This document shows, piece after piece, positions 1-63,488 of a stretch of DNA of 63,488 nt; within the stretch, counting starts at the first letter, position 1, and each line of letters opens with the position of its first letter. The notes under the pieces were generated by a model that ran no database searches, had not been told where the DNA came from, and saw only the letters and a program-made list of their open reading frames with translations. The position numbers were made by a program, and so were the translations under genes. The DNA is from Isosphaeraceae bacterium (GTDB lineage: Bacteria; Planctomycetota; Planctomycetia; Isosphaerales; Isosphaeraceae), in contig JANXSX010000117.1 of the NCBI GenBank assembly GCA_025356475.1, positions 1 to 63,488 of the forward strand, given 5' to 3'.

Positions 1-360
1 GTAATACCGGATTCTTGAGATTCAAGGCAATCCTTGGAGGAACAACGAGGACATCACTAATATCCGGCGTAAACCGGACAAGCTAGGCGGTCATGAAGCT
101 TGGTGACAATCGAACCCCATCTGCAAAAGTTTGATGGCCGTCTTGTCGCCCCGGAGTGATAAGACAAAATGAACGCGTTGCTGAGCATAGGTTGATCGGC
201 TCCAGGAGTCGGCGAAGGGGGTCATTCTGAGCACTTGCTAGTGTTCGAGATTAACGCGAAGAGTATGGATCGAATCGGCGTCACATGCTATAGTCGACGT
301 ATTGCTTATCACCTGAGAATCGCAATCTGGATTGACCCCAAGGAACAGAAACGAAGCTGG
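1..360. other. Left-edge stretch without a recognisable gene
   Basis: I see no convincing reading frame, RNA gene or repeat here. An open frame from a TTG at 235 runs into the RusA-like gene, but the conserved family sequence begins only at the ATG at 361, so the 235-360 extension is probably not translated. This stretch likely holds the promoter of the downstream pair. Confidence 0.4.
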
Positions 361-762
361 ATGCCAAACTTCGAGTTCCTTATCCTGAGGCGTCCAGTTT
401 CACTTCAGGCTAAGAATCGTGCGAATCTTCAGGCTTGGAAATCCTTCGTACGGCAGGAAGCGAAAAAAACGTGGAATGACCAAATACTTCAGGAAGGCGA
501 CTTGCAACTCACCCTGGTCTACCTTTGTGACGAATCGCCTCCAGATACCGACAATATCGTCAAGCCGATTCAAGATGCTTTAGTGGGGTTGGTGTTCGAG
601 GACGACTCGCTGATCGCGGACGTGGAAAGTCACCGCCGATTCCTTGACGACACTTTCGACCTGACGCGACTCCCTCCGCTCGTTCTGGCCGGAATCGCCA
701 CTCAGCGGGAGTGCGTTTACGTGAAGGTCAGTCGCTCGCGACCCTTGGGTGAATATCTATGA
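361..762 (+). CDS. RusA-family Holliday junction resolvase-like endonuclease
   Basis: A 133-residue protein matching the RusA endodeoxyribonuclease family, which resolves Holliday junctions as a dimer using metal-binding aspartates. Seen: an N-terminal segment with the SLQAKN signature (residues 15-20), and the conserved block D-x-DNIVKP...DAL-x-G-x-VFEDDSLI, containing the acidic residues of the active site. Length fits the family (about 120-140 aa). I chose ATG 361 because the upstream extension from TTG 235 carries no family features. The stop overlaps the start of the next gene (ATGA at 759-762), so the two are translationally coupled. RusA proteins are usually phage-borne; here I see no phage genes, which suggests a domesticated or defence role (inference). 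Confidence 0.75.
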   Translation: MPNFEFLILRRPVSLQAKNRANLQAWKSFVRQEAKKTWNDQILQEGDLQLTLVYLCDESPPDTDNIVKPIQDALVGLVFEDDSLIADVESHRRFLDDTFDLTRLPPLVLAGIATQRECVYVKVSRSRPLGEYL

Positions 763-1442
763 CGAACCTCTCAAAGGCTGAAAAAGAACACAAAATCCAT
801 GCTGACGAACTCGCTGAGCAGTATCGGCGTGAAGGCTACAACGTGATTGTAGAACCCGGGCCGACTGACTTGCCGTTCGAACTTGGTCGCTATCGGCCGG
901 ATCTCCTTGTGCGAAAAGAACAGGGCGGATTTCTCGTCGAGGTGAAAACCAGAGCAGACCGTCTCTCGGTCGACCAACTGAGTTCGGTGGCCGATGAAGT
1001 GAAGAAGCACCCTGGATGGCGTTTTCTGTTGGTAACGGGTCAAGATGTCGCGTCTGAGGGGTTGCCTGGCAAGGAGGACGAGGCTGCTTCCTGGGACGAC
1101 ATTTCAAACCGAATTCATCATGCACAGCGGTTAGAGCAGACCGGCGATAATGAGGCAGCCTTTCTAATCCTCTGGATTGCTCTCGAACAACTTCTGCGCA
1201 TCCACGCGAGACAAGCGGCAATTCCCGTCGAACGCCTCTCGCCTTCAATCATGATTCGGCAGTTGTATTCGCTTGGCGAACTCTCCTTCCAACAGTTCGA
1301 CGTCGCGCTGGAGTGTCAACGCACGCGTAATCGTCTCGTTCATGGCTTCCCGGCTGGCGACCTGGTGTCATCCACTTATCAACTCGCCGCTTTGGTAAGT
1401 GAGCTTTTGGCAGAGTGGTCAGCTTCCAAGACTCCGGGCTGA
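759..1442 (+). CDS. PD-(D/E)XK (AHJR-like) nuclease domain fused to HEPN-like domain
   Basis: A 227-residue protein with two parts. Residues about 15-95 look like an archaeal-Holliday-junction-resolvase-like restriction-type fold: an N-terminal helix with E20, then RPD (D48) and VEVK (E61, K63), spaced as a PD-(D/E)XK active site. Residues about 115-225 are helical and end in RTRNRLVHG; R190-N191-x3-H195 is the canonical R-N-x3-H signature of HEPN RNase domains. Known: AHJR-like nucleases and HEPN domains recur in conflict and defence systems. It overlaps the RusA-like gene by 4 nt, so the products probably act together. Substrate (DNA, RNA or both) cannot be told from sequence. An alternative reading of the C-terminus is a non-catalytic HEPN/DUF4145-like helper. 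Confidence 0.6.
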   Translation: MTNLSKAEKEHKIHADELAEQYRREGYNVIVEPGPTDLPFELGRYRPDLLVRKEQGGFLVEVKTRADRLSVDQLSSVADEVKKHPGWRFLLVTGQDVASEGLPGKEDEAASWDDISNRIHHAQRLEQTGDNEAAFLILWIALEQLLRIHARQAAIPVERLSPSIMIRQLYSLGELSFQQFDVALECQRTRNRLVHGFPAGDLVSSTYQLAALVSELLAEWSASKTPG

Positions 1443-1637
1443 CTCATCAGACAAAAGGTTTTGAACTCCTTTGATTTCCAGTCATCTGTAGATATGATGA
1501 TTCTTTTGGTATGATCCCACTTGGGCCGGACCCTTTCCCCTTCCAAAAAGTGAAATCGAACCGTACTCTCATCCGACCTCTGGCCTACCCCCTAAAACCT
1601 GGTAAGCTACCTGAGCGACCTGGGGGAGTTCCGACCG

Positions 1638-2099
1638 ATGCGATATTGGCTGTTCAAGTCTGAACCAGAATGCTTTTCGTTCCAGGACCTCATGGCAGCT
1701 CCCAAGCGAACCACGGGTTGGGATGGCGTGCGCAACTACCAGGCGCGGAACTTTCTCCGTGATGACATCAAACGCGGCGATAAGGTGCTGTTCTACCACT
1801 CGAACGCTGCGCCACCGGGCATTGCCGGCATCGCGGAAGTCGTCGAGGAATCTCACCCCGACTCGACGGCGTTTGACTCTGCGGATCATCATTTCGACCC
1901 CAAGAGTGATCCCAAGAATCCGACTTGGGTGCAGGTCACGATCACGGGTGTGCGGGCGATCGACCCTCCTCTCGGCCTCCCGAGCTTGCGTGCTGTCGCC
2001 GAACTGAGCGGCATGGAACTGCTTCGCAAGGGGAGCAGGCTCTCCATCCAACCCGTCACCGACCTGGAATGGGCGGTGATCGAGCGACTTATCCTCTGA
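1638..2099 (+). CDS. EVE domain-containing protein
   Basis: A 153-residue single-domain protein of the EVE (PUA-like) family. It opens with the typical YWLFKSEP motif (residues 3-10), followed by TGWDGVRNYQARN and a GDKVLFYHS stretch, all diagnostic of EVE proteins. Known: EVE domains bind modified bases in DNA or RNA, and some are readers in modification-dependent restriction. Stand-alone proteins of this length are widespread in bacteria and are usually of unknown role. A GGGGGAG ribosome-binding site precedes the ATG. It lies about 195 bp after the AHJR/HEPN gene and 23 bp before the VOC gene, and may be co-transcribed with the latter. Confidence 0.88.
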   Translation: MRYWLFKSEPECFSFQDLMAAPKRTTGWDGVRNYQARNFLRDDIKRGDKVLFYHSNAAPPGIAGIAEVVEESHPDSTAFDSADHHFDPKSDPKNPTWVQVTITGVRAIDPPLGLPSLRAVAELSGMELLRKGSRLSIQPVTDLEWAVIERLIL

Positions 2100-2122
2100 T
2101 CGAACCCTCCAAGGACTCAACG

Positions 2123-2506
2123 ATGGCCAAGATCGAACACTTCGCACTCTTCGCGGTCGATGCCGGTAAGCTGAAAGACTTTTATGTCGAAGTGATGGGG
2201 CTCAAGGTCGTTCAAGACAATGGCGCAGCGACCCCTCCTGGCTACTTCCTCGCGGACGATTCCGGGATGGCCCTGGAGATTATCGGTCGGCCCCCGGGAG
2301 AGTCCACCCCAAAGACCCGATACGTCTGTCACGTGGCATTTACGGTCGAAGACGTCCATGAATCGAGGAGTCTCCTGGAATCCCAGGGGCTTCAGTTCGA
2401 GACCGAGACGATTGTCGATAAGCCCGAGATGAAAACGATGTTCACCTATGATCCTGAAGGGAACAGACTTCAAATCGTTTGGAGAGCCAAGCCGTTGACC
2501 GCGTGA
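2123..2506 (+). CDS. VOC (glyoxalase/bleomycin resistance) superfamily protein
   Basis: A 127-residue protein with the two beta-alpha-beta-beta-beta modules of the vicinal-oxygen-chelate fold. It starts with KIEHFALFAVD and ends with FTYDPEGNRLQIV, the usual first-strand and last-strand signatures (the DPEGN motif is typical). Metal ligands probably include the early His and the late Glu, but substrate cannot be assigned. ATG 2123 was chosen because the fold begins immediately after it; the longer open frame upstream overlaps the EVE gene and has no family features. The gap to the EVE gene is 23 bp. Confidence 0.82.
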   Translation: MAKIEHFALFAVDAGKLKDFYVEVMGLKVVQDNGAATPPGYFLADDSGMALEIIGRPPGESTPKTRYVCHVAFTVEDVHESRSLLESQGLQFETETIVDKPEMKTMFTYDPEGNRLQIVWRAKPLTA

Positions 2507-2520
2507 AATCTGAACATTCA

Positions 2521-2545
2521 GATCGAGACCGACTTGGTCTCGATC
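2521..2545. terminator. Perfect 10-bp hairpin between convergent genes
   Basis: GATCGAGACC (2521-2530) and GGTCTCGATC (2536-2545) are perfect inverted arms around a 5-nt loop, followed on the plus strand by ATTTCTC. It sits in the 44 bp between the stops of the VOC gene (+) and recQ (-), as expected for a bidirectional terminator. The T-run is weak. Confidence 0.65.
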
Positions 2546-2550
2546 ATTTC

Positions 2551-4959
2551 TCATGCCTGGGCTTCTTGAATCGCAACCAAGATCTGAGCCCCAAACTGTT
2601 CCAGTTTCGCAGGACCGATCCCCTTGATGGCAGCGAGTTCCGCTGGGGTCTTCGGTCTTGATGTGACCAGCGCTTCAAGTGTCGCATCGGTCAGGAAGTG
2701 GTACCCAGGTCGATTGGTTTCGCGAGCCCAGTTGGTCCGCATCTCTCGGAGCTGGTCGCGGAGGGTTCCGGTTCGATCCTCATGGCCAGCATTCCCGTTC
2801 GGTCGGGGTCCGATGGCCGCAGTTGGCGGACTACTCTTGGGCCGGTTGACTAGCCCACCGAATCGGACCTTAGAACCTAACTCCGTGGAAACGTCGAGGC
2901 GGAGTGACTCCGCCGGAGTTTTCATCCATTCTCGACCGGAAGCGGTCAGATTCAGGATCGGTCGGAACCGCTCGACCTCTTGGGCTTCGACCAGACCTGC
3001 CCCGACGAGGGCATCGAGTACCTGAACAACGTCCGGTTGGGTGAAGGAAGCGAGAATTCCAAAAGTACTCAGCTTGGTCAGCCCGAAACGTTCGAGCTTC
3101 TCGGAGGCCGATCCCGTGAGCATCTGCGAGATCACGTTCTTGCCGTACTTGCCCTTGGCTCGCGCGACCCCGGAAAGCGCCTTCTGGATGACCTCGCGAC
3201 CCTCGGGAGTATCGATCACCGCATAGGCGAAAGGGGCGGCACCCCCTTTGACAGTCCCGCAGTTATCGCACCGGCCGCAGATCGCCTTCAAAAGATCACC
3301 GAAGTAGTTGAGAATATAGGTGCGTCGGCATGTTTTTGCCTGCGCGTATCTCAACATTCGATCAAGCTTGTCGTACCCGTTGGTCTTCCGCTCGTCGAGT
3401 CCCTTGAAGTCGATCTCCAGGTCCCGGAACCGCTTCTGCCGGTCGAGAACACGCGTGGCGTTGCCTCGGAATGGGGGCACGTAATCGACGGGAAGCTCAG
3501 CCATGATCAGCTTGAGCGCTCGGTTGAGTGCTTGACGTTCCAGCCCCAAGGCGGCGGCGAATTCATCAGGACGAAAGTAAACATGCTCACCAAAGCGATT
3601 GTTGACCAAACCTTCGAGCCCGATCATCACTAACCGCTGAGTGTGGGCGGTTGGTCCCAGGCGAGTGACCAATCTTGGCTGATCGGGTTCGGCGTTGATC
3701 CGGACGATTGCCATGTTTTCACGAGGGCTGAATCGCTCGACACCACCACCCGACTCAAGAATCTTGAGCACGGTTCCGACCGCCTGATCCTTCAAATCGA
3801 CATTCGCCTTTTCGGCAATTTCATTATGCGTCAGCTCGATCGGGTCAGCGTCGATGGTCCGCAAGCAGTCGTAGACGCGACTGATCACATCTTTGGCGGG
3901 ATATTCATTCTCGATGAACATCTCTTGAAGGAACTTGTCTGAATACGAGTAGAGCAGAACGCAGCTTGCAGGGTGTCCGTCGCGACCTGCTCGGCCTGCC
4001 TCCTGGTAATAGGCTTCCAGCGTTCCCGGCATGTTGAAATGGATCACCGAGCGGACATCGGCCTTGTCGACCCCCATGCCGAAGGCGTTCGTCGCCACGA
4101 CAACGTCGGCTCTCCCCGACATGAATGCCTCCTGCGCAGCGCTTCGATCGTCGCGAGGCAGGCCGGCATGATAGACGACCACTGGCCGATGAAGGTCATT
4201 CTTGACGAACATGGCAACTTCTTCGCAACGCTTCCGGCTCGAAGCATAGACGATCGCCGAGCCCATGTTCGCTTCGAGCACATCGGCAAGTGCGGCGAGC
4301 TTGTCGAGATCCTTGTTGGCCTCGATCACTCGGTACGAAAGGTTAGGGCGGTCGAAGCCGGTGACGAACTGAGCGTGATCCCGCAGGTCCAGTTGGTCGG
4401 CGATATCTTTGCGAACGAGATCGGTCGCGGTTGCGGTCAAGGCGATGCAGGGGGGCATGCCGAGCGCTCGGCGGACCTGGCCAATCCGCGAGTAATCGGG
4501 CCGGAAGTCGTGGCCCCACTCGCTGATGCAGTGGGCCTCATCGATCGCCAACAAGGCAGGCTTGACCCGCTTCATTGCCGCGATGAACTTGCCCGACTGG
4601 AACCGCTCTGGGGCGACATAGGCCAAGTCGTAATGGCCGAGCTCGATCTCGGCGAGACGGGTGTTCTGCTCGTTCAGGTCAAGGGTGCTATTGATCAAGG
4701 TCGCCCTGATCCCGCGCGCCTGAAGTGCATCGACCTGGTCCTTCATCAGTGCAATCAGCGGGCTGATCACCAACGTCAAGCCGGGTAAGAGCAGAGCCGG
4801 AAGTTGATAACAGAGGCTTTTGCCTCCGCCGGTGGGCATCACGCAGAGAACATCGCGACCGCCAAGAACCTGCTCGATCACCTCGCGTTGACCGGGCCGA
4901 AATCGCTCCAGGGCGAATCGCGCATGGAGGGTCTCTTCCAGGTTCTCAACAGCGTCCAT
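2551..4959 (-). CDS. recQ: ATP-dependent DNA helicase RecQ
   Basis: An 802-residue 3'-5' superfamily 2 helicase. Order of parts: FRPGQREVIEQ motif 0 and Walker A MPTGGGKSLCYQLP near residues 20-50; DEAH box in AIDEAHCISEWGHDFRPDY; helicase C-terminal core with VATNAFGMGVDK and GRAGRDG; a zinc-binding RecQ domain with a Cys and C-x2-C-x2-C cluster near residue 560; a winged-helix region; and an HRDC domain at about 735-802. It is longer than E. coli RecQ (about 610 aa), mainly in the linker before HRDC. Role: resolution of recombination intermediates and stalled forks. It is transcribed towards the EVE/VOC genes. Confident assignment. Confidence 0.96.
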   Translation of the reverse strand: MDAVENLEETLHARFALERFRPGQREVIEQVLGGRDVLCVMPTGGGKSLCYQLPALLLPGLTLVISPLIALMKDQVDALQARGIRATLINSTLDLNEQNTRLAEIELGHYDLAYVAPERFQSGKFIAAMKRVKPALLAIDEAHCISEWGHDFRPDYSRIGQVRRALGMPPCIALTATATDLVRKDIADQLDLRDHAQFVTGFDRPNLSYRVIEANKDLDKLAALADVLEANMGSAIVYASSRKRCEEVAMFVKNDLHRPVVVYHAGLPRDDRSAAQEAFMSGRADVVVATNAFGMGVDKADVRSVIHFNMPGTLEAYYQEAGRAGRDGHPASCVLLYSYSDKFLQEMFIENEYPAKDVISRVYDCLRTIDADPIELTHNEIAEKANVDLKDQAVGTVLKILESGGGVERFSPRENMAIVRINAEPDQPRLVTRLGPTAHTQRLVMIGLEGLVNNRFGEHVYFRPDEFAAALGLERQALNRALKLIMAELPVDYVPPFRGNATRVLDRQKRFRDLEIDFKGLDERKTNGYDKLDRMLRYAQAKTCRRTYILNYFGDLLKAICGRCDNCGTVKGGAAPFAYAVIDTPEGREVIQKALSGVARAKGKYGKNVISQMLTGSASEKLERFGLTKLSTFGILASFTQPDVVQVLDALVGAGLVEAQEVERFRPILNLTASGREWMKTPAESLRLDVSTELGSKVRFGGLVNRPKSSPPTAAIGPRPNGNAGHEDRTGTLRDQLREMRTNWARETNRPGYHFLTDATLEALVTSRPKTPAELAAIKGIGPAKLEQFGAQILVAIQEAQA

Positions 4960-5125
4960 CAGCGCGGTCCCTTCAACTCGTTTCCGAACTCTCCTCCATA
5001 ATACGGTATGTTGCCCAAGTTTACGTAGGGCTACTTTCGATCGAGCCCAAGGTCAGCCTATACTCGGCTGCCCAATCCTCCTAGCAGTCGCGATCAACCT
5101 GTCGCAGGTCGCGTTTCTCGCACGG

Positions 5126-6106
5126 TCAATCGAGACTCACAGGCTCTGAGCCCGAGCGCGTTGCCAATCCTTTGAGAATCTCTTTCGCGGTCGTGGCTTT
5201 CAAGAACCGAACCGAACCATCGGCGAGTGCGATATTGGCTCCTCCTGGATGGAACGCGAAGATCCCCGAGCTATTGGTCATATTCACGGATGGATCGGCT
5301 CGAAAAACAGTCCATAATATGTGAGTACTCACCGCCCAGGCGGCCTGGTGTGGCTCAGTGGTCTCCGAATCATAGGGAGTGACCAACTTCCCCTTAAGAT
5401 AGAGGTCGGGACGTCCTGCCCGTTCTCCCACCAAGAGCGTGTTGGACAGCCCGTCGGAAATGTCCGATAGGCGAGCTTTCCGGTAGCTGACGGAAGTACC
5501 TTTCGAAGTATCGTAAGTTGGCTCTCCCCAAGCCCCGAACTGGTAAATGTCCAGGAACAGACTGGGCCTGGTTTGGGGGGCGACCTGGACACCACACACG
5601 GCCTCATAGTCGTTCCTAGCCGCTGTCCCGCCCTTTGCAACTGGGAAAGCACCATCGTTCCACACGGCGATGTCGGGTACGACCTGATGCGGGTTACTCG
5701 ACGACGGACAGACGAATGTCGAGACGCTTACGTTGATCGCAGTCTGGTTTGAGGCAAAAGTCGCGGGAACGTTCATGTTGATCTGTGCAAAAAGCGACGT
5801 TTGTTCAAGGTTCGGGAGAATCGCCGTCCGCCAGGAATGAAAATGGAATTCATCCAGTGCGGACCGGGGTTGAGGCAAAAATCCACCGTTAAACAGCGAG
5901 GGGAAAGCCTGATGCTGACTCGCGTGCGATTGGAGGGCCAGACTGATCTGGCGAAGGTTGTTTTGACAGGTCGCCCGCCGAGAGGATTCGCGGACGGATT
6001 GGACCGCAGGTAGCAAGAGAGCCAAGACCAGACCGATGATGGTGATGACCACGAGAAGTTCGATCAACGTCAGCCCAGTTCGATCGTGAGATGTCGGCAG
6101 TTTCAT
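5126..6106 (-). CDS. DUF1559 domain-containing prepilin-like protein
   Basis: A 326-residue protein with a class III prepilin leader: a short basic N-terminus, then GLTLIELLVVITIIG (residues 11-25) and a hydrophobic helix ending in ALLLPAVQSVRESSRR. The C-terminus carries FHPGG-x4-ALADGSVRF, the H-x9-DG signature of this planctomycete family. Known: DUF1559 proteins are expanded to tens or hundreds of copies in planctomycetes and have pseudopilin-like N-termini; their function is unknown. It is monocistronic, and a 12-bp palindrome (6146-6157) lies 40 bp upstream. The large domain is likely displayed outside the cytoplasmic membrane. Confidence 0.9.
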   Translation of the reverse strand: MKLPTSHDRTGLTLIELLVVITIIGLVLALLLPAVQSVRESSRRATCQNNLRQISLALQSHASQHQAFPSLFNGGFLPQPRSALDEFHFHSWRTAILPNLEQTSLFAQINMNVPATFASNQTAINVSVSTFVCPSSSNPHQVVPDIAVWNDGAFPVAKGGTAARNDYEAVCGVQVAPQTRPSLFLDIYQFGAWGEPTYDTSKGTSVSYRKARLSDISDGLSNTLLVGERAGRPDLYLKGKLVTPYDSETTEPHQAAWAVSTHILWTVFRADPSVNMTNSSGIFAFHPGGANIALADGSVRFLKATTAKEILKGLATRSGSEPVSLD

Positions 6107-6145
6107 CGGTTCGGCCTCCAGTCTACGAGTTCAGTGGACCACTTC

Positions 6146-6157
6146 TGACAATTGTCA
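6146..6157. promoter_or_regulatory. 12-bp perfect palindrome upstream of a DUF1559 gene
   Basis: TGACAATTGTCA, self-complementary, ends 40 bp before the DUF1559 start codon. Its position and symmetry fit a dimeric repressor or activator site. I know no named regulator for it; chance occurrence is possible. Confidence 0.25.
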
Positions 6158-6370
6158 TAGAAAGGGTTCTCCTTTGTCAAGGCGGACCTCGGTTTCCTGC
6201 CAGCCCACCGCTCGGGTCGATTCTCGGACGCCGGAACATCAGGCTTCGCAATGACGATCTCGATCGCACGGCAGTGGTCGATCTCGATTCGCAAAACTTT
6301 TTCGAGCAAAGTCACGATCTTATCCAGTTGCGATGTGCCTTAATCTCAATCTTGCACCTGGACTTGGAAC

Positions 6371-7327
6371 ATGACTCAGCCGCATTTGTCTGACCTGACC
6401 CCACCAATCACCGACCCGTCGATTTCTCAAGAGCAGGCCCTCGCCCAGCGCACTCTGCTCTGGACCGCCGCTCTGAATCCCACCGATGCCTTCCAAACCT
6501 GGCTGGTCCAAGAACTCTGCGAGTCGACGCTCGATACCGAAACGCTCCGAACCAAGCTGAATGTCACTCGCAACCGGCTTGCGAACGAGCTGGCGGTCGA
6601 CTGGGACGATCAGCGAATGATCGCGATCGAACGGCTGGTGGCTGATCTCGACGATAATCCCGCCCTCGTCGTCCGGCAGCTCAGAATGACGCCACACGGT
6701 TGCGATTGGATGATCGATCGCTGGCAGCGCCTGGCGGGAATCTACGACCGCAAGTTCACCTTCCATACCTCCGAGCAGATCCTGGCTCTGAACCTGCTGG
6801 GAACCCCGACCGAACTTCGGGGTTACTCCAGCGAGCTGAACTCAAAAACAAAAGTGAAGGATCTCATTGAGGCTCAACTTGCGGCCCTTGCGGATCGTAG
6901 GGCCTCCCGGGTCGCCTTCGACGCTGCTCAACGTCAAATTGCGGTCTCAGGACAAGGCCTGGCATTGGAAGAGACTGATGAGATGGTCCAGATCCGCAAG
7001 GAGCTCGCAACCTCCGAAAAACGGACCCGCTGGGCTTGGGCCCGACTCGCCGAGTCCCGTCGTGCCTCCAAATCGACCGCCAAGAACGAGGTCGAGGCGG
7101 AAACGACTCCCGAAGCGAAGCCGATCAAGACTTTTTCCGCTCTAGTCTCGCCCGTCGAGGTCGGCCCCGCGTTGACCGATGCTATGCCGTCGGAACCAGA
7201 GTTGAAGGCTGAGCCCCAGCATCCCGATACGATTCCCACCTCGGACCCAAACCACTCGCAGTCCATCAATTCGGTCATGGCGAGCGATGCCGAATGGACC
7301 AGACTGTCTGCTCATTGCACGACGTGA
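6371..7327 (+). CDS. Uncharacterised planctomycete-type protein
   Basis: A 318-residue soluble protein with no signal peptide or membrane segment. Residues about 20-215 are mostly helical and rich in Trp, Arg and Leu, with a TPHGCDWMIDRWQRL segment (about 116-130); residues 215-318 are a low-complexity, Pro/Glu/Thr-rich tail. The layout recalls hypothetical proteins common in Isosphaeraceae and Gemmataceae with a short GC-W-x2-x-RW motif, but this is from memory and no function is known. Codon use looks like the neighbours. ATG 6371 is the first in-frame start; the gene stands alone between a divergent DUF1559 gene and hisA. Confidence 0.65.
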   Translation: MTQPHLSDLTPPITDPSISQEQALAQRTLLWTAALNPTDAFQTWLVQELCESTLDTETLRTKLNVTRNRLANELAVDWDDQRMIAIERLVADLDDNPALVVRQLRMTPHGCDWMIDRWQRLAGIYDRKFTFHTSEQILALNLLGTPTELRGYSSELNSKTKVKDLIEAQLAALADRRASRVAFDAAQRQIAVSGQGLALEETDEMVQIRKELATSEKRTRWAWARLAESRRASKSTAKNEVEAETTPEAKPIKTFSALVSPVEVGPALTDAMPSEPELKAEPQHPDTIPTSDPNHSQSINSVMASDAEWTRLSAHCTT

Positions 7328-7567
7328 TCGCTGGAATTGAGGTCGCTCTTTGACAATTCGGAACGCAAGTTCGCTGGGTCGAGACGCTCAATGTCTCGTT
7401 CAACGTCCGGGGTGCGCGCAGTTTGCACCCGGAAGAAAATGTCCGTCGCTTTCTCCCGAGCGAGAAGGATTGAGATAGGCCTTGGCAATTTGGCAATTCG
7501 ATCCTCTTGCACCTCACCACAGGCGCGGCTAGAGTACCTCTGGGTTCGTGAAGGTTCGGTGAGGCAC

Positions 7568-8290
7568 ATGCAAATACTTCCAGCCATCGACCTTCGAGGC
7601 GGTTACTGCGTCCGGCTCAGGCAGGGCGACTATGGGCAAGAGACGATCTTTGGCGACGACCCTGCGGCCATGGCTGTCAAGTGGGAGTCCGAGGGAGCTT
7701 CACGGCTCCACCTTGTCGATCTCGACGGGGCCAAGGCTGGTCGACCTGTCAATGTTGCGGCTGTTCGGGCCATTCTGGGCGCGATCGGTATCCCCTGCCA
7801 ACTCGGCGGCGGGGTGCGTGATGAAGCGACGATTGCAGCCTGGCTTGAGGCGGGGGTCGAACGGGTCATTGTGGGGACCCAGGCGCTGAAAGATCCTGCC
7901 TGGTTCCGAGCAATGATCGAAAAGTATCCCAGGCAGTTGCTCCTGGGGGTCGATGCTCGCGAAGGGCGGGTGGCGACCGAGGGTTGGCTGGAAACTTCAA
8001 GTGTCGATGCGGCTGATTTGGCCGAACAGTTCGACGACTTGCCCCTGGCGGGCGTGGTCTATACCGATATCGCACGTGACGGCACTCTCGACGGGCCGAA
8101 CCTGGCCGCCACCGAGGCACTAGCCGTTCGTTTGAAGACCCCGGTGATCGCATCTGGGGGCGTAGGCTCACTTCTCGACCTGACGCGACTGGCGGCCTTG
8201 CCGATCGAGGCTTGCATCGTCGGACGCGCCCTCTACGACGGACGGTTCCAGCTCAGCGAAGCGCGGAACCTGGCCGGCGACCGGTCTTAG
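7568..8290 (+). CDS. hisA: Phosphoribosylformimino-5-aminoimidazole carboxamide ribotide isomerase
   Basis: A 240-residue TIM barrel that catalyses the Amadori isomerisation in histidine biosynthesis (ProFAR to PRFAR). Seen: ILPAIDLRGGYCVRL at the N-terminus (catalytic Asp in AIDL), LHLVDLDGAK, the phosphate-binding QLGGGVRDE, the second half with YTDIARDGTLDGPN (catalytic Asp), and IASGGVGS. Length is standard. ATG 7568 was chosen because the first beta strand follows directly; the open frame upstream to 7337 has no family features. The other his genes in the window (hisZ, hisG) are 40 kb away, so the pathway is dispersed. Confidence 0.93.
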   Translation: MQILPAIDLRGGYCVRLRQGDYGQETIFGDDPAAMAVKWESEGASRLHLVDLDGAKAGRPVNVAAVRAILGAIGIPCQLGGGVRDEATIAAWLEAGVERVIVGTQALKDPAWFRAMIEKYPRQLLLGVDAREGRVATEGWLETSSVDAADLAEQFDDLPLAGVVYTDIARDGTLDGPNLAATEALAVRLKTPVIASGGVGSLLDLTRLAALPIEACIVGRALYDGRFQLSEARNLAGDRS

Positions 8291-8411
8291 CACACCCAAG
8301 GGCGGGCCTCGTCGTCCCGTTCGCTCATCTCCACGTTCGGGTGCGCCCCGGTCATTATGCCGACCCTGAGGCGGGATCTATGACCCGAACCCTAAGGGAG
8401 CGCGTGGCATC

Positions 8412-10478
8412 ATGCCCACATCCTATCATGTCGGTGATATCAGGAATATTGCCTTGGCTGGTCATGGGGCGTCGGGCAAAACGTCCTTGGCCGACGCCCT
8501 GATCTTCGCCGCCGGAGCCGTTGTTCGGCGCGGTTCGGTCGACGATGGCACCAGTATCTCGGACGTCGAGGACGAAGAGAAGCGCAGGCACTTCACGATC
8601 GATTGCCACCTGCTGCACTGCGAGTGGACCGGCAAGCAAGTGCATCTGATCGATTCGCCGGGCTATCCCGACTTCATTGGCAACGCCCTCTCCGCCCTGG
8701 CGGCGGTCGAGAATGTTGTGGTCACCATCTCCGCCCCGCTCGGAATCGAGGTCAATACCCGCAGGATTGTCGATGAGGCGAAGCGTCTTGGCCTTGGTCG
8801 GATCATCGCGCTGACAAAAATGGATGGTGACAATATCGACGTCTTGAAGCGGGTCGAACAGATCCGCGAGTCGTTCGGATCCGAGTGTGTACCCTTCTTG
8901 CTGCCGATCGGTCAGGGTCGTGGGTTTCGAGGAGTGATCGATGCCTTAAACCCACCTGTCGACGTTCCCGAGGATTGCCCGATCCACCCTGTCGAAGCCT
9001 ATCAGATGCTCGTCGAACAGATCGTCGAGGGTGATGAAGCGTTGATGGAACGCTACCTAGTGGGCGAGACAATTCCGCTCGACGAGTTGCGCAAAGCAGC
9101 GTGCAAAGCCATCGGCAATGGGCACCTTGTGCCGATCGTTTGCATCGGTGCCAAGCGCGACATTGGGGTCCGCGAGCTGCTCGATCTCTTGTCCGACTGT
9201 GGGCTGAGTCCGCTCGAAGTTCACCGGTATGGCTCATCGCCGGGGGTTGACGATGTCGAAGTTGAACCCTTGGAAGAAGGGGCAGTCGTCGCGCAAGTTT
9301 TCAAGACAACAAACGACTTGTTCATGGGAAAACTTAGTTACCTGAGAATCCATTCTGGTCGGCTCACTTCCGACATGACACTCACCAACCTCCGGACCGG
9401 CAAGACTCAAAAGCCGGGGCATCTTTATCGGCTCCAAGGCAAGACGCAAGAGGAAGTCAAGGAGGCGATCGCCGGCGATATCGTGGCCGTTGCCAAGTTC
9501 GATGACCTGCATATCAGCGATACCGTGACGGCCGGCATGGCCCACGGGGCGACCAAGATGACCTTAAACGCGATCCGGTTTCCGACCCCAATGGTCCCGC
9601 GGGCCATCGAACCCAAGACCCGAGAGGACGAGCCACGAATCTCGGCCGGCTTGACCAAGATCGCCGACGAGGACCCGACTTTCACCTTCCGGCGCGACCA
9701 CCAAACCCACGAGCTGGTGATCTCCGGGATGAGTGAACTTCATCTCGACGTGATCCAGCAGAGACTCAAGTCGCGATTCAAGGTCGACGTCAATACGCAT
9801 GTGCCACACGTTCCCTATCTGGAAACGATTACATCCGAAAGCGAAGCACACCACCGACACAAGAAACAAACCGGAGGCCGGGGCCAGTTTGCGGATGTTC
9901 AGCTCCGAGTTCGACCGCTCGCTCGCGGGGAAGGATTCAAGTTCGTTGATGCGGTGAAAGGGGGTGTCATCCCCAATCAATATGTTCCCGCTGTCGAGAA
10001 AGGGGTGCGTGAAGCGCTCGATCGGGGGGTGATGTCGGGAAATCCTGCGGTCGATATCGAGGTCGAAGTCTTCTTCGGCTCGCATCATGCCGTCGATAGT
10101 TCTGAACATGCGTTCCGAACCGCCGGGGCCCAGGCCTTCCGAAAGGCATTCATGCAGGCGAGACCGGTCCTGCTCGAACCGATCGTGAACCTCCAGGTCA
10201 CCGTACCGATGGATAAGTTCGGCGATGTCACAGCAGACCTCTCGACTCGCCGAGGACATATCAGCGGGATGGAGGTCATGTCCGACGGTCAGCAGGTAGT
10301 CCAGGCTGAGGTCCCACTCAGCGAGGTCCTTCGCTATGCGACCGACCTCAAAAGCATGACGGCCGGGCGAGGTTCATACACTATGGACTTCTGTTCTTAT
10401 GAACCTGTCCCGCCCAATGTCCAACAAAATCTCGTCGATCGATACGCCAAGACCAGGGTGGGCATCGAAGAGGATTGA
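8412..10478 (+). CDS. EF-G-like translational GTPase paralogue (EF-G2 type)
   Basis: A 688-residue GTPase with EF-G architecture: G domain with G1 GHGASGKT (residues 17-24), G3 DSPGYPDF (81-88) and G4 TKMD (135-138); domain II around 290-370; domain III near 400-470; domain IV with TGGRGQFADV; domain V at the C-terminus. Odd: the catalytic His of the G3 motif in canonical EF-G (DTPGH) is Tyr85 here, and switch I lacks the usual RGIT sequence. These traits match the EF-G-like family typified by Thermus TTHA1498 rather than housekeeping fusA. The role is probably an auxiliary ribosomal or recycling function (inference). It is monocistronic and closed by a strong hairpin. Confidence 0.85.
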   Translation: MPTSYHVGDIRNIALAGHGASGKTSLADALIFAAGAVVRRGSVDDGTSISDVEDEEKRRHFTIDCHLLHCEWTGKQVHLIDSPGYPDFIGNALSALAAVENVVVTISAPLGIEVNTRRIVDEAKRLGLGRIIALTKMDGDNIDVLKRVEQIRESFGSECVPFLLPIGQGRGFRGVIDALNPPVDVPEDCPIHPVEAYQMLVEQIVEGDEALMERYLVGETIPLDELRKAACKAIGNGHLVPIVCIGAKRDIGVRELLDLLSDCGLSPLEVHRYGSSPGVDDVEVEPLEEGAVVAQVFKTTNDLFMGKLSYLRIHSGRLTSDMTLTNLRTGKTQKPGHLYRLQGKTQEEVKEAIAGDIVAVAKFDDLHISDTVTAGMAHGATKMTLNAIRFPTPMVPRAIEPKTREDEPRISAGLTKIADEDPTFTFRRDHQTHELVISGMSELHLDVIQQRLKSRFKVDVNTHVPHVPYLETITSESEAHHRHKKQTGGRGQFADVQLRVRPLARGEGFKFVDAVKGGVIPNQYVPAVEKGVREALDRGVMSGNPAVDIEVEVFFGSHHAVDSSEHAFRTAGAQAFRKAFMQARPVLLEPIVNLQVTVPMDKFGDVTADLSTRRGHISGMEVMSDGQQVVQAEVPLSEVLRYATDLKSMTAGRGSYTMDFCSYEPVPPNVQQNLVDRYAKTRVGIEED

Positions 10479-10491
10479 GCACCTGACAAGT

Positions 10492-10516
10492 TGTGCGGGA
10501 GCGGCCCTCCCGCACA
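10492..10516. terminator. Perfect 10-bp hairpin between convergent genes
   Basis: TGTGCGGGAG (10492-10501) and CTCCCGCACA (10507-10516) form a GC-rich perfect stem with a 5-nt loop, followed by TTCCCAT. It occupies the 58 bp between the stops of the EF-G paralogue (+) and the small secreted protein (-), so it likely terminates both. Confidence 0.7.
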
Positions 10517-10536
10517 TTCCCATCGGTCACTTTCGA

Positions 10537-11082
10537 TCAATTGGGGAAGCCGTATACTCCGCCGCCACCGATGCCGAAACCGTAGTTCATCCGGGCATAG
10601 TTGTTGATATTACCCTGAATCGAATTGGCACGCTGAATCCCCAATGACTGAGACGCCTGCTGCTCTGCGCGATTCGGACCTCCACCCTGGTCGAACCTGG
10701 CCACTGGCACCTGTGCGTTTTCGTTCTGGAACCGGTTCCCCGGCGGGTAATACTCGGCCATCCTGCCGACGCCTCCGGGATTCCTGACCCCCCAAGACTG
10801 GTCGGATCGGGGCAGTGGATTGTGCCGGACCACGCTCTTGTGAGCAGGTTCGTAATAGTTGGGCTCGCTCGGGTCGACCGGGATCGGTGGATAGAACGAA
10901 TAGTGGTAGTTGGGGGTGCTTGAAGAATGATTGACGGTGGTCACGTTATGCGGTTGTGGCGGTCGTCTGGCCGCAGACGGGCTGGTGCCCGTTGGCGAAG
11001 GGGTCTGAGCCTCAACCTGACAGGGTGTTAATGTCGGAAGTGCCAGGAGAACCAAACTGGGCAAGGTGAATCGGGCACGCAT
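10537..11082 (-). CDS. Small secreted protein, Pro/Asn/Tyr-rich
   Basis: A 181-residue protein with a signal peptide (basic MRARF, hydrophobic LPSLVLLALPTLTP, likely cleavage near residue 27). The mature part is low in structure, rich in Pro, Asn, Tyr and Gly, with repeated Tyr-Pro patches and a Gly-rich C-terminal end (GFGIGGGGVYGF). No family recognised. The start at 11082 was chosen because it places the signal peptide at the N-terminus; the open frame continues far upstream without protein-like character. It is divergent from pdxA and convergent with the EF-G paralogue. Probably a cell-surface or periplasmic component. Confidence 0.65.
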   Translation of the reverse strand: MRARFTLPSLVLLALPTLTPCQVEAQTPSPTGTSPSAARRPPQPHNVTTVNHSSSTPNYHYSFYPPIPVDPSEPNYYEPAHKSVVRHNPLPRSDQSWGVRNPGGVGRMAEYYPPGNRFQNENAQVPVARFDQGGGPNRAEQQASQSLGIQRANSIQGNINNYARMNYGFGIGGGGVYGFPN

Positions 11083-11289
11083 GGTGTTGATCCCTGAGGT
11101 CAAGGTGTGGGCGAATGAACCTATCCAATCACCTATAGTACTATTATAGCGGACATATTGGACAAGGGGAGTAGGTTTCTTTCTGACTCTCGACTCCGCG
11201 CCGCTCGTTTCGGTGGCTATGCTCAACAACCAGAAATGACGGAAAACGCTTCCTAGTCTACCGATAGATACCTGAACCTGGAGCTTCCG

Positions 11290-12348
11290 TTGGTCGATTC
11301 TGCGGACCGAAGACCGTTCGTTGCCTTGACAATGGGGGACGTGGCTGGAGTTGGTCCCGAGGTCATCGCCCGCGCTTGGGGCGACTCCAGCTTGCATGAA
11401 CTCGCCCGCTCGATCGTGGTCGGAAACCGTGATGTTCTCCAGCGTGCCTTGTCGTTGGTCAGCTCCCAAGCGAGAATTCAAACGATCGAAGACCCCAAGG
11501 ATGCGAATCCGTCCGAGGCCTTGATTCCCTGTTTGGAAGGAACGACCGTTGATCTCACCTCGGTGAAACCCGGCCAGATCGATGCCCGAGCGGGTCAGGC
11601 TGCCGCCGATTTTCTCACGACCGCGATCGACCTGGCGCTTGCCGGAAAGATTGACGCAATCGCGACACTCCCTCTGAACAAAGAGTCACTTCACGCTGCG
11701 GGCGTAAAGCATCCGGGGCACACCGAGATTCTGGCCGAGCGCTGCCAGGTCGCGGAGCACGCGATGATGCTCTATCTCGAACCACCGATCGCCCAGGGGA
11801 GCGCTGGGCTCGGTGTGATTCATGCAACTCTGCATGTGGCGTTAAGGGAGGTCTTTGGTCTTCTGACCAAGGAGTCTGTCCTCGGTAAGATTCAGCTTGC
11901 CGATGAGTCTCTCCGCCCCTTCACCCAGGGTAGGCGTCCTCGGATTGCCGTCGCAGGGCTCAACCCGCATGCGGGTGAAAATGGCCTCTTCGGAGATGAG
12001 GAGATCCAGATCATCGGCCCTGCCGTCGAGTCCGCCCGAGCGATGGGCATGGACGTGACAGGACCGATTCCTGCCGATACGTTGTTCAGTCGGGCGATCC
12101 ACGGTGAGTTCGATGTAGTGGTAGCGATGTATCATGACCAAGGTCATGTTGCGTTAAAGACAATTGGATTCGATAAGGCTGTCAATGTGACTCTCGGGCT
12201 GCCCATCATCCGGACAAGCGTCGCCCACGGGACCGCCTTTGACATTGCCTGGAAAGGGCTGGCTGAGACTACGAGCCTGATCGCGGCGACTCGGGTCGCT
12301 GGTCGGATTGTAGCCGGGCGAGCTTCGCTGAGAAAGCCATCGGCATGA
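11290..12348 (+). CDS. pdxA: 4-hydroxythreonine-4-phosphate dehydrogenase
   Basis: A 352-residue enzyme of the DXP-dependent pyridoxal-5-phosphate pathway; it oxidises 4-phosphohydroxy-L-threonine with NAD. Seen: ALTMGDVAGVGPEV (residues 12-25), the metal-binding His in HPGHTEIL, GLNPHAGE, and the late block AMYHDQGHVALK followed by VNVTLGLPIIRTSVAHGTAFDIA, which is diagnostic. A TTG start at 11290 is preceded by GGAG at suitable spacing; I found no ATG before the conserved N-terminus other than one inside it at MGDVAG. The stop overlaps the next start (ATGA), so pdxA is coupled to the phosphatase gene. Confidence 0.93.
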   Translation: MVDSADRRPFVALTMGDVAGVGPEVIARAWGDSSLHELARSIVVGNRDVLQRALSLVSSQARIQTIEDPKDANPSEALIPCLEGTTVDLTSVKPGQIDARAGQAAADFLTTAIDLALAGKIDAIATLPLNKESLHAAGVKHPGHTEILAERCQVAEHAMMLYLEPPIAQGSAGLGVIHATLHVALREVFGLLTKESVLGKIQLADESLRPFTQGRRPRIAVAGLNPHAGENGLFGDEEIQIIGPAVESARAMGMDVTGPIPADTLFSRAIHGEFDVVVAMYHDQGHVALKTIGFDKAVNVTLGLPIIRTSVAHGTAFDIAWKGLAETTSLIAATRVAGRIVAGRASLRKPSA

Positions 12349-12965
12349 ACACGCGTGTTTATTTGATCCGGCATGGGGCAACGTCCGCCAATGGCGAGGT
12401 CCCCTATCGCCTCCAGGGTCGAGGTTCCAATCGGTCGCTCGACGACCTTGGCATCGACCAGGCCCGCCGTACGAGCAGAGTCTTAGAGAGCATTCCCCTC
12501 GTTGCCGTCTACTCGAGTCCGCTGGTTCGGGCGTTCGAGACCGCGACGTACGTGGCCCAGGCCCACCGACTGAGCCCGATCCCGATCGAGGCGCTGACCG
12601 AGGCTGACATCGGGCGTTGGGAGGGACTGACCTGGATCGAAGCCCATGCCCTTGACCCCGAGCTGCACGACCAGTTCCACGCGAACCCTGGCACGGTTGC
12701 TTATCCGGGTGGAGAGTCGTTCGCCGATGTCGCCAGCCGAGCGACTCCGGCGCTCGTCAATCTAGCCCGTGCCCATCCTGGGTCGTCGATCGCGGTGGTT
12801 GCCCACAACGTCGTCAATCGCGCGGTGCTGGCTCGACTCTTGGGCCTACCGATCGATCAGGCTCGTACATTGAGGCAGGCGAACGGAGGCATTAACATGA
12901 TCGAGTATGAAGGAACTCAATCGCGAGTTGTCATGCTCAACTCAATCTTTCACCTTCAAGTTTGA
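12345..12965 (+). CDS. Histidine phosphatase family protein (phosphoglycerate mutase-like)
   Basis: A 206-residue member of the branch-1 histidine phosphatase superfamily. Seen: LIRHGAT near residues 7-13 with the phospho-accepting His, VYSSPLVRAFETA containing the second catalytic Arg, the acid ADIGRWEG, and the late VVAHNVVNRA with the second His. Such proteins dephosphorylate small phosphoesters (GpmB/CobC-like); the substrate is not predictable. It overlaps pdxA by 4 nt, so a role in vitamin B6 phosphate handling is conceivable but unproven. It converges on the membrane protein gene, with only 7 bp between the stops. Confidence 0.87.
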   Translation: MNTRVYLIRHGATSANGEVPYRLQGRGSNRSLDDLGIDQARRTSRVLESIPLVAVYSSPLVRAFETATYVAQAHRLSPIPIEALTEADIGRWEGLTWIEAHALDPELHDQFHANPGTVAYPGGESFADVASRATPALVNLARAHPGSSIAVVAHNVVNRAVLARLLGLPIDQARTLRQANGGINMIEYEGTQSRVVMLNSIFHLQV

Positions 12966-12972
12966 GCAGGGG

Positions 12973-14688
12973 TCAGTTCCACCGAAATGGCTTACCATCT
13001 CCCATTCGATCGAGGTCGTAGACCAGAAGGCTATCGCCAATGATGGAATCGGGTGTGAACCGCCAGAGAGCCTGGAACCTGGGCATCACGTCGTAGAGGC
13101 CCGCCTCGTGGATCGGACTGATGATCAGAATCCCGGACGTGGGCAGGTCCTCGGGTTTGGTATCGGGAAGGATGAGATGAACCTTGCTTCCGAGATAGTG
13201 CTCGACGGCGCGGAATCGCCCTTCTCGATCCTGTAGCCCAAAGTAACGGAGGTAAACTGGCCGCCCGTCCTTGGGTCGATTGTTGATCCACTGATCAACC
13301 TGCTTGAGTCCTTGGCCCCAATCGACATTGCTATCGTTGATCGCGAGGTAAGGCTTATGTCGGGGATAGTTCATGTATCCCATCGGGTTGGGAAGCCACG
13401 ACGCTCCATGAATCGCGGTAAGGAGTACCCCGCACCATGCGAGGCCTCTCACGACGGCTCCCCCACGCGCGACACAACGGCTCTCAAGCATCAACCAGAA
13501 CACGTATGGGGGTAAGAAATGTCGAAAACCGACATTGATGCGTGCCTGGACCAGAAACACCGTCCAGGCGAGAGCGGGAACCAGCAACGACCACTCATCC
13601 CAGAATGGCCTGAACCATCGAATTGAGACTAGACCCAACACGAACACCAGGGCAAGGCCAAGCGGTACTTTATAGCTGAGGACGACCGGATAGTAGTGGA
13701 GCCAGCCATGCTTCCGTGTTTCGCCAAGCAAGTAACCGTCGTGTCCCATCTTGCCGTGGCTGATCGCGCATTGGATTGACCAGAGATACAATCCCCCTGG
13801 GACCGGCTGTCGAAGGATTGGATACCGAACCGGTCGCGCGCCCTCTTGAGGGCCGGGAGGATGATAGATCACCGGATGAACATCAAAGAGCAGAAAGGCC
13901 CAGAACGAAATCACAAATGCCGCGACCCATAACGCGACCAGCTTGAAACGAGCCCCAAGTTTGGCACGGAGATCCGCACGCAGATCGAGCCCAGCCAGCC
14001 AGGGCCTGATCACCCAGTGGAGCCCCGCCATCAGTCCGACGACTCCCGGTAAGATCAACGCGGTATGCTTCGTGAGCATCGCCAGAGCCATCGAGCCCCC
14101 CGCAGCGGCCACTCGCAGTAGGGTCGGTGATTCCAACGCGCGCCACGCACAATAACAGGCGAGCGCGATTCCCGTGACTCCCAGAACGTCAAGCGCGGGT
14201 ACCGAGATGTGCGCTGTGATCGTCGGTTCGATCAACATGCAAATGCATGCAAGATATGCGGATTGAATACCATAGAGGTGTCGGCACCAGTGGAAGACCA
14301 GGGCAACAAGTGGTAGGAACAGAATGGATTTCCACATCGCCACCAGCAGCAGGATCCGGTCGACTCCTAGGGGATGCTCATACATGTTGAATGGGGTCGG
14401 GGTCGAGCGTCCTTGGACGAGGTCTGCAACGACGATCGGCAAAGCGAGCAGACCCTCACCGAGAGGGGGATCATTGAGGTCGGGACGGGGGATGCCGGGC
14501 ATGTCCAGGGTATTCGTGAGAAAGGCCGCGCCTCGCTCAAGGTGATACTGGTCGTCAAAGGTGCTACTGTGTGCATCTGTGATCCAGTAAGACCGGGGAA
14601 TCACAACGAGAGCACCCAGGCCAATGGCCAGCCAAAACCATCGGTCAATCGGAGGCCAAGGGCGAGCGATTGGCGAAGTTGCGGACAT
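12973..14688 (-). CDS. GT-C-like multi-spanning membrane protein (glycosyltransferase 39-like)
   Basis: A 571-residue polytopic protein with about ten hydrophobic segments from residue 17 onward. The first periplasmic loop contains FDDQYHLERG (acidic pair D45-D46), and a second conserved-looking block DLNDPPLGEGLLALP follows, the pattern of GT-C enzymes such as PMT/ArnT that use lipid-linked sugars. The C-terminal 150 residues form a soluble domain with NVDWGQGLKQ and YFGLQDREGRF. Closest idea: dolichyl-phosphate-mannose-protein mannosyltransferase-type glycosylation of exported proteins or lipids. It is the last gene of the FHA-moxR-GT group, 35 bp after the MoxR gene. Substrate unknown. Confidence 0.72.
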   Translation of the reverse strand: MSATSPIARPWPPIDRWFWLAIGLGALVVIPRSYWITDAHSSTFDDQYHLERGAAFLTNTLDMPGIPRPDLNDPPLGEGLLALPIVVADLVQGRSTPTPFNMYEHPLGVDRILLLVAMWKSILFLPLVALVFHWCRHLYGIQSAYLACICMLIEPTITAHISVPALDVLGVTGIALACYCAWRALESPTLLRVAAAGGSMALAMLTKHTALILPGVVGLMAGLHWVIRPWLAGLDLRADLRAKLGARFKLVALWVAAFVISFWAFLLFDVHPVIYHPPGPQEGARPVRYPILRQPVPGGLYLWSIQCAISHGKMGHDGYLLGETRKHGWLHYYPVVLSYKVPLGLALVFVLGLVSIRWFRPFWDEWSLLVPALAWTVFLVQARINVGFRHFLPPYVFWLMLESRCVARGGAVVRGLAWCGVLLTAIHGASWLPNPMGYMNYPRHKPYLAINDSNVDWGQGLKQVDQWINNRPKDGRPVYLRYFGLQDREGRFRAVEHYLGSKVHLILPDTKPEDLPTSGILIISPIHEAGLYDVMPRFQALWRFTPDSIIGDSLLVYDLDRMGDGKPFRWN

Positions 14689-14723
14689 GATACAGCTCTC
14701 GCGATTCTTGGTTTTACGTGGGT

Positions 14724-15716
14724 TCAGGGGACTGGCACATGGTCCAGAATTCGACCGATCAGATCTTCCGACGAGAGCCCATCGGCATCCGCTTCATAAC
14801 TGACAATCACCCGGTGCCGCAAGACGTCGCGAGCAAGTTGCTTCACGTCGTGGGGAGTGACAAAGTCTCGTCCTTCGAGCAGAGCGTGTGCCCGAGCGGC
14901 GGCGAGTAGAGAGAGGCTCGCTCTCGGACTTGCCCCAAGCTCAATAAAGGAGGCGAGATCGAGGCCAAACGCAGTTGGTTTCCGAGTCGCACCGACCAGA
15001 TCGACGATGTAGCCCTTGATCGATTCGGCGACGCGGACAGTCGCCACAGAGGCGCGGAGGCGACGGAGATCCTCAGAGTTGAACACCGGAGGCAGGTCGG
15101 CAACCCGCTTCTGACTTGAGGCTTCAGGAAGGTCGAGCATCGCCAGCTCGGCCTCGCGCGCTGGGTAACCGACCTTGAGTTTGAAAAGGAAGCGGTCGAG
15201 TTGCGCTTCGGGAAGTGGATATGTTCCTTCATGCTCGACCGGATTCTGAGTGGCGAGGACCCAGAACGGATCGGGAAGCCGGATGGTTTCCTCTCCGATG
15301 GTGACTTGGCCTTCTTGCATCGCCTCAAGCAGCGCGCTTTGCACCTTGGCCGGTGCCCGGTTGATCTCATCGGCAAGGAGAACGCTCGTCACGATCGGCC
15401 CAGGCCTGACGTCGAAGGTGCCGGTGGAGGGCCGATAAACCTGGGTCCCGGTGAGGTCTGCCGGGAGCAGGTCGGGGGTGAACTGGATCCGGCGGAAAGG
15501 GAGGTCGAGGGCCGCCGCAATACATCGCACAGCGCGCGTTTTCGCCAGCCCCGGAACGCCTTCGATCAAGACGTGACCACCCGCAAGAAGCGCGATGACG
15601 AGACGCTCTAACAGAGCGCGTTGACCTATGATCGACATCTCAAGTCGGTCGATCAGGGATTCAATCTGTTGAGCTTCGGGCGAGCGGGCATGCAACGAGG
15701 GATCGTCGGCAAACAT
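14724..15716 (-). CDS. MoxR family AAA+ ATPase
   Basis: A 330-residue MoxR-type AAA+ chaperone ATPase. Walker A GVPGLAKT (residues 53-60), Walker B LLADEIN (113-119), sensor 1 in WVLATQNPVEHEGTYPLPEAQLDRF, and the C-terminal lid with GASPRASLSLLAAARAHA are all present. I chose the ATG at 15716 because the other candidate, 15758, lies inside a 20-bp hairpin. MoxR proteins usually sit next to DUF58 and VWA genes; here those are absent and the partners are an FHA protein upstream and a GT-C-like membrane protein downstream. Role: probably ATP-driven assembly or activation of a partner (inference). Confidence 0.92.
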   Translation of the reverse strand: MFADDPSLHARSPEAQQIESLIDRLEMSIIGQRALLERLVIALLAGGHVLIEGVPGLAKTRAVRCIAAALDLPFRRIQFTPDLLPADLTGTQVYRPSTGTFDVRPGPIVTSVLLADEINRAPAKVQSALLEAMQEGQVTIGEETIRLPDPFWVLATQNPVEHEGTYPLPEAQLDRFLFKLKVGYPAREAELAMLDLPEASSQKRVADLPPVFNSEDLRRLRASVATVRVAESIKGYIVDLVGATRKPTAFGLDLASFIELGASPRASLSLLAAARAHALLEGRDFVTPHDVKQLARDVLRHRVIVSYEADADGLSSEDLIGRILDHVPVP

Positions 15717-15738
15717 CGGCGGTCGATCCCAGGAGAAA

Positions 15739-15783
15739 CACGGATGACTCTTCTTCATGGCAGATGAAGAAAAGTCATCCGTG
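15739..15783 (-). terminator. Long hairpin between the FHA gene and moxR
   Basis: Arms 15739-15758 and 15764-15783 pair over 20 bp with a single C/A mismatch around a 5-nt loop. Read on the minus strand, it starts 9 nt after the FHA stop codon and is followed by TTTCTCC. It could be an intrinsic terminator or attenuator, or an mRNA-stabilising element separating FHA and moxR expression. The stem is long for a simple terminator. Confidence 0.6.
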
Positions 15784-15791
15784 CAGGGTTG

Positions 15792-16622
15792 CTATTCCTT
15801 TGACGCTTTTCGACGTTCGAACATCTTGCGGAGGATGTCCTGCGCAGCGTCGCTAGTATCCTTGTAAACGGGCTTGGTCGGACCGGTGTCGGCCACGGGT
15901 GCTTTTTTCTTGATATAGAAGGGGTTCGATTCGTCGATGAACTCCTCGGGCATATCGTCGAGCGAAGCTTCTTCTTCCGCAGCTTCCTCTTCGGCTTCGC
16001 GATCCGACTCCCCTTCGTTCTCCCCATCGGGAAGCCGTTCGAATTCCTCGTCATCCTCGGGAGGCTCGCTCGCCTTGACGGCTGGGGCCGGAGGAGGTGT
16101 CGGCGGCTTGGGAGCGGCTGCGGTGGCATCTCGGAAGGCGGCAATGGTGATAGTGTCGCCACCATAGATGCCCGAGGGCCGTTCCGGAGTCGCGTTGGCG
16201 TTATCGGCAACCAGCCACGAGTCAATCTCATCGCCGCTCACATCGTCGAGCGAGGTCACCTTGGCCTTGACCACAGGGGCTGAAGCGGCAGGGGCGGGTG
16301 AGACCGGCTTGGGGGGGGCGACCCCTTGAATCGAGACTGCAAACGTCAAGTGACCGACCGTGACGAGGTCCCGATCTTTGAGGCTATACGGCTCGGTCAC
16401 AGCCTTACCGTTAACCAGTGTGCCGTTACGACTCCCGAGGTCTCGGACGAAGACCTTATCGACCGTGAGGGTGAATTCCGCATGTTCGCGGCTCACTTGC
16501 TCGCTGTTAGGTCGGAGATGGCACGTCTCGCCCCGACCGATTCGGAACGGGGACTGGACCAAGGGAATCACTTTACCTTCAGGCTTGCCTTGAACAACAA
16601 CGAGCTGGACTTTCATGGGCAC
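15792..16622 (-). CDS. FHA domain-containing protein
   Basis: A 276-residue cytoplasmic protein. Residues about 5-98 are a forkhead-associated domain with the phosphothreonine-binding signature: GR (29-30), S44-x2-H47 and SRNGT (64-68). The rest is a flexible, Pro/Ala-rich then strongly acidic linker (about 105-235), ending in a basic segment around FYIKKK and a short helix ILRKMFERRK. It likely reads Thr phosphorylation by Hanks-type kinases and passes the signal to the MoxR ATPase encoded downstream. A large hairpin separates the two genes. The kinase partner is not next to it; the nearest in the window is at 24-27.5 kb. Confidence 0.9.
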   Translation of the reverse strand: MPMKVQLVVVQGKPEGKVIPLVQSPFRIGRGETCHLRPNSEQVSREHAEFTLTVDKVFVRDLGSRNGTLVNGKAVTEPYSLKDRDLVTVGHLTFAVSIQGVAPPKPVSPAPAASAPVVKAKVTSLDDVSGDEIDSWLVADNANATPERPSGIYGGDTITIAAFRDATAAAPKPPTPPPAPAVKASEPPEDDEEFERLPDGENEGESDREAEEEAAEEEASLDDMPEEFIDESNPFYIKKKAPVADTGPTKPVYKDTSDAAQDILRKMFERRKASKE

Positions 16623-17000
16623 CGTCCCGACCGTGAAAGGTCTACAGCGAGTGAGTTAGAAGACGACCACCTCGCCTGAGAATCTCGCTCCGCCTGCCAA
16701 TGAGGATGGAAAGACGAGACCGTGACCCACCGAAAGGACAGTGAGTGCATGGTGACAGCGGTGGAGATCCGTAACAAAAACATCACAATAGCGAGAGGGT
16801 TCGACCTCAAACAATGTTATCCTATCCGAGCCCGTCACGAGAGAATAGTGGCAATGGCGACTCTCTGCAACAATTCGGTCAAGAGCCGAAATCGGCGACT
16901 CAGACATGATGACGCCGGTAGTGTACGACGACTTGGCGAGTCGGTCCATAGGGGTCGCAAAGCTCAACCACCTGGCCCCCGTACGAGCCGAAACTGCCTC
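16623..17000. other. 378-bp spacer between lplA and the FHA gene
   Basis: No gene is convincing. A 103-codon minus-strand frame (16656-16967) exists, but its product has no domain, a composition unlike the neighbours and no good ribosome-binding site. The stretch probably holds the promoter of the FHA gene and the end of the gcv transcript. Confidence 0.4.
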
Positions 17001-17759
17001 TCACCGTCTCTGGGTCCACGCGGTCGTGCGGTAGCGAGTCTCCTCGTAGCACGTAGCAATCTGGTCGATGAGTCGCTCTTCTGCGAGGTGGAGTTCACGA
17101 GCCTCCAGACCAAGGGCATTGAGAATCGTCGGGCCAAGGAGTGATTTCAGATCCATCCCTAGGGGGTTGGAGACCAGGTCTTCAATGCCCATCAACTCCG
17201 GGGTCGTTACAGACCGCCGCAGCCGAATCGATCCGTGCTGGAGGACCGCTCCATTTCGACGTCGCTGAGCGCTACCGACAACCTTGTGGCCGTCGATCAG
17301 GAGATCGTCGTCGTCCTGGTCGAGAAAGCAGAGCAAAGGTTTGGGGCCGAGGCTGGGGAGCATGGGGAGATCCGCGCGCCGAATGGCTGGAACTGTCATC
17401 GCCTGGAGGGTGCTCACGATGGCGGAATGGACGCCTCGATACAGCCTGGAACTTGGCCGGGATAGGGGATGGCTGTCGGGGACCACGATCGCATATGTGA
17501 CTTCAAACGCGTCATGCCACAAGGCACCCCCCCCCGTAGGGCGGCGGACGATCGGGACGGAACGGAACCGAGGCTCGTCCAGGGCCTCCTGATAGCGCTG
17601 GAAGTAACCGAGGCTCAGGGTTGGTTCGGACCAAGAATAGGTCCGAAAGAGTGCGGGGAGACTCCCCGAGGCGACCATGTCGAGCATGGCCTCGTCGAGT
17701 GCCATTTGTCGCGCTCCGTCACTGAGGATCGTTGACAGAGCACAACAGGTCAGAGACAT
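17001..17759 (-). CDS. lplA: Lipoate-protein ligase A family protein
   Basis: A 252-residue protein of the LplA/BirA-like transferase fold that attaches lipoate (or octanoate) to a lysine of lipoyl domains. Seen: PTLSLGYFQRYQEAL, RRPTGGGALWHD (the Arg-Arg-x-Thr-Gly-Gly-Gly lipoyl-AMP loop), and DGHKVVGSAQRRRNGAVLQHGSI with the catalytic Lys-x-x-Gly-Ser-Ala-Gln. It is the last gene of the glycine cleavage operon, 52 bp after gcvPB, so its likely substrate is the GcvH encoded upstream. ATG 17759 was chosen; the frame upstream of it overlaps gcvPB. It could instead be an octanoyltransferase (LipM-like); the sequence does not settle this. Confidence 0.85.
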   Translation of the reverse strand: MSLTCCALSTILSDGARQMALDEAMLDMVASGSLPALFRTYSWSEPTLSLGYFQRYQEALDEPRFRSVPIVRRPTGGGALWHDAFEVTYAIVVPDSHPLSRPSSRLYRGVHSAIVSTLQAMTVPAIRRADLPMLPSLGPKPLLCFLDQDDDDLLIDGHKVVGSAQRRRNGAVLQHGSIRLRRSVTTPELMGIEDLVSNPLGMDLKSLLGPTILNALGLEARELHLAEERLIDQIATCYEETRYRTTAWTQRR

Positions 17760-17811
17760 AGAAAGCTTCCCCACACAGCGGGTCTTCGAATGCGGGAAGA
17801 TCTCCAGATTC

Positions 17812-19275
17812 TTAAGCGGTTGGTGGAACCCACTTGAGGATCGGTATCTTCGCTGCTTTGACCTCGTCCGGTCGGCTGATTGGTGTGCCGCTTGGTGCGT
17901 CGTGGAGGATCTGCGGGTCTTCAGCCGCGATCTTGAGCAGGACCGCCGCGAAGGCTTCGAGCGTCTCCCGACTCTCGGTCTCCGTCGGCTCAATCATCAG
18001 GGCTTCTGGAACGATCAAAGGAAAATACACCGTTGGCGCGTGGTAGCCATAGTCGAGGAGCCGCTTGCCGATATCCATTGCCCGAACGCCACGCTCTCGA
18101 GCCATTCCGCGTGCGCTCGCGACGAACTCGTGCATGCAGCGATCACCATGCGGGACGGGATAGACATGCCTTACCAAAGACATGAGGTAATTTGCATTCA
18201 ACACCGCGTGCTGGGAAACTGCCTTGAGGCCATCAGGTCCTTGGCTGCGGATGTAACAGTAGGCGCGGTACAAGACACCGGTGTTGCCGAAGTAGGCCCG
18301 AACTCGACCGATCGACTTGGGCATGTCGTGGGTCAAGAAATAGGTCCCATCGTCACGTTTTCCGACCATCGGCGAAGGAAGATAAGGGGCGAGGAAGTCC
18401 CGCACGGCGATAGGCCCGGCCCCTGGACCACCTCCACCATGGGGCCCGGAAAAGGTCTTGTGAGGATTGTAGTGCATGAGATCGGCACCCATGTCGCCCG
18501 GTCGCACAGCCCCGAGAATGGCGTTCATATTTGCGCCATCAAGGTAAAGCAACGCCCCTCGCGCATGGAGAGCGTCGGCGATCGTTTTGATCTGGGGATC
18601 GAACAATCCAACGGTGTTCGGATTGGTGATCATGAACACAGCCGTTTCATCGTCGAGCTTGGCATGGAAGTCGGCGAGATCGACAAGTCCCTGCGCATTG
18701 CTCTTGATCGTGACTGCCTCAAAGCCGACCAGGTGTGCCGAAGCCGGATTCGTGCCGTGGGCGCTATCGGGCACGAGGACCTTAGTTCGCTTCTCCCCTT
18801 TGTCGCGGAAGTAAGCTGCGGCGACCATCAGAGCCGTCAGTTCACCTTGAGCCCCTGCAGCGGGTTGGAGGCTCACGGCGTCGAGCCCCGCGATCTCGGC
18901 AAGGTCGTGTTGGACCTCGTATAAGAGCTGAAGCAAACCTTGGAGCGTTGACTCATCCTGGTAAGGATGCTGCATGAAGAACCCAGGCAAGCCCGCAAGC
19001 CGCTCGTTTCGCTTGGGATTGTACTTCATCGTACAGGAGCCAAGCGGATAGAAATTCGAGTCAATCGACATGTTGAGCGCAGACAGATTTGTGAAGTGGC
19101 GCACGATGTCAAGCTCACCTAGCTCAGGCAACGGGGGGCAAGCCTCAGCCAGGTGCTCGCTGGGGATCATCGACTCGATCGGTTCAAAGGGCACGTCGCA
19201 ACCGGGAAGGATCGCAGTTGAACGGCCAGGTCGACTTGTCTCAAAAATCAAGGAAGGTGGGGTCAGTTTGTACAT
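17812..19275 (-). CDS. gcvPB: Glycine dehydrogenase (decarboxylating) subunit 2
   Basis: A 487-residue PLP enzyme, the C-terminal half of the two-subunit P-protein, which decarboxylates glycine and passes the aminomethyl group to lipoylated GcvH. Seen: NFYPLGSCTMKYNPKRNE (residues 74-91), AGAQGELTALM, DSAHGTNPASA, and the PLP lysine K273 in NPHKTFSGPHGGGGPG. Length is normal for the split type. ATG 19275 precedes the conserved N-terminus; the frame upstream has none of it. It lies 106 bp after gcvPA and 52 bp before lplA on the same strand. Confidence 0.96.
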   Translation of the reverse strand: MYKLTPPSLIFETSRPGRSTAILPGCDVPFEPIESMIPSEHLAEACPPLPELGELDIVRHFTNLSALNMSIDSNFYPLGSCTMKYNPKRNERLAGLPGFFMQHPYQDESTLQGLLQLLYEVQHDLAEIAGLDAVSLQPAAGAQGELTALMVAAAYFRDKGEKRTKVLVPDSAHGTNPASAHLVGFEAVTIKSNAQGLVDLADFHAKLDDETAVFMITNPNTVGLFDPQIKTIADALHARGALLYLDGANMNAILGAVRPGDMGADLMHYNPHKTFSGPHGGGGPGAGPIAVRDFLAPYLPSPMVGKRDDGTYFLTHDMPKSIGRVRAYFGNTGVLYRAYCYIRSQGPDGLKAVSQHAVLNANYLMSLVRHVYPVPHGDRCMHEFVASARGMARERGVRAMDIGKRLLDYGYHAPTVYFPLIVPEALMIEPTETESRETLEAFAAVLLKIAAEDPQILHDAPSGTPISRPDEVKAAKIPILKWVPPTA

Positions 19276-19381
19276 GGGGCATCCGTCGAAAGTGAGAAGG
19301 AGCCGGCCCAAACTCCTACCTGGTCAGTCAAGGCCGCTGCGTGTTCGGTGAGTATCCGGAGGTCGACCCGATCGACCGCGA

Positions 19382-20734
19382 TCAGACGGCTTTCAAGGCT
19401 TTCCGGTATGCCTCAGCGAGCCCATCAATCTCGACCTTGGTACGCTTCTCGGTCACAGCCACGAGGATGCAATCCGCAAGTTCAGGGTACCAACGCCCCA
19501 AAGAGATTCCGCCGTGGAAGCCGAGTCTGCCGACCTCAGCCAGAACCTTGACCGGATCTTTAATGCACTTCACAACGAATTCTTTGAAGAATGGACCGTC
19601 GAACGGAACCGTCAGGCCATGCACCTGGCCAAGAACCTCGGCAGCGTAATGCGCCTTGCGAGTCGAAAGCTCAGCGACTTCCCGAAGCCCGGAAGGGCCC
19701 ATCGCCGCGAGATAGATCGTGGCCCGTAATGCGAGTAGGCCTTGATTCGTGCAGATATTCGAAGTCGCCTTGTCGCGGCGGATATGTTGCTCACGCGTCT
19801 GCAAGGTGAGAACCCAACAGCGTCGCCCTTGCTTGTCGGTCGTCTGACCCACGATCCGGCCCGGCATTTTGCGGACGAACTCCTCGCGACATGCGAGAAT
19901 TCCCAAGTAGGGACCGCCATACTGGAGCGGGTTGCCGAGGCACTGCCCTTCGCCCACAACGATATCTGCGCCATAGGTGTCGGGTCGGCGGAGCAGGCCT
20001 AGGCTGATCGGATCGACACTGACGATGGCGAGCGCCCCTTTGGCGTGAGCAGCATCAACCAAAGGTTCAATCTCTTCGAGATTTCCGAAGAAGTTGGGGT
20101 ATTGGAGCACGACTGCCGAGGTCTCGTCGTTGATCGCAGCCTTCAGCTCTGCAACTTCGATCCGACCGTTCCGAGCAGGCACCACGACGAGTTCGGGCTC
20201 GAGGTTGGCCAGAAAGGTCTTGAGGATTTGCTGGTGTTCGGGGTGGATGGAACCTGCCACCACAACCCTACCGAGTTTGCGCGTGACTGTGATCGCCATC
20301 AGAACGGCTTCGGCGACGGCGCTCCCGCCGTCATAGAGGCTTGCGTTCGAGACATCCATGCCGGTCAACTGCGTGATCAGCGTCTGGTACTCGAAGGTTG
20401 CCTGGAGGGTTCCCTGGCTAGCTTCGGCCTGATACGGAGTATAGGCAGTGTAAAACTCGCCACGAGCGCTGAGGTTATCGACCACGGCGGGGATGAAGTG
20501 GTCGTAGGCACCGCCACCAAGGAAGCAGGGGCGAAGATCGGCCCCGTGATTCTTGGCCATCAACGACGTAAGATGGCTTGTGAGTTCCAGTTCCGACATC
20601 GCTTCTGCGATGTCAAGTGGCTGAGTCAGGCGGTAATCGGCGGGGATGACGTCGAAGAGTTGGTCAAGAGAGTCGAGTCCGATGGCGTCGAGCATGACGC
20701 GGACATCGTCCGCCGTGTTGGCGATATAAGCCAT
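19382..20734 (-). CDS. gcvPA: Glycine dehydrogenase (decarboxylating) subunit 1
   Basis: A 450-residue protein, the N-terminal half of the split P-protein. Seen: MAYIANTADDVRVML start, CFLGGGAYDHFIPAVV, FYTAYTPYQAEASQGTLQ, and SLYDGGSAVAEA, all characteristic. It pairs with GcvPB to make the heterotetramer that binds PLP. The start at 20734 matches the family; upstream in-frame sequence runs into the gcvH spacer. It is the third gene of the gcvT-gcvH-gcvPA-gcvPB-lplA operon, 85 bp after gcvH. Confidence 0.96.
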   Translation of the reverse strand: MAYIANTADDVRVMLDAIGLDSLDQLFDVIPADYRLTQPLDIAEAMSELELTSHLTSLMAKNHGADLRPCFLGGGAYDHFIPAVVDNLSARGEFYTAYTPYQAEASQGTLQATFEYQTLITQLTGMDVSNASLYDGGSAVAEAVLMAITVTRKLGRVVVAGSIHPEHQQILKTFLANLEPELVVVPARNGRIEVAELKAAINDETSAVVLQYPNFFGNLEEIEPLVDAAHAKGALAIVSVDPISLGLLRRPDTYGADIVVGEGQCLGNPLQYGGPYLGILACREEFVRKMPGRIVGQTTDKQGRRCWVLTLQTREQHIRRDKATSNICTNQGLLALRATIYLAAMGPSGLREVAELSTRKAHYAAEVLGQVHGLTVPFDGPFFKEFVVKCIKDPVKVLAEVGRLGFHGGISLGRWYPELADCILVAVTEKRTKVEIDGLAEAYRKALKAV

Positions 20735-20819
20735 ATTCAAAAGAGTCCGAGAAGGGACGTGGGCGGAACATGATGAGAGACGGGACGGATGAGTTCTGCC
20801 CATTGCTGGATCTAAGAAA

Positions 20820-21206
20820 TCAGTGCGCCTCGTCAGCGACTTTTGCCGAATAGTCCGCAAAACTAAGCAAGCCAGCGACGTCAGCCTGGTTGTCGAGCTT
20901 GACCTTGATCAGCCAACCCTTGACGTAGGGATCTTCAGCCAAGATCTGGACGTCCGCTGCCACTGCGGCATTCACGTCGACAACCTCGCCGCCTACTGGA
21001 GAGTATAGGTCGCTGACGGCCTTGACGCTCTCGACTTCACCGAAACTCTTGCCAGACTTGACTTTGGAGCCGATCTTTGGAAGTTCGATCACGATCAGGT
21101 CGGTGAGTTGGTCTACGGCAAACTTGCTGATGCCGATGGTCGCAATATCTCCCTCGACGTGGACCCATTCGTGGGTTGGGGCGTAGTGCAAAGTCTTCGG
21201 GTCCAT
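20820..21206 (-). CDS. gcvH: Glycine cleavage system H protein
   Basis: A 128-residue lipoyl carrier protein that shuttles the aminomethyl group between P, T and L proteins. Seen: THEWVHVEGD near the start, GISKFAVDQLTDLI, and GEVESVKAVSDLYSP with the lipoylated lysine K62. Length is standard. It lies 39 bp after gcvT and 85 bp before gcvPA. The lipoate ligase at the end of the same operon is the obvious modifying enzyme. No L-protein (dihydrolipoamide dehydrogenase) gene is in the window; it is presumably shared and elsewhere. Confidence 0.96.
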   Translation of the reverse strand: MDPKTLHYAPTHEWVHVEGDIATIGISKFAVDQLTDLIVIELPKIGSKVKSGKSFGEVESVKAVSDLYSPVGGEVVDVNAAVAADVQILAEDPYVKGWLIKVKLDNQADVAGLLSFADYSAKVADEAH

Positions 21207-21245
21207 GATGGGACGGGCTCCAGAATCGAGTCAGATCGAGATGAG

Positions 21246-22355
21246 TCATGCAATGGCGGGACGGCGATAAAACGGTAGCGGAACGACGGTGGCGGGTATC
21301 TCAGTGCCTCGGACGTCCACGGTCAGATTTGTACCAACTTGATGGGCCGACTTGGTCACGATCGCCATCGCCAAAGTCTCACCCAAGGTTGGAGCGAACG
21401 TGCCCGAAGTCACAACCCCGACGGGTTTTCCATCGAGTTTGACCTCGCAGCCTTGGCGAGCGATTCGCTTGCTATTGAGGCGAAGACCCACGCGTGTTTT
21501 GGTTGTGTCATCTTTGGCGATCCGGAGGGCATCTCTGCCGACGAAGTGCCCCTTCTTGAGTTTAATGGCCCAACCGAGTCCAGCCGAGTAAGGATCGACG
21601 GTCTCGTCCATCTCGTGACCATAGAGGGGCATGCCGGCCTCGAAACGAAGCGTGTCTCGAGCTCCCAGGCCACACGGCTTGATTCCCCACGAGTGGCCGG
21701 AGCTCAACAACGCGTTCCAAAGCGCGTCTGCCCCATCGGACGGGACGATCAACTCAACGCCGTCCTCACCGGTGTAACCGGTACGGCTGACAAGTCCAGG
21801 TTGTCCTAAAATCGTGCAGGCCGTGGCGTAGTAATAGCTGATGTCACCTAGGTTTATGTCAACGATTGCCTGAGCCGTTGCGAGGGCACGAGGACCTTGA
21901 ACCGCGATCATCGCTGTCGTGGGCGTAAGGTCGTTCACCATTGCATCGAACTTGTGGCGGTGAACTTCAAGTTGGGCGATCACCTTGAGCCGATTCGAGG
22001 CGTTACAGACCATCGAATAGGAATCACCGGTCCGGTAGACCAGGATGTCGTCGATCACGCCGCCGTCATCGTTGACCATCAAGCTGTACTGGATCTGGCC
22101 CGGAACGAGCTTGGCGACATGGTTTGTCGTGACGTGCTCAAGCCAGTCGAGAGCACCATCGCCAGAAAACGAGAGTCGGCCCATGTGACCGATGTCGAAA
22201 AGGCCGACCGAGTTACGTACGGTATTGTGCTCGTCCACGATCGTCGTGTATTGCACCGGCATCGCCCAGCCGCCGAACTCTACAATCCGCCCACCATGAG
22301 CCTTATGCCAATCAAACAAGCTGGTTTGAAGCGGCGGGGCACCATGCGTGGTCAT
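21246..22355 (-). CDS. gcvT: Aminomethyltransferase (glycine cleavage T protein)
   Basis: A 369-residue folate-dependent enzyme that releases ammonia and transfers the one-carbon unit to tetrahydrofolate. Seen: an N-terminus with LFDWHKAHGGRIVEFGGWAMPVQY, SVGLFDIGHMGRL, RTGYTGEDGVEL (folate-site region), GLGARDTLRFEAGMPLYGHEMDE, and a C-terminal barrel with VTSGTFAPTLGE. ATG 22355 was chosen because the family N-terminus follows it; the longer frame to 22403 adds an atypical segment. First gene of the gcv operon. Divergent from the CorC-like gene, so the operon promoter lies in 22356-22575. Confidence 0.95.
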   Translation of the reverse strand: MTTHGAPPLQTSLFDWHKAHGGRIVEFGGWAMPVQYTTIVDEHNTVRNSVGLFDIGHMGRLSFSGDGALDWLEHVTTNHVAKLVPGQIQYSLMVNDDGGVIDDILVYRTGDSYSMVCNASNRLKVIAQLEVHRHKFDAMVNDLTPTTAMIAVQGPRALATAQAIVDINLGDISYYYATACTILGQPGLVSRTGYTGEDGVELIVPSDGADALWNALLSSGHSWGIKPCGLGARDTLRFEAGMPLYGHEMDETVDPYSAGLGWAIKLKKGHFVGRDALRIAKDDTTKTRVGLRLNSKRIARQGCEVKLDGKPVGVVTSGTFAPTLGETLAMAIVTKSAHQVGTNLTVDVRGTEIPATVVPLPFYRRPAIA

Positions 22356-22575
22356 TAGGGGCAGGTCCAGTAAGACGGGAGTCCAGAACGTACGCTCCAA
22401 CACTCATACAGTTTAGCCGGGAGCCTAGTGGGCGACAATCATTACCGTCGGGAGATTTACCCCGTGCGATCGGATAATGGTTGCGTTAGAATCTCTGACG
22501 CTTCAACGGCCTGTGACTCGACGCTCAAGTCGGACCGCAATCGGGCCGTTTCCTTGTAGGAATTTCCCCCGCCCC

Positions 22576-23895
22576 ATGGGTCCCGTCGAGTTCCTGACGA
22601 TCGCTGGTCTTGTCTTTATTAACGGCTTCTTCGTCGCCGCCGAGTTCGCGTTAGTCAAGGTTCGCACTAGCCAGATCGACCAACTTGTCGAAGAAGGTAA
22701 CTGGGCCGCGAAGCTGACCAGTCGAGCGCTAGACCGACTCGATTCTTATCTCTCCGCCTCGCAGCTAGGGATCACGGTCGCGAGTTTGGCTCTGGGATAC
22801 GCGATCGAAAAAGTGGTGGAGCCAATCGGCCACCTGCTGGTTAAGGTCGGACTCCCCGACCAAGGTTGGACCGTCTGGGGCTTTGCGATCCCGATTGCAT
22901 CGGTGATCGCTTTCTCGATCGTCACATTTTTGCACATGGCCCTGGGCGAGCAAGCTCCTAAGAGCCTGGCGATTCGATCGCCCAAAGCGATCGCTCTCTG
23001 GACCGCTCCGGTCTTGATCGCGTTCTTCTACATTTTTTGGCCGTTGATCTGGTTGCTGAACTCGGCGAGCAACCTGACCCTCAGACTCATGGGGTTGGGA
23101 AAGATCGATCACGCCGAGCTGACCCACACGGAAGAAGAACTCAAGCATATCGTGGCCGAGAGTGTCCTGGGGGGGCACTTGTCGCGCAACGAACGTATGA
23201 TGATTGAGAATGTGTTGAATCTCGAAGAGAAGACCGCCAGGCGGATCATGGTTCCCAGGCCCGATATCGTGTATCTGAGTCTTTCGCGGCCGTTGGAAGA
23301 TAATCTCCGGATCGCTCGTCAAGCGGGCCACACGCGGTATCCACTCTGCGAAGATGATCTCACGACAGTCCTCGGAATGATTCACGTCAAAGACTTGTTC
23401 CGCAACGGAGTCTCCGCGACCAGTCGCCCTGACCTGAGACGGATGTCGCGGAAGGTCCCCTTCTTGCCCGAAACCCTTCGCCTTGATCAGTTGCTCGGCG
23501 AGTTTCAGCGCAACCAAGTCCACCTCGCCATGGTTCTCGATGAGTACGGCAGTGTGGTCGGTATGGTCAGCCTGGAGAACGTCTTGGAAGAACTGGTCGG
23601 CCAAATTCAGGATGAGTTCGATCGCGAGATGCCTCAAGTCGAGCCTCAAGCGGACGGCAGTTTTGAGATGGATGCCAGCGTTCCCCTGGATGTCTTTGCC
23701 GACGCCTGTGGAATCGAACCCCCTGAGACCGACGCGGAAACTGTGGGTGGGCTGATCCTTGACCTCCTAGGTCGACTTGCCCGTGAAGGCGACTCAGTCA
23801 AAGTCGAGGGGTACAAGCTGACGGTGATCAAAGCGGACCCAACGCGGATTCGACGTGTCAAGGTCGAACGAGTCCTTCCCATCGCCACCGGTTGA
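22576..23895 (+). CDS. HlyC/CorC (CNNM, DUF21) family membrane protein
   Basis: A 439-residue inner-membrane protein. An N-terminal DUF21/CNNM domain (about 1-180) has three or four hydrophobic helices with the NGFFVAAEFALVKVR motif; a CBS pair follows (about 200-330, including RIMVPRPDI and YPLCEDDLTTVLGMIHVKDL), then a CorC_HlyC domain at the C-terminus. Known members transport or regulate Mg2+/Co2+ or Na+. ATG 22576 was chosen because the first membrane helix starts directly after it. Single gene, divergent from gcvT. The old annotation hemolysin is misleading. Confidence 0.92.
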   Translation: MGPVEFLTIAGLVFINGFFVAAEFALVKVRTSQIDQLVEEGNWAAKLTSRALDRLDSYLSASQLGITVASLALGYAIEKVVEPIGHLLVKVGLPDQGWTVWGFAIPIASVIAFSIVTFLHMALGEQAPKSLAIRSPKAIALWTAPVLIAFFYIFWPLIWLLNSASNLTLRLMGLGKIDHAELTHTEEELKHIVAESVLGGHLSRNERMMIENVLNLEEKTARRIMVPRPDIVYLSLSRPLEDNLRIARQAGHTRYPLCEDDLTTVLGMIHVKDLFRNGVSATSRPDLRRMSRKVPFLPETLRLDQLLGEFQRNQVHLAMVLDEYGSVVGMVSLENVLEELVGQIQDEFDREMPQVEPQADGSFEMDASVPLDVFADACGIEPPETDAETVGGLILDLLGRLAREGDSVKVEGYKLTVIKADPTRIRRVKVERVLPIATG

Positions 23896-24032
23896 TTGAC
23901 GCAGAACGACCGACATGACATGGTCGATGCATCTCAAGTGAACAGGTTGACCCTGTCGCAACTCCATTCAGAATCCGGCATGTTGTTCAACACGACGCCG
24001 AAATCTGAGGACAACCTCGGGTTGCAAAAACC

Positions 24033-27000
24033 ATGAACCTCGGCGGATACGAACTTCTCGAGCAGCTCGGCACAGCCTCGTTCGGGGTTCGCTACCGAGG
24101 TTTGAATCCACTCGATCGCGCGGACGTCGAAGTGATCAACTTGACGATCTCTCGGAGTGATGAGGTTCGATGGATTCGTCTCGCCAAGCGACTACGGACT
24201 GCCCGACTGGTCATAGGGCCAATGTCTCGTCAGATTCTTGCGCTGGAACTTGATCACGAACCACCGTTCCTGGTTTTGGAGAATGTGAGTGGTCCGACGC
24301 TCGGGACTACACCTCGCCCGGGGACAGACGGGGTCATCAATCTGATCACCTTGCTTGCCGAGGGGCTCCTGGCGGGGCATCGCGTTGGCCTCGCTCATGG
24401 GGGCTTTTCGCTCAGTTCGGTTCAGGCGCGTGCGGATACGACCTGGGCACTCGACTGGACCGCGTTCGACAACGACTCTGACAGCGCTGATGATATTCGC
24501 GCACTTGGGTTGATCCTCTATGAGAGATTGACCGCCGAATCAACCTTGGAGCCGGATTGGTCGAAGTTGGAAGCGCCCTGGCTGGGCGATCTCGGGCGCT
24601 CGATGACCGCGACGAATCCCTCCACACGCCCGACGGCTCGGGAGCTGATACTCCGGTTGAGCGAACTCCATCAATCGGTCGTGGCAACCGGTGCCTTTCA
24701 GGTTGCTGGGCCAACCGGGCTGACAGTCGAGGGATTGGAGATCGGGTTGGGTTTGTCTGAGAGCCTGATGGGAGCGCTGGATCGAATCGGGGTGCCTTCT
24801 TCGGCTGCATCTGTTGAAGGGCGCGAGCAGCTCGGTCGGTTTCTGCTCAGGAACAAGCTAGGCCAGGGGGGAATGGGGGCGGTCTATCGAGCGATCGATC
24901 AGGCGGACGGCTCGACAGTTGCCATCAAGATCTTGAGCCCAAGCTGGGCGGAACGTCCCCAGGCTCTTGCCCGCTTCATGAAGGAAGCCCGAATGCTGGC
25001 GTTGGTGAATAATCCTTACGTCACCGGTTTTGTCGAAGTGAATGAAGATGAAGGGATTCACTATCTGGCGCTTGAGTTTGTCGATGGAACGAATCTGGGC
25101 GAGCTCCTTATCGATGAACATCATTTGGATGAATTCTCTGCCCTGACGATCATGGCCGATGTCGCTCGGGGCCTGGCCCCAGCGCACGAACGGGGAATCG
25201 TTCACCGGGATATCAAACCGGCAAATATCTTGATCCAGACCGATTCCCGAGGCTCAAGACGGGGCAAAGTCACCGACTTCGGTCTGGCGCGACATGTCGA
25301 TCAATCGGACTCGCTCCAGATGACTCATGCGGGAACCGTGCTCGGGACACCGATTTATATGGCACCAGAACAGTGCCTGGGTCGAGAGCCGATCGATGCC
25401 CGTGTCGACATTTATGCGATGGGTGCAACATTGTTCCACCTCCTTGCCGGACGGCCTCCGTTTCTGGCAGAGACCCCAATGGGTCTGATGAACGCACATC
25501 AGAATGAGTCTCCCATTGGATTGAGGATGCTTGTCCCCGAACTCAGCGATGGCATCGCCCAGGTCGTCGCCAAGAGTTTGTCGAAGTTGCCCGAGGCCCG
25601 ATACGCCGATGCGAGCGAGTTGCTGGACGATCTTGAACGGCTACTCCGGGGTGAGCCCACCGGAATCGCGGTGCATCCCAAGCTCCCTACGGATCGCGAT
25701 GTGATCGCATTTAATTTTCAATGGGATCTGGAATCGACACCCAGGCAACTCTGGCCACATGTGTCGAACACCGAACGCCTGAACCGTGCCGCGAGCTTCT
25801 CGGCGGTGAAGTATCGGACGGAGCAGAAAGCGGAAGGGGGCTCAAATCGCTTCGGTGCAATCAGGGCTAAGGGGATCCTGCTCGCCTGGCAAGAGAACCC
25901 CTTCGAGTGGATCGAAGCGAAGAAGATGGGGGTCCTCCGCGAATATTCCAGCGGTCCGTTCAAATGGCTGGCCAGCATGGTCGAGCTCGAGGCCAAGCCT
26001 GGCGGTGGCACGATCCTGACTCACCGATTTCGGGTCTGCCCCACGGGTCTACTGGGTCGGACAGTCGCGCATTTGGAGATCGGCAGGAACACCAAGAAGG
26101 CCTTGGACGGAATTTATCGACGGATCGATGCGGCAATGGCTGGAAAGCTCGGCGATCAAGCACTTGTCGATCCGTTTGAGGCACCTCCAGAACTCTCTCG
26201 AGATCGAAAGGCACGGCTTGAGCGTTTGCTCGATACATTGGTGGAGCGGGGAATTGAGTCCGAGACTGTTGAGACTCTGGGGATGTTCCTAACCCAAGCC
26301 CCGGCCCAGGAGGTGTCGAGAATTCGACCATTGGCGCTCGCTCGGAGGTTGAAACTGCCTGCCGACCAGGTCGTCGCTGCCTGTCTGTACGGAGCGGTTG
26401 AAGGGGGGCTGATGCTGCTTTGGGACTTACTTTGCCCGGTTTGCCGAGTCCCTTCGCAGGTCCTCGATACCCTCAAAGCACTCCGCGATCATGGCCATTG
26501 TGAAGCGTGCGCCCTCGACTTCGACCTCGACTTCTCGAATTCGGTCGAACTGATTTTTCGGGTCCATCCCGAGCTTCGAGAGACCGACTTGGCCCTGTAT
26601 TGCATCGGTGGTCCCGCTCACATGCCGCACGTCGCTGCGCAGGCCAGAGTGGCTCCCGGCGAGCGGTTGGTCCTGGACTTAGCGCTAGGTGAAGGCCAAT
26701 ATCGGCTCCGAGGCCCTCAATTTGCCTGGAGCCTCGATCTTCGGGTCGAGCCGATCGCCACCGCCACACGCCGACTCGAAATTGATCTCGGCCGAGGACC
26801 AGACGATCACCTGCCACGGACTCTCCGATCGAGCGGTCAAGTGATCACATTATGTAACACGACACCTCAGGAACTCTTGGTTCGTGTAGAGCGAATCGCT
26901 GCTCGTGACGATGCCCTTACTGCCGGAAGGGCATCGGCGATGGCGTTATTTCGCGAGCTCTTTCCCGGCGAAATTCTCAGTCCGGGCCAGCTCGTGAACC

Positions 27001-27527
27001 TTGCAAAGGTGACCTTGCTGGTCACCGAGTTAGAGTCCCAAGAAGACATCTATACAAAACTAGGCGATGCCCAGGCGTTTGCGCTGGTCCATGAACACTT
27101 CCGAGTCCTTGAGGGAATCTTGCGACGTGAAGGGGGGACGCTTGTCAAAACGGTCCACGAAGGAGTGGTCGCAGCGTTCTCTGAACCTCTCTCCGCCGTC
27201 CGAGCCGCCCTGGCTCTCGGCCAGGGACTTGCGGAGCACCCGGCGACCTGCGGACTGGCGTTGAAGGTTGGGGTTCATCATGGTCCTGCGATGGTCGCGA
27301 CCTTCAACGACCACCTCGACTACTTCGGATCGACGGTCCGGATTGCTGCGAGTCTACCGGCTCTCGCTTCGGGCGCGGAGATTATCCTTACGCCCTCCGT
27401 GGCGAGAGATCCAGAGGTGGCGAGGCTCCTCCAAGAACGAAGAATCAGAGCGCCGATTGAGGCGACGAGCCTCCCGGGGCTTGCCGAAGGCTTTGTCCAC
27501 CGGCTCAGCGAGGGCCAACCTCGGTAA
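24033..27527 (+). CDS. Pseudokinase / Hanks-type Ser-Thr kinase / START-like / Zn-ribbon / cyclase-homology protein
   Basis: An 1164-residue cytoplasmic signalling protein with no membrane helix. Residues 1-215: a kinase-like lobe without catalytic residues (no Ala-x-Lys, GGFS in place of the HRD region, no DFG). Residues 268-545: an intact protein kinase with GQGGMGAVYRA (278-288), K299, HRD (391-393), DFG (415-417) and APEQ. Residues about 555-710: a polyketide-cyclase/START-like fold. Residues about 775-830: a zinc-ribbon-like C801-x2-C804...C823-x2-C826. Residues about 985-1160: a class III nucleotide cyclase homology domain, where the metal aspartates are Glu (E999, E1043) and the usual Asn/Arg pair near TVRIAASL is lost, so it is probably a regulatory pseudo-cyclase. 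The C-terminal half resembles the DUF5939-cyclase proteins. Confidence 0.85.
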   Translation: MNLGGYELLEQLGTASFGVRYRGLNPLDRADVEVINLTISRSDEVRWIRLAKRLRTARLVIGPMSRQILALELDHEPPFLVLENVSGPTLGTTPRPGTDGVINLITLLAEGLLAGHRVGLAHGGFSLSSVQARADTTWALDWTAFDNDSDSADDIRALGLILYERLTAESTLEPDWSKLEAPWLGDLGRSMTATNPSTRPTARELILRLSELHQSVVATGAFQVAGPTGLTVEGLEIGLGLSESLMGALDRIGVPSSAASVEGREQLGRFLLRNKLGQGGMGAVYRAIDQADGSTVAIKILSPSWAERPQALARFMKEARMLALVNNPYVTGFVEVNEDEGIHYLALEFVDGTNLGELLIDEHHLDEFSALTIMADVARGLAPAHERGIVHRDIKPANILIQTDSRGSRRGKVTDFGLARHVDQSDSLQMTHAGTVLGTPIYMAPEQCLGREPIDARVDIYAMGATLFHLLAGRPPFLAETPMGLMNAHQNESPIGLRMLVPELSDGIAQVVAKSLSKLPEARYADASELLDDLERLLRGEPTGIAVHPKLPTDRDVIAFNFQWDLESTPRQLWPHVSNTERLNRAASFSAVKYRTEQKAEGGSNRFGAIRAKGILLAWQENPFEWIEAKKMGVLREYSSGPFKWLASMVELEAKPGGGTILTHRFRVCPTGLLGRTVAHLEIGRNTKKALDGIYRRIDAAMAGKLGDQALVDPFEAPPELSRDRKARLERLLDTLVERGIESETVETLGMFLTQAPAQEVSRIRPLALARRLKLPADQVVAACLYGAVEGGLMLLWDLLCPVCRVPSQVLDTLKALRDHGHCEACALDFDLDFSNSVELIFRVHPELRETDLALYCIGGPAHMPHVAAQARVAPGERLVLDLALGEGQYRLRGPQFAWSLDLRVEPIATATRRLEIDLGRGPDDHLPRTLRSSGQVITLCNTTPQELLVRVERIAARDDALTAGRASAMALFRELFPGEILSPGQLVNLAKVTLLVTELESQEDIYTKLGDAQAFALVHEHFRVLEGILRREGGTLVKTVHEGVVAAFSEPLSAVRAALALGQGLAEHPATCGLALKVGVHHGPAMVATFNDHLDYFGSTVRIAASLPALASGAEIILTPSVARDPEVARLLQERRIRAPIEATSLPGLAEGFVHRLSEGQPR

Positions 27528-27695
27528 CCGAGGTGATGATGCGTAAGGCTGCGAGGGTGTGGTATCAATGCAACACAGCGGTTCGATCGCTTGTCTTTTG
27601 GGTGGCCGACCCGTAGCATAAATCGCCACTTCCAAGGAATCACAGCCCCACGGTCGGGGAGGGATCGCGCCCCGACACGATGGAGCAGTCCGACC

Positions 27696-28694
27696 ATGCG
27701 GCTTATGCCAGTTTCACACGTCGGTCTACTTCTTACGTCTCTAACTCTCATGTACGGCCAGACCGCATCGGCCGTCATTCTTCGCGATTCAGCCACCCGG
27801 AACACGTCTGCACCAACCGGAATTCTTGCAGGAAGTGGCTGGCAATTCGAAGGGCAGTGGGTTGGTTTCACGGGCACGCCAATTAGTCCCAATTACTTTG
27901 TGACCGCTGCCCATGTGGGGGGATCGGTTGGCGATCTCTTCTCGTACAACGGCCAAAGCTACACCACGATCGGTGTCTCGGGAGACGCCGGGAGTGACCT
28001 TGCGGTCTGGCAGGTTCGTGAAACCTTCAGTACCTATGCACCACTCTACACCGGTTCGAACGAGACCAATAAGCAGGCCGTGATCTTTGGTCGCGGTACC
28101 CCACGCGGAAATGAAGTCCATATTCCCGAAGGAGATACGTCGACAACCAGCTTAAGAGGTTGGGGTTGGGGTCTGTACGACGGCGTTCCCTCATGGGGAG
28201 AGAACAAGGTCGCGAGCATCGCAACAGGTTCCGGGGGAAATGGCCCCCGGGGCGACTTCTTGGTGTTACCCTTCTCGACCACAGGCGCAGGTGCATCCAG
28301 CCTCTCGTTGGGCGATTCGGGTGGCGGGACATTCATTAATGATGGGGGTGTCTGGAAGCTGGCAGGGGTCAATTACGGAGTAGATGGACCCTATTCCTAC
28401 ACTGCTGGTGGGAATTACTTTAACGGCGCGATCTTCGACAAACGCGGCCTGTTTGAGGGGGGGCCGGGTTCGACCAATGGCGTTCCCAACTACATTGCTT
28501 ACCCAAATAGTGGACCCCCCGTGGAAAGTGACTCGTACGCCACGAGGATTTCGACCCGCTTGGCGTGGATCAACTCGGCCACGAATGGCCAGGTGGTCCC
28601 CGAGCCGGGGGCGTGGCTCTTACTGACAGTTGGTCTAAGTCTGGTCCTTGGCACTCGACTCAAACAGAGAAGAACGCGACGAGCCGTGACCTGA
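27696..28694 (+). CDS. PEP-CTERM-anchored trypsin-like serine protease
   Basis: A 332-residue exported protein. A signal peptide spans residues 1-26 (hydrophobic LLLTSLTLMYGQTASA). The middle is a chymotrypsin-fold domain with a plausible catalytic triad: H73 in TAAHVGG, D101 in GSDLAVW and S208 in LGDSGGG. The C-terminus is a PEP-CTERM signal: VPEPGAWLLL (near residue 303), a hydrophobic helix and a basic tail KQRRTRRA. Known: PEP-CTERM proteins are processed by an exosortase and displayed outside the cell; no exosortase gene is in this window. ATG 27696 fits the signal peptide. The gene ends in a strong hairpin. Confidence 0.85.
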   Translation: MRLMPVSHVGLLLTSLTLMYGQTASAVILRDSATRNTSAPTGILAGSGWQFEGQWVGFTGTPISPNYFVTAAHVGGSVGDLFSYNGQSYTTIGVSGDAGSDLAVWQVRETFSTYAPLYTGSNETNKQAVIFGRGTPRGNEVHIPEGDTSTTSLRGWGWGLYDGVPSWGENKVASIATGSGGNGPRGDFLVLPFSTTGAGASSLSLGDSGGGTFINDGGVWKLAGVNYGVDGPYSYTAGGNYFNGAIFDKRGLFEGGPGSTNGVPNYIAYPNSGPPVESDSYATRISTRLAWINSATNGQVVPEPGAWLLLTVGLSLVLGTRLKQRRTRRAVT

Positions 28695-28710
28695 GTGGAG
28701 GTCACGGCTC
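28681..28710 (+). terminator. Perfect 12-bp hairpin at the end of the protease gene
   Basis: GAGCCGTGACCT (28681-28692) pairs perfectly with AGGTCACGGCTC (28699-28710) across a 6-nt loop. The left arm includes the last coding codons and the stop codon (28692-28694). It lies between this plus-strand gene and the convergent minus-strand gene ending at 28752. Confidence 0.7.
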
Positions 28711-28751
28711 GGTGAGAACAGGTCTGATTCCACTGAACTAATGAGCGGATC

Positions 28752-29786
28752 TCACCAGTAGATCCACTGGTAGGCTGGGTCCATGAGTTGGAACTCGCGT
28801 TCGTTGATGTTCTTCTCATCCCCCCGACGGCGGAAATCGATGCGAAGCGTTTTGTGCTTCGTCGTCGTTTTGCCTTCCTCAGCGGCTGGGACCTCGAAGG
28901 AATTGTTCGAGAGACCCCGGACATAGATGCTGAACTGATCGGCTTTTGGGTCGAAGATGTCCCAAACGGCAACGCCAAAGACGGCTTGATCGATCCCCTT
29001 TTGGTCGCTGACAGGAATCATCCCCGCGACATCGACCGCCCCGAGCAGTGTGGTCGTCTGATCTTCGCGAGCTTGGATCACAGGGATCGCGCTCGGAATC
29101 ACGTTGTCTTCGAACCGTTTGCCAGTTTCGGGCACAACCAACGTGAATTGGGGCAGGAAGAGGCGAGGCTTGCCAGTCCGATTCACGACCTGATAGTAGA
29201 GGTAGACGACTGAACGTCGCCCTTTGCCCGGTGTTTCGATCTGGATCAAGCGCAACGACTTGAACGCGAAATCGAGAACCCAGACCCCTTCTTTGAGCCG
29301 ACCAGAGGCGACCGCTGACCCTCCAGAGTCGTCACTCAGTGGTTCGCCCGCCTGGAACTCTCCTTTCACTTTGCCCAAGGTGAGAGTCCCATTCGTGCCG
29401 TTATCGTCCTTGCCAATGATCAGCGCGACCGCTTTGCTCGTCTCACCAGTGAGGACCTTGCCAACGGTGAAATCCGCAGTCTTGCTCGCATAGTCGAGCT
29501 GAGGGGCCTTGTCGGTAGGGAGAAGACTCGTGTCAACCCAGCGTTCATTTACCTTCGCAACGGATCGATTGCCTGGGTCGGTGTAACCGTTGACCGTTCG
29601 ACGGATCGGTCGGGTCTTCAAGACATTGTCGAGTGTTGCCGGGACGATGGGCTCAGGCGAGGGAAGGGGGGCCACCGCCGGAGCTTGGCCGCCGGGTGCT
29701 TCAGGTTGGGCGTGACTTGTCGATACCGTGGGGAGGCAGGCCAGAGCCAGCCAAACCGACATCATCCTGATTGAATCAATACGCAC
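28752..29786 (-). CDS. Secreted protein of unknown function
   Basis: A 344-residue protein with a signal peptide (basic MRIDSIRMM, hydrophobic core, AHA-like cleavage near residue 27) and a Pro-rich linker at about 28-52. The mature part looks all-beta, with no Cys and a mix of short beta-hairpin-like segments: DFTVGKVLTGETSKAVALIIG, and later YLYYQVVNRTGKPRLFLPQF. This resembles other planctomycete secreted proteins of unknown role; I recognise no family. Monocistronic; convergent with the PEP-CTERM protease and divergent from the PEP-CTERM protein at 30.2 kb. Confidence 0.72.
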   Translation of the reverse strand: MRIDSIRMMSVWLALACLPTVSTSHAQPEAPGGQAPAVAPLPSPEPIVPATLDNVLKTRPIRRTVNGYTDPGNRSVAKVNERWVDTSLLPTDKAPQLDYASKTADFTVGKVLTGETSKAVALIIGKDDNGTNGTLTLGKVKGEFQAGEPLSDDSGGSAVASGRLKEGVWVLDFAFKSLRLIQIETPGKGRRSVVYLYYQVVNRTGKPRLFLPQFTLVVPETGKRFEDNVIPSAIPVIQAREDQTTTLLGAVDVAGMIPVSDQKGIDQAVFGVAVWDIFDPKADQFSIYVRGLSNNSFEVPAAEEGKTTTKHKTLRIDFRRRGDEKNINEREFQLMDPAYQWIYW

Positions 29787-30215
29787 GGCACGAACTCCCG
29801 CGTCTAGGAAATGACGGAGGGCAGGGTGGAAGGGTGCGGTCGCAAGTGAGTGAAGACTCAGAAGATACCCTAATCTAACAGGTTTCCCCGGTTTCGGTCA
29901 AGAAAAGTCCACGCGACCGTTGAGGTGGGGGTCAGACTGGTCATTTTCGCAGACTTTGGCCAGTTCCACCCATCCCTAAATTCGCATGCAATTCCCATCT
30001 TGTTGCTCGCCCAAAGGCGTGAGAAATTCTGCGCTATTGATTGGAGAATGATGATATTCAGCCACATTTTATCGTTCGAACAGCAATTGGTGTTGATTCG
30101 TACGTGCAACTTCGGTTCCAATGGAGTTTAGAGAGCGTGCATCCATTGGCGGCTTTTTGGCTGAGTCCATTGGATTGTACGAATTACCAACCAGGCTAAC
30201 CTCGAGGAGTCTCTT
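29787..30215. other. 430-bp AT-richer spacer between divergent genes
   Basis: No gene is convincing; short open frames here have no protein character. The stretch is richer in A and T than its surroundings and must carry the promoters for both flanking genes. A GAGGAG ribosome-binding site lies at 30204-30209, just before the GTG start at 30216. Confidence 0.4.
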
Positions 30216-30917
30216 GTGAACATCCGATCAATGACTTTGAAAGTTCGTGGACTAGCACCCCTCGCAATGGTCCTCTTCGGCTTAGGCCAAGGTGTGTCCT
30301 CCGCCGACACCCTGGTTGTCAATCCGGTGGCACCAATCGCTTCAACACAGACGGATTGGAACTCCCAACTGGTGTTCTCGAAGTTCAATGTTGCCGGCGC
30401 GACTCTGCTCTCGGTTGAGATCAAGACTTCGGCGGGCTTCGATACGGTCCTCACCATCCACAACGGCAGCCCAGACACAGGTTCAACCGGTACCGCACGG
30501 ACAGAAGTCATTGTCACCCTGACAGATCCAGGTGGTTTCATCCCGGCTCCAGGCCAGCAAATCGACACCATCTTCCCATCACCAGCCTACACCTACACAC
30601 TCGCTGCTGGTCAGTCGATCATCTCTCCCCACCTTTTCGGGAACGGGTCCTCCGACCAGACCTATGTTGCCTCAGTGCTGCTCGCTGAATTTACTGGCGT
30701 TGGAACAATCACCCTGAACGTCGGGACTTTCACTCAGACCGTTCTGTCCAACACTGGCGGAAACACCGCCGCGAGTCAGTCAACCTTCGCTTCCGCAAAC
30801 GGGCAGGTGATTTACACCTTCTCCACCGGAGTGCCGGAACCCGGTTCGGTCGTGCTCATGGGCATTGGTGGACTGGTCTTCGGAGCGTTTGCCATCCGTG
30901 GTCGTCGGAAGGTCTAA
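30216..30917 (+). CDS. PEP-CTERM sorting domain protein (choice-of-anchor E type)
   Basis: A 233-residue exported protein starting at GTG 30216, with a good GAGGAG ribosome-binding site. A signal peptide occupies residues 1-30. The mature domain is Thr/Ser/Gly-rich and all-beta, with a QTDWNSQLVFSKFN segment typical of the choice-of-anchor E domain. The C-terminus is a PEP-CTERM signal: GVPEPGSVVLMGIGG, hydrophobic helix and RGRRKV tail. Likely a surface or extracellular-matrix protein processed by an exosortase. Second PEP-CTERM protein within 2.5 kb. Confidence 0.82.
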   Translation: MNIRSMTLKVRGLAPLAMVLFGLGQGVSSADTLVVNPVAPIASTQTDWNSQLVFSKFNVAGATLLSVEIKTSAGFDTVLTIHNGSPDTGSTGTARTEVIVTLTDPGGFIPAPGQQIDTIFPSPAYTYTLAAGQSIISPHLFGNGSSDQTYVASVLLAEFTGVGTITLNVGTFTQTVLSNTGGNTAASQSTFASANGQVIYTFSTGVPEPGSVVLMGIGGLVFGAFAIRGRRKV

Positions 30918-30977
30918 ACTTCGCCTGATCAGCGGGCGTTTGTCTAGAACCCAATGTAGACGAAACTCTGATCCTTT

Positions 30978-31003
30978 GAGCTCCCCCTTTGCGGCGGGAG
31001 TTC
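30978..31003 (+). terminator. Possible short hairpin after the PEP-CTERM gene
   Basis: GAGCTCCC (30978-30985) pairs with GGGAGTTC (30996-31003) with one G-T wobble. No T-run follows, so this is only a weak terminator candidate, 60 bp after the PEP-CTERM stop codon. Confidence 0.28.
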
Positions 31004-31141
31004 GACTGGGCCAGGGTTTCCTGCTGCGCGGCTTGCATCGCAGACTTTCGGAAATTGATCGGAATCCCTGTAGAGTCTTTGCAACCGTCGGACTCTCTGC
31101 AACAATCCAGCCTGATCGGGTGGCTACTTCTCCGGAGGCGG

Positions 31142-31789
31142 ATGATGCTTGTCTTGATGGCTCTCTTGATGTTCCCACAGGTTGGATCTGCAAGTCTTCT
31201 GGAGCGAGAGCCCTCGGGGTGGGTTGACCTCCTCTCCGAGGCCGGTCCCAGCCTCAAGGGTTGGACGAGAGGAGCAATCCCACCGACCGCCAAGCTCAAA
31301 CCTGAGAATCAATGGTCAATTGATCCTTCGACTGGTTACCTCGTCTGTCAGGGAGATCAAGGACACGACTGGTTGCGGTACGACACCGAGTTCTCCGACT
31401 TCGTCTACCACGTCGAGTGGCGATTCACAGTGGTTGAGGGGAAGAAGGGCTATAACTCGGGGATCTATGTGCGCAATAATGCAGATGCGACAATATGGCA
31501 TCAAGCACAGACCGGGGACGGGTCGGGTGGATTTCTGTTCGGCGATACCCGTGTCGACGGGAAGCCGCAACGCGTCAACTTGTCGAAAGAAGTCGTGGAG
31601 AAGCGAGTCAAGCCAGCCGGCGAGTGGAACATCTTCGAAGTCTCATGCAAAGGCAAAGAGGTAACCCTTTGGGTCAACGGTGGAGTGACCAACGTCTGGA
31701 AGACTTGCGAGGTTCCCAAAGGGCATGTGGGGCTTGAGGCGGAAGGATACCGGATTGAGTTTCGCAACGTAAAAGTGAAACCGCTCTGA
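31142..31789 (+). CDS. DUF1080 (3-keto-disaccharide hydrolase-type) exported protein
   Basis: A 215-residue protein with a short signal peptide (MMLVLMALLMFPQVGSA). The mature part is a concanavalin-like DUF1080 domain: WSIDPSTGYLVCQG, WLRYDTEFSDFVYHVEWRF, KGYNSGIYVRN, GEWNIFEVSCKG and GHVGLEAEGYRIEFRNVKVK, all hallmark strands of the family. Known: DUF1080 domains act on keto-sugar glycosides or bind carbohydrate, and the family is greatly expanded in planctomycetes. Two ATGs are adjacent (31142 and 31145); GGAGG at 31134-31138 favours the second. Monocistronic. Confidence 0.9.
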   Translation: MMLVLMALLMFPQVGSASLLEREPSGWVDLLSEAGPSLKGWTRGAIPPTAKLKPENQWSIDPSTGYLVCQGDQGHDWLRYDTEFSDFVYHVEWRFTVVEGKKGYNSGIYVRNNADATIWHQAQTGDGSGGFLFGDTRVDGKPQRVNLSKEVVEKRVKPAGEWNIFEVSCKGKEVTLWVNGGVTNVWKTCEVPKGHVGLEAEGYRIEFRNVKVKPL

Positions 31790-31990
31790 TCTGAAAGTCG
31801 TCGTCAAAGTCGCTAGGATGGCTCTTTTTCGTGAGACAGTATGGTCCAGACGACTGAGACCCCCCGTCCGACTGGCCATTTGGATTTGGAACGGGTGTTC
31901 CGTTCCACATCATGGTGGCACCCAGTGCGAGTACCAAAAGAGTTGGTCATCGCAACAGAAGCTGGATCGGCAGTCTCGACTCAAGGCAGT

Positions 31991-32332
31991 TTAATATCGG
32001 GTTACGCTTAGATCGACGCTCGAATAGGCATCAATTCCGCCGTCTAGATTCACGATGTTCGGTATACCTCGGGCGGCGAGCCATCGAGCAACGGTCATCG
32101 ATCGAACTCCGTGATGGCAGTAAATCACGAGTGGGCTGGTGTTGGCCAGTTCGGCCAACTCGGCGAGCCTTGAGGGGATCTCTCCCATCGGGATGTGCAA
32201 GTCGGTGGAATCGGTCGGAATCCGATTGATCGCTCGCTCAAAGTCCTCGCGAATGTCGATCAGGACCAGACCCTCTCCGGCTGTGAGTCGAACCTGAAGC
32301 TCTGAAGGGGTAACGTGGGTGATCTGGGTCAT
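31991..32332 (-). CDS. Rhodanese-like domain protein
   Basis: A 113-residue single-domain rhodanese. Seen: VTPSELQVRL at the N-terminus, VLIDIREDFERAINRI (the CH2A region), and the active-site loop VIYCHHGVRSMTVARWL with the persulfide-carrying Cys, then GIPNIVNLDGGIDAYS. Such proteins transfer sulfane sulfur; the partner is unknown. The loop after the Cys (HHGVRS) is the GlpE-like/sulfurtransferase type. No sulfur-metabolism genes adjoin it. Monocistronic. Confidence 0.92.
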   Translation of the reverse strand: MTQITHVTPSELQVRLTAGEGLVLIDIREDFERAINRIPTDSTDLHIPMGEIPSRLAELAELANTSPLVIYCHHGVRSMTVARWLAARGIPNIVNLDGGIDAYSSVDLSVTRY

Positions 32333-32634
32333 TTGAGATCTCTGGAGCCTTACGCAATCCTTACAATAGGTCGATTTTACCAGATTTTATGTGTCACAAT
32401 TTCAAAGTCTCAGTAAGAAAAATCGAAAATCCGGAAGATTTTCTCAAGTTTCTGACTTGAGTCGACCGACGCGGGTACTCATTTCGGACTTTGGCGCAGG
32501 ACCTGCATTAGACCCTTTCACGACGGTTCGAGCTACCTCCCATTCGAGTTTTCACCCCACCTGTTCGTACGACGGCCCGCAGGATGTTGGCCGTTCCGAT
32601 CGATTTCCACCCAATGCCCAAGGAAGGTGCATCC
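32333..32634. other. 302-bp spacer between divergent genes
   Basis: An A/T-rich first half (32333-32460) probably carries the rhodanese promoter; no gene or repeat is visible. GGAAGG just before 32635 is the ribosome-binding site of the next gene. Confidence 0.35.
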
Positions 32635-32964
32635 ATGGCGTGGTCCAACTTTCACTTCGATGGTGTTCTTGAGTGTGTCGTGATGTTGTTTCAGGTCCTC
32701 GGGGTTTCGGCCCTGGCTCTGACTCGACTTACGGCGGGAACCCGGCTCTCCGATTACGGTCGGGCCCTCTTCATCGTTTCGCTGGTTGGACTTGGTGTTT
32801 CGGGCGCACTCTGCGGCGGCCAGGATTCCGAGTTTGCACTCTTTGCGGGTGCAACGATGACATTGCTTCTGATCGGTATCACCATGGGGAGCGGCCAAGC
32901 CTCTACGGCTTACCCGATGTTGCCGACACGAGTGACGGCACCTGAGCCGAACCTTGCAGCCTGA
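32635..32964 (+). CDS. Small membrane protein of unknown function
   Basis: A 109-residue protein with three hydrophobic segments (about 10-30, 43-62 and 67-87) and a short Pro-rich tail. No family recognised. ATG 32635 was chosen because of the GGAAGG site eight bases upstream; the frame opens further up at 32584, but that part lacks protein character. A canonical terminator closes the gene. Confidence 0.6.
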   Translation: MAWSNFHFDGVLECVVMLFQVLGVSALALTRLTAGTRLSDYGRALFIVSLVGLGVSGALCGGQDSEFALFAGATMTLLLIGITMGSGQASTAYPMLPTRVTAPEPNLAA

Positions 32965-33284
32965 GAACAGTCTCTGATCGTTATAATCGACGAATTCGTC
33001 TACGGGGCCGTTTGGCCCCGTTTTTTCGTTTCGAAGCGGGTGATCCTGTCGGTTGACGACGCTTTGAAACGCCGATCGCGACTCCATATCGACACATCCG
33101 GCGTGACCCCACCTCGCCTTGCAAGGATGGGCCGAGATCGATCATGGCAGGCTCGTTTTTACTCGATTCTTCAGACGGGTGATTCCTCGAATGACATGGG
33201 ATCGAGACTAGACCCGAACGGAGCTTCCCGCTCGCCGTTCTCTGTAGAAGAGGGTCGATCACGAGGCGGGAGAAGGACGAAAAC
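32965..33284. other. 320-bp spacer with terminator and promoter region
   Basis: Holds the rho-independent terminator at 33003-33026 and then about 250 bp of sequence with no gene, which must include the promoter of the BON-domain gene. A GGGAGAAGGA purine tract at 33269-33278 is the likely ribosome-binding site. Confidence 0.4.
33003..33026 (+). terminator. Rho-independent terminator
   Basis: CGGGGCC (33003-33009), loop GTTT, GGCCCCG (33014-33020), then six T residues. A textbook intrinsic terminator, 39 bp after the stop of the small membrane protein gene. Confidence 0.88.
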
Positions 33285-34019
33285 ATGCCGATGATGAAAC
33301 GGATTTCGACGGCGATGGGCCTGCTAATCCTGAGCGCTGTTCCGGCCCTCGGCCAGGCACCGGCCCCGAGCCGAAACCAGATGACGGCCGACGCGGTCGC
33401 CACTTCGCTCGGTTCGAGCAAAGCGCTTTCGGGCTATCGCATCGAAATTGAAGTGCGTGATGGACTGGTCACCTTGACCGGTGCCGTGGCGAGCCCAGCC
33501 CAGAAGACCGAGGCTCTCGATCGTGCTCGTCAGGTTGGCGGCGTGACCGGAGTCGCTGATGGTCTGACCCTGGTCCGTGACGCTCGCGTCCGCCCAGCCC
33601 AGTACCAGCCCCAACAGGTTGCCATGCATGGCGGCCGTCGTGCCCCAATGGCGGGTGCCTATGACGGTGGAATGAACACCGGTGCACCGATCGTCAGTGA
33701 CGGCTCCTCAATGGGTGGACCCATGCCCGAGGGTCCGGCTGGAATGGCCGGTGCGACCCAAGCGACCAACCCCGGCATGCCTAATTATGCATGGCCCAGC
33801 TACGCCCCTTACCCCAACGCGTCCGCCGTTGGTTATCCCACGGCGTACCCCTGGCAGGCATGGCCGAACATCGGACCAGTTCACCCCTACCCAGAAGTTC
33901 CGCTCGACTGGCGTGCGGTAACCCTCCGGTGGGACGATGGTATCTGGTGGCTCGACTTCAAGAAGAATTACACCCGTCCGTTCTTCACTCCGTACCCCTT
34001 CGGTATCTTTGCATACTGA
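33285..34019 (+). CDS. Secreted BON-domain protein
   Basis: A 244-residue exported protein with a signal peptide (MKRISTAMGLLILSAVPALG, cleavage near residue 24). Residues about 30-100 form a BON domain (VRDGLVTLTGAVASPAQKTEALDRARQVGGVTGVADGLTL), a fold that attaches to membranes or phospholipid in OsmY and secretins. The rest is Gly/Pro/Tyr/Met-rich and flexible, with a short C-terminal block WRAVTLRWDDGIWWLDFKKNYTRPFF. Monocistronic and closed by a hairpin. Role unknown, probably envelope-associated. Confidence 0.83.
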   Translation: MPMMKRISTAMGLLILSAVPALGQAPAPSRNQMTADAVATSLGSSKALSGYRIEIEVRDGLVTLTGAVASPAQKTEALDRARQVGGVTGVADGLTLVRDARVRPAQYQPQQVAMHGGRRAPMAGAYDGGMNTGAPIVSDGSSMGGPMPEGPAGMAGATQATNPGMPNYAWPSYAPYPNASAVGYPTAYPWQAWPNIGPVHPYPEVPLDWRAVTLRWDDGIWWLDFKKNYTRPFFTPYPFGIFAY

Positions 34020-34057
34020 GTGGTCCTAAAGTGATCGTCAGCCGAGTTGAAGTCCGG

Positions 34058-34084
34058 GGCCGGGTGGATTCGATCCACTCGGCC
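34058..34084. terminator. 12-bp hairpin between convergent genes
   Basis: GGCCGGGTGGAT (34058-34069) pairs with ATCCACTCGGCC (34073-34084), one G-T wobble, 3-nt loop. It sits between the BON gene (+) and the TPR gene (-) and likely serves as terminator for either strand; a T-run is lacking. Confidence 0.62.
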
Positions 34085-34111
34085 TTCGGCATTTCGAATA
34101 GGTGATCGCTA

Positions 34112-35455
34112 TTATTTCATGGGATCCGAGGGGTTGTTCGCGGCGGCCAGGCGGTAGTAATTGGCCAAACCCATGTTCCCCTTCCTTGTGTGGTAATCGA
34201 CGAGAAGCCGGCAAGTTGGACCGTGCCCCGGCTTCTGCTTAAGGATGAGTTGCGTCCACTCGAGCCCTTCCTTCTCGTGGCCATGTTCGATCAACCACTT
34301 CGCGGCCTCACCGCGGAGATCAGCGTCATCAGGACGGTTCACCAGGGCTTTGCGGAGATCATCGATTCGAGTCTGTTCGCCCTGGAGTCGCTCCGCGACC
34401 GCCGATTCCTCATTTGCCAGGGCTTCGTTGCCCGCCAGCTTGAGCGCACGTGAGTACTTATATCGGACCTCAGCGTCAAAGGGCAGGGCATCGACCGCGT
34501 TCTTGAGACGTTGGCTCGCGAGTTCGAATCGCCCATTTCGGAGATCGATCAGGCCAAGTTCACTGAGCGCCACCGCGTCATTAGGGTCGATTTCCAGAGC
34601 ACCTTTGAACGCGCCCGAGGCGGCATTGAGGTCTCCCCGCAAAAGGGCAACCTGGCCTGCACCAAGCAGTCCTTCAAGACTTCTTGGGTTCCGTTCCAGA
34701 TATGCAGAGAACTCAACGTCAGCCTCGTCGATCTGACGTGTTTTCAGGAGGAGGTTCGCCAACCCGATTCGAGCGGTGTCGAGACTCGGATCGCGCTGGA
34801 GCGCTGCCCGATAGTTGCGAACGAGTACGGGAGCGTCGACTCCCATCCGCTCGTCAATGTCGTTTCGGAACATGTAGGGACGAGCGTCGTCGGGAGAAGC
34901 TTCGATCCAGCGGTCGATCGCTTGCGAGGCCTCGGCTAACCGGAACGTACTGAGATAGATTCGAGCCAGCCCTTCGGCGATTTCGGCTCTCGGTTCCGAG
35001 CCGTCTTGCCACGCCACGCTTAGGATGGGCTCGGCCTGATCAAAGATCCCACCACGCGTTTGAATCACGGCTCGGAGGATCAAAACCTCGCGTTCGGGGT
35101 ATCCGCTCTCGATCGCCTTGCGGAGTAAGTCCATAGCTTCGGCGGGATGTTCGAGGAGGATCTGGAGTCGCGCTTCATAGTATTCGAGTTCGCCCCCGCG
35201 AGGCTTCTGAGCCGCCCATTCTTCGATCCGGATCTTGGCCTCGTCCAATCGCCGAGCCGCCAGAGCCTCGCGTACCAATCGCGTTCTTGTCTGGACCTCC
35301 GCCTGATTGACGACGAATACTCCAATGCCGATCGATAAAAGGACCAGTCCAAGAACAGCCAACAGAATCCCGGGTCGGCTCCATTTTCGCCTCCTGGGAT
35401 CGCTATCAATCATGCTCATAATATGGGGCTCGTTGCGCTCGTGGGTCTTGACCAT
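34112..35455 (-). CDS. Membrane-anchored TPR protein
   Basis: A 447-residue protein with a short basic cytoplasmic N-terminus, one membrane helix (about residues 29-51, ILLAVLGLVLLSIGIGVFVV) and about ten tetratricopeptide-like helical pairs facing the periplasm; good examples are ALAARRLDEAKIRIEEWAAQ and AVALSELGLIDLRNGRFELA. It is the last gene of the redox operon, immediately after the heptahaem cytochrome. A TTG at 35497 would extend it; I prefer ATG 35455 because GGGA lies at a fair distance. TPRs probably scaffold a complex around the cytochrome (inference). Confidence 0.78.
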   Translation of the reverse strand: MVKTHERNEPHIMSMIDSDPRRRKWSRPGILLAVLGLVLLSIGIGVFVVNQAEVQTRTRLVREALAARRLDEAKIRIEEWAAQKPRGGELEYYEARLQILLEHPAEAMDLLRKAIESGYPEREVLILRAVIQTRGGIFDQAEPILSVAWQDGSEPRAEIAEGLARIYLSTFRLAEASQAIDRWIEASPDDARPYMFRNDIDERMGVDAPVLVRNYRAALQRDPSLDTARIGLANLLLKTRQIDEADVEFSAYLERNPRSLEGLLGAGQVALLRGDLNAASGAFKGALEIDPNDAVALSELGLIDLRNGRFELASQRLKNAVDALPFDAEVRYKYSRALKLAGNEALANEESAVAERLQGEQTRIDDLRKALVNRPDDADLRGEAAKWLIEHGHEKEGLEWTQLILKQKPGHGPTCRLLVDYHTRKGNMGLANYYRLAAANNPSDPMK

Positions 35456-35500
35456 CGCGAGTCCCGCACGACTCTGGTTCCATGATGACCGTTCCAAGTC

Positions 35501-37387
35501 TCACCGGGAAGGTGCTGACGTGCCGGGTCTCGGCTCTGAACGGCGAATCCGGATATGGTGATCGGTAAATGTGGAAAACGGCATCACCTTATCAACTTTT
35601 GGCATGTGGCATTCGAGACAGGCCTTTGTGGGGTTGACCGGGCAAGCAGGGGCTGAGACGGGTTCGTAGCGGAGGTCCTCTGTTTTGATCGCCTCGGTCT
35701 TGTTGGCTTGATGACAGCTCAGACATCGAAGCTCGTAGAAGACTGGGCTCGTTTCCGCGTCCTTGTGCGGGTTGTGACAGCCGATGCAGTCGAGCCGTCC
35801 GCCACTCTCGGTGTAGCAGCGACTGTAGGTGAGTGTGGTCGACTGGAACCGGATAAACCGAGGGTCGGAAGGGGGGATACCACCGTTTGCCGCATGACAT
35901 TGGCCGCAGAGAGTCATCCTCTGGGCAGGGGAGGCGATCTTGGGCCTGGCAATCGCCAACTCTGGGAAGCCCGTTTTGACCGATCGAAGGTGAAGTTCCC
36001 CTGGCCCATGGCAGCGTTCGCAGCCGATCCCTTTATCCGCGACTTCAGGCCCCTTCCGCTCTTTCTCCAAGAAGAACCGGGTCGAGTGGCAGTTCAGACA
36101 ACTCCGGACGTTCTCTTCGGAGAGTGACTCACCCAGAAAGGAGTGTGGATCGGTCGGGTGCGGGTTGAATCCTCCCGTCATGCTCCACGACTTGCCGGGC
36201 GGGTAGTACGAGAGCCGCAGCGAGCAATCAACCCCCTTCTCGTCCTTGCCGAGCATCGAGAATCCGTGGTGACCTGATCCAAGGACGTAGTCGACGATCG
36301 CGCGATAGGACGTGCCGGCGACTTGAGCAGACGCCTCAATTTCGTTGGCCTTGTTGCGGACCCAACGATGGGTGACGTTGGAATCCTCGGAGTCCTTGAC
36401 CTCTCCAGACGGGATGGGAAACGATTTCAAGCCGTCCCCCCAGGTCATCGTCGCAGAATGACGACTCGATTGCTGCGACTTGAAGATGGTTCCATGACAT
36501 TCGGCACATGCTTTCGCGCCCACATACCGAGATGGCTCAAACATGAGTGGATTGGAATGCTCGAAATGCCCTGCTGCTTTGAGGGCTTCGGATGCCTCGT
36601 CGGTTAAGCCCTCTGCAAGCAGGGTTCGACTGAGCAGCCAATTTGCCTCCTGATCGGTGGACCGATCTGCGATCTTCTCGATCCAGACGCGGGCTTCGTC
36701 GGGTCGGCCCTTTTCGAGGAAGAGTCTGGCGATTAACTTGCGAACGGCGTTGGGAGTGTTCAGCTTCGAGAAGGCGGACCTACCCACCAAGAGCGCGCGA
36801 TCGAGCACGATCTCCGACCCATCAGAATTCGCGGGTTCAGACTGAATCGCGGCGAATCCCAGAACGAGTTCCGCAAGGGTTCGACCGTCGGGTATTGCGG
36901 TGAGGCGATCGACTCGGGCGAGAGATTTACTATCCGACCTGAGTTTTTTCTGGGCCTCTTTGAGCGCCTTGACCGTGTCAGGGTTCTTGGAGTCGAGTTT
37001 GGAAGCGGCCTCGATCGCTGCAGAACCGAGAGCAAGCCTTCCCTGCTGGATTAGCCCTTCACCAAGCAGGAGGAAGTCTGCCACCTCCAGGCGTTCCGAT
37101 CCTAACGCAGTTGCGAGAGCTCTCGCTTCCCCATGTCGCCCGAGTTGAGCGAGTGCTCGGGATTTGATCTTAATCGCATTTGGATCCATTTTGTCCTGGA
37201 TCAAATGCTGGTCGGCCTCACGAATTGTGTTGGCCCAGTCACCGCGGTCGTAGGATCTCACGGCCCGGTCGAGGGGCGTACCCGTCCATTGGCCTCGGAT
37301 GGCCAGGATCGCAACCAACCCAAGAATGATCCCGATCGTGAATCCGACCGAGTAGCGCCGTTGCCTGAACCATTCGGTCGCGAGCAT
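35501..37387 (-). CDS. Membrane-anchored heptahaem cytochrome c with N-terminal TPR-like region
   Basis: A 628-residue exported protein. One membrane helix near residues 14-30 anchors it; residues about 40-275 are helical TPR-like repeats; residues 290-600 hold seven CxxCH haem c sites at C294, C430, C456, C494, C534, C555 and C590. The spacing and the CLNCHS/CERCHG pair resemble cytochrome c554-like multihaem proteins. Expected role: periplasmic electron transfer. It follows the deiodinase-like gene by 62 bp and precedes the TPR gene directly. No haem-lyase or terminal oxidase gene is nearby. Planctomycetes carry other TPR-multihaem fusions, but their partners and roles are unknown to me. 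Confidence 0.9.
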   Translation of the reverse strand: MLATEWFRQRRYSVGFTIGIILGLVAILAIRGQWTGTPLDRAVRSYDRGDWANTIREADQHLIQDKMDPNAIKIKSRALAQLGRHGEARALATALGSERLEVADFLLLGEGLIQQGRLALGSAAIEAASKLDSKNPDTVKALKEAQKKLRSDSKSLARVDRLTAIPDGRTLAELVLGFAAIQSEPANSDGSEIVLDRALLVGRSAFSKLNTPNAVRKLIARLFLEKGRPDEARVWIEKIADRSTDQEANWLLSRTLLAEGLTDEASEALKAAGHFEHSNPLMFEPSRYVGAKACAECHGTIFKSQQSSRHSATMTWGDGLKSFPIPSGEVKDSEDSNVTHRWVRNKANEIEASAQVAGTSYRAIVDYVLGSGHHGFSMLGKDEKGVDCSLRLSYYPPGKSWSMTGGFNPHPTDPHSFLGESLSEENVRSCLNCHSTRFFLEKERKGPEVADKGIGCERCHGPGELHLRSVKTGFPELAIARPKIASPAQRMTLCGQCHAANGGIPPSDPRFIRFQSTTLTYSRCYTESGGRLDCIGCHNPHKDAETSPVFYELRCLSCHQANKTEAIKTEDLRYEPVSAPACPVNPTKACLECHMPKVDKVMPFSTFTDHHIRIRRSEPRPGTSAPSR

Positions 37388-37449
37388 CTCGTTACCAACC
37401 CCATTCTGATCAGAGTCCTATCGACTGACCCTGAAGTCAATCCGATCGA

Positions 37450-38826
37450 TCAGTCGGCGGGACCTGGCTCAGTATGAAGCAGGAGGATCAACGACTGTTC
37501 AAGCTCGGCAGGCTTGAATCCGAACGGACCCCTGCCCCCCTTATAGGCGATCCGACCGTGAGCGTCGATCAAGTAGAGCCGGCTTGGGAGCCCGCTGTAT
37601 GCCTTGCTGACAGCGTCATCGATTCCATCGACCAGCATGGGCATCTTCAGGCCAAGCGTTTTTTGACAGGTTTGGGCGATCTTGAGACGGTCTTGGTACT
37701 CGTGAGGTTGATCGAGTAAAACACCTGCCGGAATGTCATCGGGGATAAGGCCACCGTCGGCGGGATGAGCTTCGCGACTATAGATCACGACAAAGTTCGC
37801 GTCATTCTTATAGCGTCGAAAGAGGACATCGAGACTCGTCGCGTGGGCGCGAAACGGCCCGCACGTGAAGTTGCCGAAGATCAAGACCACAGGCTTGGAT
37901 CTGTTCAACTCCGTGAGTGAGACTTCCTCACCACCAGTCGGGCTCTTGAGCGCGAACTGAGGTGCAGGATCGTTCAATTCCGGACCTGGCCCCCACTCAC
38001 CAAGCTCGCGCTTGAGGAAGCTCGGGAGAAAGATCTCGCTCTTGAACTTCGCAGGATTTCTTTGGTTGATCATGCTCAGGTCGGGAAGTGTGCCCAACTT
38101 GGCGGCCAGATCGAATGCCTCTTGGAAATCCGCGTACGTGAGATATCCCCCGTCTTCCATGATGGAGAGGTCGAGCCGATTCTCAAGTTCTCCGGCAATG
38201 CTGGCGAGGAAGGCACCGTAATAGGGATCGATCGCAAACGCTCCCTTGAGCGCGCCATATTCAGAGCGGGAGATCCGGTAATTACTATCGCGATCGGCGG
38301 AGACGAAGGGTTCGAAGCTGAAGGCTTCGGCGGCCTTGCCCCGTTTCCGAGATTTTGAGGAAAAGTCGAAATCAACCGCAGTCAATTTGCCGTCGTGGTT
38401 TCGATCAAGTCGCTTGAAGTCGGCGAGTGAGCCCGGGCATTCCAGCGATGAGATCTCACCATTTTGGTCCTGGTCAAGGGCGGTAGAGATTCTATTCCAA
38501 TCAAAACGTGTCTTGGAAATACCCTTGCGATACCAACCAGCGCCTGGCGTTGGCCGGTTGCCGGCGAGGATCTCCGCCACCATCGCCAGCCATTCCGGAT
38601 AGTTTGGCCAGACCTTCTCGAGGAGGTCTGTCGGTTGGCCGACCGTGCTGGTGGGTTTCTTGGCGGATGCGGGCTTCGGGGGCATGAATCGAGTGGCGGG
38701 ATCGGCGGACTGATACTCAGCACCCCAACTTAATCCAGTGGCACCGATCCAGAAACCTAGCCAAACCAATGCGCGGAGGGTACGAGAGGCACGTGTCAAA
38801 GCGAGGAATTGACGGAACAACCGCAT
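37450..38826 (-). CDS. EF-hand and iodothyronine-deiodinase-like (thioredoxin-fold) protein
   Basis: A 458-residue exported protein with a signal peptide (residues 1-36). Residues about 105-240 hold EF-hand-type loops at 118-129 (DQDQNGEISSLE), 141-152 (DRNHDGKLTAVD) and a weaker one at 178-189. Residues about 280-450 are a thioredoxin-fold domain matching the deiodinase family: VVLIFGNFTCGPFRAH with Cys322 at the selenocysteine position of vertebrate enzymes, followed by VVIYSREAHPADGG. The codon is TGC, so it is a Cys homologue. First gene of an operon with a heptahaem cytochrome and a TPR protein. Probable role: Ca2+-responsive periplasmic thiol redox enzyme; dehalogenation is only a possibility. 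An alternative is a plain peroxiredoxin-like protein. Confidence 0.82.
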   Translation of the reverse strand: MRLFRQFLALTRASRTLRALVWLGFWIGATGLSWGAEYQSADPATRFMPPKPASAKKPTSTVGQPTDLLEKVWPNYPEWLAMVAEILAGNRPTPGAGWYRKGISKTRFDWNRISTALDQDQNGEISSLECPGSLADFKRLDRNHDGKLTAVDFDFSSKSRKRGKAAEAFSFEPFVSADRDSNYRISRSEYGALKGAFAIDPYYGAFLASIAGELENRLDLSIMEDGGYLTYADFQEAFDLAAKLGTLPDLSMINQRNPAKFKSEIFLPSFLKRELGEWGPGPELNDPAPQFALKSPTGGEEVSLTELNRSKPVVLIFGNFTCGPFRAHATSLDVLFRRYKNDANFVVIYSREAHPADGGLIPDDIPAGVLLDQPHEYQDRLKIAQTCQKTLGLKMPMLVDGIDDAVSKAYSGLPSRLYLIDAHGRIAYKGGRGPFGFKPAELEQSLILLLHTEPGPAD

Positions 38827-38902
38827 CGACGAACTCCCGGCAAAGCAAAGGCTGCGAGGCGAACCTTCTGATCTTCTCGAATCCGTTCACATCGCCAACG
38901 AT

Positions 38903-38998
38903 TCACGCGATGATGGTGCGGACCCCCTCGATCGCTGCCATAGCCCCGAGTCCAGAGAGCAACTGGCGACGAAACCCCCCTCCACAAGGATAACGCAT
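38903..38998 (-). pseudogene. Possible DUF1501-type N-terminal remnant
   Basis: A 31-codon frame whose product begins MRYPCGGGFRRQLL, then SGLGAMAAIEGV. The Cys-Gly-Gly plus Arg-Arg followed by a hydrophobic stretch recalls the N-terminus of planctomycete DUF1501 proteins, which have a Tat-like signal. The frame stops after 31 codons and nothing downstream continues it. It may be a fragment of a lost gene or a chance ORF. Confidence 0.25.
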
Positions 38999-39109
38999 AG
39001 ACATAAATCAATGCCATTGATTCAGGTGGGGTGGCGCAGGCGGCAGTGGCAAGAGATCGGCGGGGATTCTCGTATGCGGCCCCAACACCCCCCCGGTGGC
39101 GTTCCGTCT

Positions 39110-39120
39110 GGGGGGGGGGG
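39110..39120. repeat. Poly-G homopolymer (G11)
   Basis: Eleven consecutive G residues on the plus strand. With the seven-C run about 16 bases upstream (39088-39094), it could form a C/G hairpin. Such tracts are prone to slippage during replication and to sequencing error. Confidence 0.6.
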
Positions 39121-39171
39121 AGGTCCTGGGATGCCATAGCCGATCGACAATGATCGGTCCGAGTGGCCGGG

Positions 39172-39678
39172 TCAGTCTTCCAGGGTGAAGTCGATCTTGT
39201 TCGACTCAGCCTTGACCGTCGCCTTGAGCCCTGAAGTCGCGGATGTTGAGTACTTGGGTGGGACCGAATTCTTGGCGTTACTTACAGCCTTGGCAACCGC
39301 AGCCTGGTCGGGCATGACAGGGGCAGCAACATGGGCCTTCTCAGCCTGCTTCTTGCTCTCTTCGTCGGCTGCGGCAAAATCGACGACAAGGTCGGTGATT
39401 GTCACGAGGTAGCCGCCCTCGAATGCACCGTCCCCCGGATTCTGGGTGGTCAACGTGTATGAACCGTTCTTGATCTCACCAGTCGCCCCACGTCCATCAG
39501 CCTTCTCGGATGTGAAGTTGATCGAACCCTTGGGAAGTGGTTGACCCTTGTAAGTCACGGTTCCCGACACGGAGTAGCGCTTGCCAAGTCCGTCATCGGA
39601 GCATCCCACGGCTACAAGAAGCCCGGTGAATGCCAGGGCGGTGGCCAATCGTGCTGAGAAAGTGCGGGTGATTTTCAT
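39172..39678 (-). CDS. Small lipoprotein of the DUF1559-associated type
   Basis: A 168-residue exported lipoprotein: basic MKITRTFSARLATA, hydrophobic GLLVAVGC with a lipobox (Cys near residue 26), then a beta-sandwich-like domain with YSVSGTVTYKGQPLPKGSINF and GATGEIKNGSYTL, resembling transthyretin-like/carboxypeptidase regulatory-like repeats. It follows the DUF1559 gene on the same strand with a 213-bp spacer that contains a hairpin. This gene pairing is common in planctomycetes and suggests the two proteins act together at the envelope (inference). No enzymatic role is evident. Confidence 0.82.
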   Translation of the reverse strand: MKITRTFSARLATALAFTGLLVAVGCSDDGLGKRYSVSGTVTYKGQPLPKGSINFTSEKADGRGATGEIKNGSYTLTTQNPGDGAFEGGYLVTITDLVVDFAAADEESKKQAEKAHVAAPVMPDQAAVAKAVSNAKNSVPPKYSTSATSGLKATVKAESNKIDFTLED

Positions 39679-39788
39679 GGGAGTCTAGCTTCCTGGTGCT
39701 GCATAAAGGCCGGGTGGGCCGCCGACCTCGAAAGTCAAAACGATTCCGAGGCGTCGGAGGGTAGGCGGAGAGCCTGAAACATGAACAG

Positions 39789-39824
39789 AGGTGTCCCAGG
39801 GAAATTCCCCGGGACACCTTTTTT
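39789..39824 (+). terminator. Hairpin plus T-run opposite to local genes
   Basis: AGGTGTCCC (39789-39797) pairs with GGGACACCT (39811-39819), with a further inner stem, and six T residues follow on the plus strand. This reads as a plus-strand terminator, yet the genes on both sides are on the minus strand. In their direction it is a hairpin without a U-tail, so it may stop antisense transcripts or protect the upstream mRNA end. Confidence 0.6.
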
Positions 39825-39891
39825 GCTTGTCGAGAGTGGCAGAGATCTTCAAGATCTTACGCGCTCAGATCAAACATCGAACTCAGATGGG

Positions 39892-40962
39892 TCAGTACGA
39901 GTCGGCACTGACGACTTCGCCACCGGCTCGGCTACCGAGGGCGGCATAGGTCGCACGGTTGATCGTGGACTTGAGGAATTTGACAGAGCCGTCGGCAAAC
40001 AGGAAGTTGCTGCCGCCAGGGTGCGTGCTCTTGAAGCCACGACCCGCATAACCGCCGCGAGCGTTCCAAGGAGCCCCTGAACCGAATCCGGCGAAAGGAG
40101 CTCCAGTGAACCAGTTGATCGGAACGGTGACACCTGCACCTGAGCCGGTGGCGTCCCAAATGTTGTTGTTGGCGTCCTGCTTGGGCAGGCCTTCGCCGAT
40201 AATCAGCGTGTTGCTGGTACCGTCTGTGACACCAGCCATGTTGGTGACGCCCATGGTTCGGTAGTCGGCAAATCCACGCATCCCGCCGGTTTCACCACCA
40301 TAGTTGATGACGCCGGTCGTCCCCCAGAATCCGTTGAAACCGATTCGGGGCAGGGCGGGGTTGGTCAGAGGCAGAGCACTTTCCCAAGGGTTGACGCCCG
40401 AGAGCGGGAGAATGGCGTAGTTATCGCCAAAGCTCATGTTGTAATTGGTGACCGGAACTTCCTGGACTGTCGAACCGATGCGGGTCGGACAATACATCGA
40501 GTACGTGCCGGTGGGGTTGTTGAACGGCACATAACCACCGGCTGTGCTGCCGTCGGACGGGCAAAGGTAGACCGACATCTGGGTATACCAAGCCGTCGCG
40601 ATCGACTGTCCCCCGCCATTGGCGAGCGAGTAGTTGACCGCATTGTAAATGTTGGTCTGCTCGATATTGGGCAGAATCAGGATGCGCCATGAGACGTTGC
40701 TGTTGGACCATGCGCCCCAGCCAGGCTGACCGGGAGCGAGAGACATCGCCGCCGGGGGAAAGATGCCGACTTGGTCGTGATAGGTGTGGATCGCCAGACC
40801 CATCTGCTTAAGGTTGTTGACGCACTGAGTACGACGGGCAGCCTCGCGGGCCGCTTGAACGGCGGGCAGCAACAATGCAATGAGCACTGCAATGATGGCG
40901 ATGACCACCAGCAACTCAATGAGTGTGAAGCCACGCTTCCGAACTGGGAGTCGAGAAGTCAT
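39892..40962 (-). CDS. DUF1559 domain-containing prepilin-like protein
   Basis: A 356-residue protein. The class III prepilin leader is near perfect: KRGFTLIELLVVIAIIAVL (residues 8-26), then IALLLPAVQAAREAARR and a conserved CVNNLKQMGLAIHTYHD. The C-terminal signature is HPGGSNFLFADGSVKFLK, and the end GGEVVSADSY matches the ends of other local copies. Secreted through a pilin-type machinery, probably surface-exposed. First gene of a pair with the small lipoprotein. The 1.4-kb region upstream lacks genes. Function of the family is unknown. Confidence 0.93.
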   Translation of the reverse strand: MTSRLPVRKRGFTLIELLVVIAIIAVLIALLLPAVQAAREAARRTQCVNNLKQMGLAIHTYHDQVGIFPPAAMSLAPGQPGWGAWSNSNVSWRILILPNIEQTNIYNAVNYSLANGGGQSIATAWYTQMSVYLCPSDGSTAGGYVPFNNPTGTYSMYCPTRIGSTVQEVPVTNYNMSFGDNYAILPLSGVNPWESALPLTNPALPRIGFNGFWGTTGVINYGGETGGMRGFADYRTMGVTNMAGVTDGTSNTLIIGEGLPKQDANNNIWDATGSGAGVTVPINWFTGAPFAGFGSGAPWNARGGYAGRGFKSTHPGGSNFLFADGSVKFLKSTINRATYAALGSRAGGEVVSADSY

Positions 40963-42379
40963 GAACAGTCCTTTCCAAATAGGAACAAGGAGACAAAACG
41001 CTATCCTGCCAGATCATGGACAGGTCAGACGCCGACCGAAGGGTATCGCAAGAAACGTCGCTGAAGACTTTGGGAAGAGGAGCAAGAGTTGCGGGCTGGC
41101 CATAATGTCTGACAGTGAAGAGCCCTTCCAATGCACCCACCCAAGTGTGATAGGGTAACGGGTCTATTTTGAAAAGATCTTATTTCATTAAGAGCAAATG
41201 GACGCCTACTCGTCAAGCTAGTCAACTCCGAAAAATTACGATTGAAATGCAAAGAACCCAACAGTAAGTATTTGGTCAATTCATATTGTGTGATAGTTAT
41301 GTGAAAATTGCGACCACATGAACTTATTCGGAAATCGGCGTGCGAACGCATTAGCGTTTATCGAAAAAGAGGTAGACACCGGTGAGAAAATTACGATGGA
41401 CTAACATATCAAGACTTAATAGATTCATCCAGTCGTATTGTGATTGGGTGCGTGCTGCGAGGAATGCATCGTCGCTCGCTACCGAATCAGGTGAGCCGAC
41501 CGCGATGTCTTAGACCAATTCGCTTGCGAAGATTTGATGACAGGTCCGCTTTTTGCGGAAATCTCTGTGGTTTGCAAAACTCCGACTCATAGGTGCGACC
41601 ACCCAGAGGTCGAGGAACGAGTCTCGTCTGATTTGACACTCCCGTTGTTTTACAGGTGTCATTGTGTCCCCCATCTCAACTAAAATGGGTGTGATTCACC
41701 AGCGATCATCGGGGAATCGAGTTGGACTTCCAATCAAGGTCAAGCAACCTGACCGTCTTTTGTTTTGACCAAAGTCGAAAACTGGGCCTAGGTTTGACGT
41801 AGAGGATCAAAGAATTTGCGAGCCCATCAAGGCGTGGAGGTCATCGATGGACGGAAGCCGATCAAGGCGCACTCGTGATCGGGCTCGACAGGAATGGTAT
41901 GCCCGCGAGCGTCAAAGAAGGTTCGCCAGATTTCTTGGTTTTCCTCCTGTCATCAAGAGCGAAGAGATTCACCGAGCGACTGAGGTTCAGGTCTCGTCTT
42001 GAGTGGAGAAGCAGAGTGGATGCAGTCTCGCATCCGCTAAGTGGAGCTTGATGAGGCCTCAGCCTGGCTCATCTTTGCTGTCTCTGAGGTCGATGAAGAG
42101 ATCGGACTGAGAGACGATTGTGCCAGTTGTCAACCAGCTCAAATGCTCCGCAAGAGGAATTTACCGGATCAAGTCGGAATTTCCTCACACCCGGATGCCA
42201 AGCGGTTCGATAAAGAGTGCACATGGCCGGTCGCCCTGGGCTGAGGACGCCCAGGAAGCGGCTCGACCTCGAAGACGTTGGATGGACCAGGATTCGGTTC
42301 CGGCGTCGAGGTCGCCGGGGTGGCAGTTATTTGCCGCCCGGCGTCGCGTCTGCGCACATCCCAAGGAGGGGAAGTTCCC
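40963..42379. other. 1.4-kb gene-poor stretch
   Basis: Between a DUF1559 gene and a lipoprotein gene. The first 450 bp are the most A/T-rich part of the window. I see no RNA gene, IS element or long frame. It includes one credible small ORF (41847-42002) and a stem-loop with CCTGGGC (42235-42241) and GCCCAGG (42249-42255). A GTG-started frame at 42041-42244 has no protein character. Promoters for both flanking genes must lie here. Confidence 0.5.
41847..42002 (+). CDS. Small arginine-rich protein (51 aa)
   Basis: A 51-codon frame with an excellent GGAGG ribosome-binding site (41836-41840) six bases before ATG. The product is very basic in its first half (Arg-rich, RSRRTRDRARQEWYARERQRR) with a central aromatic FARFLGFPP segment, then an acidic to neutral tail. 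Such composition fits an RNA- or DNA-binding helix. Nothing known. It lies alone in a gene-poor stretch, so it may be a real small gene or a chance ORF. Confidence 0.45.
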   Translation: MDGSRSRRTRDRARQEWYARERQRRFARFLGFPPVIKSEEIHRATEVQVSS

Positions 42380-43039
42380 ATGACTCGATCCGCGCGGCAC
42401 CTTGGCTCGACGACCCGCCGCTGGGTTCGCGGCCTGCTCGCAGGTGCATTTGTGACTGTTGTTTCCACCGGTTTTAGCGGATGTGGCCTGGTGTATGTCG
42501 CTCGTAACATCTCACCACTACACATTACCGGCTGGTCACTTGCCTGGCCAATCTTGCCTTCTCAGTCGGCTCGACTCGAATCCGACATGGCACGCGAAGA
42601 ACGTGACCGTGTTCCCATTCTTGACCCGATCCCCGAAGGTTTTGCGGGAGGTGTTTGCCTCGATCCGCCCAGCGAGGCAGAGGTCGTCAAGAAAATCCCG
42701 GCCTTCCGCTCAGGTACGGATCCGATTTACACAACGCAACGGAACAACATGAACGTCCTGATCGAGAAGATCGGCGAACAGGTTGACCCTTGCAAAGTGT
42801 ATCCACTGGCCGGATCCTGCCAGTTGGTCCACTGTCATTACAAGTGTACGGTGTACTTTGACGAGGTCTACACTGCGGACTATCCGATCCCGTTCCACCA
42901 CCTCGCTCACCGTGTTGAGGTTGTTTACATCGACAAGGATCACCTGCGTCGCTGCGGAGGTCCTGCCCAGGCTGCCTTTCCGCCCGCTGAGGGTCGCGAT
43001 TCACCGGCCGCCCTTCAGACAGGTGGCATGAACTACTAA
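42380..43039 (+). CDS. Cys-containing lipoprotein of unknown function
   Basis: A 219-residue exported lipoprotein: basic MTRSARHLGSTTRRW, hydrophobic LLAGAFVTVVSTG, then lipobox FSGC with the lipidated Cys near residue 34. The mature part has no recognised domain; it includes conserved-looking patches WSLAWPILPSQ and CHYKCTVYFDEVYTADYPIPFHH, and several Cys that could form disulfides. GGAGGGG upstream supports ATG 42380. A hairpin at 43073-43115 may terminate it. Confidence 0.72.
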   Translation: MTRSARHLGSTTRRWVRGLLAGAFVTVVSTGFSGCGLVYVARNISPLHITGWSLAWPILPSQSARLESDMAREERDRVPILDPIPEGFAGGVCLDPPSEAEVVKKIPAFRSGTDPIYTTQRNNMNVLIEKIGEQVDPCKVYPLAGSCQLVHCHYKCTVYFDEVYTADYPIPFHHLAHRVEVVYIDKDHLRRCGGPAQAAFPPAEGRDSPAALQTGGMNY

Positions 43040-43072
43040 GTTCCCCGGCCAAGAAAGTGTTTTGAAAAAATG

Positions 43073-43115
43073 GACCTCACGCTTTGGAACCATGGATGGG
43101 CCAAAGCGCGAGGTC
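43073..43115 (+). terminator. Terminator-like hairpin after the lipoprotein gene
   Basis: GACCTCACGCTTTGG (43073-43087) and CCAAAGCGCGAGGTC (43101-43115) pair over 14 of 15 positions, 13-nt loop, followed by TTCTCAATTT. It is located 34 bp after the stop of the lipoprotein gene. Confidence 0.6.
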
Positions 43116-43223
43116 TTCTCAATTTGAAGACCTCGACTGGAATCTCAAGTCCCCTTCGCGCGGTTTCAGCGATCGGCTAGAGTCTCAGAACGCACCAGGA
43201 CCATGGACGGAGAGGCTCCCAAG

Positions 43224-44105
43224 ATGCGACGGATCGCAGTTCTCAACCAAAAAGGTGGCGTCGGCAAGACGACCACGACCGTAAACCTCGCCGCAGCGCT
43301 TGCTGCCGAGGGCCACCGCACACTGGTCTTGGACCTCGACCCCCAGGCTCATGCGACCTTGCACTTAGGTCTATTGCCAGGGCGATCGGGACCGTCCCTC
43401 TATGATGTTCTGACGCAGGGTATGCCACTCCCGGACGTTAAGAAGAACGTCGCTGAGAACCTGGATATTTGCGGAAGCCATATCGATCTGGCAGCGGCCG
43501 AGGTCGAATTGATCAACACCGTTGGTCGTGAAGTCGTACTCCGGGACGCACTTGATGCCGACCCAACCCCTTACGATTTTGTGTTGATGGACTGCCCGCC
43601 ATCGTTGGGCATCCTCACGTTGAACGCCCTCTGCGCTTCGCGAGAGGTCTTCATCCCGCTCCAGGCCCACTTCCTCGCCTTGCACGGTCTCTCAAAGCTG
43701 CTCGAAACGATTAATCTGGTAAGCCGACGAGTGAATCGCGAACTCCGGGTCGGGGGTGTGGTGCTCTGCCTCTACGATGCCGGCACTCGTCTCGGTGGTG
43801 AGGTGATCGAGGATCTCGACAAGTACTTCGATGGCAAGCGCCATGCCAACTCACCTTGGTCCGACGCCAAGGTGTTCAGGACCCGGATCAGGCGCAATAT
43901 TCGTCTGGCCGAGTGTCCCAGCTTCGGCCAGTCGATTTTCCAGTACGCTCCGAGCAGTCGAGGAGCTGAGGATTACTCCAGCTTGGCGGGCGAAGTTCTC
44001 GGTCGACCGCCCGCGAAAGTGTGGCTGGACGACTCGGATTCCCCCTCTTCCCGCCGCGCGGAAAGTCACGAAGATACCCCGGCCACCCCGGTCCTTCACG
44101 GCTAG
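43224..44105 (+). CDS. ParA/Soj family ATPase (orphan)
   Basis: A 293-residue deviant-Walker ATPase: KGGVGKTTTTVNLAAALA near the N-terminus, DLDPQAHAT, MDCPPSLGILTLNAL and RRNIRLAECPSFGQSI, all typical of chromosomal ParA/Soj. ATG 43224 was chosen because GGAGAGG precedes it; 43203 is an alternative with a poorer site. No parB or parS is nearby, so it is an orphan ParA of unknown cargo. It is followed after 29 bp by an RNase HII-like gene, likely in the same transcript. The C-terminal 30 residues are disordered. Confidence 0.92.
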   Translation: MRRIAVLNQKGGVGKTTTTVNLAAALAAEGHRTLVLDLDPQAHATLHLGLLPGRSGPSLYDVLTQGMPLPDVKKNVAENLDICGSHIDLAAAEVELINTVGREVVLRDALDADPTPYDFVLMDCPPSLGILTLNALCASREVFIPLQAHFLALHGLSKLLETINLVSRRVNRELRVGGVVLCLYDAGTRLGGEVIEDLDKYFDGKRHANSPWSDAKVFRTRIRRNIRLAECPSFGQSIFQYAPSSRGAEDYSSLAGEVLGRPPAKVWLDDSDSPSSRRAESHEDTPATPVLHG

Positions 44106-44134
44106 TTGGCCGCAGATTTGTGAGTGACCCCCCA

Positions 44135-45109
44135 ATGTCCAGGCTCACAGACGCCAGCGAGCAAGTTGGACGTTGGGTCGGAATTGATGAGGCCGGTTAC
44201 GGCCCCAACCTCGGCCCCTTGGTGATGACAGCAGTCATTGCTGAGGGACCGATCGCATTTCCACCCGACCTTTGGATTGACCTCTCGCGGAAGGTTGCTC
44301 GCGCGGGCAGTTCCGACGACCGACTCTGGGTCGATGATTCCAAAAAGGTCTACTCCAGAGGTAACGGTCGAGATCGACTCGAAGCGGCAACTCTTGCCGC
44401 CCTCTCAACAACCGGGGTGAATCCTCGGTCATTCCATGACTTGCTACAGGCGGTAGGAGTCGATGAACGTGCCACTAAGGCACTCCTCCATTGGGCGGAA
44501 GCCAAGTCCTACGCCCTTCCAACTTCGGGTTCAGTCGAGCGGGTCAGCGACGCGTTACGATCCAACCCGTTCGATGGGGCAGGGTGGCGAATATCGTCGA
44601 TTCGAACGGTCGTACTCGACGCCGAGATCTTCAACGAGCGTCTGGAAGTCCTTCAATCGAAGGCTCTGGTTCACTTCGAGGCGTTTGTAACCTTACTCCG
44701 ACCCCTGATCGATCAACCAGCTACCACATTTGTCCGTGGCGACAAGCATGGTGGTCGGCACTATTATTATGCCCCTTTGACCGATGCATTCCCCGATCGC
44801 TGGATCGATCGGATCGAGGAATCTCCATCATGCAGTCGCTATTCGATTCGCGGTGAGAACGCCCCACTCACACTCGAACTGATTCCCCGTGCTGACGCCA
44901 GCGACGGTCTTGTCGCATTGGCCTCAATCGTGAGCAAATGTATCCGCGAACTTTGGATGGATGTCTTCAACGGCTACTGGTTACGTCGAGTCCCTGGTCT
45001 GCGTCCGACAGCGGGTTATCCCCAGGATGCGCGCCGCTTCCGAAGTGCGATTGAAAGCGTTGCGGAGGTACAAGTTGAACCAACACGAAGTTGGTGGCGA
45101 GCCAAATGA
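44135..45109 (+). CDS. Divergent RNase HII-like protein
   Basis: A 324-residue protein with the RNase H fold of RNase HII: GIDEAGYGPNLGPLVM (D18, E19), VDDSKKV (D68), VRGDKHGGRHYYY (D203) and ALASIVSKCIRELWM, followed by PTAGYPQDARRF. In E. coli-type RNase HII the fourth metal ligand after SKxxR is Asp; here it is Glu272. It is longer than RNase HII (about 200 aa), with an insert between 80 and 195. It may remove ribonucleotides from DNA or have another role. Alternative start: GTG at 44120. Downstream of an orphan ParA, 29 bp apart. Confidence 0.75.
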   Translation: MSRLTDASEQVGRWVGIDEAGYGPNLGPLVMTAVIAEGPIAFPPDLWIDLSRKVARAGSSDDRLWVDDSKKVYSRGNGRDRLEAATLAALSTTGVNPRSFHDLLQAVGVDERATKALLHWAEAKSYALPTSGSVERVSDALRSNPFDGAGWRISSIRTVVLDAEIFNERLEVLQSKALVHFEAFVTLLRPLIDQPATTFVRGDKHGGRHYYYAPLTDAFPDRWIDRIEESPSCSRYSIRGENAPLTLELIPRADASDGLVALASIVSKCIRELWMDVFNGYWLRRVPGLRPTAGYPQDARRFRSAIESVAEVQVEPTRSWWRAK

Positions 45110-45154
45110 CGTCGAGTCGGCTGCATCGAGATCAGCGTTTCATTGGTTCTCTGC

Positions 45155-45208
45155 GAAATCGAAAAACCGGGCCGCTTTGGAGAGTGATCTCCTTGGCGAC
45201 CCGATTTC
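45155..45208. terminator. Imperfect nested hairpin between convergent genes
   Basis: GAAATCG (45155-45161) pairs with CGATTTC (45202-45208), GGGCCGC with GCGACCC one mismatch, and GGAGA (45179-45183) with TCTCC (45188-45192), all nested. It lies after the RNase HII-like gene and before the DUF1559 remnant. It may act as a terminator; no T-run follows. Confidence 0.35.
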
Positions 45209-45258
45209 TAGATGTCTAGCCGAGCGTTAACAAAGCTGATACTCGAACCAGGAATGGC

Positions 45259-45998
45259 TCAGTACGAGTCAGAGCTGATAACTTCGCCACCGTTGCGCGA
45301 GCCAAGTGCCTGGTACACGCCGATCTTGGCTCCTGGGGCAACCTGGTAGAGCCGGCTGCCGTCACGGGTAACCCCGACGGGCAGAGAGGTTGACTTCTGG
45401 GGCATCCAGGAGTCGATCGTTTCTTTGATGAAGCGAACTGACCCGTCGAGCATCGTGAAGTTACAACCACCTGGGTGGAAGCTTGAGGCAGCGAGAGGGA
45501 ACGGCCCCGCCTGGTCATAGATGATGTTCCAGTTCGCAACATCCATCTTCTTTTGGGGATTCATCGGGTAAAACTCAGTGAACTGAGTATCACCGTAGTT
45601 GCCCGATGTCCACCAATTCCAGCCGTTAAATGAGCTGTTATCGCCGCCGCCGCCATCGCTCTTGCTGAACAGACCGTGAGCGCGTTCGCCGATGGCGATC
45701 GTGTTACTTGTACCGTCAGTGACGCTGGCAATCCGGACCGTAGGAACACCCTGCCCCGCGAGACTGGCCGTAGGATAAGCCGGGGGATAACCAATGGCTG
45801 AGGTGAGGCCGTTGAACTGGGAAAGGCGAGGAACGACGTTCGAGCCTGGTATGAAACCGGTCCAATAACCGAGATTGATTCACGCGATGGATTTACGCCC
45901 TCTCCCCCCTCGCCGCAACCTGTCAGTGCGACCAGGAGTGCAAATCCTAAACCCATTCGGATACGTCGTGAAGCGACAATTGCTTGAGATAAAGACAT
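45259..45998 (-). pseudogene. Chimeric remnant: lipoprotein leader joined to DUF1559 C-terminus
   Basis: Reading the minus strand from 45998, a complete lipoprotein leader (MSLSQAIVASRRIRMGLGF...ALTGCGEGGEG) runs about 40 codons. Near 45880 the DUF1559 family sequence begins in a different frame: a stop codon (45882-45880), then INLGYWTGFIPGSNV...VTDGTSNTIAIGERA, later SSFHPGGCNFTMLDGSVRF and the end GGEVISSDSY, about 206 codons to the stop at 45259. The prepilin N-terminus is missing. In intact pairs the DUF1559 gene precedes the lipoprotein; here the order is reversed and the ends are lost, as expected after deletion between tandem pairs. Probably non-functional. Confidence 0.8.
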
Positions 45999-46315
45999 CG
46001 AGACGCAAGTCCTCTCTCGAAATGTTAACCACAAGGAGCCCAACCACCTCGGCTGAGTACCAAGTGTCGTAAACGGAGTGAGATCAATGTTCAATATCGG
46101 CAATACAGCGACGCTCCCTGGCGGCCTTCTAATGTCGCACGGCAGCGAATTGCAATCTCTTCGGATCGCCAACGAATCAAGACTCAACAGCTTTCTCAGC
46201 CGAATTTCGTCGAGTCGCGTCTCATCCACGACGCCATTCGAAATAGGACGAATCACCGGATAGAGCATTTCGGCACAATAGTCTCATTTTCCCCAAATCC
46301 AAGGCTCATTGAGGG
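45999..46315. other. 317-bp spacer around the chimeric locus
   Basis: No gene is convincing. It presumably carries the former promoter of the lipoprotein gene and the 3' end of the DUF4279 transcript. No repeat is seen. Confidence 0.35.
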
Positions 46316-46717
46316 TTACGAGTTCAACCCCAAACGCTTGGAATCGAATCGTTGTGCGACATTAGAAGGCCACCAGGCGGAGTCCCAAAAGCAGAAGATA
46401 TCCATTCGATTTCCTTCGACCTGGAGGTTCCTCAGAGTTTCATCTTTGCCTATAAGCTTCTCCAAAATCCAATCGACATGGCGTCGTAGATCTTTTGAGG
46501 CAACCACACCGTCGGTCGAGAGAAACCATCCCCCAATTGGTGGAGTGAACTCCCTGCCATAGTTTCCGGTATAGACCCGCCCTCTAACCTGAACATGACT
46601 TGGTTCGATAGTCAGCAGGCGGGTAATCCGGTCAGGGTCTAGGTCGTCATGGTAGATACGCAGGCCTGCATGTGTCTTGGCACAACTCGGATAAGCGTCA
46701 TTATAGTCAGTGGGCAT
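46316..46717 (-). CDS. DUF4279 domain-containing protein
   Basis: A 133-residue cytoplasmic protein resembling the DUF4279 family: AGLRIYHDDLDPDRITRLLTIEPSHVQVRG, GGWFLSTDGVV and LRRHVDWILEKLIG match its strand-helix pattern. Known: DUF4279 proteins occur singly in many bacteria, often near toxin or immunity genes; function unproven. No toxin is visible beside it here. ATG 46717 has no strong ribosome-binding site. It lies in a patch of degenerate sequence, so it may be part of accessory DNA. Confidence 0.62.
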   Translation of the reverse strand: MPTDYNDAYPSCAKTHAGLRIYHDDLDPDRITRLLTIEPSHVQVRGRVYTGNYGREFTPPIGGWFLSTDGVVASKDLRRHVDWILEKLIGKDETLRNLQVEGNRMDIFCFWDSAWWPSNVAQRFDSKRLGLNS

Positions 46718-47433
46718 TTTACCTGTTCTTCTGATGTCCCAGGTTATCAGGATGAGAGCGTCTCAGGATTCCACGAGTTCGTAGACTCCAGTCGAGGCCA
46801 AGTTAAGTCGTACGCGGGCGGGATAAAAACAGCAGTGGTCTGTCGAGTAGCACGATATCCAAATTCTCGAGTCGAAGTTTGACAATCGGAATGAAATCTC
46901 CGGAATTCCACAAACGAGTCAAGGTAGATGGTGCCAAGGTGGCAAGACTCGGCAGAAGCGGTTCCTTTGATGTTGGAGCCATGATTGGTATTGGGTCAAG
47001 GATTGGTTGACCAGTTTCAGCCGTTAAAGAGCATTCTGCTCGGGATGATTTCCCTTCTCGGTTGGGCACTCAACGTCAGGGCAACGATCGAGACCTTGAA
47101 ATTCATCCTGCTCCGATCTCCCCTTAACTCCGATACAAACGCCTATGGCAGAGAACCGTGAAACCTACCTTTCAGAAAACGCAGCAGTAAGTATCTGATT
47201 ATGTTTTCGTCAGAGACTTCAGGTTCGGCGATCGATTTGATAGGATGTTTTCGGATAATGGTTAGGGTCGAGGCTGTCACTTCCTCCGGACGCCTTCGTC
47301 TGTCGTGCCTTTGAGGCGGGGCGTTCCGTGGAGGAAGCCGACGGATGACCTTGTTTCCGCATTGATCTGAAGACAATGAGAGCAGCTCGTTGTCGCCTGA
47401 TGCTCACCGAAAACTCGAGGTTTTACGAGATTC
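46718..47433. other. 716-bp spacer with a structured hisS leader
   Basis: No gene is credible; a frame at 46803-47069 (minus) has no domain, and others overlap each other. The last 150 bp before hisS include a long imperfect stem-loop (47280-47337). The rest may be degenerate remnants; I see no IS ends. Confidence 0.45.
47280..47337 (+). promoter_or_regulatory. Structured element in the hisS leader
   Basis: CTTCCTCC (47280-47287) pairs with GGAGGAAG (47330-47337); inside, GGA and CGCC pair with further bases with small bulges, and GCC (47307-47309) pairs with GGC (47315-47317). The element ends 96 bp before the hisS start. It may be a regulatory leader; it has no T-box consensus and no poly-U tail. 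Confidence 0.32.
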
Positions 47434-48813
47434 ATGATCGATCCCCGCGTTGCCAGCGGGCTGAGGGACGTCCCCCCATCCGCGATGATTCCGCGCGAGC
47501 GAATGCTCGCGACCTTCCGCAAGGTCTTTTCCTCTTATGGCTTTATGCCAATTGAGACACCGCATATTGAGCGGATGGAGGTCCTCACGGGTAAGGGGGC
47601 AGGCTCGGATGAGGTCTTGCGGCAAATCTTTGAGGTTGTGAACAAAGGCGGCGACCCCGGCAAGCTCGCCTTGAGGTTTGACCTCACGGTTCCACTCGCC
47701 AGGTTCGTTGCCAAGCACGTCAATGAGATTGGGATCCCTTTCAAGCGCTACGCCATCGGCTCGGTCTTCCGGGGTGAGCGACCGGCCAAAGGTCGGTTCC
47801 GCGAATTCACTCAATGCGATTTTGACACCGTTGGGACCGAGAGCGAGGTCGCGGACGCCGAGATCATCCAGGTGATCTATGATGCCCTCGCGTCTGCCGG
47901 CATCCGCGACTTCCGGATTGCGATCAACCACCGACTCGTCCTGAACGGCCTGCTCGAAACGCTAGGGGCGGAGGGGCAGGGGGCGTCGGTGCTCCGGGTC
48001 CTCGATAAGCTCGACAAGATCGGCCGAGACAAAGTGATCGTCGAGTTGACCACGTCGAAGATGCCCGAGGAGGGCGAAAGTCCGGTCTCGCCGATTCTGA
48101 CGGTCGAACAGGCGAAACGGTTACTGGATTTCGTCGAGGCCGGGCGCGGTCCGGTCGAGATCCTTGACCAGATTGATGCGGGAATCGCTGCAAATCCGCA
48201 GGCTGCCCAAGGGATCACCAAGCTTCGGACGATCCACCAACTTCTGGTCGCTGCGGGTGTCCCCACCGAGGCCATCGAGCTGAACCTGGGCCTGGCGCGG
48301 GGCCTCGACTATTACACTGGGGTTGTGTTCGAGACCACGATTACGGGCTGGGAAAAGTTTGGCAGCGTGAGTTCAGGTGGCCGTTACGACAACCTGGCTA
48401 GCCTGTTCACCGATCGGAAGCTCCCGGGGGTCGGGGCCTCGATCGGGCTCGACCGCCTGATGGCGCTGATGGAAGAGGCCGGTTGGCTGGGCGGGACATC
48501 GACGACCGCCCCGATCCTTGTGGCGAACTTCCCGGGAGGTGACCCCGCGATCGCGGTGGCCCTGGCCGCTCGACTGCGGAAGACCGGGGTAGGGGCTGAG
48601 GTCTATCCCGACCCGATTCAGATTGGCAAGCAGATGGGTTATGGGACGACTCGCGGACACAAATTCGCGGTCATCGTTGGGCCAGATGAGGTCGCAAGCC
48701 GGGTCTTCAACCTTCGCGACCTGACCACCCGTCAGGAGCAGAAGGCGGTCGCCTGGGATGCCCTCGAATCAACCGTACAAGCCGCACTCGCCGGCCAGGC
48801 CTCGGGATCATGA
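47434..48813 (+). CDS. hisS: Histidyl-tRNA synthetase
   Basis: A 459-residue class II synthetase that charges tRNA-His. Seen: RGLRDVPP-like start (ASGLRDVPPSAM), LALRFDLTVPLARFVA (motif 2 region begins here), FKRYAIGSVFRGERPAKGRFREFTQCDFD (motif 2), the histidine-binding ARGLDYYTGVVFE, and GVGASIGLDRLM (motif 3). The C-terminal domain is the anticodon-binding fold. First gene of hisS-hisZ-hisG; its stop overlaps the next start by 4 nt (ATGA). Confidence 0.96.
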   Translation: MIDPRVASGLRDVPPSAMIPRERMLATFRKVFSSYGFMPIETPHIERMEVLTGKGAGSDEVLRQIFEVVNKGGDPGKLALRFDLTVPLARFVAKHVNEIGIPFKRYAIGSVFRGERPAKGRFREFTQCDFDTVGTESEVADAEIIQVIYDALASAGIRDFRIAINHRLVLNGLLETLGAEGQGASVLRVLDKLDKIGRDKVIVELTTSKMPEEGESPVSPILTVEQAKRLLDFVEAGRGPVEILDQIDAGIAANPQAAQGITKLRTIHQLLVAAGVPTEAIELNLGLARGLDYYTGVVFETTITGWEKFGSVSSGGRYDNLASLFTDRKLPGVGASIGLDRLMALMEEAGWLGGTSTTAPILVANFPGGDPAIAVALAARLRKTGVGAEVYPDPIQIGKQMGYGTTRGHKFAVIVGPDEVASRVFNLRDLTTRQEQKAVAWDALESTVQAALAGQASGS

Positions 48814-50345
48814 TGATGAAGAGCGAGTCCCCGATTGAGCCCGTGCGCGGCACGCGTGACTGGCACCCTGTCGATGCCCTCCGGCTCAGCCGGCTTGAAG
48901 CGATGTTGCTCGATCGCTTCGGGCGAGCCGGTTATCAGCGGCTCCAGATTTCGATCCTTGAGCCTACCGAACTCCATGAACGGAAGAGCGGGGCGGGGAT
49001 CGTTGCGAAGTTGTTCGAGGTTGCCAACGCGGGAGGTCGCGTTTGCCTGCGACCGGAGCTGACCGCCGGCATCGTCGAAGCCTTTACTCAGGCGGAACCG
49101 ATGCCGAAGCTGCCTTGGCGGGTCAGCCAGTCGGGGCCTGTCTTCCGTCAGGAAGAGTCCAAGCGGACCGATCGACTCCGCGAGTTCCACCAGGTCGGCG
49201 TGGAACGGATCGGCGACGGCGGTCCGTCCGCCGATGCGGAAGTGATCTGGCTCGCCTACTGGGCTCTGGCGGAAACGGGGATCACCGACGCTACGATCCG
49301 GATCGGTCACGTGGGGCTGATCCTCGAACTCCTCTCAAAGAGCGGACTTCCGCCGTCGGCGACTTCCGCCTTGGTGGAACGACTAAGCACCGCCGCCGCC
49401 GAGGGCCGGAACGTCGCCTCGATGGAGTCCAGCCTCGACCAGCTTTCCGGCTGGCTTCAGACGGCAGAACCAGGCGAAATCCCCTCGCAGATGGACCGTT
49501 CCGACGATGCGGGGATCGACCGACTCTTCCGCACCCTGGTCCCGGTCGTGACTGGTCGGAGGTCGGGACCGGACATCATCCACCGACTGCGCAGCAAGTG
49601 GGCTCTCGGCCACTCCTTGGCGACCGTTCTCACCAAGGTTCGCAGCCAAATTCACGAACTAGCCGAGTTACGTGGCCCGGCGACCACGGTCTTGGCTCGG
49701 CTCACCGAGCGATTCGAGACCGTTGCCCCGGACTCTGTGGTTGCACTTCGGTCGTTGATCGGTGCTCTTGGGGATTATGGCGTCGACCTCGATCGGATCG
49801 AGCTTGACCTGGGCTTCGGCCGTGGGATCGGGTTCTATTCGCAAGTCGTCTTTGAGCTGATCGTCCCAACGAATGATGGGCCGATTGAAGTCTGCGGGGG
49901 TGGGCGTTACGACGGGCTGGCCCAGGTCCTTGGCAGTGACCGAGACGACCGTGGTGTCGGATTCGCGTTCGGCTTGGAACGACTGGATGACCTTCTGAAG
50001 ACGCGAGACTCCTTAACGTACGAGCCTGGCGAGCATGGATTCATTATTGTCGCGGCAACTCCTGAGCTGATCCCAATCGCTGCCAAACTCGTCACCTCAA
50101 TGCGCCGGGATCAGCAGAAGATTCTGTTCGAGCCTACCCTTCGTTACGACGATGCAGTGAACGCGAGCGATCCTGACGAGTCGTTGCACATCATCGAAGT
50201 GCGCGACCAGCTTGATCGGACCGACTGCCTGCGGGTGTACAACGTTTGGACCGGTCATGAGTCGACATGTAAGCCTGGCCAGTGGAAAGATCTCCCTGCG
50301 GGTGACTCCTCAGGATCGTGGAATGAGAATGAGGGGACCTCTTGA
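48810..50345 (+). CDS. hisZ: ATP phosphoribosyltransferase regulatory subunit-like protein (HisZ)
   Basis: A 511-residue HisRS paralogue that activates HisG. Seen: PVRGTRDWHP, ANAGGRVCLRPELTAGI, REEFH-like SKRTDRLREFHQVGVE, and GRGIGFYSQVVFEL where true HisRS has RGLDYYTG, plus motif 3 GVGFAFGLERLDDL. Odd: HisZ is usually about 390 aa and lacks an anticodon-binding domain, but here residues about 400-500 resemble one (HGFIIVAATPELIPIAAKL...). Start is one of three in-frame ATGs (48810, 48813, 48816). It overlaps hisS and hisG at both ends, so the three genes are tightly coupled. Confidence 0.84.
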   Translation: MMMKSESPIEPVRGTRDWHPVDALRLSRLEAMLLDRFGRAGYQRLQISILEPTELHERKSGAGIVAKLFEVANAGGRVCLRPELTAGIVEAFTQAEPMPKLPWRVSQSGPVFRQEESKRTDRLREFHQVGVERIGDGGPSADAEVIWLAYWALAETGITDATIRIGHVGLILELLSKSGLPPSATSALVERLSTAAAEGRNVASMESSLDQLSGWLQTAEPGEIPSQMDRSDDAGIDRLFRTLVPVVTGRRSGPDIIHRLRSKWALGHSLATVLTKVRSQIHELAELRGPATTVLARLTERFETVAPDSVVALRSLIGALGDYGVDLDRIELDLGFGRGIGFYSQVVFELIVPTNDGPIEVCGGGRYDGLAQVLGSDRDDRGVGFAFGLERLDDLLKTRDSLTYEPGEHGFIIVAATPELIPIAAKLVTSMRRDQQKILFEPTLRYDDAVNASDPDESLHIIEVRDQLDRTDCLRVYNVWTGHESTCKPGQWKDLPAGDSSGSWNENEGTS

Positions 50346-51400
50346 TGATTGATCCGATCCGATTGGCCCTCCCCTCGAAGGGACATCTTTACGACGGTGT
50401 CGTCGAGATCCTCAAGACCGCAGGTTATAAGGTCCGACGCGTCAGCGAACGGCAGTATGAGGCGACGATCTCGGGCCATCCCCGATTCCACGTTGTCTTC
50501 ATGCGGCCGACCGATATCGTCACTCAGGTGCAGGAAGGGCGATGTCATCTTGGGGTGACCGGTGGTGACTTGTTCGCCGAACGCGCAGGGGAAGCAGAGA
50601 ATGCTCAAGTCGTCATTAATGACCTCGGTTATGCGGGATGTCGGCTGGTTGTCGCGGTCCCCGAGAGTTGGATCGACGTCACGCACTTGATCGACCTGGT
50701 TGACCTGACTGCCGAGTTCAAAGCTGCGGGCCGGACGTTCCGGGTCTCGACCAAGTACCCCTCGCTGACGCAAGCCTACTTCCGTCAGTGGGGCATCCAC
50801 TACTTCCAGATCATTGATTCCGACGGTGCCTTGGAACTTCATCCGACGCTTGGCATCGCCGACATTATTGTGGATCTGACAAGCTCAGGAACGACCCTGA
50901 AGGATAACCGACTCCGTGAGATCGATCGGGGCACCGTTCTCGAATCGGCAGCCTGCCTGATTGGCCACGCCCCAAGTCTTGCCGAACTCGTCACCGAAGG
51001 GGTCTCAGCGCCATTCGGTCTCCTGCTCGACGCGATCGATGGGGTCCGCGCGAGTGAAGGCCAGCTTCATCTCGAGGTCGTCGGGCGGCTTGCCGCCGGT
51101 CCGTCAACCGCCGAGGCCGTCGCCACCTATCTTGTCAGCCAAGGGGCCCAACACCTTGCCAGAGGTGAAGTCTGGTCGATGGACGGCACGCCTGGTTGGC
51201 GGGTCACCGCCCTGATCGCGTCCAAGAAGCTGACCGCCTGTCAGCGCCAGCTCTTTCGACTGGGGGCCGCCCGAGTTGTTGGACTCCCCGCGCGATTTGT
51301 GTTCGACCGCGACGGCATATCCACGTTTGATCAAGTCAAGAAATCGGTTCCTACTCTTCCTGAGGTTCGACCCGAATCGGATGGGCGCGTCGAGCCTTGA
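50345..51400 (+). CDS. hisG: ATP phosphoribosyltransferase, with C-terminal extension
   Basis: A 351-residue first enzyme of histidine biosynthesis, joining ATP and PRPP. Seen: RLALPSKGHLYDG at the N-terminus, VQEGRCHLGVTGGDLFAE, and the PRPP loop ADIIVDLTSSGTTLKDN. Beyond the catalytic core, the last 90 residues include GWRVTALIASKKLTACQRQLFRLGAARVVGLPARFVF, which looks like the ACT-like regulatory domain of long-type HisG. The start overlaps hisZ by one base (TGATG). Long-type HisG normally needs no HisZ, so having both is unusual. A 50-bp convergent overlap with the next gene occurs at the 3' end. Confidence 0.92.
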   Translation: MIDPIRLALPSKGHLYDGVVEILKTAGYKVRRVSERQYEATISGHPRFHVVFMRPTDIVTQVQEGRCHLGVTGGDLFAERAGEAENAQVVINDLGYAGCRLVVAVPESWIDVTHLIDLVDLTAEFKAAGRTFRVSTKYPSLTQAYFRQWGIHYFQIIDSDGALELHPTLGIADIIVDLTSSGTTLKDNRLREIDRGTVLESAACLIGHAPSLAELVTEGVSAPFGLLLDAIDGVRASEGQLHLEVVGRLAAGPSTAEAVATYLVSQGAQHLARGEVWSMDGTPGWRVTALIASKKLTACQRQLFRLGAARVVGLPARFVFDRDGISTFDQVKKSVPTLPEVRPESDGRVEP

Positions 51401-52436
51401 CGAGCGTGATCTGTTCCGACAAAATTGCGATCACGAACCCCACCAGATCCAGACTGAGCACGATTCCGAGATGTGATCGAAGGATCGGAAACAAGGTGAC
51501 TTGAGCCAGGTGAAGCGAAACCGTAAAGAAAAAAGCGAGCAGCATGTAGCCCAAGAGCGAGTCGGTGAGCCGCAGCGGTTGGAAGGGCTTGTCGGTCGGG
51601 TCACGTTCGAGCGAGAAGCGTCCCAGGGCAACCCGAAGCCGAAGATAGATCATCAGCTCAAGCAAGCACACGATAAACATCAAAACCGTGTAGACCTCTG
51701 GACCATAGGCCAGGATATCGTCGGCTGCCAGATCCAAGTTCGCGTTTCTAACGATCTGTCCCACGCCAGACAGTGTTTCCAGGAGTGAGAACATCATCAG
51801 ACCTGAGAAACTTAACGTCCCCAGCAAGTCTTGATTCGTGTTCTCCAAACTACCCGCGATATGTTCTTCCCACTCATTGCGCGTGAACGGAGTACAGGCT
51901 TCGGTATGGGCCTTGGCGATTGCGAACCTGACTGCGTGATGATGGAAGTAAAAGTAGAGCGAAAGCCAGGCTGAGAAGACGCTCAGGCCGACGATCGCTG
52001 CGATTGCTCCGGTACTGCCAACCGCGAGGACGAGTACCGACGCGGAGAACCCGGCGATCAGATCAACCAGGAGAAATTGCAGGAAAGATGCGCTGAATGG
52101 GTTGTGACGGACCGCGCGAGCGAGGTCGCCTTTATGGGTCCAGTTTTGGTGCTGCATCAATTTGGCGAATAGAAATCCATTGATCACCATTCCCGCATGA
52201 AGTCTGGCCATCCGAAGCGCGATGATCAGACTGGTCGCCAGCAGAATCATGGCGTAAAAGGCGAAGAGGTGGTCTTGAACGCTCTTGAGGGATTCGGGCA
52301 AATTGCCTTGGAGGGCATTCTGGAGAAAAATCCCCATCCCTGCGAAGATGGACCCTAAAATCGTAAGTAGCTCACGTCGGCGAACGACCAAGCTGTTAAA
52401 CTCACGCGAAACATTGGTGAAGTCGATCATGTCCAC
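51351..52436 (-). CDS. Multi-spanning membrane protein of unknown function
   Basis: A 361-residue protein with about eight hydrophobic helices (the first at about 25-42) and no signal peptide. I recognise no transporter motif. A central cytoplasmic-looking loop includes HHHAVRFAIAKAHTEACTPFTRNEWEEHIAG. Its 3' end overlaps hisG on the other strand by 50 bp. Codon use is normal. Divergent from the sarcosine-oxidase-like gene. Could be a channel or enzyme of lipid metabolism; unknown. Confidence 0.65.
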   Translation of the reverse strand: MDMIDFTNVSREFNSLVVRRRELLTILGSIFAGMGIFLQNALQGNLPESLKSVQDHLFAFYAMILLATSLIIALRMARLHAGMVINGFLFAKLMQHQNWTHKGDLARAVRHNPFSASFLQFLLVDLIAGFSASVLVLAVGSTGAIAAIVGLSVFSAWLSLYFYFHHHAVRFAIAKAHTEACTPFTRNEWEEHIAGSLENTNQDLLGTLSFSGLMMFSLLETLSGVGQIVRNANLDLAADDILAYGPEVYTVLMFIVCLLELMIYLRLRVALGRFSLERDPTDKPFQPLRLTDSLLGYMLLAFFFTVSLHLAQVTLFPILRSHLGIVLSLDLVGFVIAILSEQITLVKARRAHPIRVEPQEE

Positions 52437-52641
52437 AGGCCCTTATTCGAACGCTTGAATGGCTTCGGTTTCAGACACTACACGGGGCGAAGCGTACTGG
52501 CGAGGCTTCTTGGAATACTCGTACCCGTATTCGAGCTCCTGAGTGCTGTTTGTACACCTGAACTCGGTGAACTTCTTCCAAGATTTGGGCTGTTCTGCTT
52601 ATAGAGTTGGGTCTGACATCTTCGTGAGATGGGCGGTCAAA

Positions 52642-53772
52642 ATGGCGAACGTTGTGTCGCGAGAGTATCTGATCATCGGCGCGGGAGCGATGGGTTCGGC
52701 GGCAGCCTATCACCTGAGTAAGCGGGGCCATGCGGTTACGCTCTTGGAGCAATTTGAGCTCGGGCACGATCGGGGTAGCTCGCATGGCGCGGCAAGGATC
52801 ATCCGGCACAGCTATGCCGATTCGCGATATGCCAAGCTCATGATCCCTGCGTTTGAGGCGTGGCGTGCGCTCGAAGTCGACTGTTGCCAGCCGCTCTATA
52901 TCCGGACGGGCGGGGTCTCGTTCTGTCCTCCGAATGTTGATTATGTGGCGAGAGTCGCAGGCTGCCTGAGCGAACTCGGTGTCGCACATCGGCGGTTGGG
53001 TGGTGCGGAGTTCTCACGACTCCTCCCGCAATTTCGGACCCCCGCCGACTTTGACGTGGTGTTCGAACCCGACGCGGGGATGATGGCCGCGTCTCGCGCT
53101 TTGAGGGTGCAGCAGGATCTCGCAAGGTCCTTTGGGGCCGAGATCCGCGACAACTGTCCCGTCCTGGGCATCGAGATCGAGAACGATCGGGCTGTGGTCA
53201 TCACTGAAGAGACAAGATATAAGGTGGATCGATTGATCGTAAGTTCGGGATCGTGGACAGGCAGGCTGCGGCCGAAGTTGGACACGTTCCTGACACCCAC
53301 TCGACAGCGAATCCTCTATTACAGCCCGCCCGACCCGGTCGAATGGGGGATTGGCCGACTGCCAATCTTCATCTCCATGGGCGCAGAGCCCGGAGATGCG
53401 TATTACGGAATGCCTGGCTTGTTCGGTCGAGCGGTCAAGGTCGGCCAGCACGCGGGACCGGCGGTCGACCCCGATCGGGTCGATCGACAGGTTGAGCAGG
53501 ACTATATCGACCGGGTCGGTCAGTTTGTCTCCAGCCACCTCCCCAGGCTGTCCGATTCTCCCATCGAACGAACTGAGGTTTGCCTCTACACGATGACTGC
53601 CGACGAGGATTTCCGGCTCGGTTTCGATCCGGAATGCCCCAACATCATCGTGGCGAGCCCTTGTAGTGGGCATGGGTTCAAGTTTTCATGCATGATTGGT
53701 GGTGTACTAGCTGATCTAGCCACTTCGGGCTCGACATCGATCGACACCAGCGCTTGGAGCCTCTCGAAGTGA
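52642..53772 (+). CDS. Monomeric sarcosine oxidase / N-methyl amino acid oxidase family
   Basis: A 376-residue flavoprotein of the MSOX/SolA family, oxidising N-methyl groups of amino acids to give formaldehyde, H2O2 and the amine. Seen: dinucleotide fold YLIIGAGAMGSAAAYHL (residues 9-25), GSSHGAARIIRHSY, FEPDAGMMAASRAL, and EVCLYTMTADEDF with C314 at the covalent-flavin position; the C-terminal ASPCSGHGFKF is also typical. ATG 52642 was chosen because the Rossmann motif follows; the longer frame lacks features. If its substrate is sarcosine, it makes glycine, which the gcv operon consumes. Substrate is not proven. Confidence 0.86.
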   Translation: MANVVSREYLIIGAGAMGSAAAYHLSKRGHAVTLLEQFELGHDRGSSHGAARIIRHSYADSRYAKLMIPAFEAWRALEVDCCQPLYIRTGGVSFCPPNVDYVARVAGCLSELGVAHRRLGGAEFSRLLPQFRTPADFDVVFEPDAGMMAASRALRVQQDLARSFGAEIRDNCPVLGIEIENDRAVVITEETRYKVDRLIVSSGSWTGRLRPKLDTFLTPTRQRILYYSPPDPVEWGIGRLPIFISMGAEPGDAYYGMPGLFGRAVKVGQHAGPAVDPDRVDRQVEQDYIDRVGQFVSSHLPRLSDSPIERTEVCLYTMTADEDFRLGFDPECPNIIVASPCSGHGFKFSCMIGGVLADLATSGSTSIDTSAWSLSK

Positions 53773-53793
53773 CCAATTGCAACGGTACGTTTG

Positions 53794-55422
53794 TCAGAGC
53801 TTGTCCAACTTCGACTCCATGAGGATTTTGGTGTTGGGGTCTAGCACAACCGAGGTTGGCTGAATCGCGGCATCAATGCTGAACTTCGCGCGCGCCGATG
53901 TCATCTCAAACGTGGTGACCGTTGACGTCGCTTTTCCCGGAGTGACCAGCCCGACTTCGACAGACAGAATGTAATGCTCGCCCGGCTGGGTCTGAACCAG
54001 TTCGATCTCGACTTTTTTCAGCTCTGCGTTGTAGTGCCAACCCCCTTCGAGATTGGGTGAGCCTGCGCGTTTTAACCACTGCGAAAAGAACGGATTGAGA
54101 TCCACTTTTGACGATTCTTCCATGACGAGGCGGAAGTCATCGGTGGTCGCGGTTCCGTTGCGATAGCGCCTGTAGTACTCGCGAATGCCTGTCCAGAACG
54201 CCTCTTCACCGACCTTCGCACGCAGCATGTGGAGAACCCAGCCCGCCTTTTGATAGACAAGCGGATTCAGGACCTGGCGCATGTCGGAGAGGTTGCGGTG
54301 GATGATTGCGGCCTCGGGTGTCCGCCGCTGCGCCCGGATCGCGATGTCTCGGGCTCGTTTAAGGCCATCGACGAAGGGTTCGCGACCGTCGTAGTGTTCG
54401 ACGTAAATCAGGGCGAAGTAGGTTGCGAAGCCCTCGGAGAGCCAGACGTCGTCCCAGTCCGCCTCGGTGACCGCGTCGCCGAACCACTGGTGGGCAACCT
54501 CGTGAGCCACCAACGTGGGGAGCGTCGCGCGACCGAGCGACCGTTCCCCATAAAAGATCGCGCTGGCGAGTTCCATCCCCCCATCGAACCCGACCGCCTC
54601 AACCCCCGCAAGCTTCTCGAACGGGAACGGCCCGATCCGGTCGCTGAAGAGTTCGATCGACCTTCGGGCTGGGTCTTCCATCGATTTGAATAGAGTTCCA
54701 CGCTCCTGGCGGAAGACCCAGGTCTGGAGTGGGATCCCTCGAACCTCGCCCGCATGGTGACTTGCGAAGGGCGCGACACCCAAGGCGTTGAGCCAGACTG
54801 GGATCGGCACCGATTGTTTCCAATGCGTGAGGCGACGCCCGTCGCCCAGGTCGGTCTCTTCCTGAAGTAAACCATTCGAGACAACCTGATATATGGATGG
54901 AGCGGTGACGTAAAACTCGCTGGTCGCCTTGTCGTAGGGGTGGTCAATCGACGGTAACCAATGCCGGGCGTTGTCGGGCCAATTCTCGCTAAAGAATGTG
55001 CGATCGCCATGCTTGTTGTTGCCGATCTTTAGACCAGCAACGGGAACCCCCTGATACGTAACTTTGATCAACTTCGTCTCGCCAACGACAAGGGGAGCTG
55101 GGAACTTGATCGTAATCCGGTTCGATTCGTGGACGAAATCGACCGGTTTGTCGGCAGCGGTGATGCTTTTGACGGTCATCCCTTTGCCGTCCTTGGCGGA
55201 CGTCAGATCCAGCATGAGGGAGGTGACATCGACCGCGACCGACTTGAGCTCGATCGAAGCCTCGCCTTCGATCTGGTTGTTTGCGTCGTTGAGAGTCACC
55301 TGGAATGAGTAATGGGTCAGATCTAGTCCTCTCTGACGAGGATATGTGTCGGCGGGTACGGGTGAGGGCATGAAGACGAGTGTGAGTAAGAACAGATTCA
55401 TAACCTGGATTCGGAAGCTCAT
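53794..55422 (-). CDS. M1 family metallopeptidase (aminopeptidase), exported
   Basis: A 542-residue protein with a signal peptide (MSFRIQVMNLFLLTLVFMPSPVPA). The N-terminal beta domain and the thermolysin-like catalytic domain of M1 peptidases follow. The zinc site is H307-E308-x2-H311 in VAHEVAHQWFGD with E330 in WLSEGFATYF, and GGMELASA (281-288) takes the place of the GAMEN exopeptidase motif. Shorter than full-length M1 enzymes (about 850 aa), with the C-terminal helical domain missing or reduced. Exported peptidase; substrate unknown. Last of a minus-strand group with Nudix and HAD genes, 153 bp apart. Confidence 0.9.
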   Translation of the reverse strand: MSFRIQVMNLFLLTLVFMPSPVPADTYPRQRGLDLTHYSFQVTLNDANNQIEGEASIELKSVAVDVTSLMLDLTSAKDGKGMTVKSITAADKPVDFVHESNRITIKFPAPLVVGETKLIKVTYQGVPVAGLKIGNNKHGDRTFFSENWPDNARHWLPSIDHPYDKATSEFYVTAPSIYQVVSNGLLQEETDLGDGRRLTHWKQSVPIPVWLNALGVAPFASHHAGEVRGIPLQTWVFRQERGTLFKSMEDPARRSIELFSDRIGPFPFEKLAGVEAVGFDGGMELASAIFYGERSLGRATLPTLVAHEVAHQWFGDAVTEADWDDVWLSEGFATYFALIYVEHYDGREPFVDGLKRARDIAIRAQRRTPEAAIIHRNLSDMRQVLNPLVYQKAGWVLHMLRAKVGEEAFWTGIREYYRRYRNGTATTDDFRLVMEESSKVDLNPFFSQWLKRAGSPNLEGGWHYNAELKKVEIELVQTQPGEHYILSVEVGLVTPGKATSTVTTFEMTSARAKFSIDAAIQPTSVVLDPNTKILMESKLDKL

Positions 55423-55575
55423 GTCGCGAAACCCCTGTTGATTTCTGATGATTGTTGAGGTTGGTCATCCTACTCTGCACGGTCGAAATCGGTCTGGTCG
55501 TTTGTTTGGACAGGATAGTACAGGATGGGACATGATAAGCCTGATGGGAGGACAGATGTGGCGGCGGGTAATGAC

Positions 55576-56502
55576 TTACCAAGCGAACTTGAGGACGTCG
55601 ATCAGGTCGAGCTTTTGGAACAGGATGGCGATGAAGATCAAGGTCACAAACCAAGCGAGAACCCAGAGGAGGCAGAGGCACGACTCCCAGGCAAACTCAC
55701 GAACGAGCCGGGGTCGGACCAGGATCGAATAGCCCCAGTTGTTACGGAGCCAGACTGTGCTGCCACCTAAGAGGCATGCGACCAGCCAGAGGGTGGGGAA
55801 GGTCTCGACCAGGAATAAGGCTGCGGAAATGAGGGATCGCCCTGCAATGCCGAGAGCTGCTATTCCACTCGCGGCGATCAGTAGCCGAGTGGCCCGCCAG
55901 CTTCCGCGCGGCTTTGCTAACGCGAATCCATCGGCGATCCGGCTTGAGTCGCACTCGGCTGCGAGCCACAGGGTCAATCCCCATGCACCAAGGGCGTGGT
56001 CGATCTTGCCGTCCTTGAGTAACAGGGGGACCTCCCCCACCGGGATGAGTTCGAGGCGGACCTCCTCGCCTGGGTCGAGGTTTTGATTGGAATGCTTCTT
56101 CGCGTTCATGACGACGACGGTGTAGATCTTCGAGGTCATCAGCGAGGGGTTCGACCAAGCCTCGCCCAGCAGGCGAGGTGGATCTCCGGTGTAGCCCGTT
56201 TCCTCTTCAAGCTCGCGAACCGCCGCTGTCAAAACGCTTTCGTTGCGGTTGAAGAGCCCGCCGGGAGGCTCGAGCGAATCGCGCTCTGAGCCAGCGCGAA
56301 ATTGCCGAACCATCAGGATTTTATGATCTTCGGTGATGGCGATCACTTGAACTGCGTCGGCAAGTTTGATGATGAAGAAGTCGTGGGCCAGCCCACTCTG
56401 GCGCGATTGAAACCGCTCACGCCTGAGCTGAAAGAGCCAGTTTTCTTCGATCACCGAGGGACCAGTACTTGTCCTGACCCTCTCCCAGCTTGGCTCAATC
56501 AC
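55576..56502 (-). CDS. Nudix hydrolase fused to a C-terminal membrane domain
   Basis: A 308-residue protein. Residues about 20-190 are a Nudix domain of the ADP-ribose pyrophosphatase type: WLFQLRRERFQSRQSG..., VQVIAITEDHKILMVRQFRAGSERDSLEPPGG and the full Nudix box GLFNRNE (82-88)...RELEEETGY (96-104). Residues about 205-300 are hydrophobic, with three likely membrane helices. This is unusual: Nudix enzymes are normally soluble. It may be a membrane-tethered nucleotide-sugar or ADP-ribose hydrolase. It is 18 bp downstream of the HAD gene. Confidence 0.8.
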   Translation of the reverse strand: MIEPSWERVRTSTGPSVIEENWLFQLRRERFQSRQSGLAHDFFIIKLADAVQVIAITEDHKILMVRQFRAGSERDSLEPPGGLFNRNESVLTAAVRELEEETGYTGDPPRLLGEAWSNPSLMTSKIYTVVVMNAKKHSNQNLDPGEEVRLELIPVGEVPLLLKDGKIDHALGAWGLTLWLAAECDSSRIADGFALAKPRGSWRATRLLIAASGIAALGIAGRSLISAALFLVETFPTLWLVACLLGGSTVWLRNNWGYSILVRPRLVREFAWESCLCLLWVLAWFVTLIFIAILFQKLDLIDVLKFAW

Positions 56503-56520
56503 GAATCGGGAGCTCCGAGT

Positions 56521-57372
56521 TCAATGGGCTGATAGCAACTTATGCTCAATCACCATGGCAACCCCGTCTTCATGGTGATCGCCCGTAATCCAGTCGGCCA
56601 CTGCAAGCACAGCGTCAGGCGAGTGCCCCATCGCGACCCCGAGCCCAGCCCCGGCGATCATGGGAAGGTCGTTCATATCATCGCCAATGGCACAGATCTC
56701 GTCGGCGCTGATGTTCCATCTCTGTGCGAGCTGCATCAGCGCGGACCACTTACTCGCGTCTGCGCGGAGGATCTCGCACATCGTTCCCAGGTAGCGCGGG
56801 CTCTTCTGAACGAAGGTTTGCACTTCCCCGGCGACTGCCTCATGAACAAACGTTTCGAGCGTGATCATTTCCGCTCGATCTCCGATCGCACAGACATGAA
56901 AGTGTGGACGCTCGTGGATTCGGTTCGTCCAATCCCGCGAGATCTCGGCGTGCCCCCAGTTCTGGGCCAGGTAGTCGTCGAAGAGTATTCGCCCAGTCGG
57001 GTTCTCGGTCACGAGAAAGTCGGACTCTTCGGGCCGATTGTCCGAGAAGGAAATTGATGGCTCGCCGAATCGGTCGAAAACGTCCAGGACTTTTTTGAGG
57101 ACCTCGGTCGAAAGATCCGCTCTCCATAGCGTCTTGTGACTGGTTGTATCCTTCATTAACGCGCCAGAGTTGCAGATCAAGGGGGACGTCAGACCAAGCT
57201 CGAGCGCGATCGGTAATGCTCGTCGGTAGCGACGACCCGTGCAGAGGACGGTTCTGATCCCGTGCTGCTGGGCCAGCGCCACGGCCTGTGTGGTTCGAGG
57301 TCGAAGCTGCCCGTCGGCGTCGAGCAAGGTTCCATCCACGTCGAGTGCCAGTAAGCGGTATCGTTGTCCCAC
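56521..57372 (-). CDS. Cof-type HAD-IIB family phosphatase
   Basis: A 283-residue HAD hydrolase of the Cof subfamily, acting on sugar phosphates, nucleotides or PLP. Motif I is LLALDVDGTLLDADGQL, with TVLCTGRRYRRA after it; motif IV is EICAIGDDMNDLPMI; the cap domain lies between (about 85-185). ATG 57372 is directly before the conserved start. First of a two- or three-gene minus-strand group with Nudix and M1 genes; divergent from the sugar-binding lipoprotein. Confidence 0.92.
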   Translation of the reverse strand: MGQRYRLLALDVDGTLLDADGQLRPRTTQAVALAQQHGIRTVLCTGRRYRRALPIALELGLTSPLICNSGALMKDTTSHKTLWRADLSTEVLKKVLDVFDRFGEPSISFSDNRPEESDFLVTENPTGRILFDDYLAQNWGHAEISRDWTNRIHERPHFHVCAIGDRAEMITLETFVHEAVAGEVQTFVQKSPRYLGTMCEILRADASKWSALMQLAQRWNISADEICAIGDDMNDLPMIAGAGLGVAMGHSPDAVLAVADWITGDHHEDGVAMVIEHKLLSAH

Positions 57373-57566
57373 GCGATTCAGCCCTCGAGGCCTATGACCA
57401 AACGGTCGGCTTTCGGACAGATCTTAACCCAAGACGATGAATCTCGGCGAGACGCGTGGATCATCCACCCACATTTCGCGTACATTACTTGGATCGTCTC
57501 ATTTTATCAGCCTGCGGGCAGATTCCCTTTCTTTGGTGGACTTCGGTCGGCCGGAGGTTCTCGTCC

Positions 57567-58631
57567 ATGTCTTGCTTCTCACATCGATACTCGACAGCTT
57601 TGCTCCTTTCCGGGTGTTTCTTATGGGCGGGATGCCAGCCGCCTCCCCCCTCCGAGGATGACATTCTTCCCTCGTCAACGTCTGCTCCGGCCAAGGCGAA
57701 GGAGATTGCGTTGATTGTCACCACCGAGGACACCCCGCTCTCCCGGACGTGGACGCAGATTTGTCGGCAGGAGGCAGGCCAGGCGAAGTTTCTCTTCCAG
57801 CTTGCCCGGGCTGAGTCTCCCGATAAGCAGGCTGAGCTCATCACCAAGCTCGCTGCGGAAGGGGTCGCGGGAATGATCATCATGCCCGATCAGCCCGAAA
57901 CCCTGACGACCGTGATCAACGACGCAGCCGCGAAAGGGATTGCTATCGTCTTACTGGACAGGGCAGTTCCAGGTGTCGAAGGGAAAGCGACGTTCCTCAC
58001 CACCAACGACATGGCTATCCCTGCCAAAGAGATCGTCAAGTCCGCATTAGAGGATGCGAAGGCTGCGGGTTTCCCCCCCGAAGGCCCCGCCGTGGTCCTT
58101 GTGAACAACTCCGCTGCGGGATCGGTGAATCTCCGGCTCAAGGCACTTGCGGATGCAGCCAAGAGCGCTGGCCTCACGGTTCTTCCCGAGATTTCGTTCA
58201 CCAATTCCTCTGATCAAGCCGCGAAGCTGCTCGCAGAACTCTTCGAGAAGGAACCGAAGATCGCGATGGTGTTGGCTGACGACGATATTGGCCTGGCGGC
58301 CTCGCAGATGTATCGGACCAAACTCCGCCCGCTCGGCAAGTACGTGAGCGCTGGATTCGGGACCGGGGAAGGGAGCCTCTCGACGGTCAAACAAGGTGAA
58401 CACACGAGCATTGGTGACCTGAACACGAATCTTTTCGCCAAGCGGGCGATCCGAACCCTTGAGCAGAAGATCTCAGGGAAGGTTATCGCCGACCGCGTCG
58501 AGATTCCGGTCACCCTCTACCGTGGGCCAGGCCGCGAAATGATCGATCAGATGCTGCTTCAAGGCCCCGGTGGAGATGCTGAAGCAATCCTGAAGCCCGA
58601 CCTGACACCCGAAGCTGCCAATCCCAAGTAA
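57567..58631 (+). CDS. Sugar-type substrate-binding lipoprotein
   Basis: A 354-residue lipoprotein with a lipobox LWAGC (Cys near 23), then the periplasmic-binding-protein fold of the ribose/galactose family: IALIVTTEDTPLSRTW, GVAGMIIMPDQPETLTTVINDAAAKGIAIVLLDRAVPG and VSAGFGTGEG. Known homologues deliver sugars to ABC transporters or sensor kinases. ATG 57567 precedes the leader. No ABC permease or ATPase gene is nearby, so it works with distant components or as an orphan sensor. Confidence 0.82.
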   Translation: MSCFSHRYSTALLLSGCFLWAGCQPPPPSEDDILPSSTSAPAKAKEIALIVTTEDTPLSRTWTQICRQEAGQAKFLFQLARAESPDKQAELITKLAAEGVAGMIIMPDQPETLTTVINDAAAKGIAIVLLDRAVPGVEGKATFLTTNDMAIPAKEIVKSALEDAKAAGFPPEGPAVVLVNNSAAGSVNLRLKALADAAKSAGLTVLPEISFTNSSDQAAKLLAELFEKEPKIAMVLADDDIGLAASQMYRTKLRPLGKYVSAGFGTGEGSLSTVKQGEHTSIGDLNTNLFAKRAIRTLEQKISGKVIADRVEIPVTLYRGPGREMIDQMLLQGPGGDAEAILKPDLTPEAANPK

Positions 58632-58968
58632 AGCATCAGCAACCACCCCGAACCGCTGGGGAATTCAACCCAACGGTCGGTTGGTTGCTCAAGGGGCGAT
58701 CTTGTTCCCACGTCGAGCATGGGAACAAGGACGCTCGTGAAACTCGTTCCCACGGTCCTGCGTGGGAATGCAGTCTTCGACGCTCCCGCGTCGGCTTCGA
58801 TCCGGGCATGCAGGTTCGATGTCCGGTGCAGCTCAAGCCTCGCCCATGAGTGCTTTTATCACTCAACAAGAGGACGCAGGAGCGTCCCGAACGGCATTCC
58901 CACGCAAGAGCATGGGAACGAGTTCCCATGCGTGATTGAAAAGTGATTGCAATGCCATCTCTTACCCA
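58632..58968. other. 337-bp spacer with palindromic repeats
   Basis: Between two convergent genes. The central 58701-58937 contains short palindromic repeats, described separately. No gene; open frames there are made of repeat sequence. Confidence 0.55.
58701..58937. repeat. Cluster of palindromic repeats (REPIN/MITE-like)
   Basis: Three short palindromes: CTTGTTCCCA/TGGGAACAAG (58701-58729), TTCCCACG/CGTGGGAA (58747-58768) and TTCCCACG.../...CATGGGAA (58897-58918). The second and third units (58743-58771 and 58894-58922) are 29-nt inverted copies of each other with about three mismatches, bounding a 180-bp segment. Similar GTTCCCACG...CGTGGGAA repeats are frequent in planctomycete and cyanobacterial intergenic regions (recalled). 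Likely non-coding mobile repeat. Confidence 0.6.
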
Positions 58969-60279
58969 TCAATGACCATGTCCGGTTGAGGTGGCCGCGC
59001 GTCGGCCACAAACGCTCTCCGGGAACATCCCCGCTTGGTCGATGGTGTCATCCGTGCCAAGATCGATCGGCTCATACTCCGTATCACGCTTTAGGTGAGG
59101 ATGTCCTGAAACCTCGGCCTCGAGGGCTTCCGAGACCCAGATCGTCTTGAGTTCCAAAGTGTTTGGGATCACCACCATCCGGACCTCTGAGGGGGTCAGC
59201 TTCCAGGAGGTTTGGACCGCTGCTTCGAGGACCTCTCGGTCTGTCGCCATCGTGATCGGGATTCGGGCTCGTTCCAGGCAACACGAGGTCAGGACATTGA
59301 TGCGGAACGCTTGATGGTCGATCCGCGAGACTAAGCGTTCGGTCGTTAGGTCAGCGAACCCGACCCCCACGATGTTCCCGTGACTCTCGTCCGAAACGTC
59401 GAGAACGACCAGGCGAGTCACCACAGGGCGGGGGAAGTCGGGCATCGTCTCGATCATCAGACGACCGATGACGTTCGGGTCCATGCCGGCACCCGAGTAG
59501 TTCTTGCCAAGCTCGCCGACGACTAATACATCGATCTGATCGAACGGGAGCCGACCCATCAGCTCGCGTGCCTTGGCTAACAGGCCAGGTTCGAGATCGA
59601 GGATGTTCTCGGGTTCGAGCGCCACGATCTCGGCGGGCATGTCTTCGGCGTTCTCGACGATCGCCAGGCCGAGTGCAAATTTGGTGTTCTCGACCAGGAA
59701 CTTACCAACCGTTGGCAAGACTTCACGCATCCCGCGCAGGCCGAGCTTGTGGACCTGGGTCGCCCCCTCACGTTTCCCTAACCCGATCGTCAGCATTTTG
59801 AGGATGCCCGACTCGTGAACCCCCACAAAGTCGGTGTGAGCTTTCACCCGGTTCAGCAGAACAATCCCGTCAGCTTCGTAGGCGTTCTTGTCGAAATAGA
59901 TTGGCAACCCGACAATATTCGTACCGAGGACGACCGTGTCCATGTCGGTCCGAACGTCGACCCCAAGGGCCTCGGGGGTGATCCCGTATCCGGCCAGAAG
60001 CTCGCGTTGCCCCTGTGAGGTTGCGCCTCCGTGGCTACCCATCGCCGCGACCGCGAAGGGTCGATAGCCCATCTGCTTCAGTGTGGCGATGGTCGCCTGA
60101 GCAATCGGCAAGATCGCGGTGATACCTCGACTCCCGACACCGACCGCGATTGATCCTCCCGCAGGGACCCGCTGGGCGAGACCACTTTCAAGAATCCGTT
60201 TGCGGACCGTTGCGGGGATATCCTCGACGCGGGGCTGCGGGACCGACTGCCGAACACGAGCCAGGAGAGGAAGGGTCAT
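58969..60279 (-). CDS. LarA/DUF2088 domain-containing protein
   Basis: A 436-residue protein resembling the N-terminal catalytic region of lactate racemase LarA and related DUF2088 proteins. Seen: AVGVGSRGITAILPIA, PFAVAAMGSHGGATSQGQRELL, DGIVLLNRVKAHTDFVGVHESGILKMLTIGLGKREGA and VLVVGELGKNYSGAGMDPNVIG. Known: LarA needs a nickel-pincer cofactor made by LarBCE; those genes are not near. It may instead act on another hydroxy acid. Monocistronic and convergent with the repeat cluster. Confidence 0.72.
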   Translation of the reverse strand: MTLPLLARVRQSVPQPRVEDIPATVRKRILESGLAQRVPAGGSIAVGVGSRGITAILPIAQATIATLKQMGYRPFAVAAMGSHGGATSQGQRELLAGYGITPEALGVDVRTDMDTVVLGTNIVGLPIYFDKNAYEADGIVLLNRVKAHTDFVGVHESGILKMLTIGLGKREGATQVHKLGLRGMREVLPTVGKFLVENTKFALGLAIVENAEDMPAEIVALEPENILDLEPGLLAKARELMGRLPFDQIDVLVVGELGKNYSGAGMDPNVIGRLMIETMPDFPRPVVTRLVVLDVSDESHGNIVGVGFADLTTERLVSRIDHQAFRINVLTSCCLERARIPITMATDREVLEAAVQTSWKLTPSEVRMVVIPNTLELKTIWVSEALEAEVSGHPHLKRDTEYEPIDLGTDDTIDQAGMFPESVCGRRAATSTGHGH

Positions 60280-60295
60280 GCTTTGACCTTAACGC

Positions 60296-60715
60296 TTAGC
60301 GAGTGGAGAGGTTGGGACCAGGCCCGAAGGTTGGGGCATAGTACCCAAACGGAGGCAAAACGACACCTGGACCGGGAGCAATCGTGAACGTCGAGTAGGG
60401 GGATGCCCCCGATCCTGGGCCATTCACCGCGTTTGGCCTCCAGAGTCCCGATCCATAGCGGTTCGCTACAAAGCCCGAGGGACCATAGCCAAGCCCGTAA
60501 TCCGCGCCTCGGATCGAAGGGAAGTTGGAGTAGCGGCGGGGAACCTTGTAACTCGCTGAGCCGTAAGTCGTTCCGTAAGAGCCAGGGGCCGCATAAAAGT
60601 TAGGGGCGGCGGTCGTTGTCATTACCGAGTTCACGGCAGACTGCCCGTGGCATTCCGAAACGCCAATAATCCCAAGAAACGCCAAGGCGCTCAGAGTCGT
60701 CATCGATCGATTCAT
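60296..60715 (-). CDS. Small secreted Gly/Tyr/Pro-rich protein
   Basis: A 139-residue protein with a signal peptide (MNRSMTTLSALAFLGIIGVSECHG). The mature part is rich in Gly, Ala, Ser, Tyr and Pro, probably disordered or fibrous, ending in VLPPFGYYAPTFGPGPNLSTR. Similar to, but not closely matching, the next protein upstream in transcription. ATG 60715 fits the signal peptide. No known family. Likely a surface component. Confidence 0.62.
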   Translation of the reverse strand: MNRSMTTLSALAFLGIIGVSECHGQSAVNSVMTTTAAPNFYAAPGSYGTTYGSASYKVPRRYSNFPSIRGADYGLGYGPSGFVANRYGSGLWRPNAVNGPGSGASPYSTFTIAPGPGVVLPPFGYYAPTFGPGPNLSTR

Positions 60716-60850
60716 TGGCTCGGTTCCTGGAGTCGAGATCTCTGACGCCCTCGAAATGCAGCGGCCCATAAATCTAAGGACGGGACGCGCAGAATCGAGA
60801 GCGGACTCTCCGCTCTCGACTATTCTACCGCATTTTCGGACCGAGCGCGA

Positions 60851-61288
60851 TTAACGGTAATAGTACGCCGGTCGACCGAATGGTCGCATCGGAGCGGGGC
60901 GATACATATAGCCGGGGGCGACGTAACGCGGGGGCAAGGGGCGATAATATGCCCCTGGAGCGTAGATCTGACGGGTAACAATCGGCGCGTAGGAGGTGGT
61001 CGCCAGGGTCGTCGGTGCGAAACCAGTTGCGTAGACCGAGTTATAGTTCATCGTCCCCTGACCCGGGTAGGCCGCATAACCGGGATAACCGGCCGCGTTG
61101 TAACCGGTGTAACCATAGGCTGGGTAGCCGTAACCAGGATAGACGAGGCCTGGAGGCTGCGACCCGACAACGACGGAACTCCCCCCAGCGTAAGGGTTTC
61201 CCAAGGTGAAGCTCACCTGCGCCGAGGCTGACGAGAACCCACTTAACACCAAAACCGAAGCCCATAAACCAAGTCGAACGCCACTCAT
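60851..61288 (-). CDS. Small secreted Tyr/Gly/Pro-rich protein
   Basis: A 145-residue protein with a signal peptide (MSGVRLGLWASVLVLSGFSSASA). The mature part is unusually rich in Tyr, Gly, Pro and Ala with repeated YPGYGYPAYGYTGY-like motifs (residues 50-70) and later YYRPLPPRYVAPGYMYRP. Such repeats occur in structural or adhesive surface proteins. ATG 61288 is inside a slightly longer frame and gives a normal leader. Second gene of two similar secreted proteins (with 60296-60715). Confidence 0.63.
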   Translation of the reverse strand: MSGVRLGLWASVLVLSGFSSASAQVSFTLGNPYAGGSSVVVGSQPPGLVYPGYGYPAYGYTGYNAAGYPGYAAYPGQGTMNYNSVYATGFAPTTLATTSYAPIVTRQIYAPGAYYRPLPPRYVAPGYMYRPAPMRPFGRPAYYYR

Positions 61289-61569
61289 GATAATTCTCCC
61301 CAATCAAAAGTCGCCGTCTCAAGCTGCCCTAAGGATTAGACTTGCATATTGTAGGCCAGGGCCAAATAAATTGTGAATACCTACCCGACATCAGATCCAG
61401 TTGTCTTCCCAGGAACTCCGCCTCACAAGCGAGACAGAACCAATCTGTCATCGCTGATTTTTGGTTACCAAAAACTAAATTTTATTTCGCCCAAAAATGG
61501 AACTTGCGGAGGGAACTTCTTTTGATTATTCTGAGTCGAAAGAGAGAATAAGCCAAGAGGGGGCGGTCC

Positions 61570-63488
61570 ATGTCTCAGCCGGTTGGTTCAAGCGTAGGGC
61601 GCAAGTCGCTCGATGAGGTTCATGGAACGGTCTCGGTTTCTCAGAGCAACCCTTTGAAGCGGCTGTTTGCCTTTATGGGGCCGGCTTATCTAGTCAGTGT
61701 TGGTTATATGGACCCAGGGAACTGGGCGACTGATCTCGAGGCGGGTGCCAGGTTCGGCTACACGCTGATCTGGGTTTTGCTCGCGTCGAACCTGATCGCG
61801 GTCCTGCTCCAGACCCTTTCCGCCCGACTCGGTGTTGTCACCGGCCACGACCTGGCCCAGGCCTGTCGAGCCGAGTACTCGCGACCCGTGAACGTGATCC
61901 TCTGGATTCTCGCGGAGGTGGCGATTGCAGCCACTGACCTCGCCGAGGTCCTTGGTACGATCATCGCTCTTAAGCTCTTGTTTGGCTTGCCAATGATGTA
62001 TGGGTTGGGCATCACGGCCTTCGACACGTTCTTGGTCCTGCAACTCCAGCGATTTGGGATGCGCCGGATCGAAGCTCTGATTCTGGCGCTGGTCGCGACG
62101 ATTGGCTTGTGCTTTCTGTTCGAGATCATCATGGCTCGGCCCGATCCGCTTGCGATCATCCAAGGGTTCCGACCGAGCTTGCCCCCGGGTGCGCTCTTCG
62201 TCGCGATCGGAATTCTGGGCGCGACGGTGATGCCACATAACCTCTACTTACACTCGGCCTTGGTGCAGTCGCGTCAGATTGGGCGAGACTCGCGCAGCAA
62301 GGCTCGCGCTTGCAAGTACAACCTGATCGACTCGGCGATCGCCTTGAATGCCGCCTTCTTCGTGAATGCCGCGATCTTGGTCTTGAGCGCATCCGTCTTT
62401 CATCTGAAGGGTGAAAGGGTCGCCAGCATTGAGCAAGCCTATGAACTTCTCCCGACATTCCTGGCCCCGGTCGCCCCCTACCTCTTTGGGATAGCGCTCC
62501 TGTGTGCAGGTCAAAGCTCGACCCTAACGGGAACGCTGGCCGGTCAGATTGTCATGGAAGGGTATCTGGATATCCGGGTTGCTCCTTGGCTGCGTCGACT
62601 GGTGACTCGGTTACTCGCGCTTGCTCCAGCAGTGATCGTGATCGGGTTGACTGGTGAAGGTTCGACTCAGCATCTATTGGTCTTGAGTCAGGTGATTCTG
62701 AGCCTTCAGCTCTCGTTCGCGGTGATCCCGCTGATCCACTTCACATCGAACCGCAAGAATATGGGCGAGTTCGCGACGCCGCTCTGGGCCCAAGTCCTGG
62801 CATGGATCTCCGCAGGCGCGATCGCAGCCTTGAATGGCAAGCTCGTGTTCGACACCGCCGGGGCATGGGTCGAGGCTCTTCAGGAGTCGGGCCGTTCGCT
62901 TGGGCCGATGCCTCTGTATTTACCGGTTGGCGTCCTGCTCTATGGATTCATTGCCGCAGTCGTCGGCCTGCTCGTCTGGGTGACTCTGAAACCGATCCTC
63001 CGACCGGCTCCCCCCTGGGCACCTCCTTCGAGCGTCCAGCTCGACTGGGCCGAGGCGCTTCGACCACGCCCGTTAAGCATCATTGGGGTCGCGCTCGAAC
63101 ACTCTTCCGCCGACACCGAGATCCTCAACCGAGCCCTCAGCCTCGCTCGGGCTGGCGAGACAAAGCTGGTTCTGCTCCACGTTGTTGATACCCCGATGAC
63201 AAGTTTGTATGGCGCTGAGACGGCCGACCGGGAGACCTCGAGCGACGAGATTTATCTGGCCGATGTGGTTGAGGCCCTCCGTCGGCTCGGCTACGAGTCA
63301 CGCTCGGTCCTCCTGCACGGCCCGGATCGGGCGGGTCAGCTTGTTGGACAGCTCAAACATGAGCCAGTCGACCTACTCGTCGTCGGGTCCCATGGACACG
63401 GGCTTCTTCGCGATCTGCTCTGGGGTCAGACGGTCGATAAGGTTCGCCACGGACTGGATATCCCGATGCTGATCGCACGGCCCCACGC
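61570..63488 (+). CDS. NRAMP-type metal transporter fused to a C-terminal UspA domain (partial)
   Basis: At least 639 residues; the frame is open to the right edge, so the end is missing. Residues 1-30 are a soluble lead-in; residues about 31-470 form an NRAMP transporter, with YMDPGNW (metal ligands at 48-51) in helix 1 and GATVMPHNLYLHS (MPHN at 221-224) in helix 6, both of which line the Mn2+/Fe2+ site. Residues about 495-635 are a universal stress protein fold with GSHGHGLLRDLLWGQTV, close to the G2xG9xG(S/T) ATP site. A GAGGGGG site precedes ATG 61570. The fusion could couple metal uptake to ATP or stress sensing. Confidence 0.88.
   Translation, partial: MSQPVGSSVGRKSLDEVHGTVSVSQSNPLKRLFAFMGPAYLVSVGYMDPGNWATDLEAGARFGYTLIWVLLASNLIAVLLQTLSARLGVVTGHDLAQACRAEYSRPVNVILWILAEVAIAATDLAEVLGTIIALKLLFGLPMMYGLGITAFDTFLVLQLQRFGMRRIEALILALVATIGLCFLFEIIMARPDPLAIIQGFRPSLPPGALFVAIGILGATVMPHNLYLHSALVQSRQIGRDSRSKARACKYNLIDSAIALNAAFFVNAAILVLSASVFHLKGERVASIEQAYELLPTFLAPVAPYLFGIALLCAGQSSTLTGTLAGQIVMEGYLDIRVAPWLRRLVTRLLALAPAVIVIGLTGEGSTQHLLVLSQVILSLQLSFAVIPLIHFTSNRKNMGEFATPLWAQVLAWISAGAIAALNGKLVFDTAGAWVEALQESGRSLGPMPLYLPVGVLLYGFIAAVVGLLVWVTLKPILRPAPPWAPPSSVQLDWAEALRPRPLSIIGVALEHSSADTEILNRALSLARAGETKLVLLHVVDTPMTSLYGAETADRETSSDEIYLADVVEALRRLGYESRSVLLHGPDRAGQLVGQLKHEPVDLLVVGSHGHGLLRDLLWGQTVDKVRHGLDIPMLIARPH

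Follow-up and report, generated by a model that had tools for sequence, protein, structure and literature searches.

A divergent deiodinase-like gene ahead of a conserved heptaheme cytochrome-TPR pair in an Isosphaeraceae bacterium, and a CMD/AhpD-like partner for its family

In the loci sampled here, the main partner of a family of bacterial deiodinase-like proteins is an exported double-domain CMD/AhpD-like protein, and in one Isosphaeraceae genome a divergent member of this family is found with a cytochrome pair instead. We hold with moderate confidence that this locus, situated in a 63,488-nucleotide stretch of DNA (the window), is a variant of a DUF1559-LIP-DUF362-B-C module in which the deiodinase-like gene (A) occupies the DUF362 slot ahead of genes for a heptaheme cytochrome (B) and a TPR protein (C), and that the A family forms an AhpC/AhpD-like pair with the CMD-type protein. 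Bacterial deiodinase-like proteins have been known, in Cys as well as Sec form, since the Sargasso Sea selenoproteome of 2005 (PMC1088965), and a 2026 review places them among the families with largely unknown function (PMC13188914). The CMD/AhpD-like protein is the first specific, testable partner that we could find for them; literature surveys list both selenoprotein families, and a functional link between deiodinase-like and CMD/AhpD-like proteins was not found in that literature. The useful result is this partner, together with the apparent exchange of DUF362 for A in a cytochrome module that is conserved in other respects. The partner assignment bears on the origin of vertebrate thyroid-hormone enzymes from peroxiredoxin-like ancestors, and the window provides a natural case in which a member of the deiodinase-like family has another candidate electron carrier beside it.

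Results

Three intact open reading frames, A, B and C, follow one another head to tail on the window's minus strand and are transcribed from position 38826 to 34112 (Table 1). Their features are beyond chance. An initial annotation of this DNA had proposed the head-to-tail order, which proved correct; the strand is stated here for the first time. The gap between A and B is 62 bp, and B and C are separated by 3 bp if C starts at its TTG and by about 45 to 80 bp if it starts at one of the in-frame ATGs further in. Just upstream of A, on the same strand, are the genes for a small lipoprotein (LIP) and a DUF1559 protein. A gene convergent with A-B-C (33285-34019) codes for a protein that has a BON domain and a tail rich in Pro and Tyr. 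Scanning the window for Rfam families and tRNAs returned nothing, and no DNA match was found in the plasmid collection.

Table 1 Features of the locus and their positions in the window.
Feature	Position	Strand	Remarks
A: exported EF-hand + deiodinase-like (thioredoxin-fold) protein	37450..38826	-	458 aa, Cys322 at Sec position, divergent NF038285 member
EF-type loops of A: residues 118-129, 141-152, 178-189	38260..38475	-	sequence, alignment
Deiodinase/peroxiredoxin-like domain of A: residues 284-452	37471..37977	-	profile, PDB and fold matches
Active-site Cys322 codon of A	37861-37863	-	
B: membrane-anchored TPR + heptaheme c-type cytochrome	35501..37387	-	628 aa
Seven-heme region of B	35606..36508	-	CxxCH residues 294, 430, 456, 494, 534, 555, 590
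C: membrane-anchored TPR protein, conserved tandem partner of B	34112..35497	-	461 aa
LIP: small lipoprotein, recurrent in B-C neighborhood	39172..39678	-	168 aa
DUF1559 (SBP_bac_10) prepilin-like, recurrent near A family and near B-C unit	39892..40962	-	

A scores well above the curated cut-offs of NCBIfam NF038285 (deiodinase_rel, "deiodinase family protein"; 351.1 bits against 250) and Pfam PF00837 (T4_deiodinase; 91.6 bits against 27), and its best solved relatives by sequence are mouse DIO3 and DIO2. The same grouping emerged from structure prediction (mean pLDDT 83.6), where a fold search with the model returned DIO2 and DIO3 (Z 19.5 and 18.8) above the peroxiredoxins, the next entries, including AhpE, lying at about 15 to 15.5. 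Like DIO2 and DIO3 (9h48, 4tr3), A has the fold at residues 278-452, with a Thr-Cys/Sec-x-Pro-Phe motif followed by Tyr...Glu-x-His-Pro. The NF038285 active-site motifs are present as T321-C322-G323-P324 and as Y349, R351, H354 and P355, with Cys322 at the Sec position inside FGNFTCGPF and EAHPADG at residues 352-358, confirming the deiodinase signature that had been read from the sequence. The peroxiredoxin motif PxxxT/SxxC is absent, the residues leading to Cys322 being VVLIFGNFTC with no Pro at C-7.

The N-terminus of A carries a signal-type hydrophobic stretch, pointing to export. EF-type loops, also claimed initially, are readable behind it, three in number; in the third, Tyr183 stands at a position that is Gly in 98% of relatives, and the Pfam EF-hand scores lie just below the cut-offs. 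In its combination of an EF-hand N-terminus with a deiodinase-like domain A resembles other bacterial deiodinase-like (seleno)proteins, whereas DIO2 and DIO3 have no such loops preceding the domain.

An alignment of 61 family members was used to place the window protein. Cys322, Glu352, His354, Cys387 and the RGP motif are all retained in it (Cys387 is present in 55 of the 61 and absent in six). Trp359 and Asn364, present in all 60 other members, are lost in window A alone, which also has the longest branch. These two losses and the branch length suggest that window A may no longer do the job of its family. Relative to the proton relay of vertebrate deiodinases, formed in Dio2 numbering by Glu160 and His162 (PMC11592359), Glu352 and His354 of A occupy the aligned positions. 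The second relay residue, His182, aligns instead with Pro374, invariant in 61 of 61 members, Gly359 of window A stands at the position of Dio2 Trp167, and an encoded Cys322 replaces the catalytic Sec.

B consists of an N-terminal hydrophobic anchor, TPR repeats and exactly seven CxxCH sites. The sequence, profile scans and an alignment of 19 homologs, in which all seven sites are invariant, bear out the seven hemes behind a TPR-like region noted at the outset. C matches TPR family PF14559 and has one N-terminal hydrophobic stretch read from sequence, in agreement with the membrane TPR protein that had been predicted. By curated family score B does not classify as an NrfA-type nitrite reductase, reaching about 20 bits to NrfA models (cut-offs about 600) and having seven CxxCH sites; its PDB sequence matches to NrfA-type and other multiheme cytochromes are weak and confined to the heme region. 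A fold search with the model of B returned mainly TPR proteins, the TPR domain filling the list and leaving it uninformative for the heme part.

In 45 Isosphaeraceae genomes, relatives of B and C occur in tandem on one strand at ten loci including the window, and divergent or nearby in about six further loci. B-C is thus a genuine conserved tandem unit in Isosphaeraceae. B is multi-copy in these genomes, with most copies having other neighbors. It is one of several paralogs in the source genome, and another of these lies beside a CRTAC1-type FG-GAP/UnbV gene, as is known for planctomycete TPR-multiheme cytochromes near CRTAC1 (FG-GAP/UnbV); in contrast to those, window B has A ahead of it and C as its tandem partner.

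Deiodinase-like genes are common in these bacteria, occurring in 36 of the 45 Isosphaeraceae genomes, and 153 of 398 genomes of class Planctomycetia have a match at E 1e-30. Direct adjacency of A and B was seen only in the window, one of 105 A loci with fetched neighborhoods, a count from related species that does not represent independent events; a further 33 A loci had no B nearby. At one other locus (L147, G316:C1:7242000-7260000) B and C are no more than 5 kb from A but not in tandem, and A, DUF1559, LIP, C and B are gathered within about 8 kb in an order and orientation unlike the window. The A-B-C set is therefore a one-genome arrangement among the sampled loci. The initial annotation had proposed that the three genes could form a shared system, a claim that fails, since genes of the deiodinase-like family are widespread at loci that lack B. 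What stands of it is the B-C pair and an occasional link between A and a multiheme TPR cytochrome: in two other planctomycetes (loci L038, L278) a different five-heme membrane TPR cytochrome, no close relative of B, follows A at about 36-40 bp. Membrane five-heme TPR cytochromes of 970-1080 aa adjoin or lie near deiodinase-like genes in L038 (5360-8344), L278, L234 and L283. As a general partner of A the L038-type protein was rejected, since it directly adjoins A in only these two sampled loci and is itself widespread (found in 235 of 396 genomes of the class, usually as a single match).

The gene most often accompanying the A family is of another kind. In 64 of the 105 loci, a double-domain CMD-type gene is found no more than 2.5 kb from A on the strand of A, compared with a single locus for the opposite strand; these counts, too, come from related species. 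Moreover, 24 of the 105 were flagged automatically as having A and a CMD part in one reading frame, a flag that can include a frame only touching the next gene. Five fused reading frames of 826-857 aa (L137, L189, L193, L205, L246) show NF038285 matches followed by CMD-type/peroxidase-related ones, an assignment based on scans and one motif check in which some of the latter matches fall below their own family cut-offs. Paired A and CMD-like genes were also present in L138, L141, L142, L144, L158 and L164. Window A has no adjoining or fused CMD-like gene; among sampled NF038285 members it is the most divergent and has the cytochrome pair in place of this partner.

In-frame UGA at the active site is possible in both A-family and CMD-like genes. 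Sec was called from active-site codons only, as calls based on any stop in a BLAST piece over-count (e.g. L196). For loci with both sites readable, the A/CMD states were C/C in 47, U/U in 5, C/U in 2 and U/C in 0, a matching of Sec use with a Fisher p of 7e-6 that is uncorrected for relatedness. Downstream (3') of the UGA, A genes of class Planctomycetia (L156-L165, L199, L229) share a short hairpin of the GGUCCC-AGU-UUGGGACC type, in which a paired change converts GGUCCC/GGGACC to GAUCCC/GGGAUC (G-C to A-U). Its folding energy is mildly better than that of shuffled sequence (mean z -1.1). The hairpin is likely a bacterial SECIS element, a reading based on the shared pairing with paired changes and not on folding energy. 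Both A copies of the source genome carry Cys. Missing Sec machinery was considered as the reason and is not supported, as a strong tRNA-Sec match is present in it (G000:C53:69896-69990).

The surroundings of the B-C unit revealed a recurrent Isosphaeraceae module consisting of a DUF1559 prepilin, LIP, DUF362, B and C. Its order, known from few DUF362-slot loci, is DUF1559-LIP-DUF362-B-C in G303 (L118), DUF362-B-C-DUF1559-LIP in G309 (L340), DUF1559-LIP-DUF362-C in G325 (L343) and LIP-DUF362-C in G315 (L344). The locus in the window appears to be a variant of this module, with the order DUF1559-LIP-A-B-C: DUF362 is absent before B-C and A is there instead. The DUF362 relative of the source genome is located on another contig (C131) and is 61% identical to that of G303. 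Given the position of A and this relative elsewhere, the simplest explanation would be a replacement of DUF362 by A in the window. The DUF362 proteins of L118, L340, L343 and L344 have a twin-arginine-type N-terminus, read by eye.

Discussion

In mycobacteria, the AhpC/AhpD peroxidase pair joins a peroxiredoxin-type fold to a CMD-fold protein with a CxxC-H center. The A family resembles this pair in that its peroxiredoxin-type fold is likewise partnered with a CMD-fold protein having a CxxC-H center, and differs from it in that the A-CMD pair is deiodinase-like, apparently exported, often fused and, in some species, contains Sec in both partners. By this analogy, the likeliest function of the A family would be that of an exported AhpC/AhpD-like thiol/selenol reductase or peroxidase rather than a deiodinase, a reading that draws on the fold, the CMD/AhpD partnership, the fusions and the matched use of Sec. 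Cys/Sec322 of A would attack an oxidized substrate, most likely a peroxide or another small oxidant, Cys387 may resolve the oxidized Cys/Sec322, and the CxYC or CxYU center of the CMD-like partner would then re-reduce A, with the whole reaction taking place outside the cytoplasm. A literature search found no biochemistry of any A-family member. In the window, the cytochrome module B-C probably moves electrons outside the cytoplasm, and B could be a substitute partner of A. We propose, tentatively and as a serious possibility, that A and CMD constitute an undescribed extracytoplasmic thiol/selenol peroxidase or reductase, often fused, of which the window shows a rare branch with the CMD protein swapped for the heptaheme module.

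Two further accounts of the locus, each of which we consider unlikely, concern the relationship between A and its neighbors. According to one, close to the electron-transfer path suggested initially, A has given up its CMD-like partner in favor of electron exchange with B, C being a scaffold. The position of A, 62 bp ahead of B on the same strand and with no CMD-like gene beside it, would fit such a switch, as would its unusual divergence, the gathering of A, DUF1559, LIP, C and B within about 8 kb in G316 (L147) and the different five-heme TPR cytochrome that follows A at about 36-40 bp in L038 and L278, which keeps the idea alive without proving it. However, the arrangement comes from one genome, with no other A-B operon in the 105 and 33 further A loci, B is multi-copy and mostly has other neighbors, and where a cytochrome adjoins another A gene it is no close relative of B. 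The second account is that recombination at the abundant DUF1559-lipoprotein pairs moved A to B-C, where it drifts under weaker constraint with no functional link. This is consistent with the frequency of DUF1559 genes next to members of the A family as well as next to the B-C unit, with the long branch and the loss of otherwise invariant residues and of one EF-hand Gly in window A, and with the second, more typical A copy in the same genome (C175). Yet the reading frame is intact, Cys322, Glu352, His354, Cys387 and the RGP motif are retained, and the spacing and strand of A and B fit co-transcription.

Finally, it is very improbable that A is a true reductive dehalogenase or deiodinase fed by the cytochrome: although no solved structures are closer to it in sequence and fold than the deiodinases and the Glu-x-His of the proton relay (PMC11592359) is retained, Cys stands in place of Sec, the Dio2 His182 and Trp167 positions are an invariant Pro374 and, in the window, Gly359, and the partner profile of the family is AhpD-like. 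A halogenated substrate had been suggested initially as one possibility; nothing found pointed to iodine or halogen chemistry, and the neighbors that were scanned included no dehalogenation genes.

The source genome offers two related loci. Its second, more typical A copy (G000:C175, L036:5553-9978) is of the Cys type and is followed, about 120 bp downstream, by a gene for a TPR protein of 1029 aa whose N-terminus is of the signal type. Its CMD-like gene, on C15 (L249:7459-10487), has a product belonging to a second CMD type and adjoins neither A gene; it lies behind a DUF1559 gene and a small lipoprotein gene of its own, the same leader that is found at CMD-deiodinase loci elsewhere.
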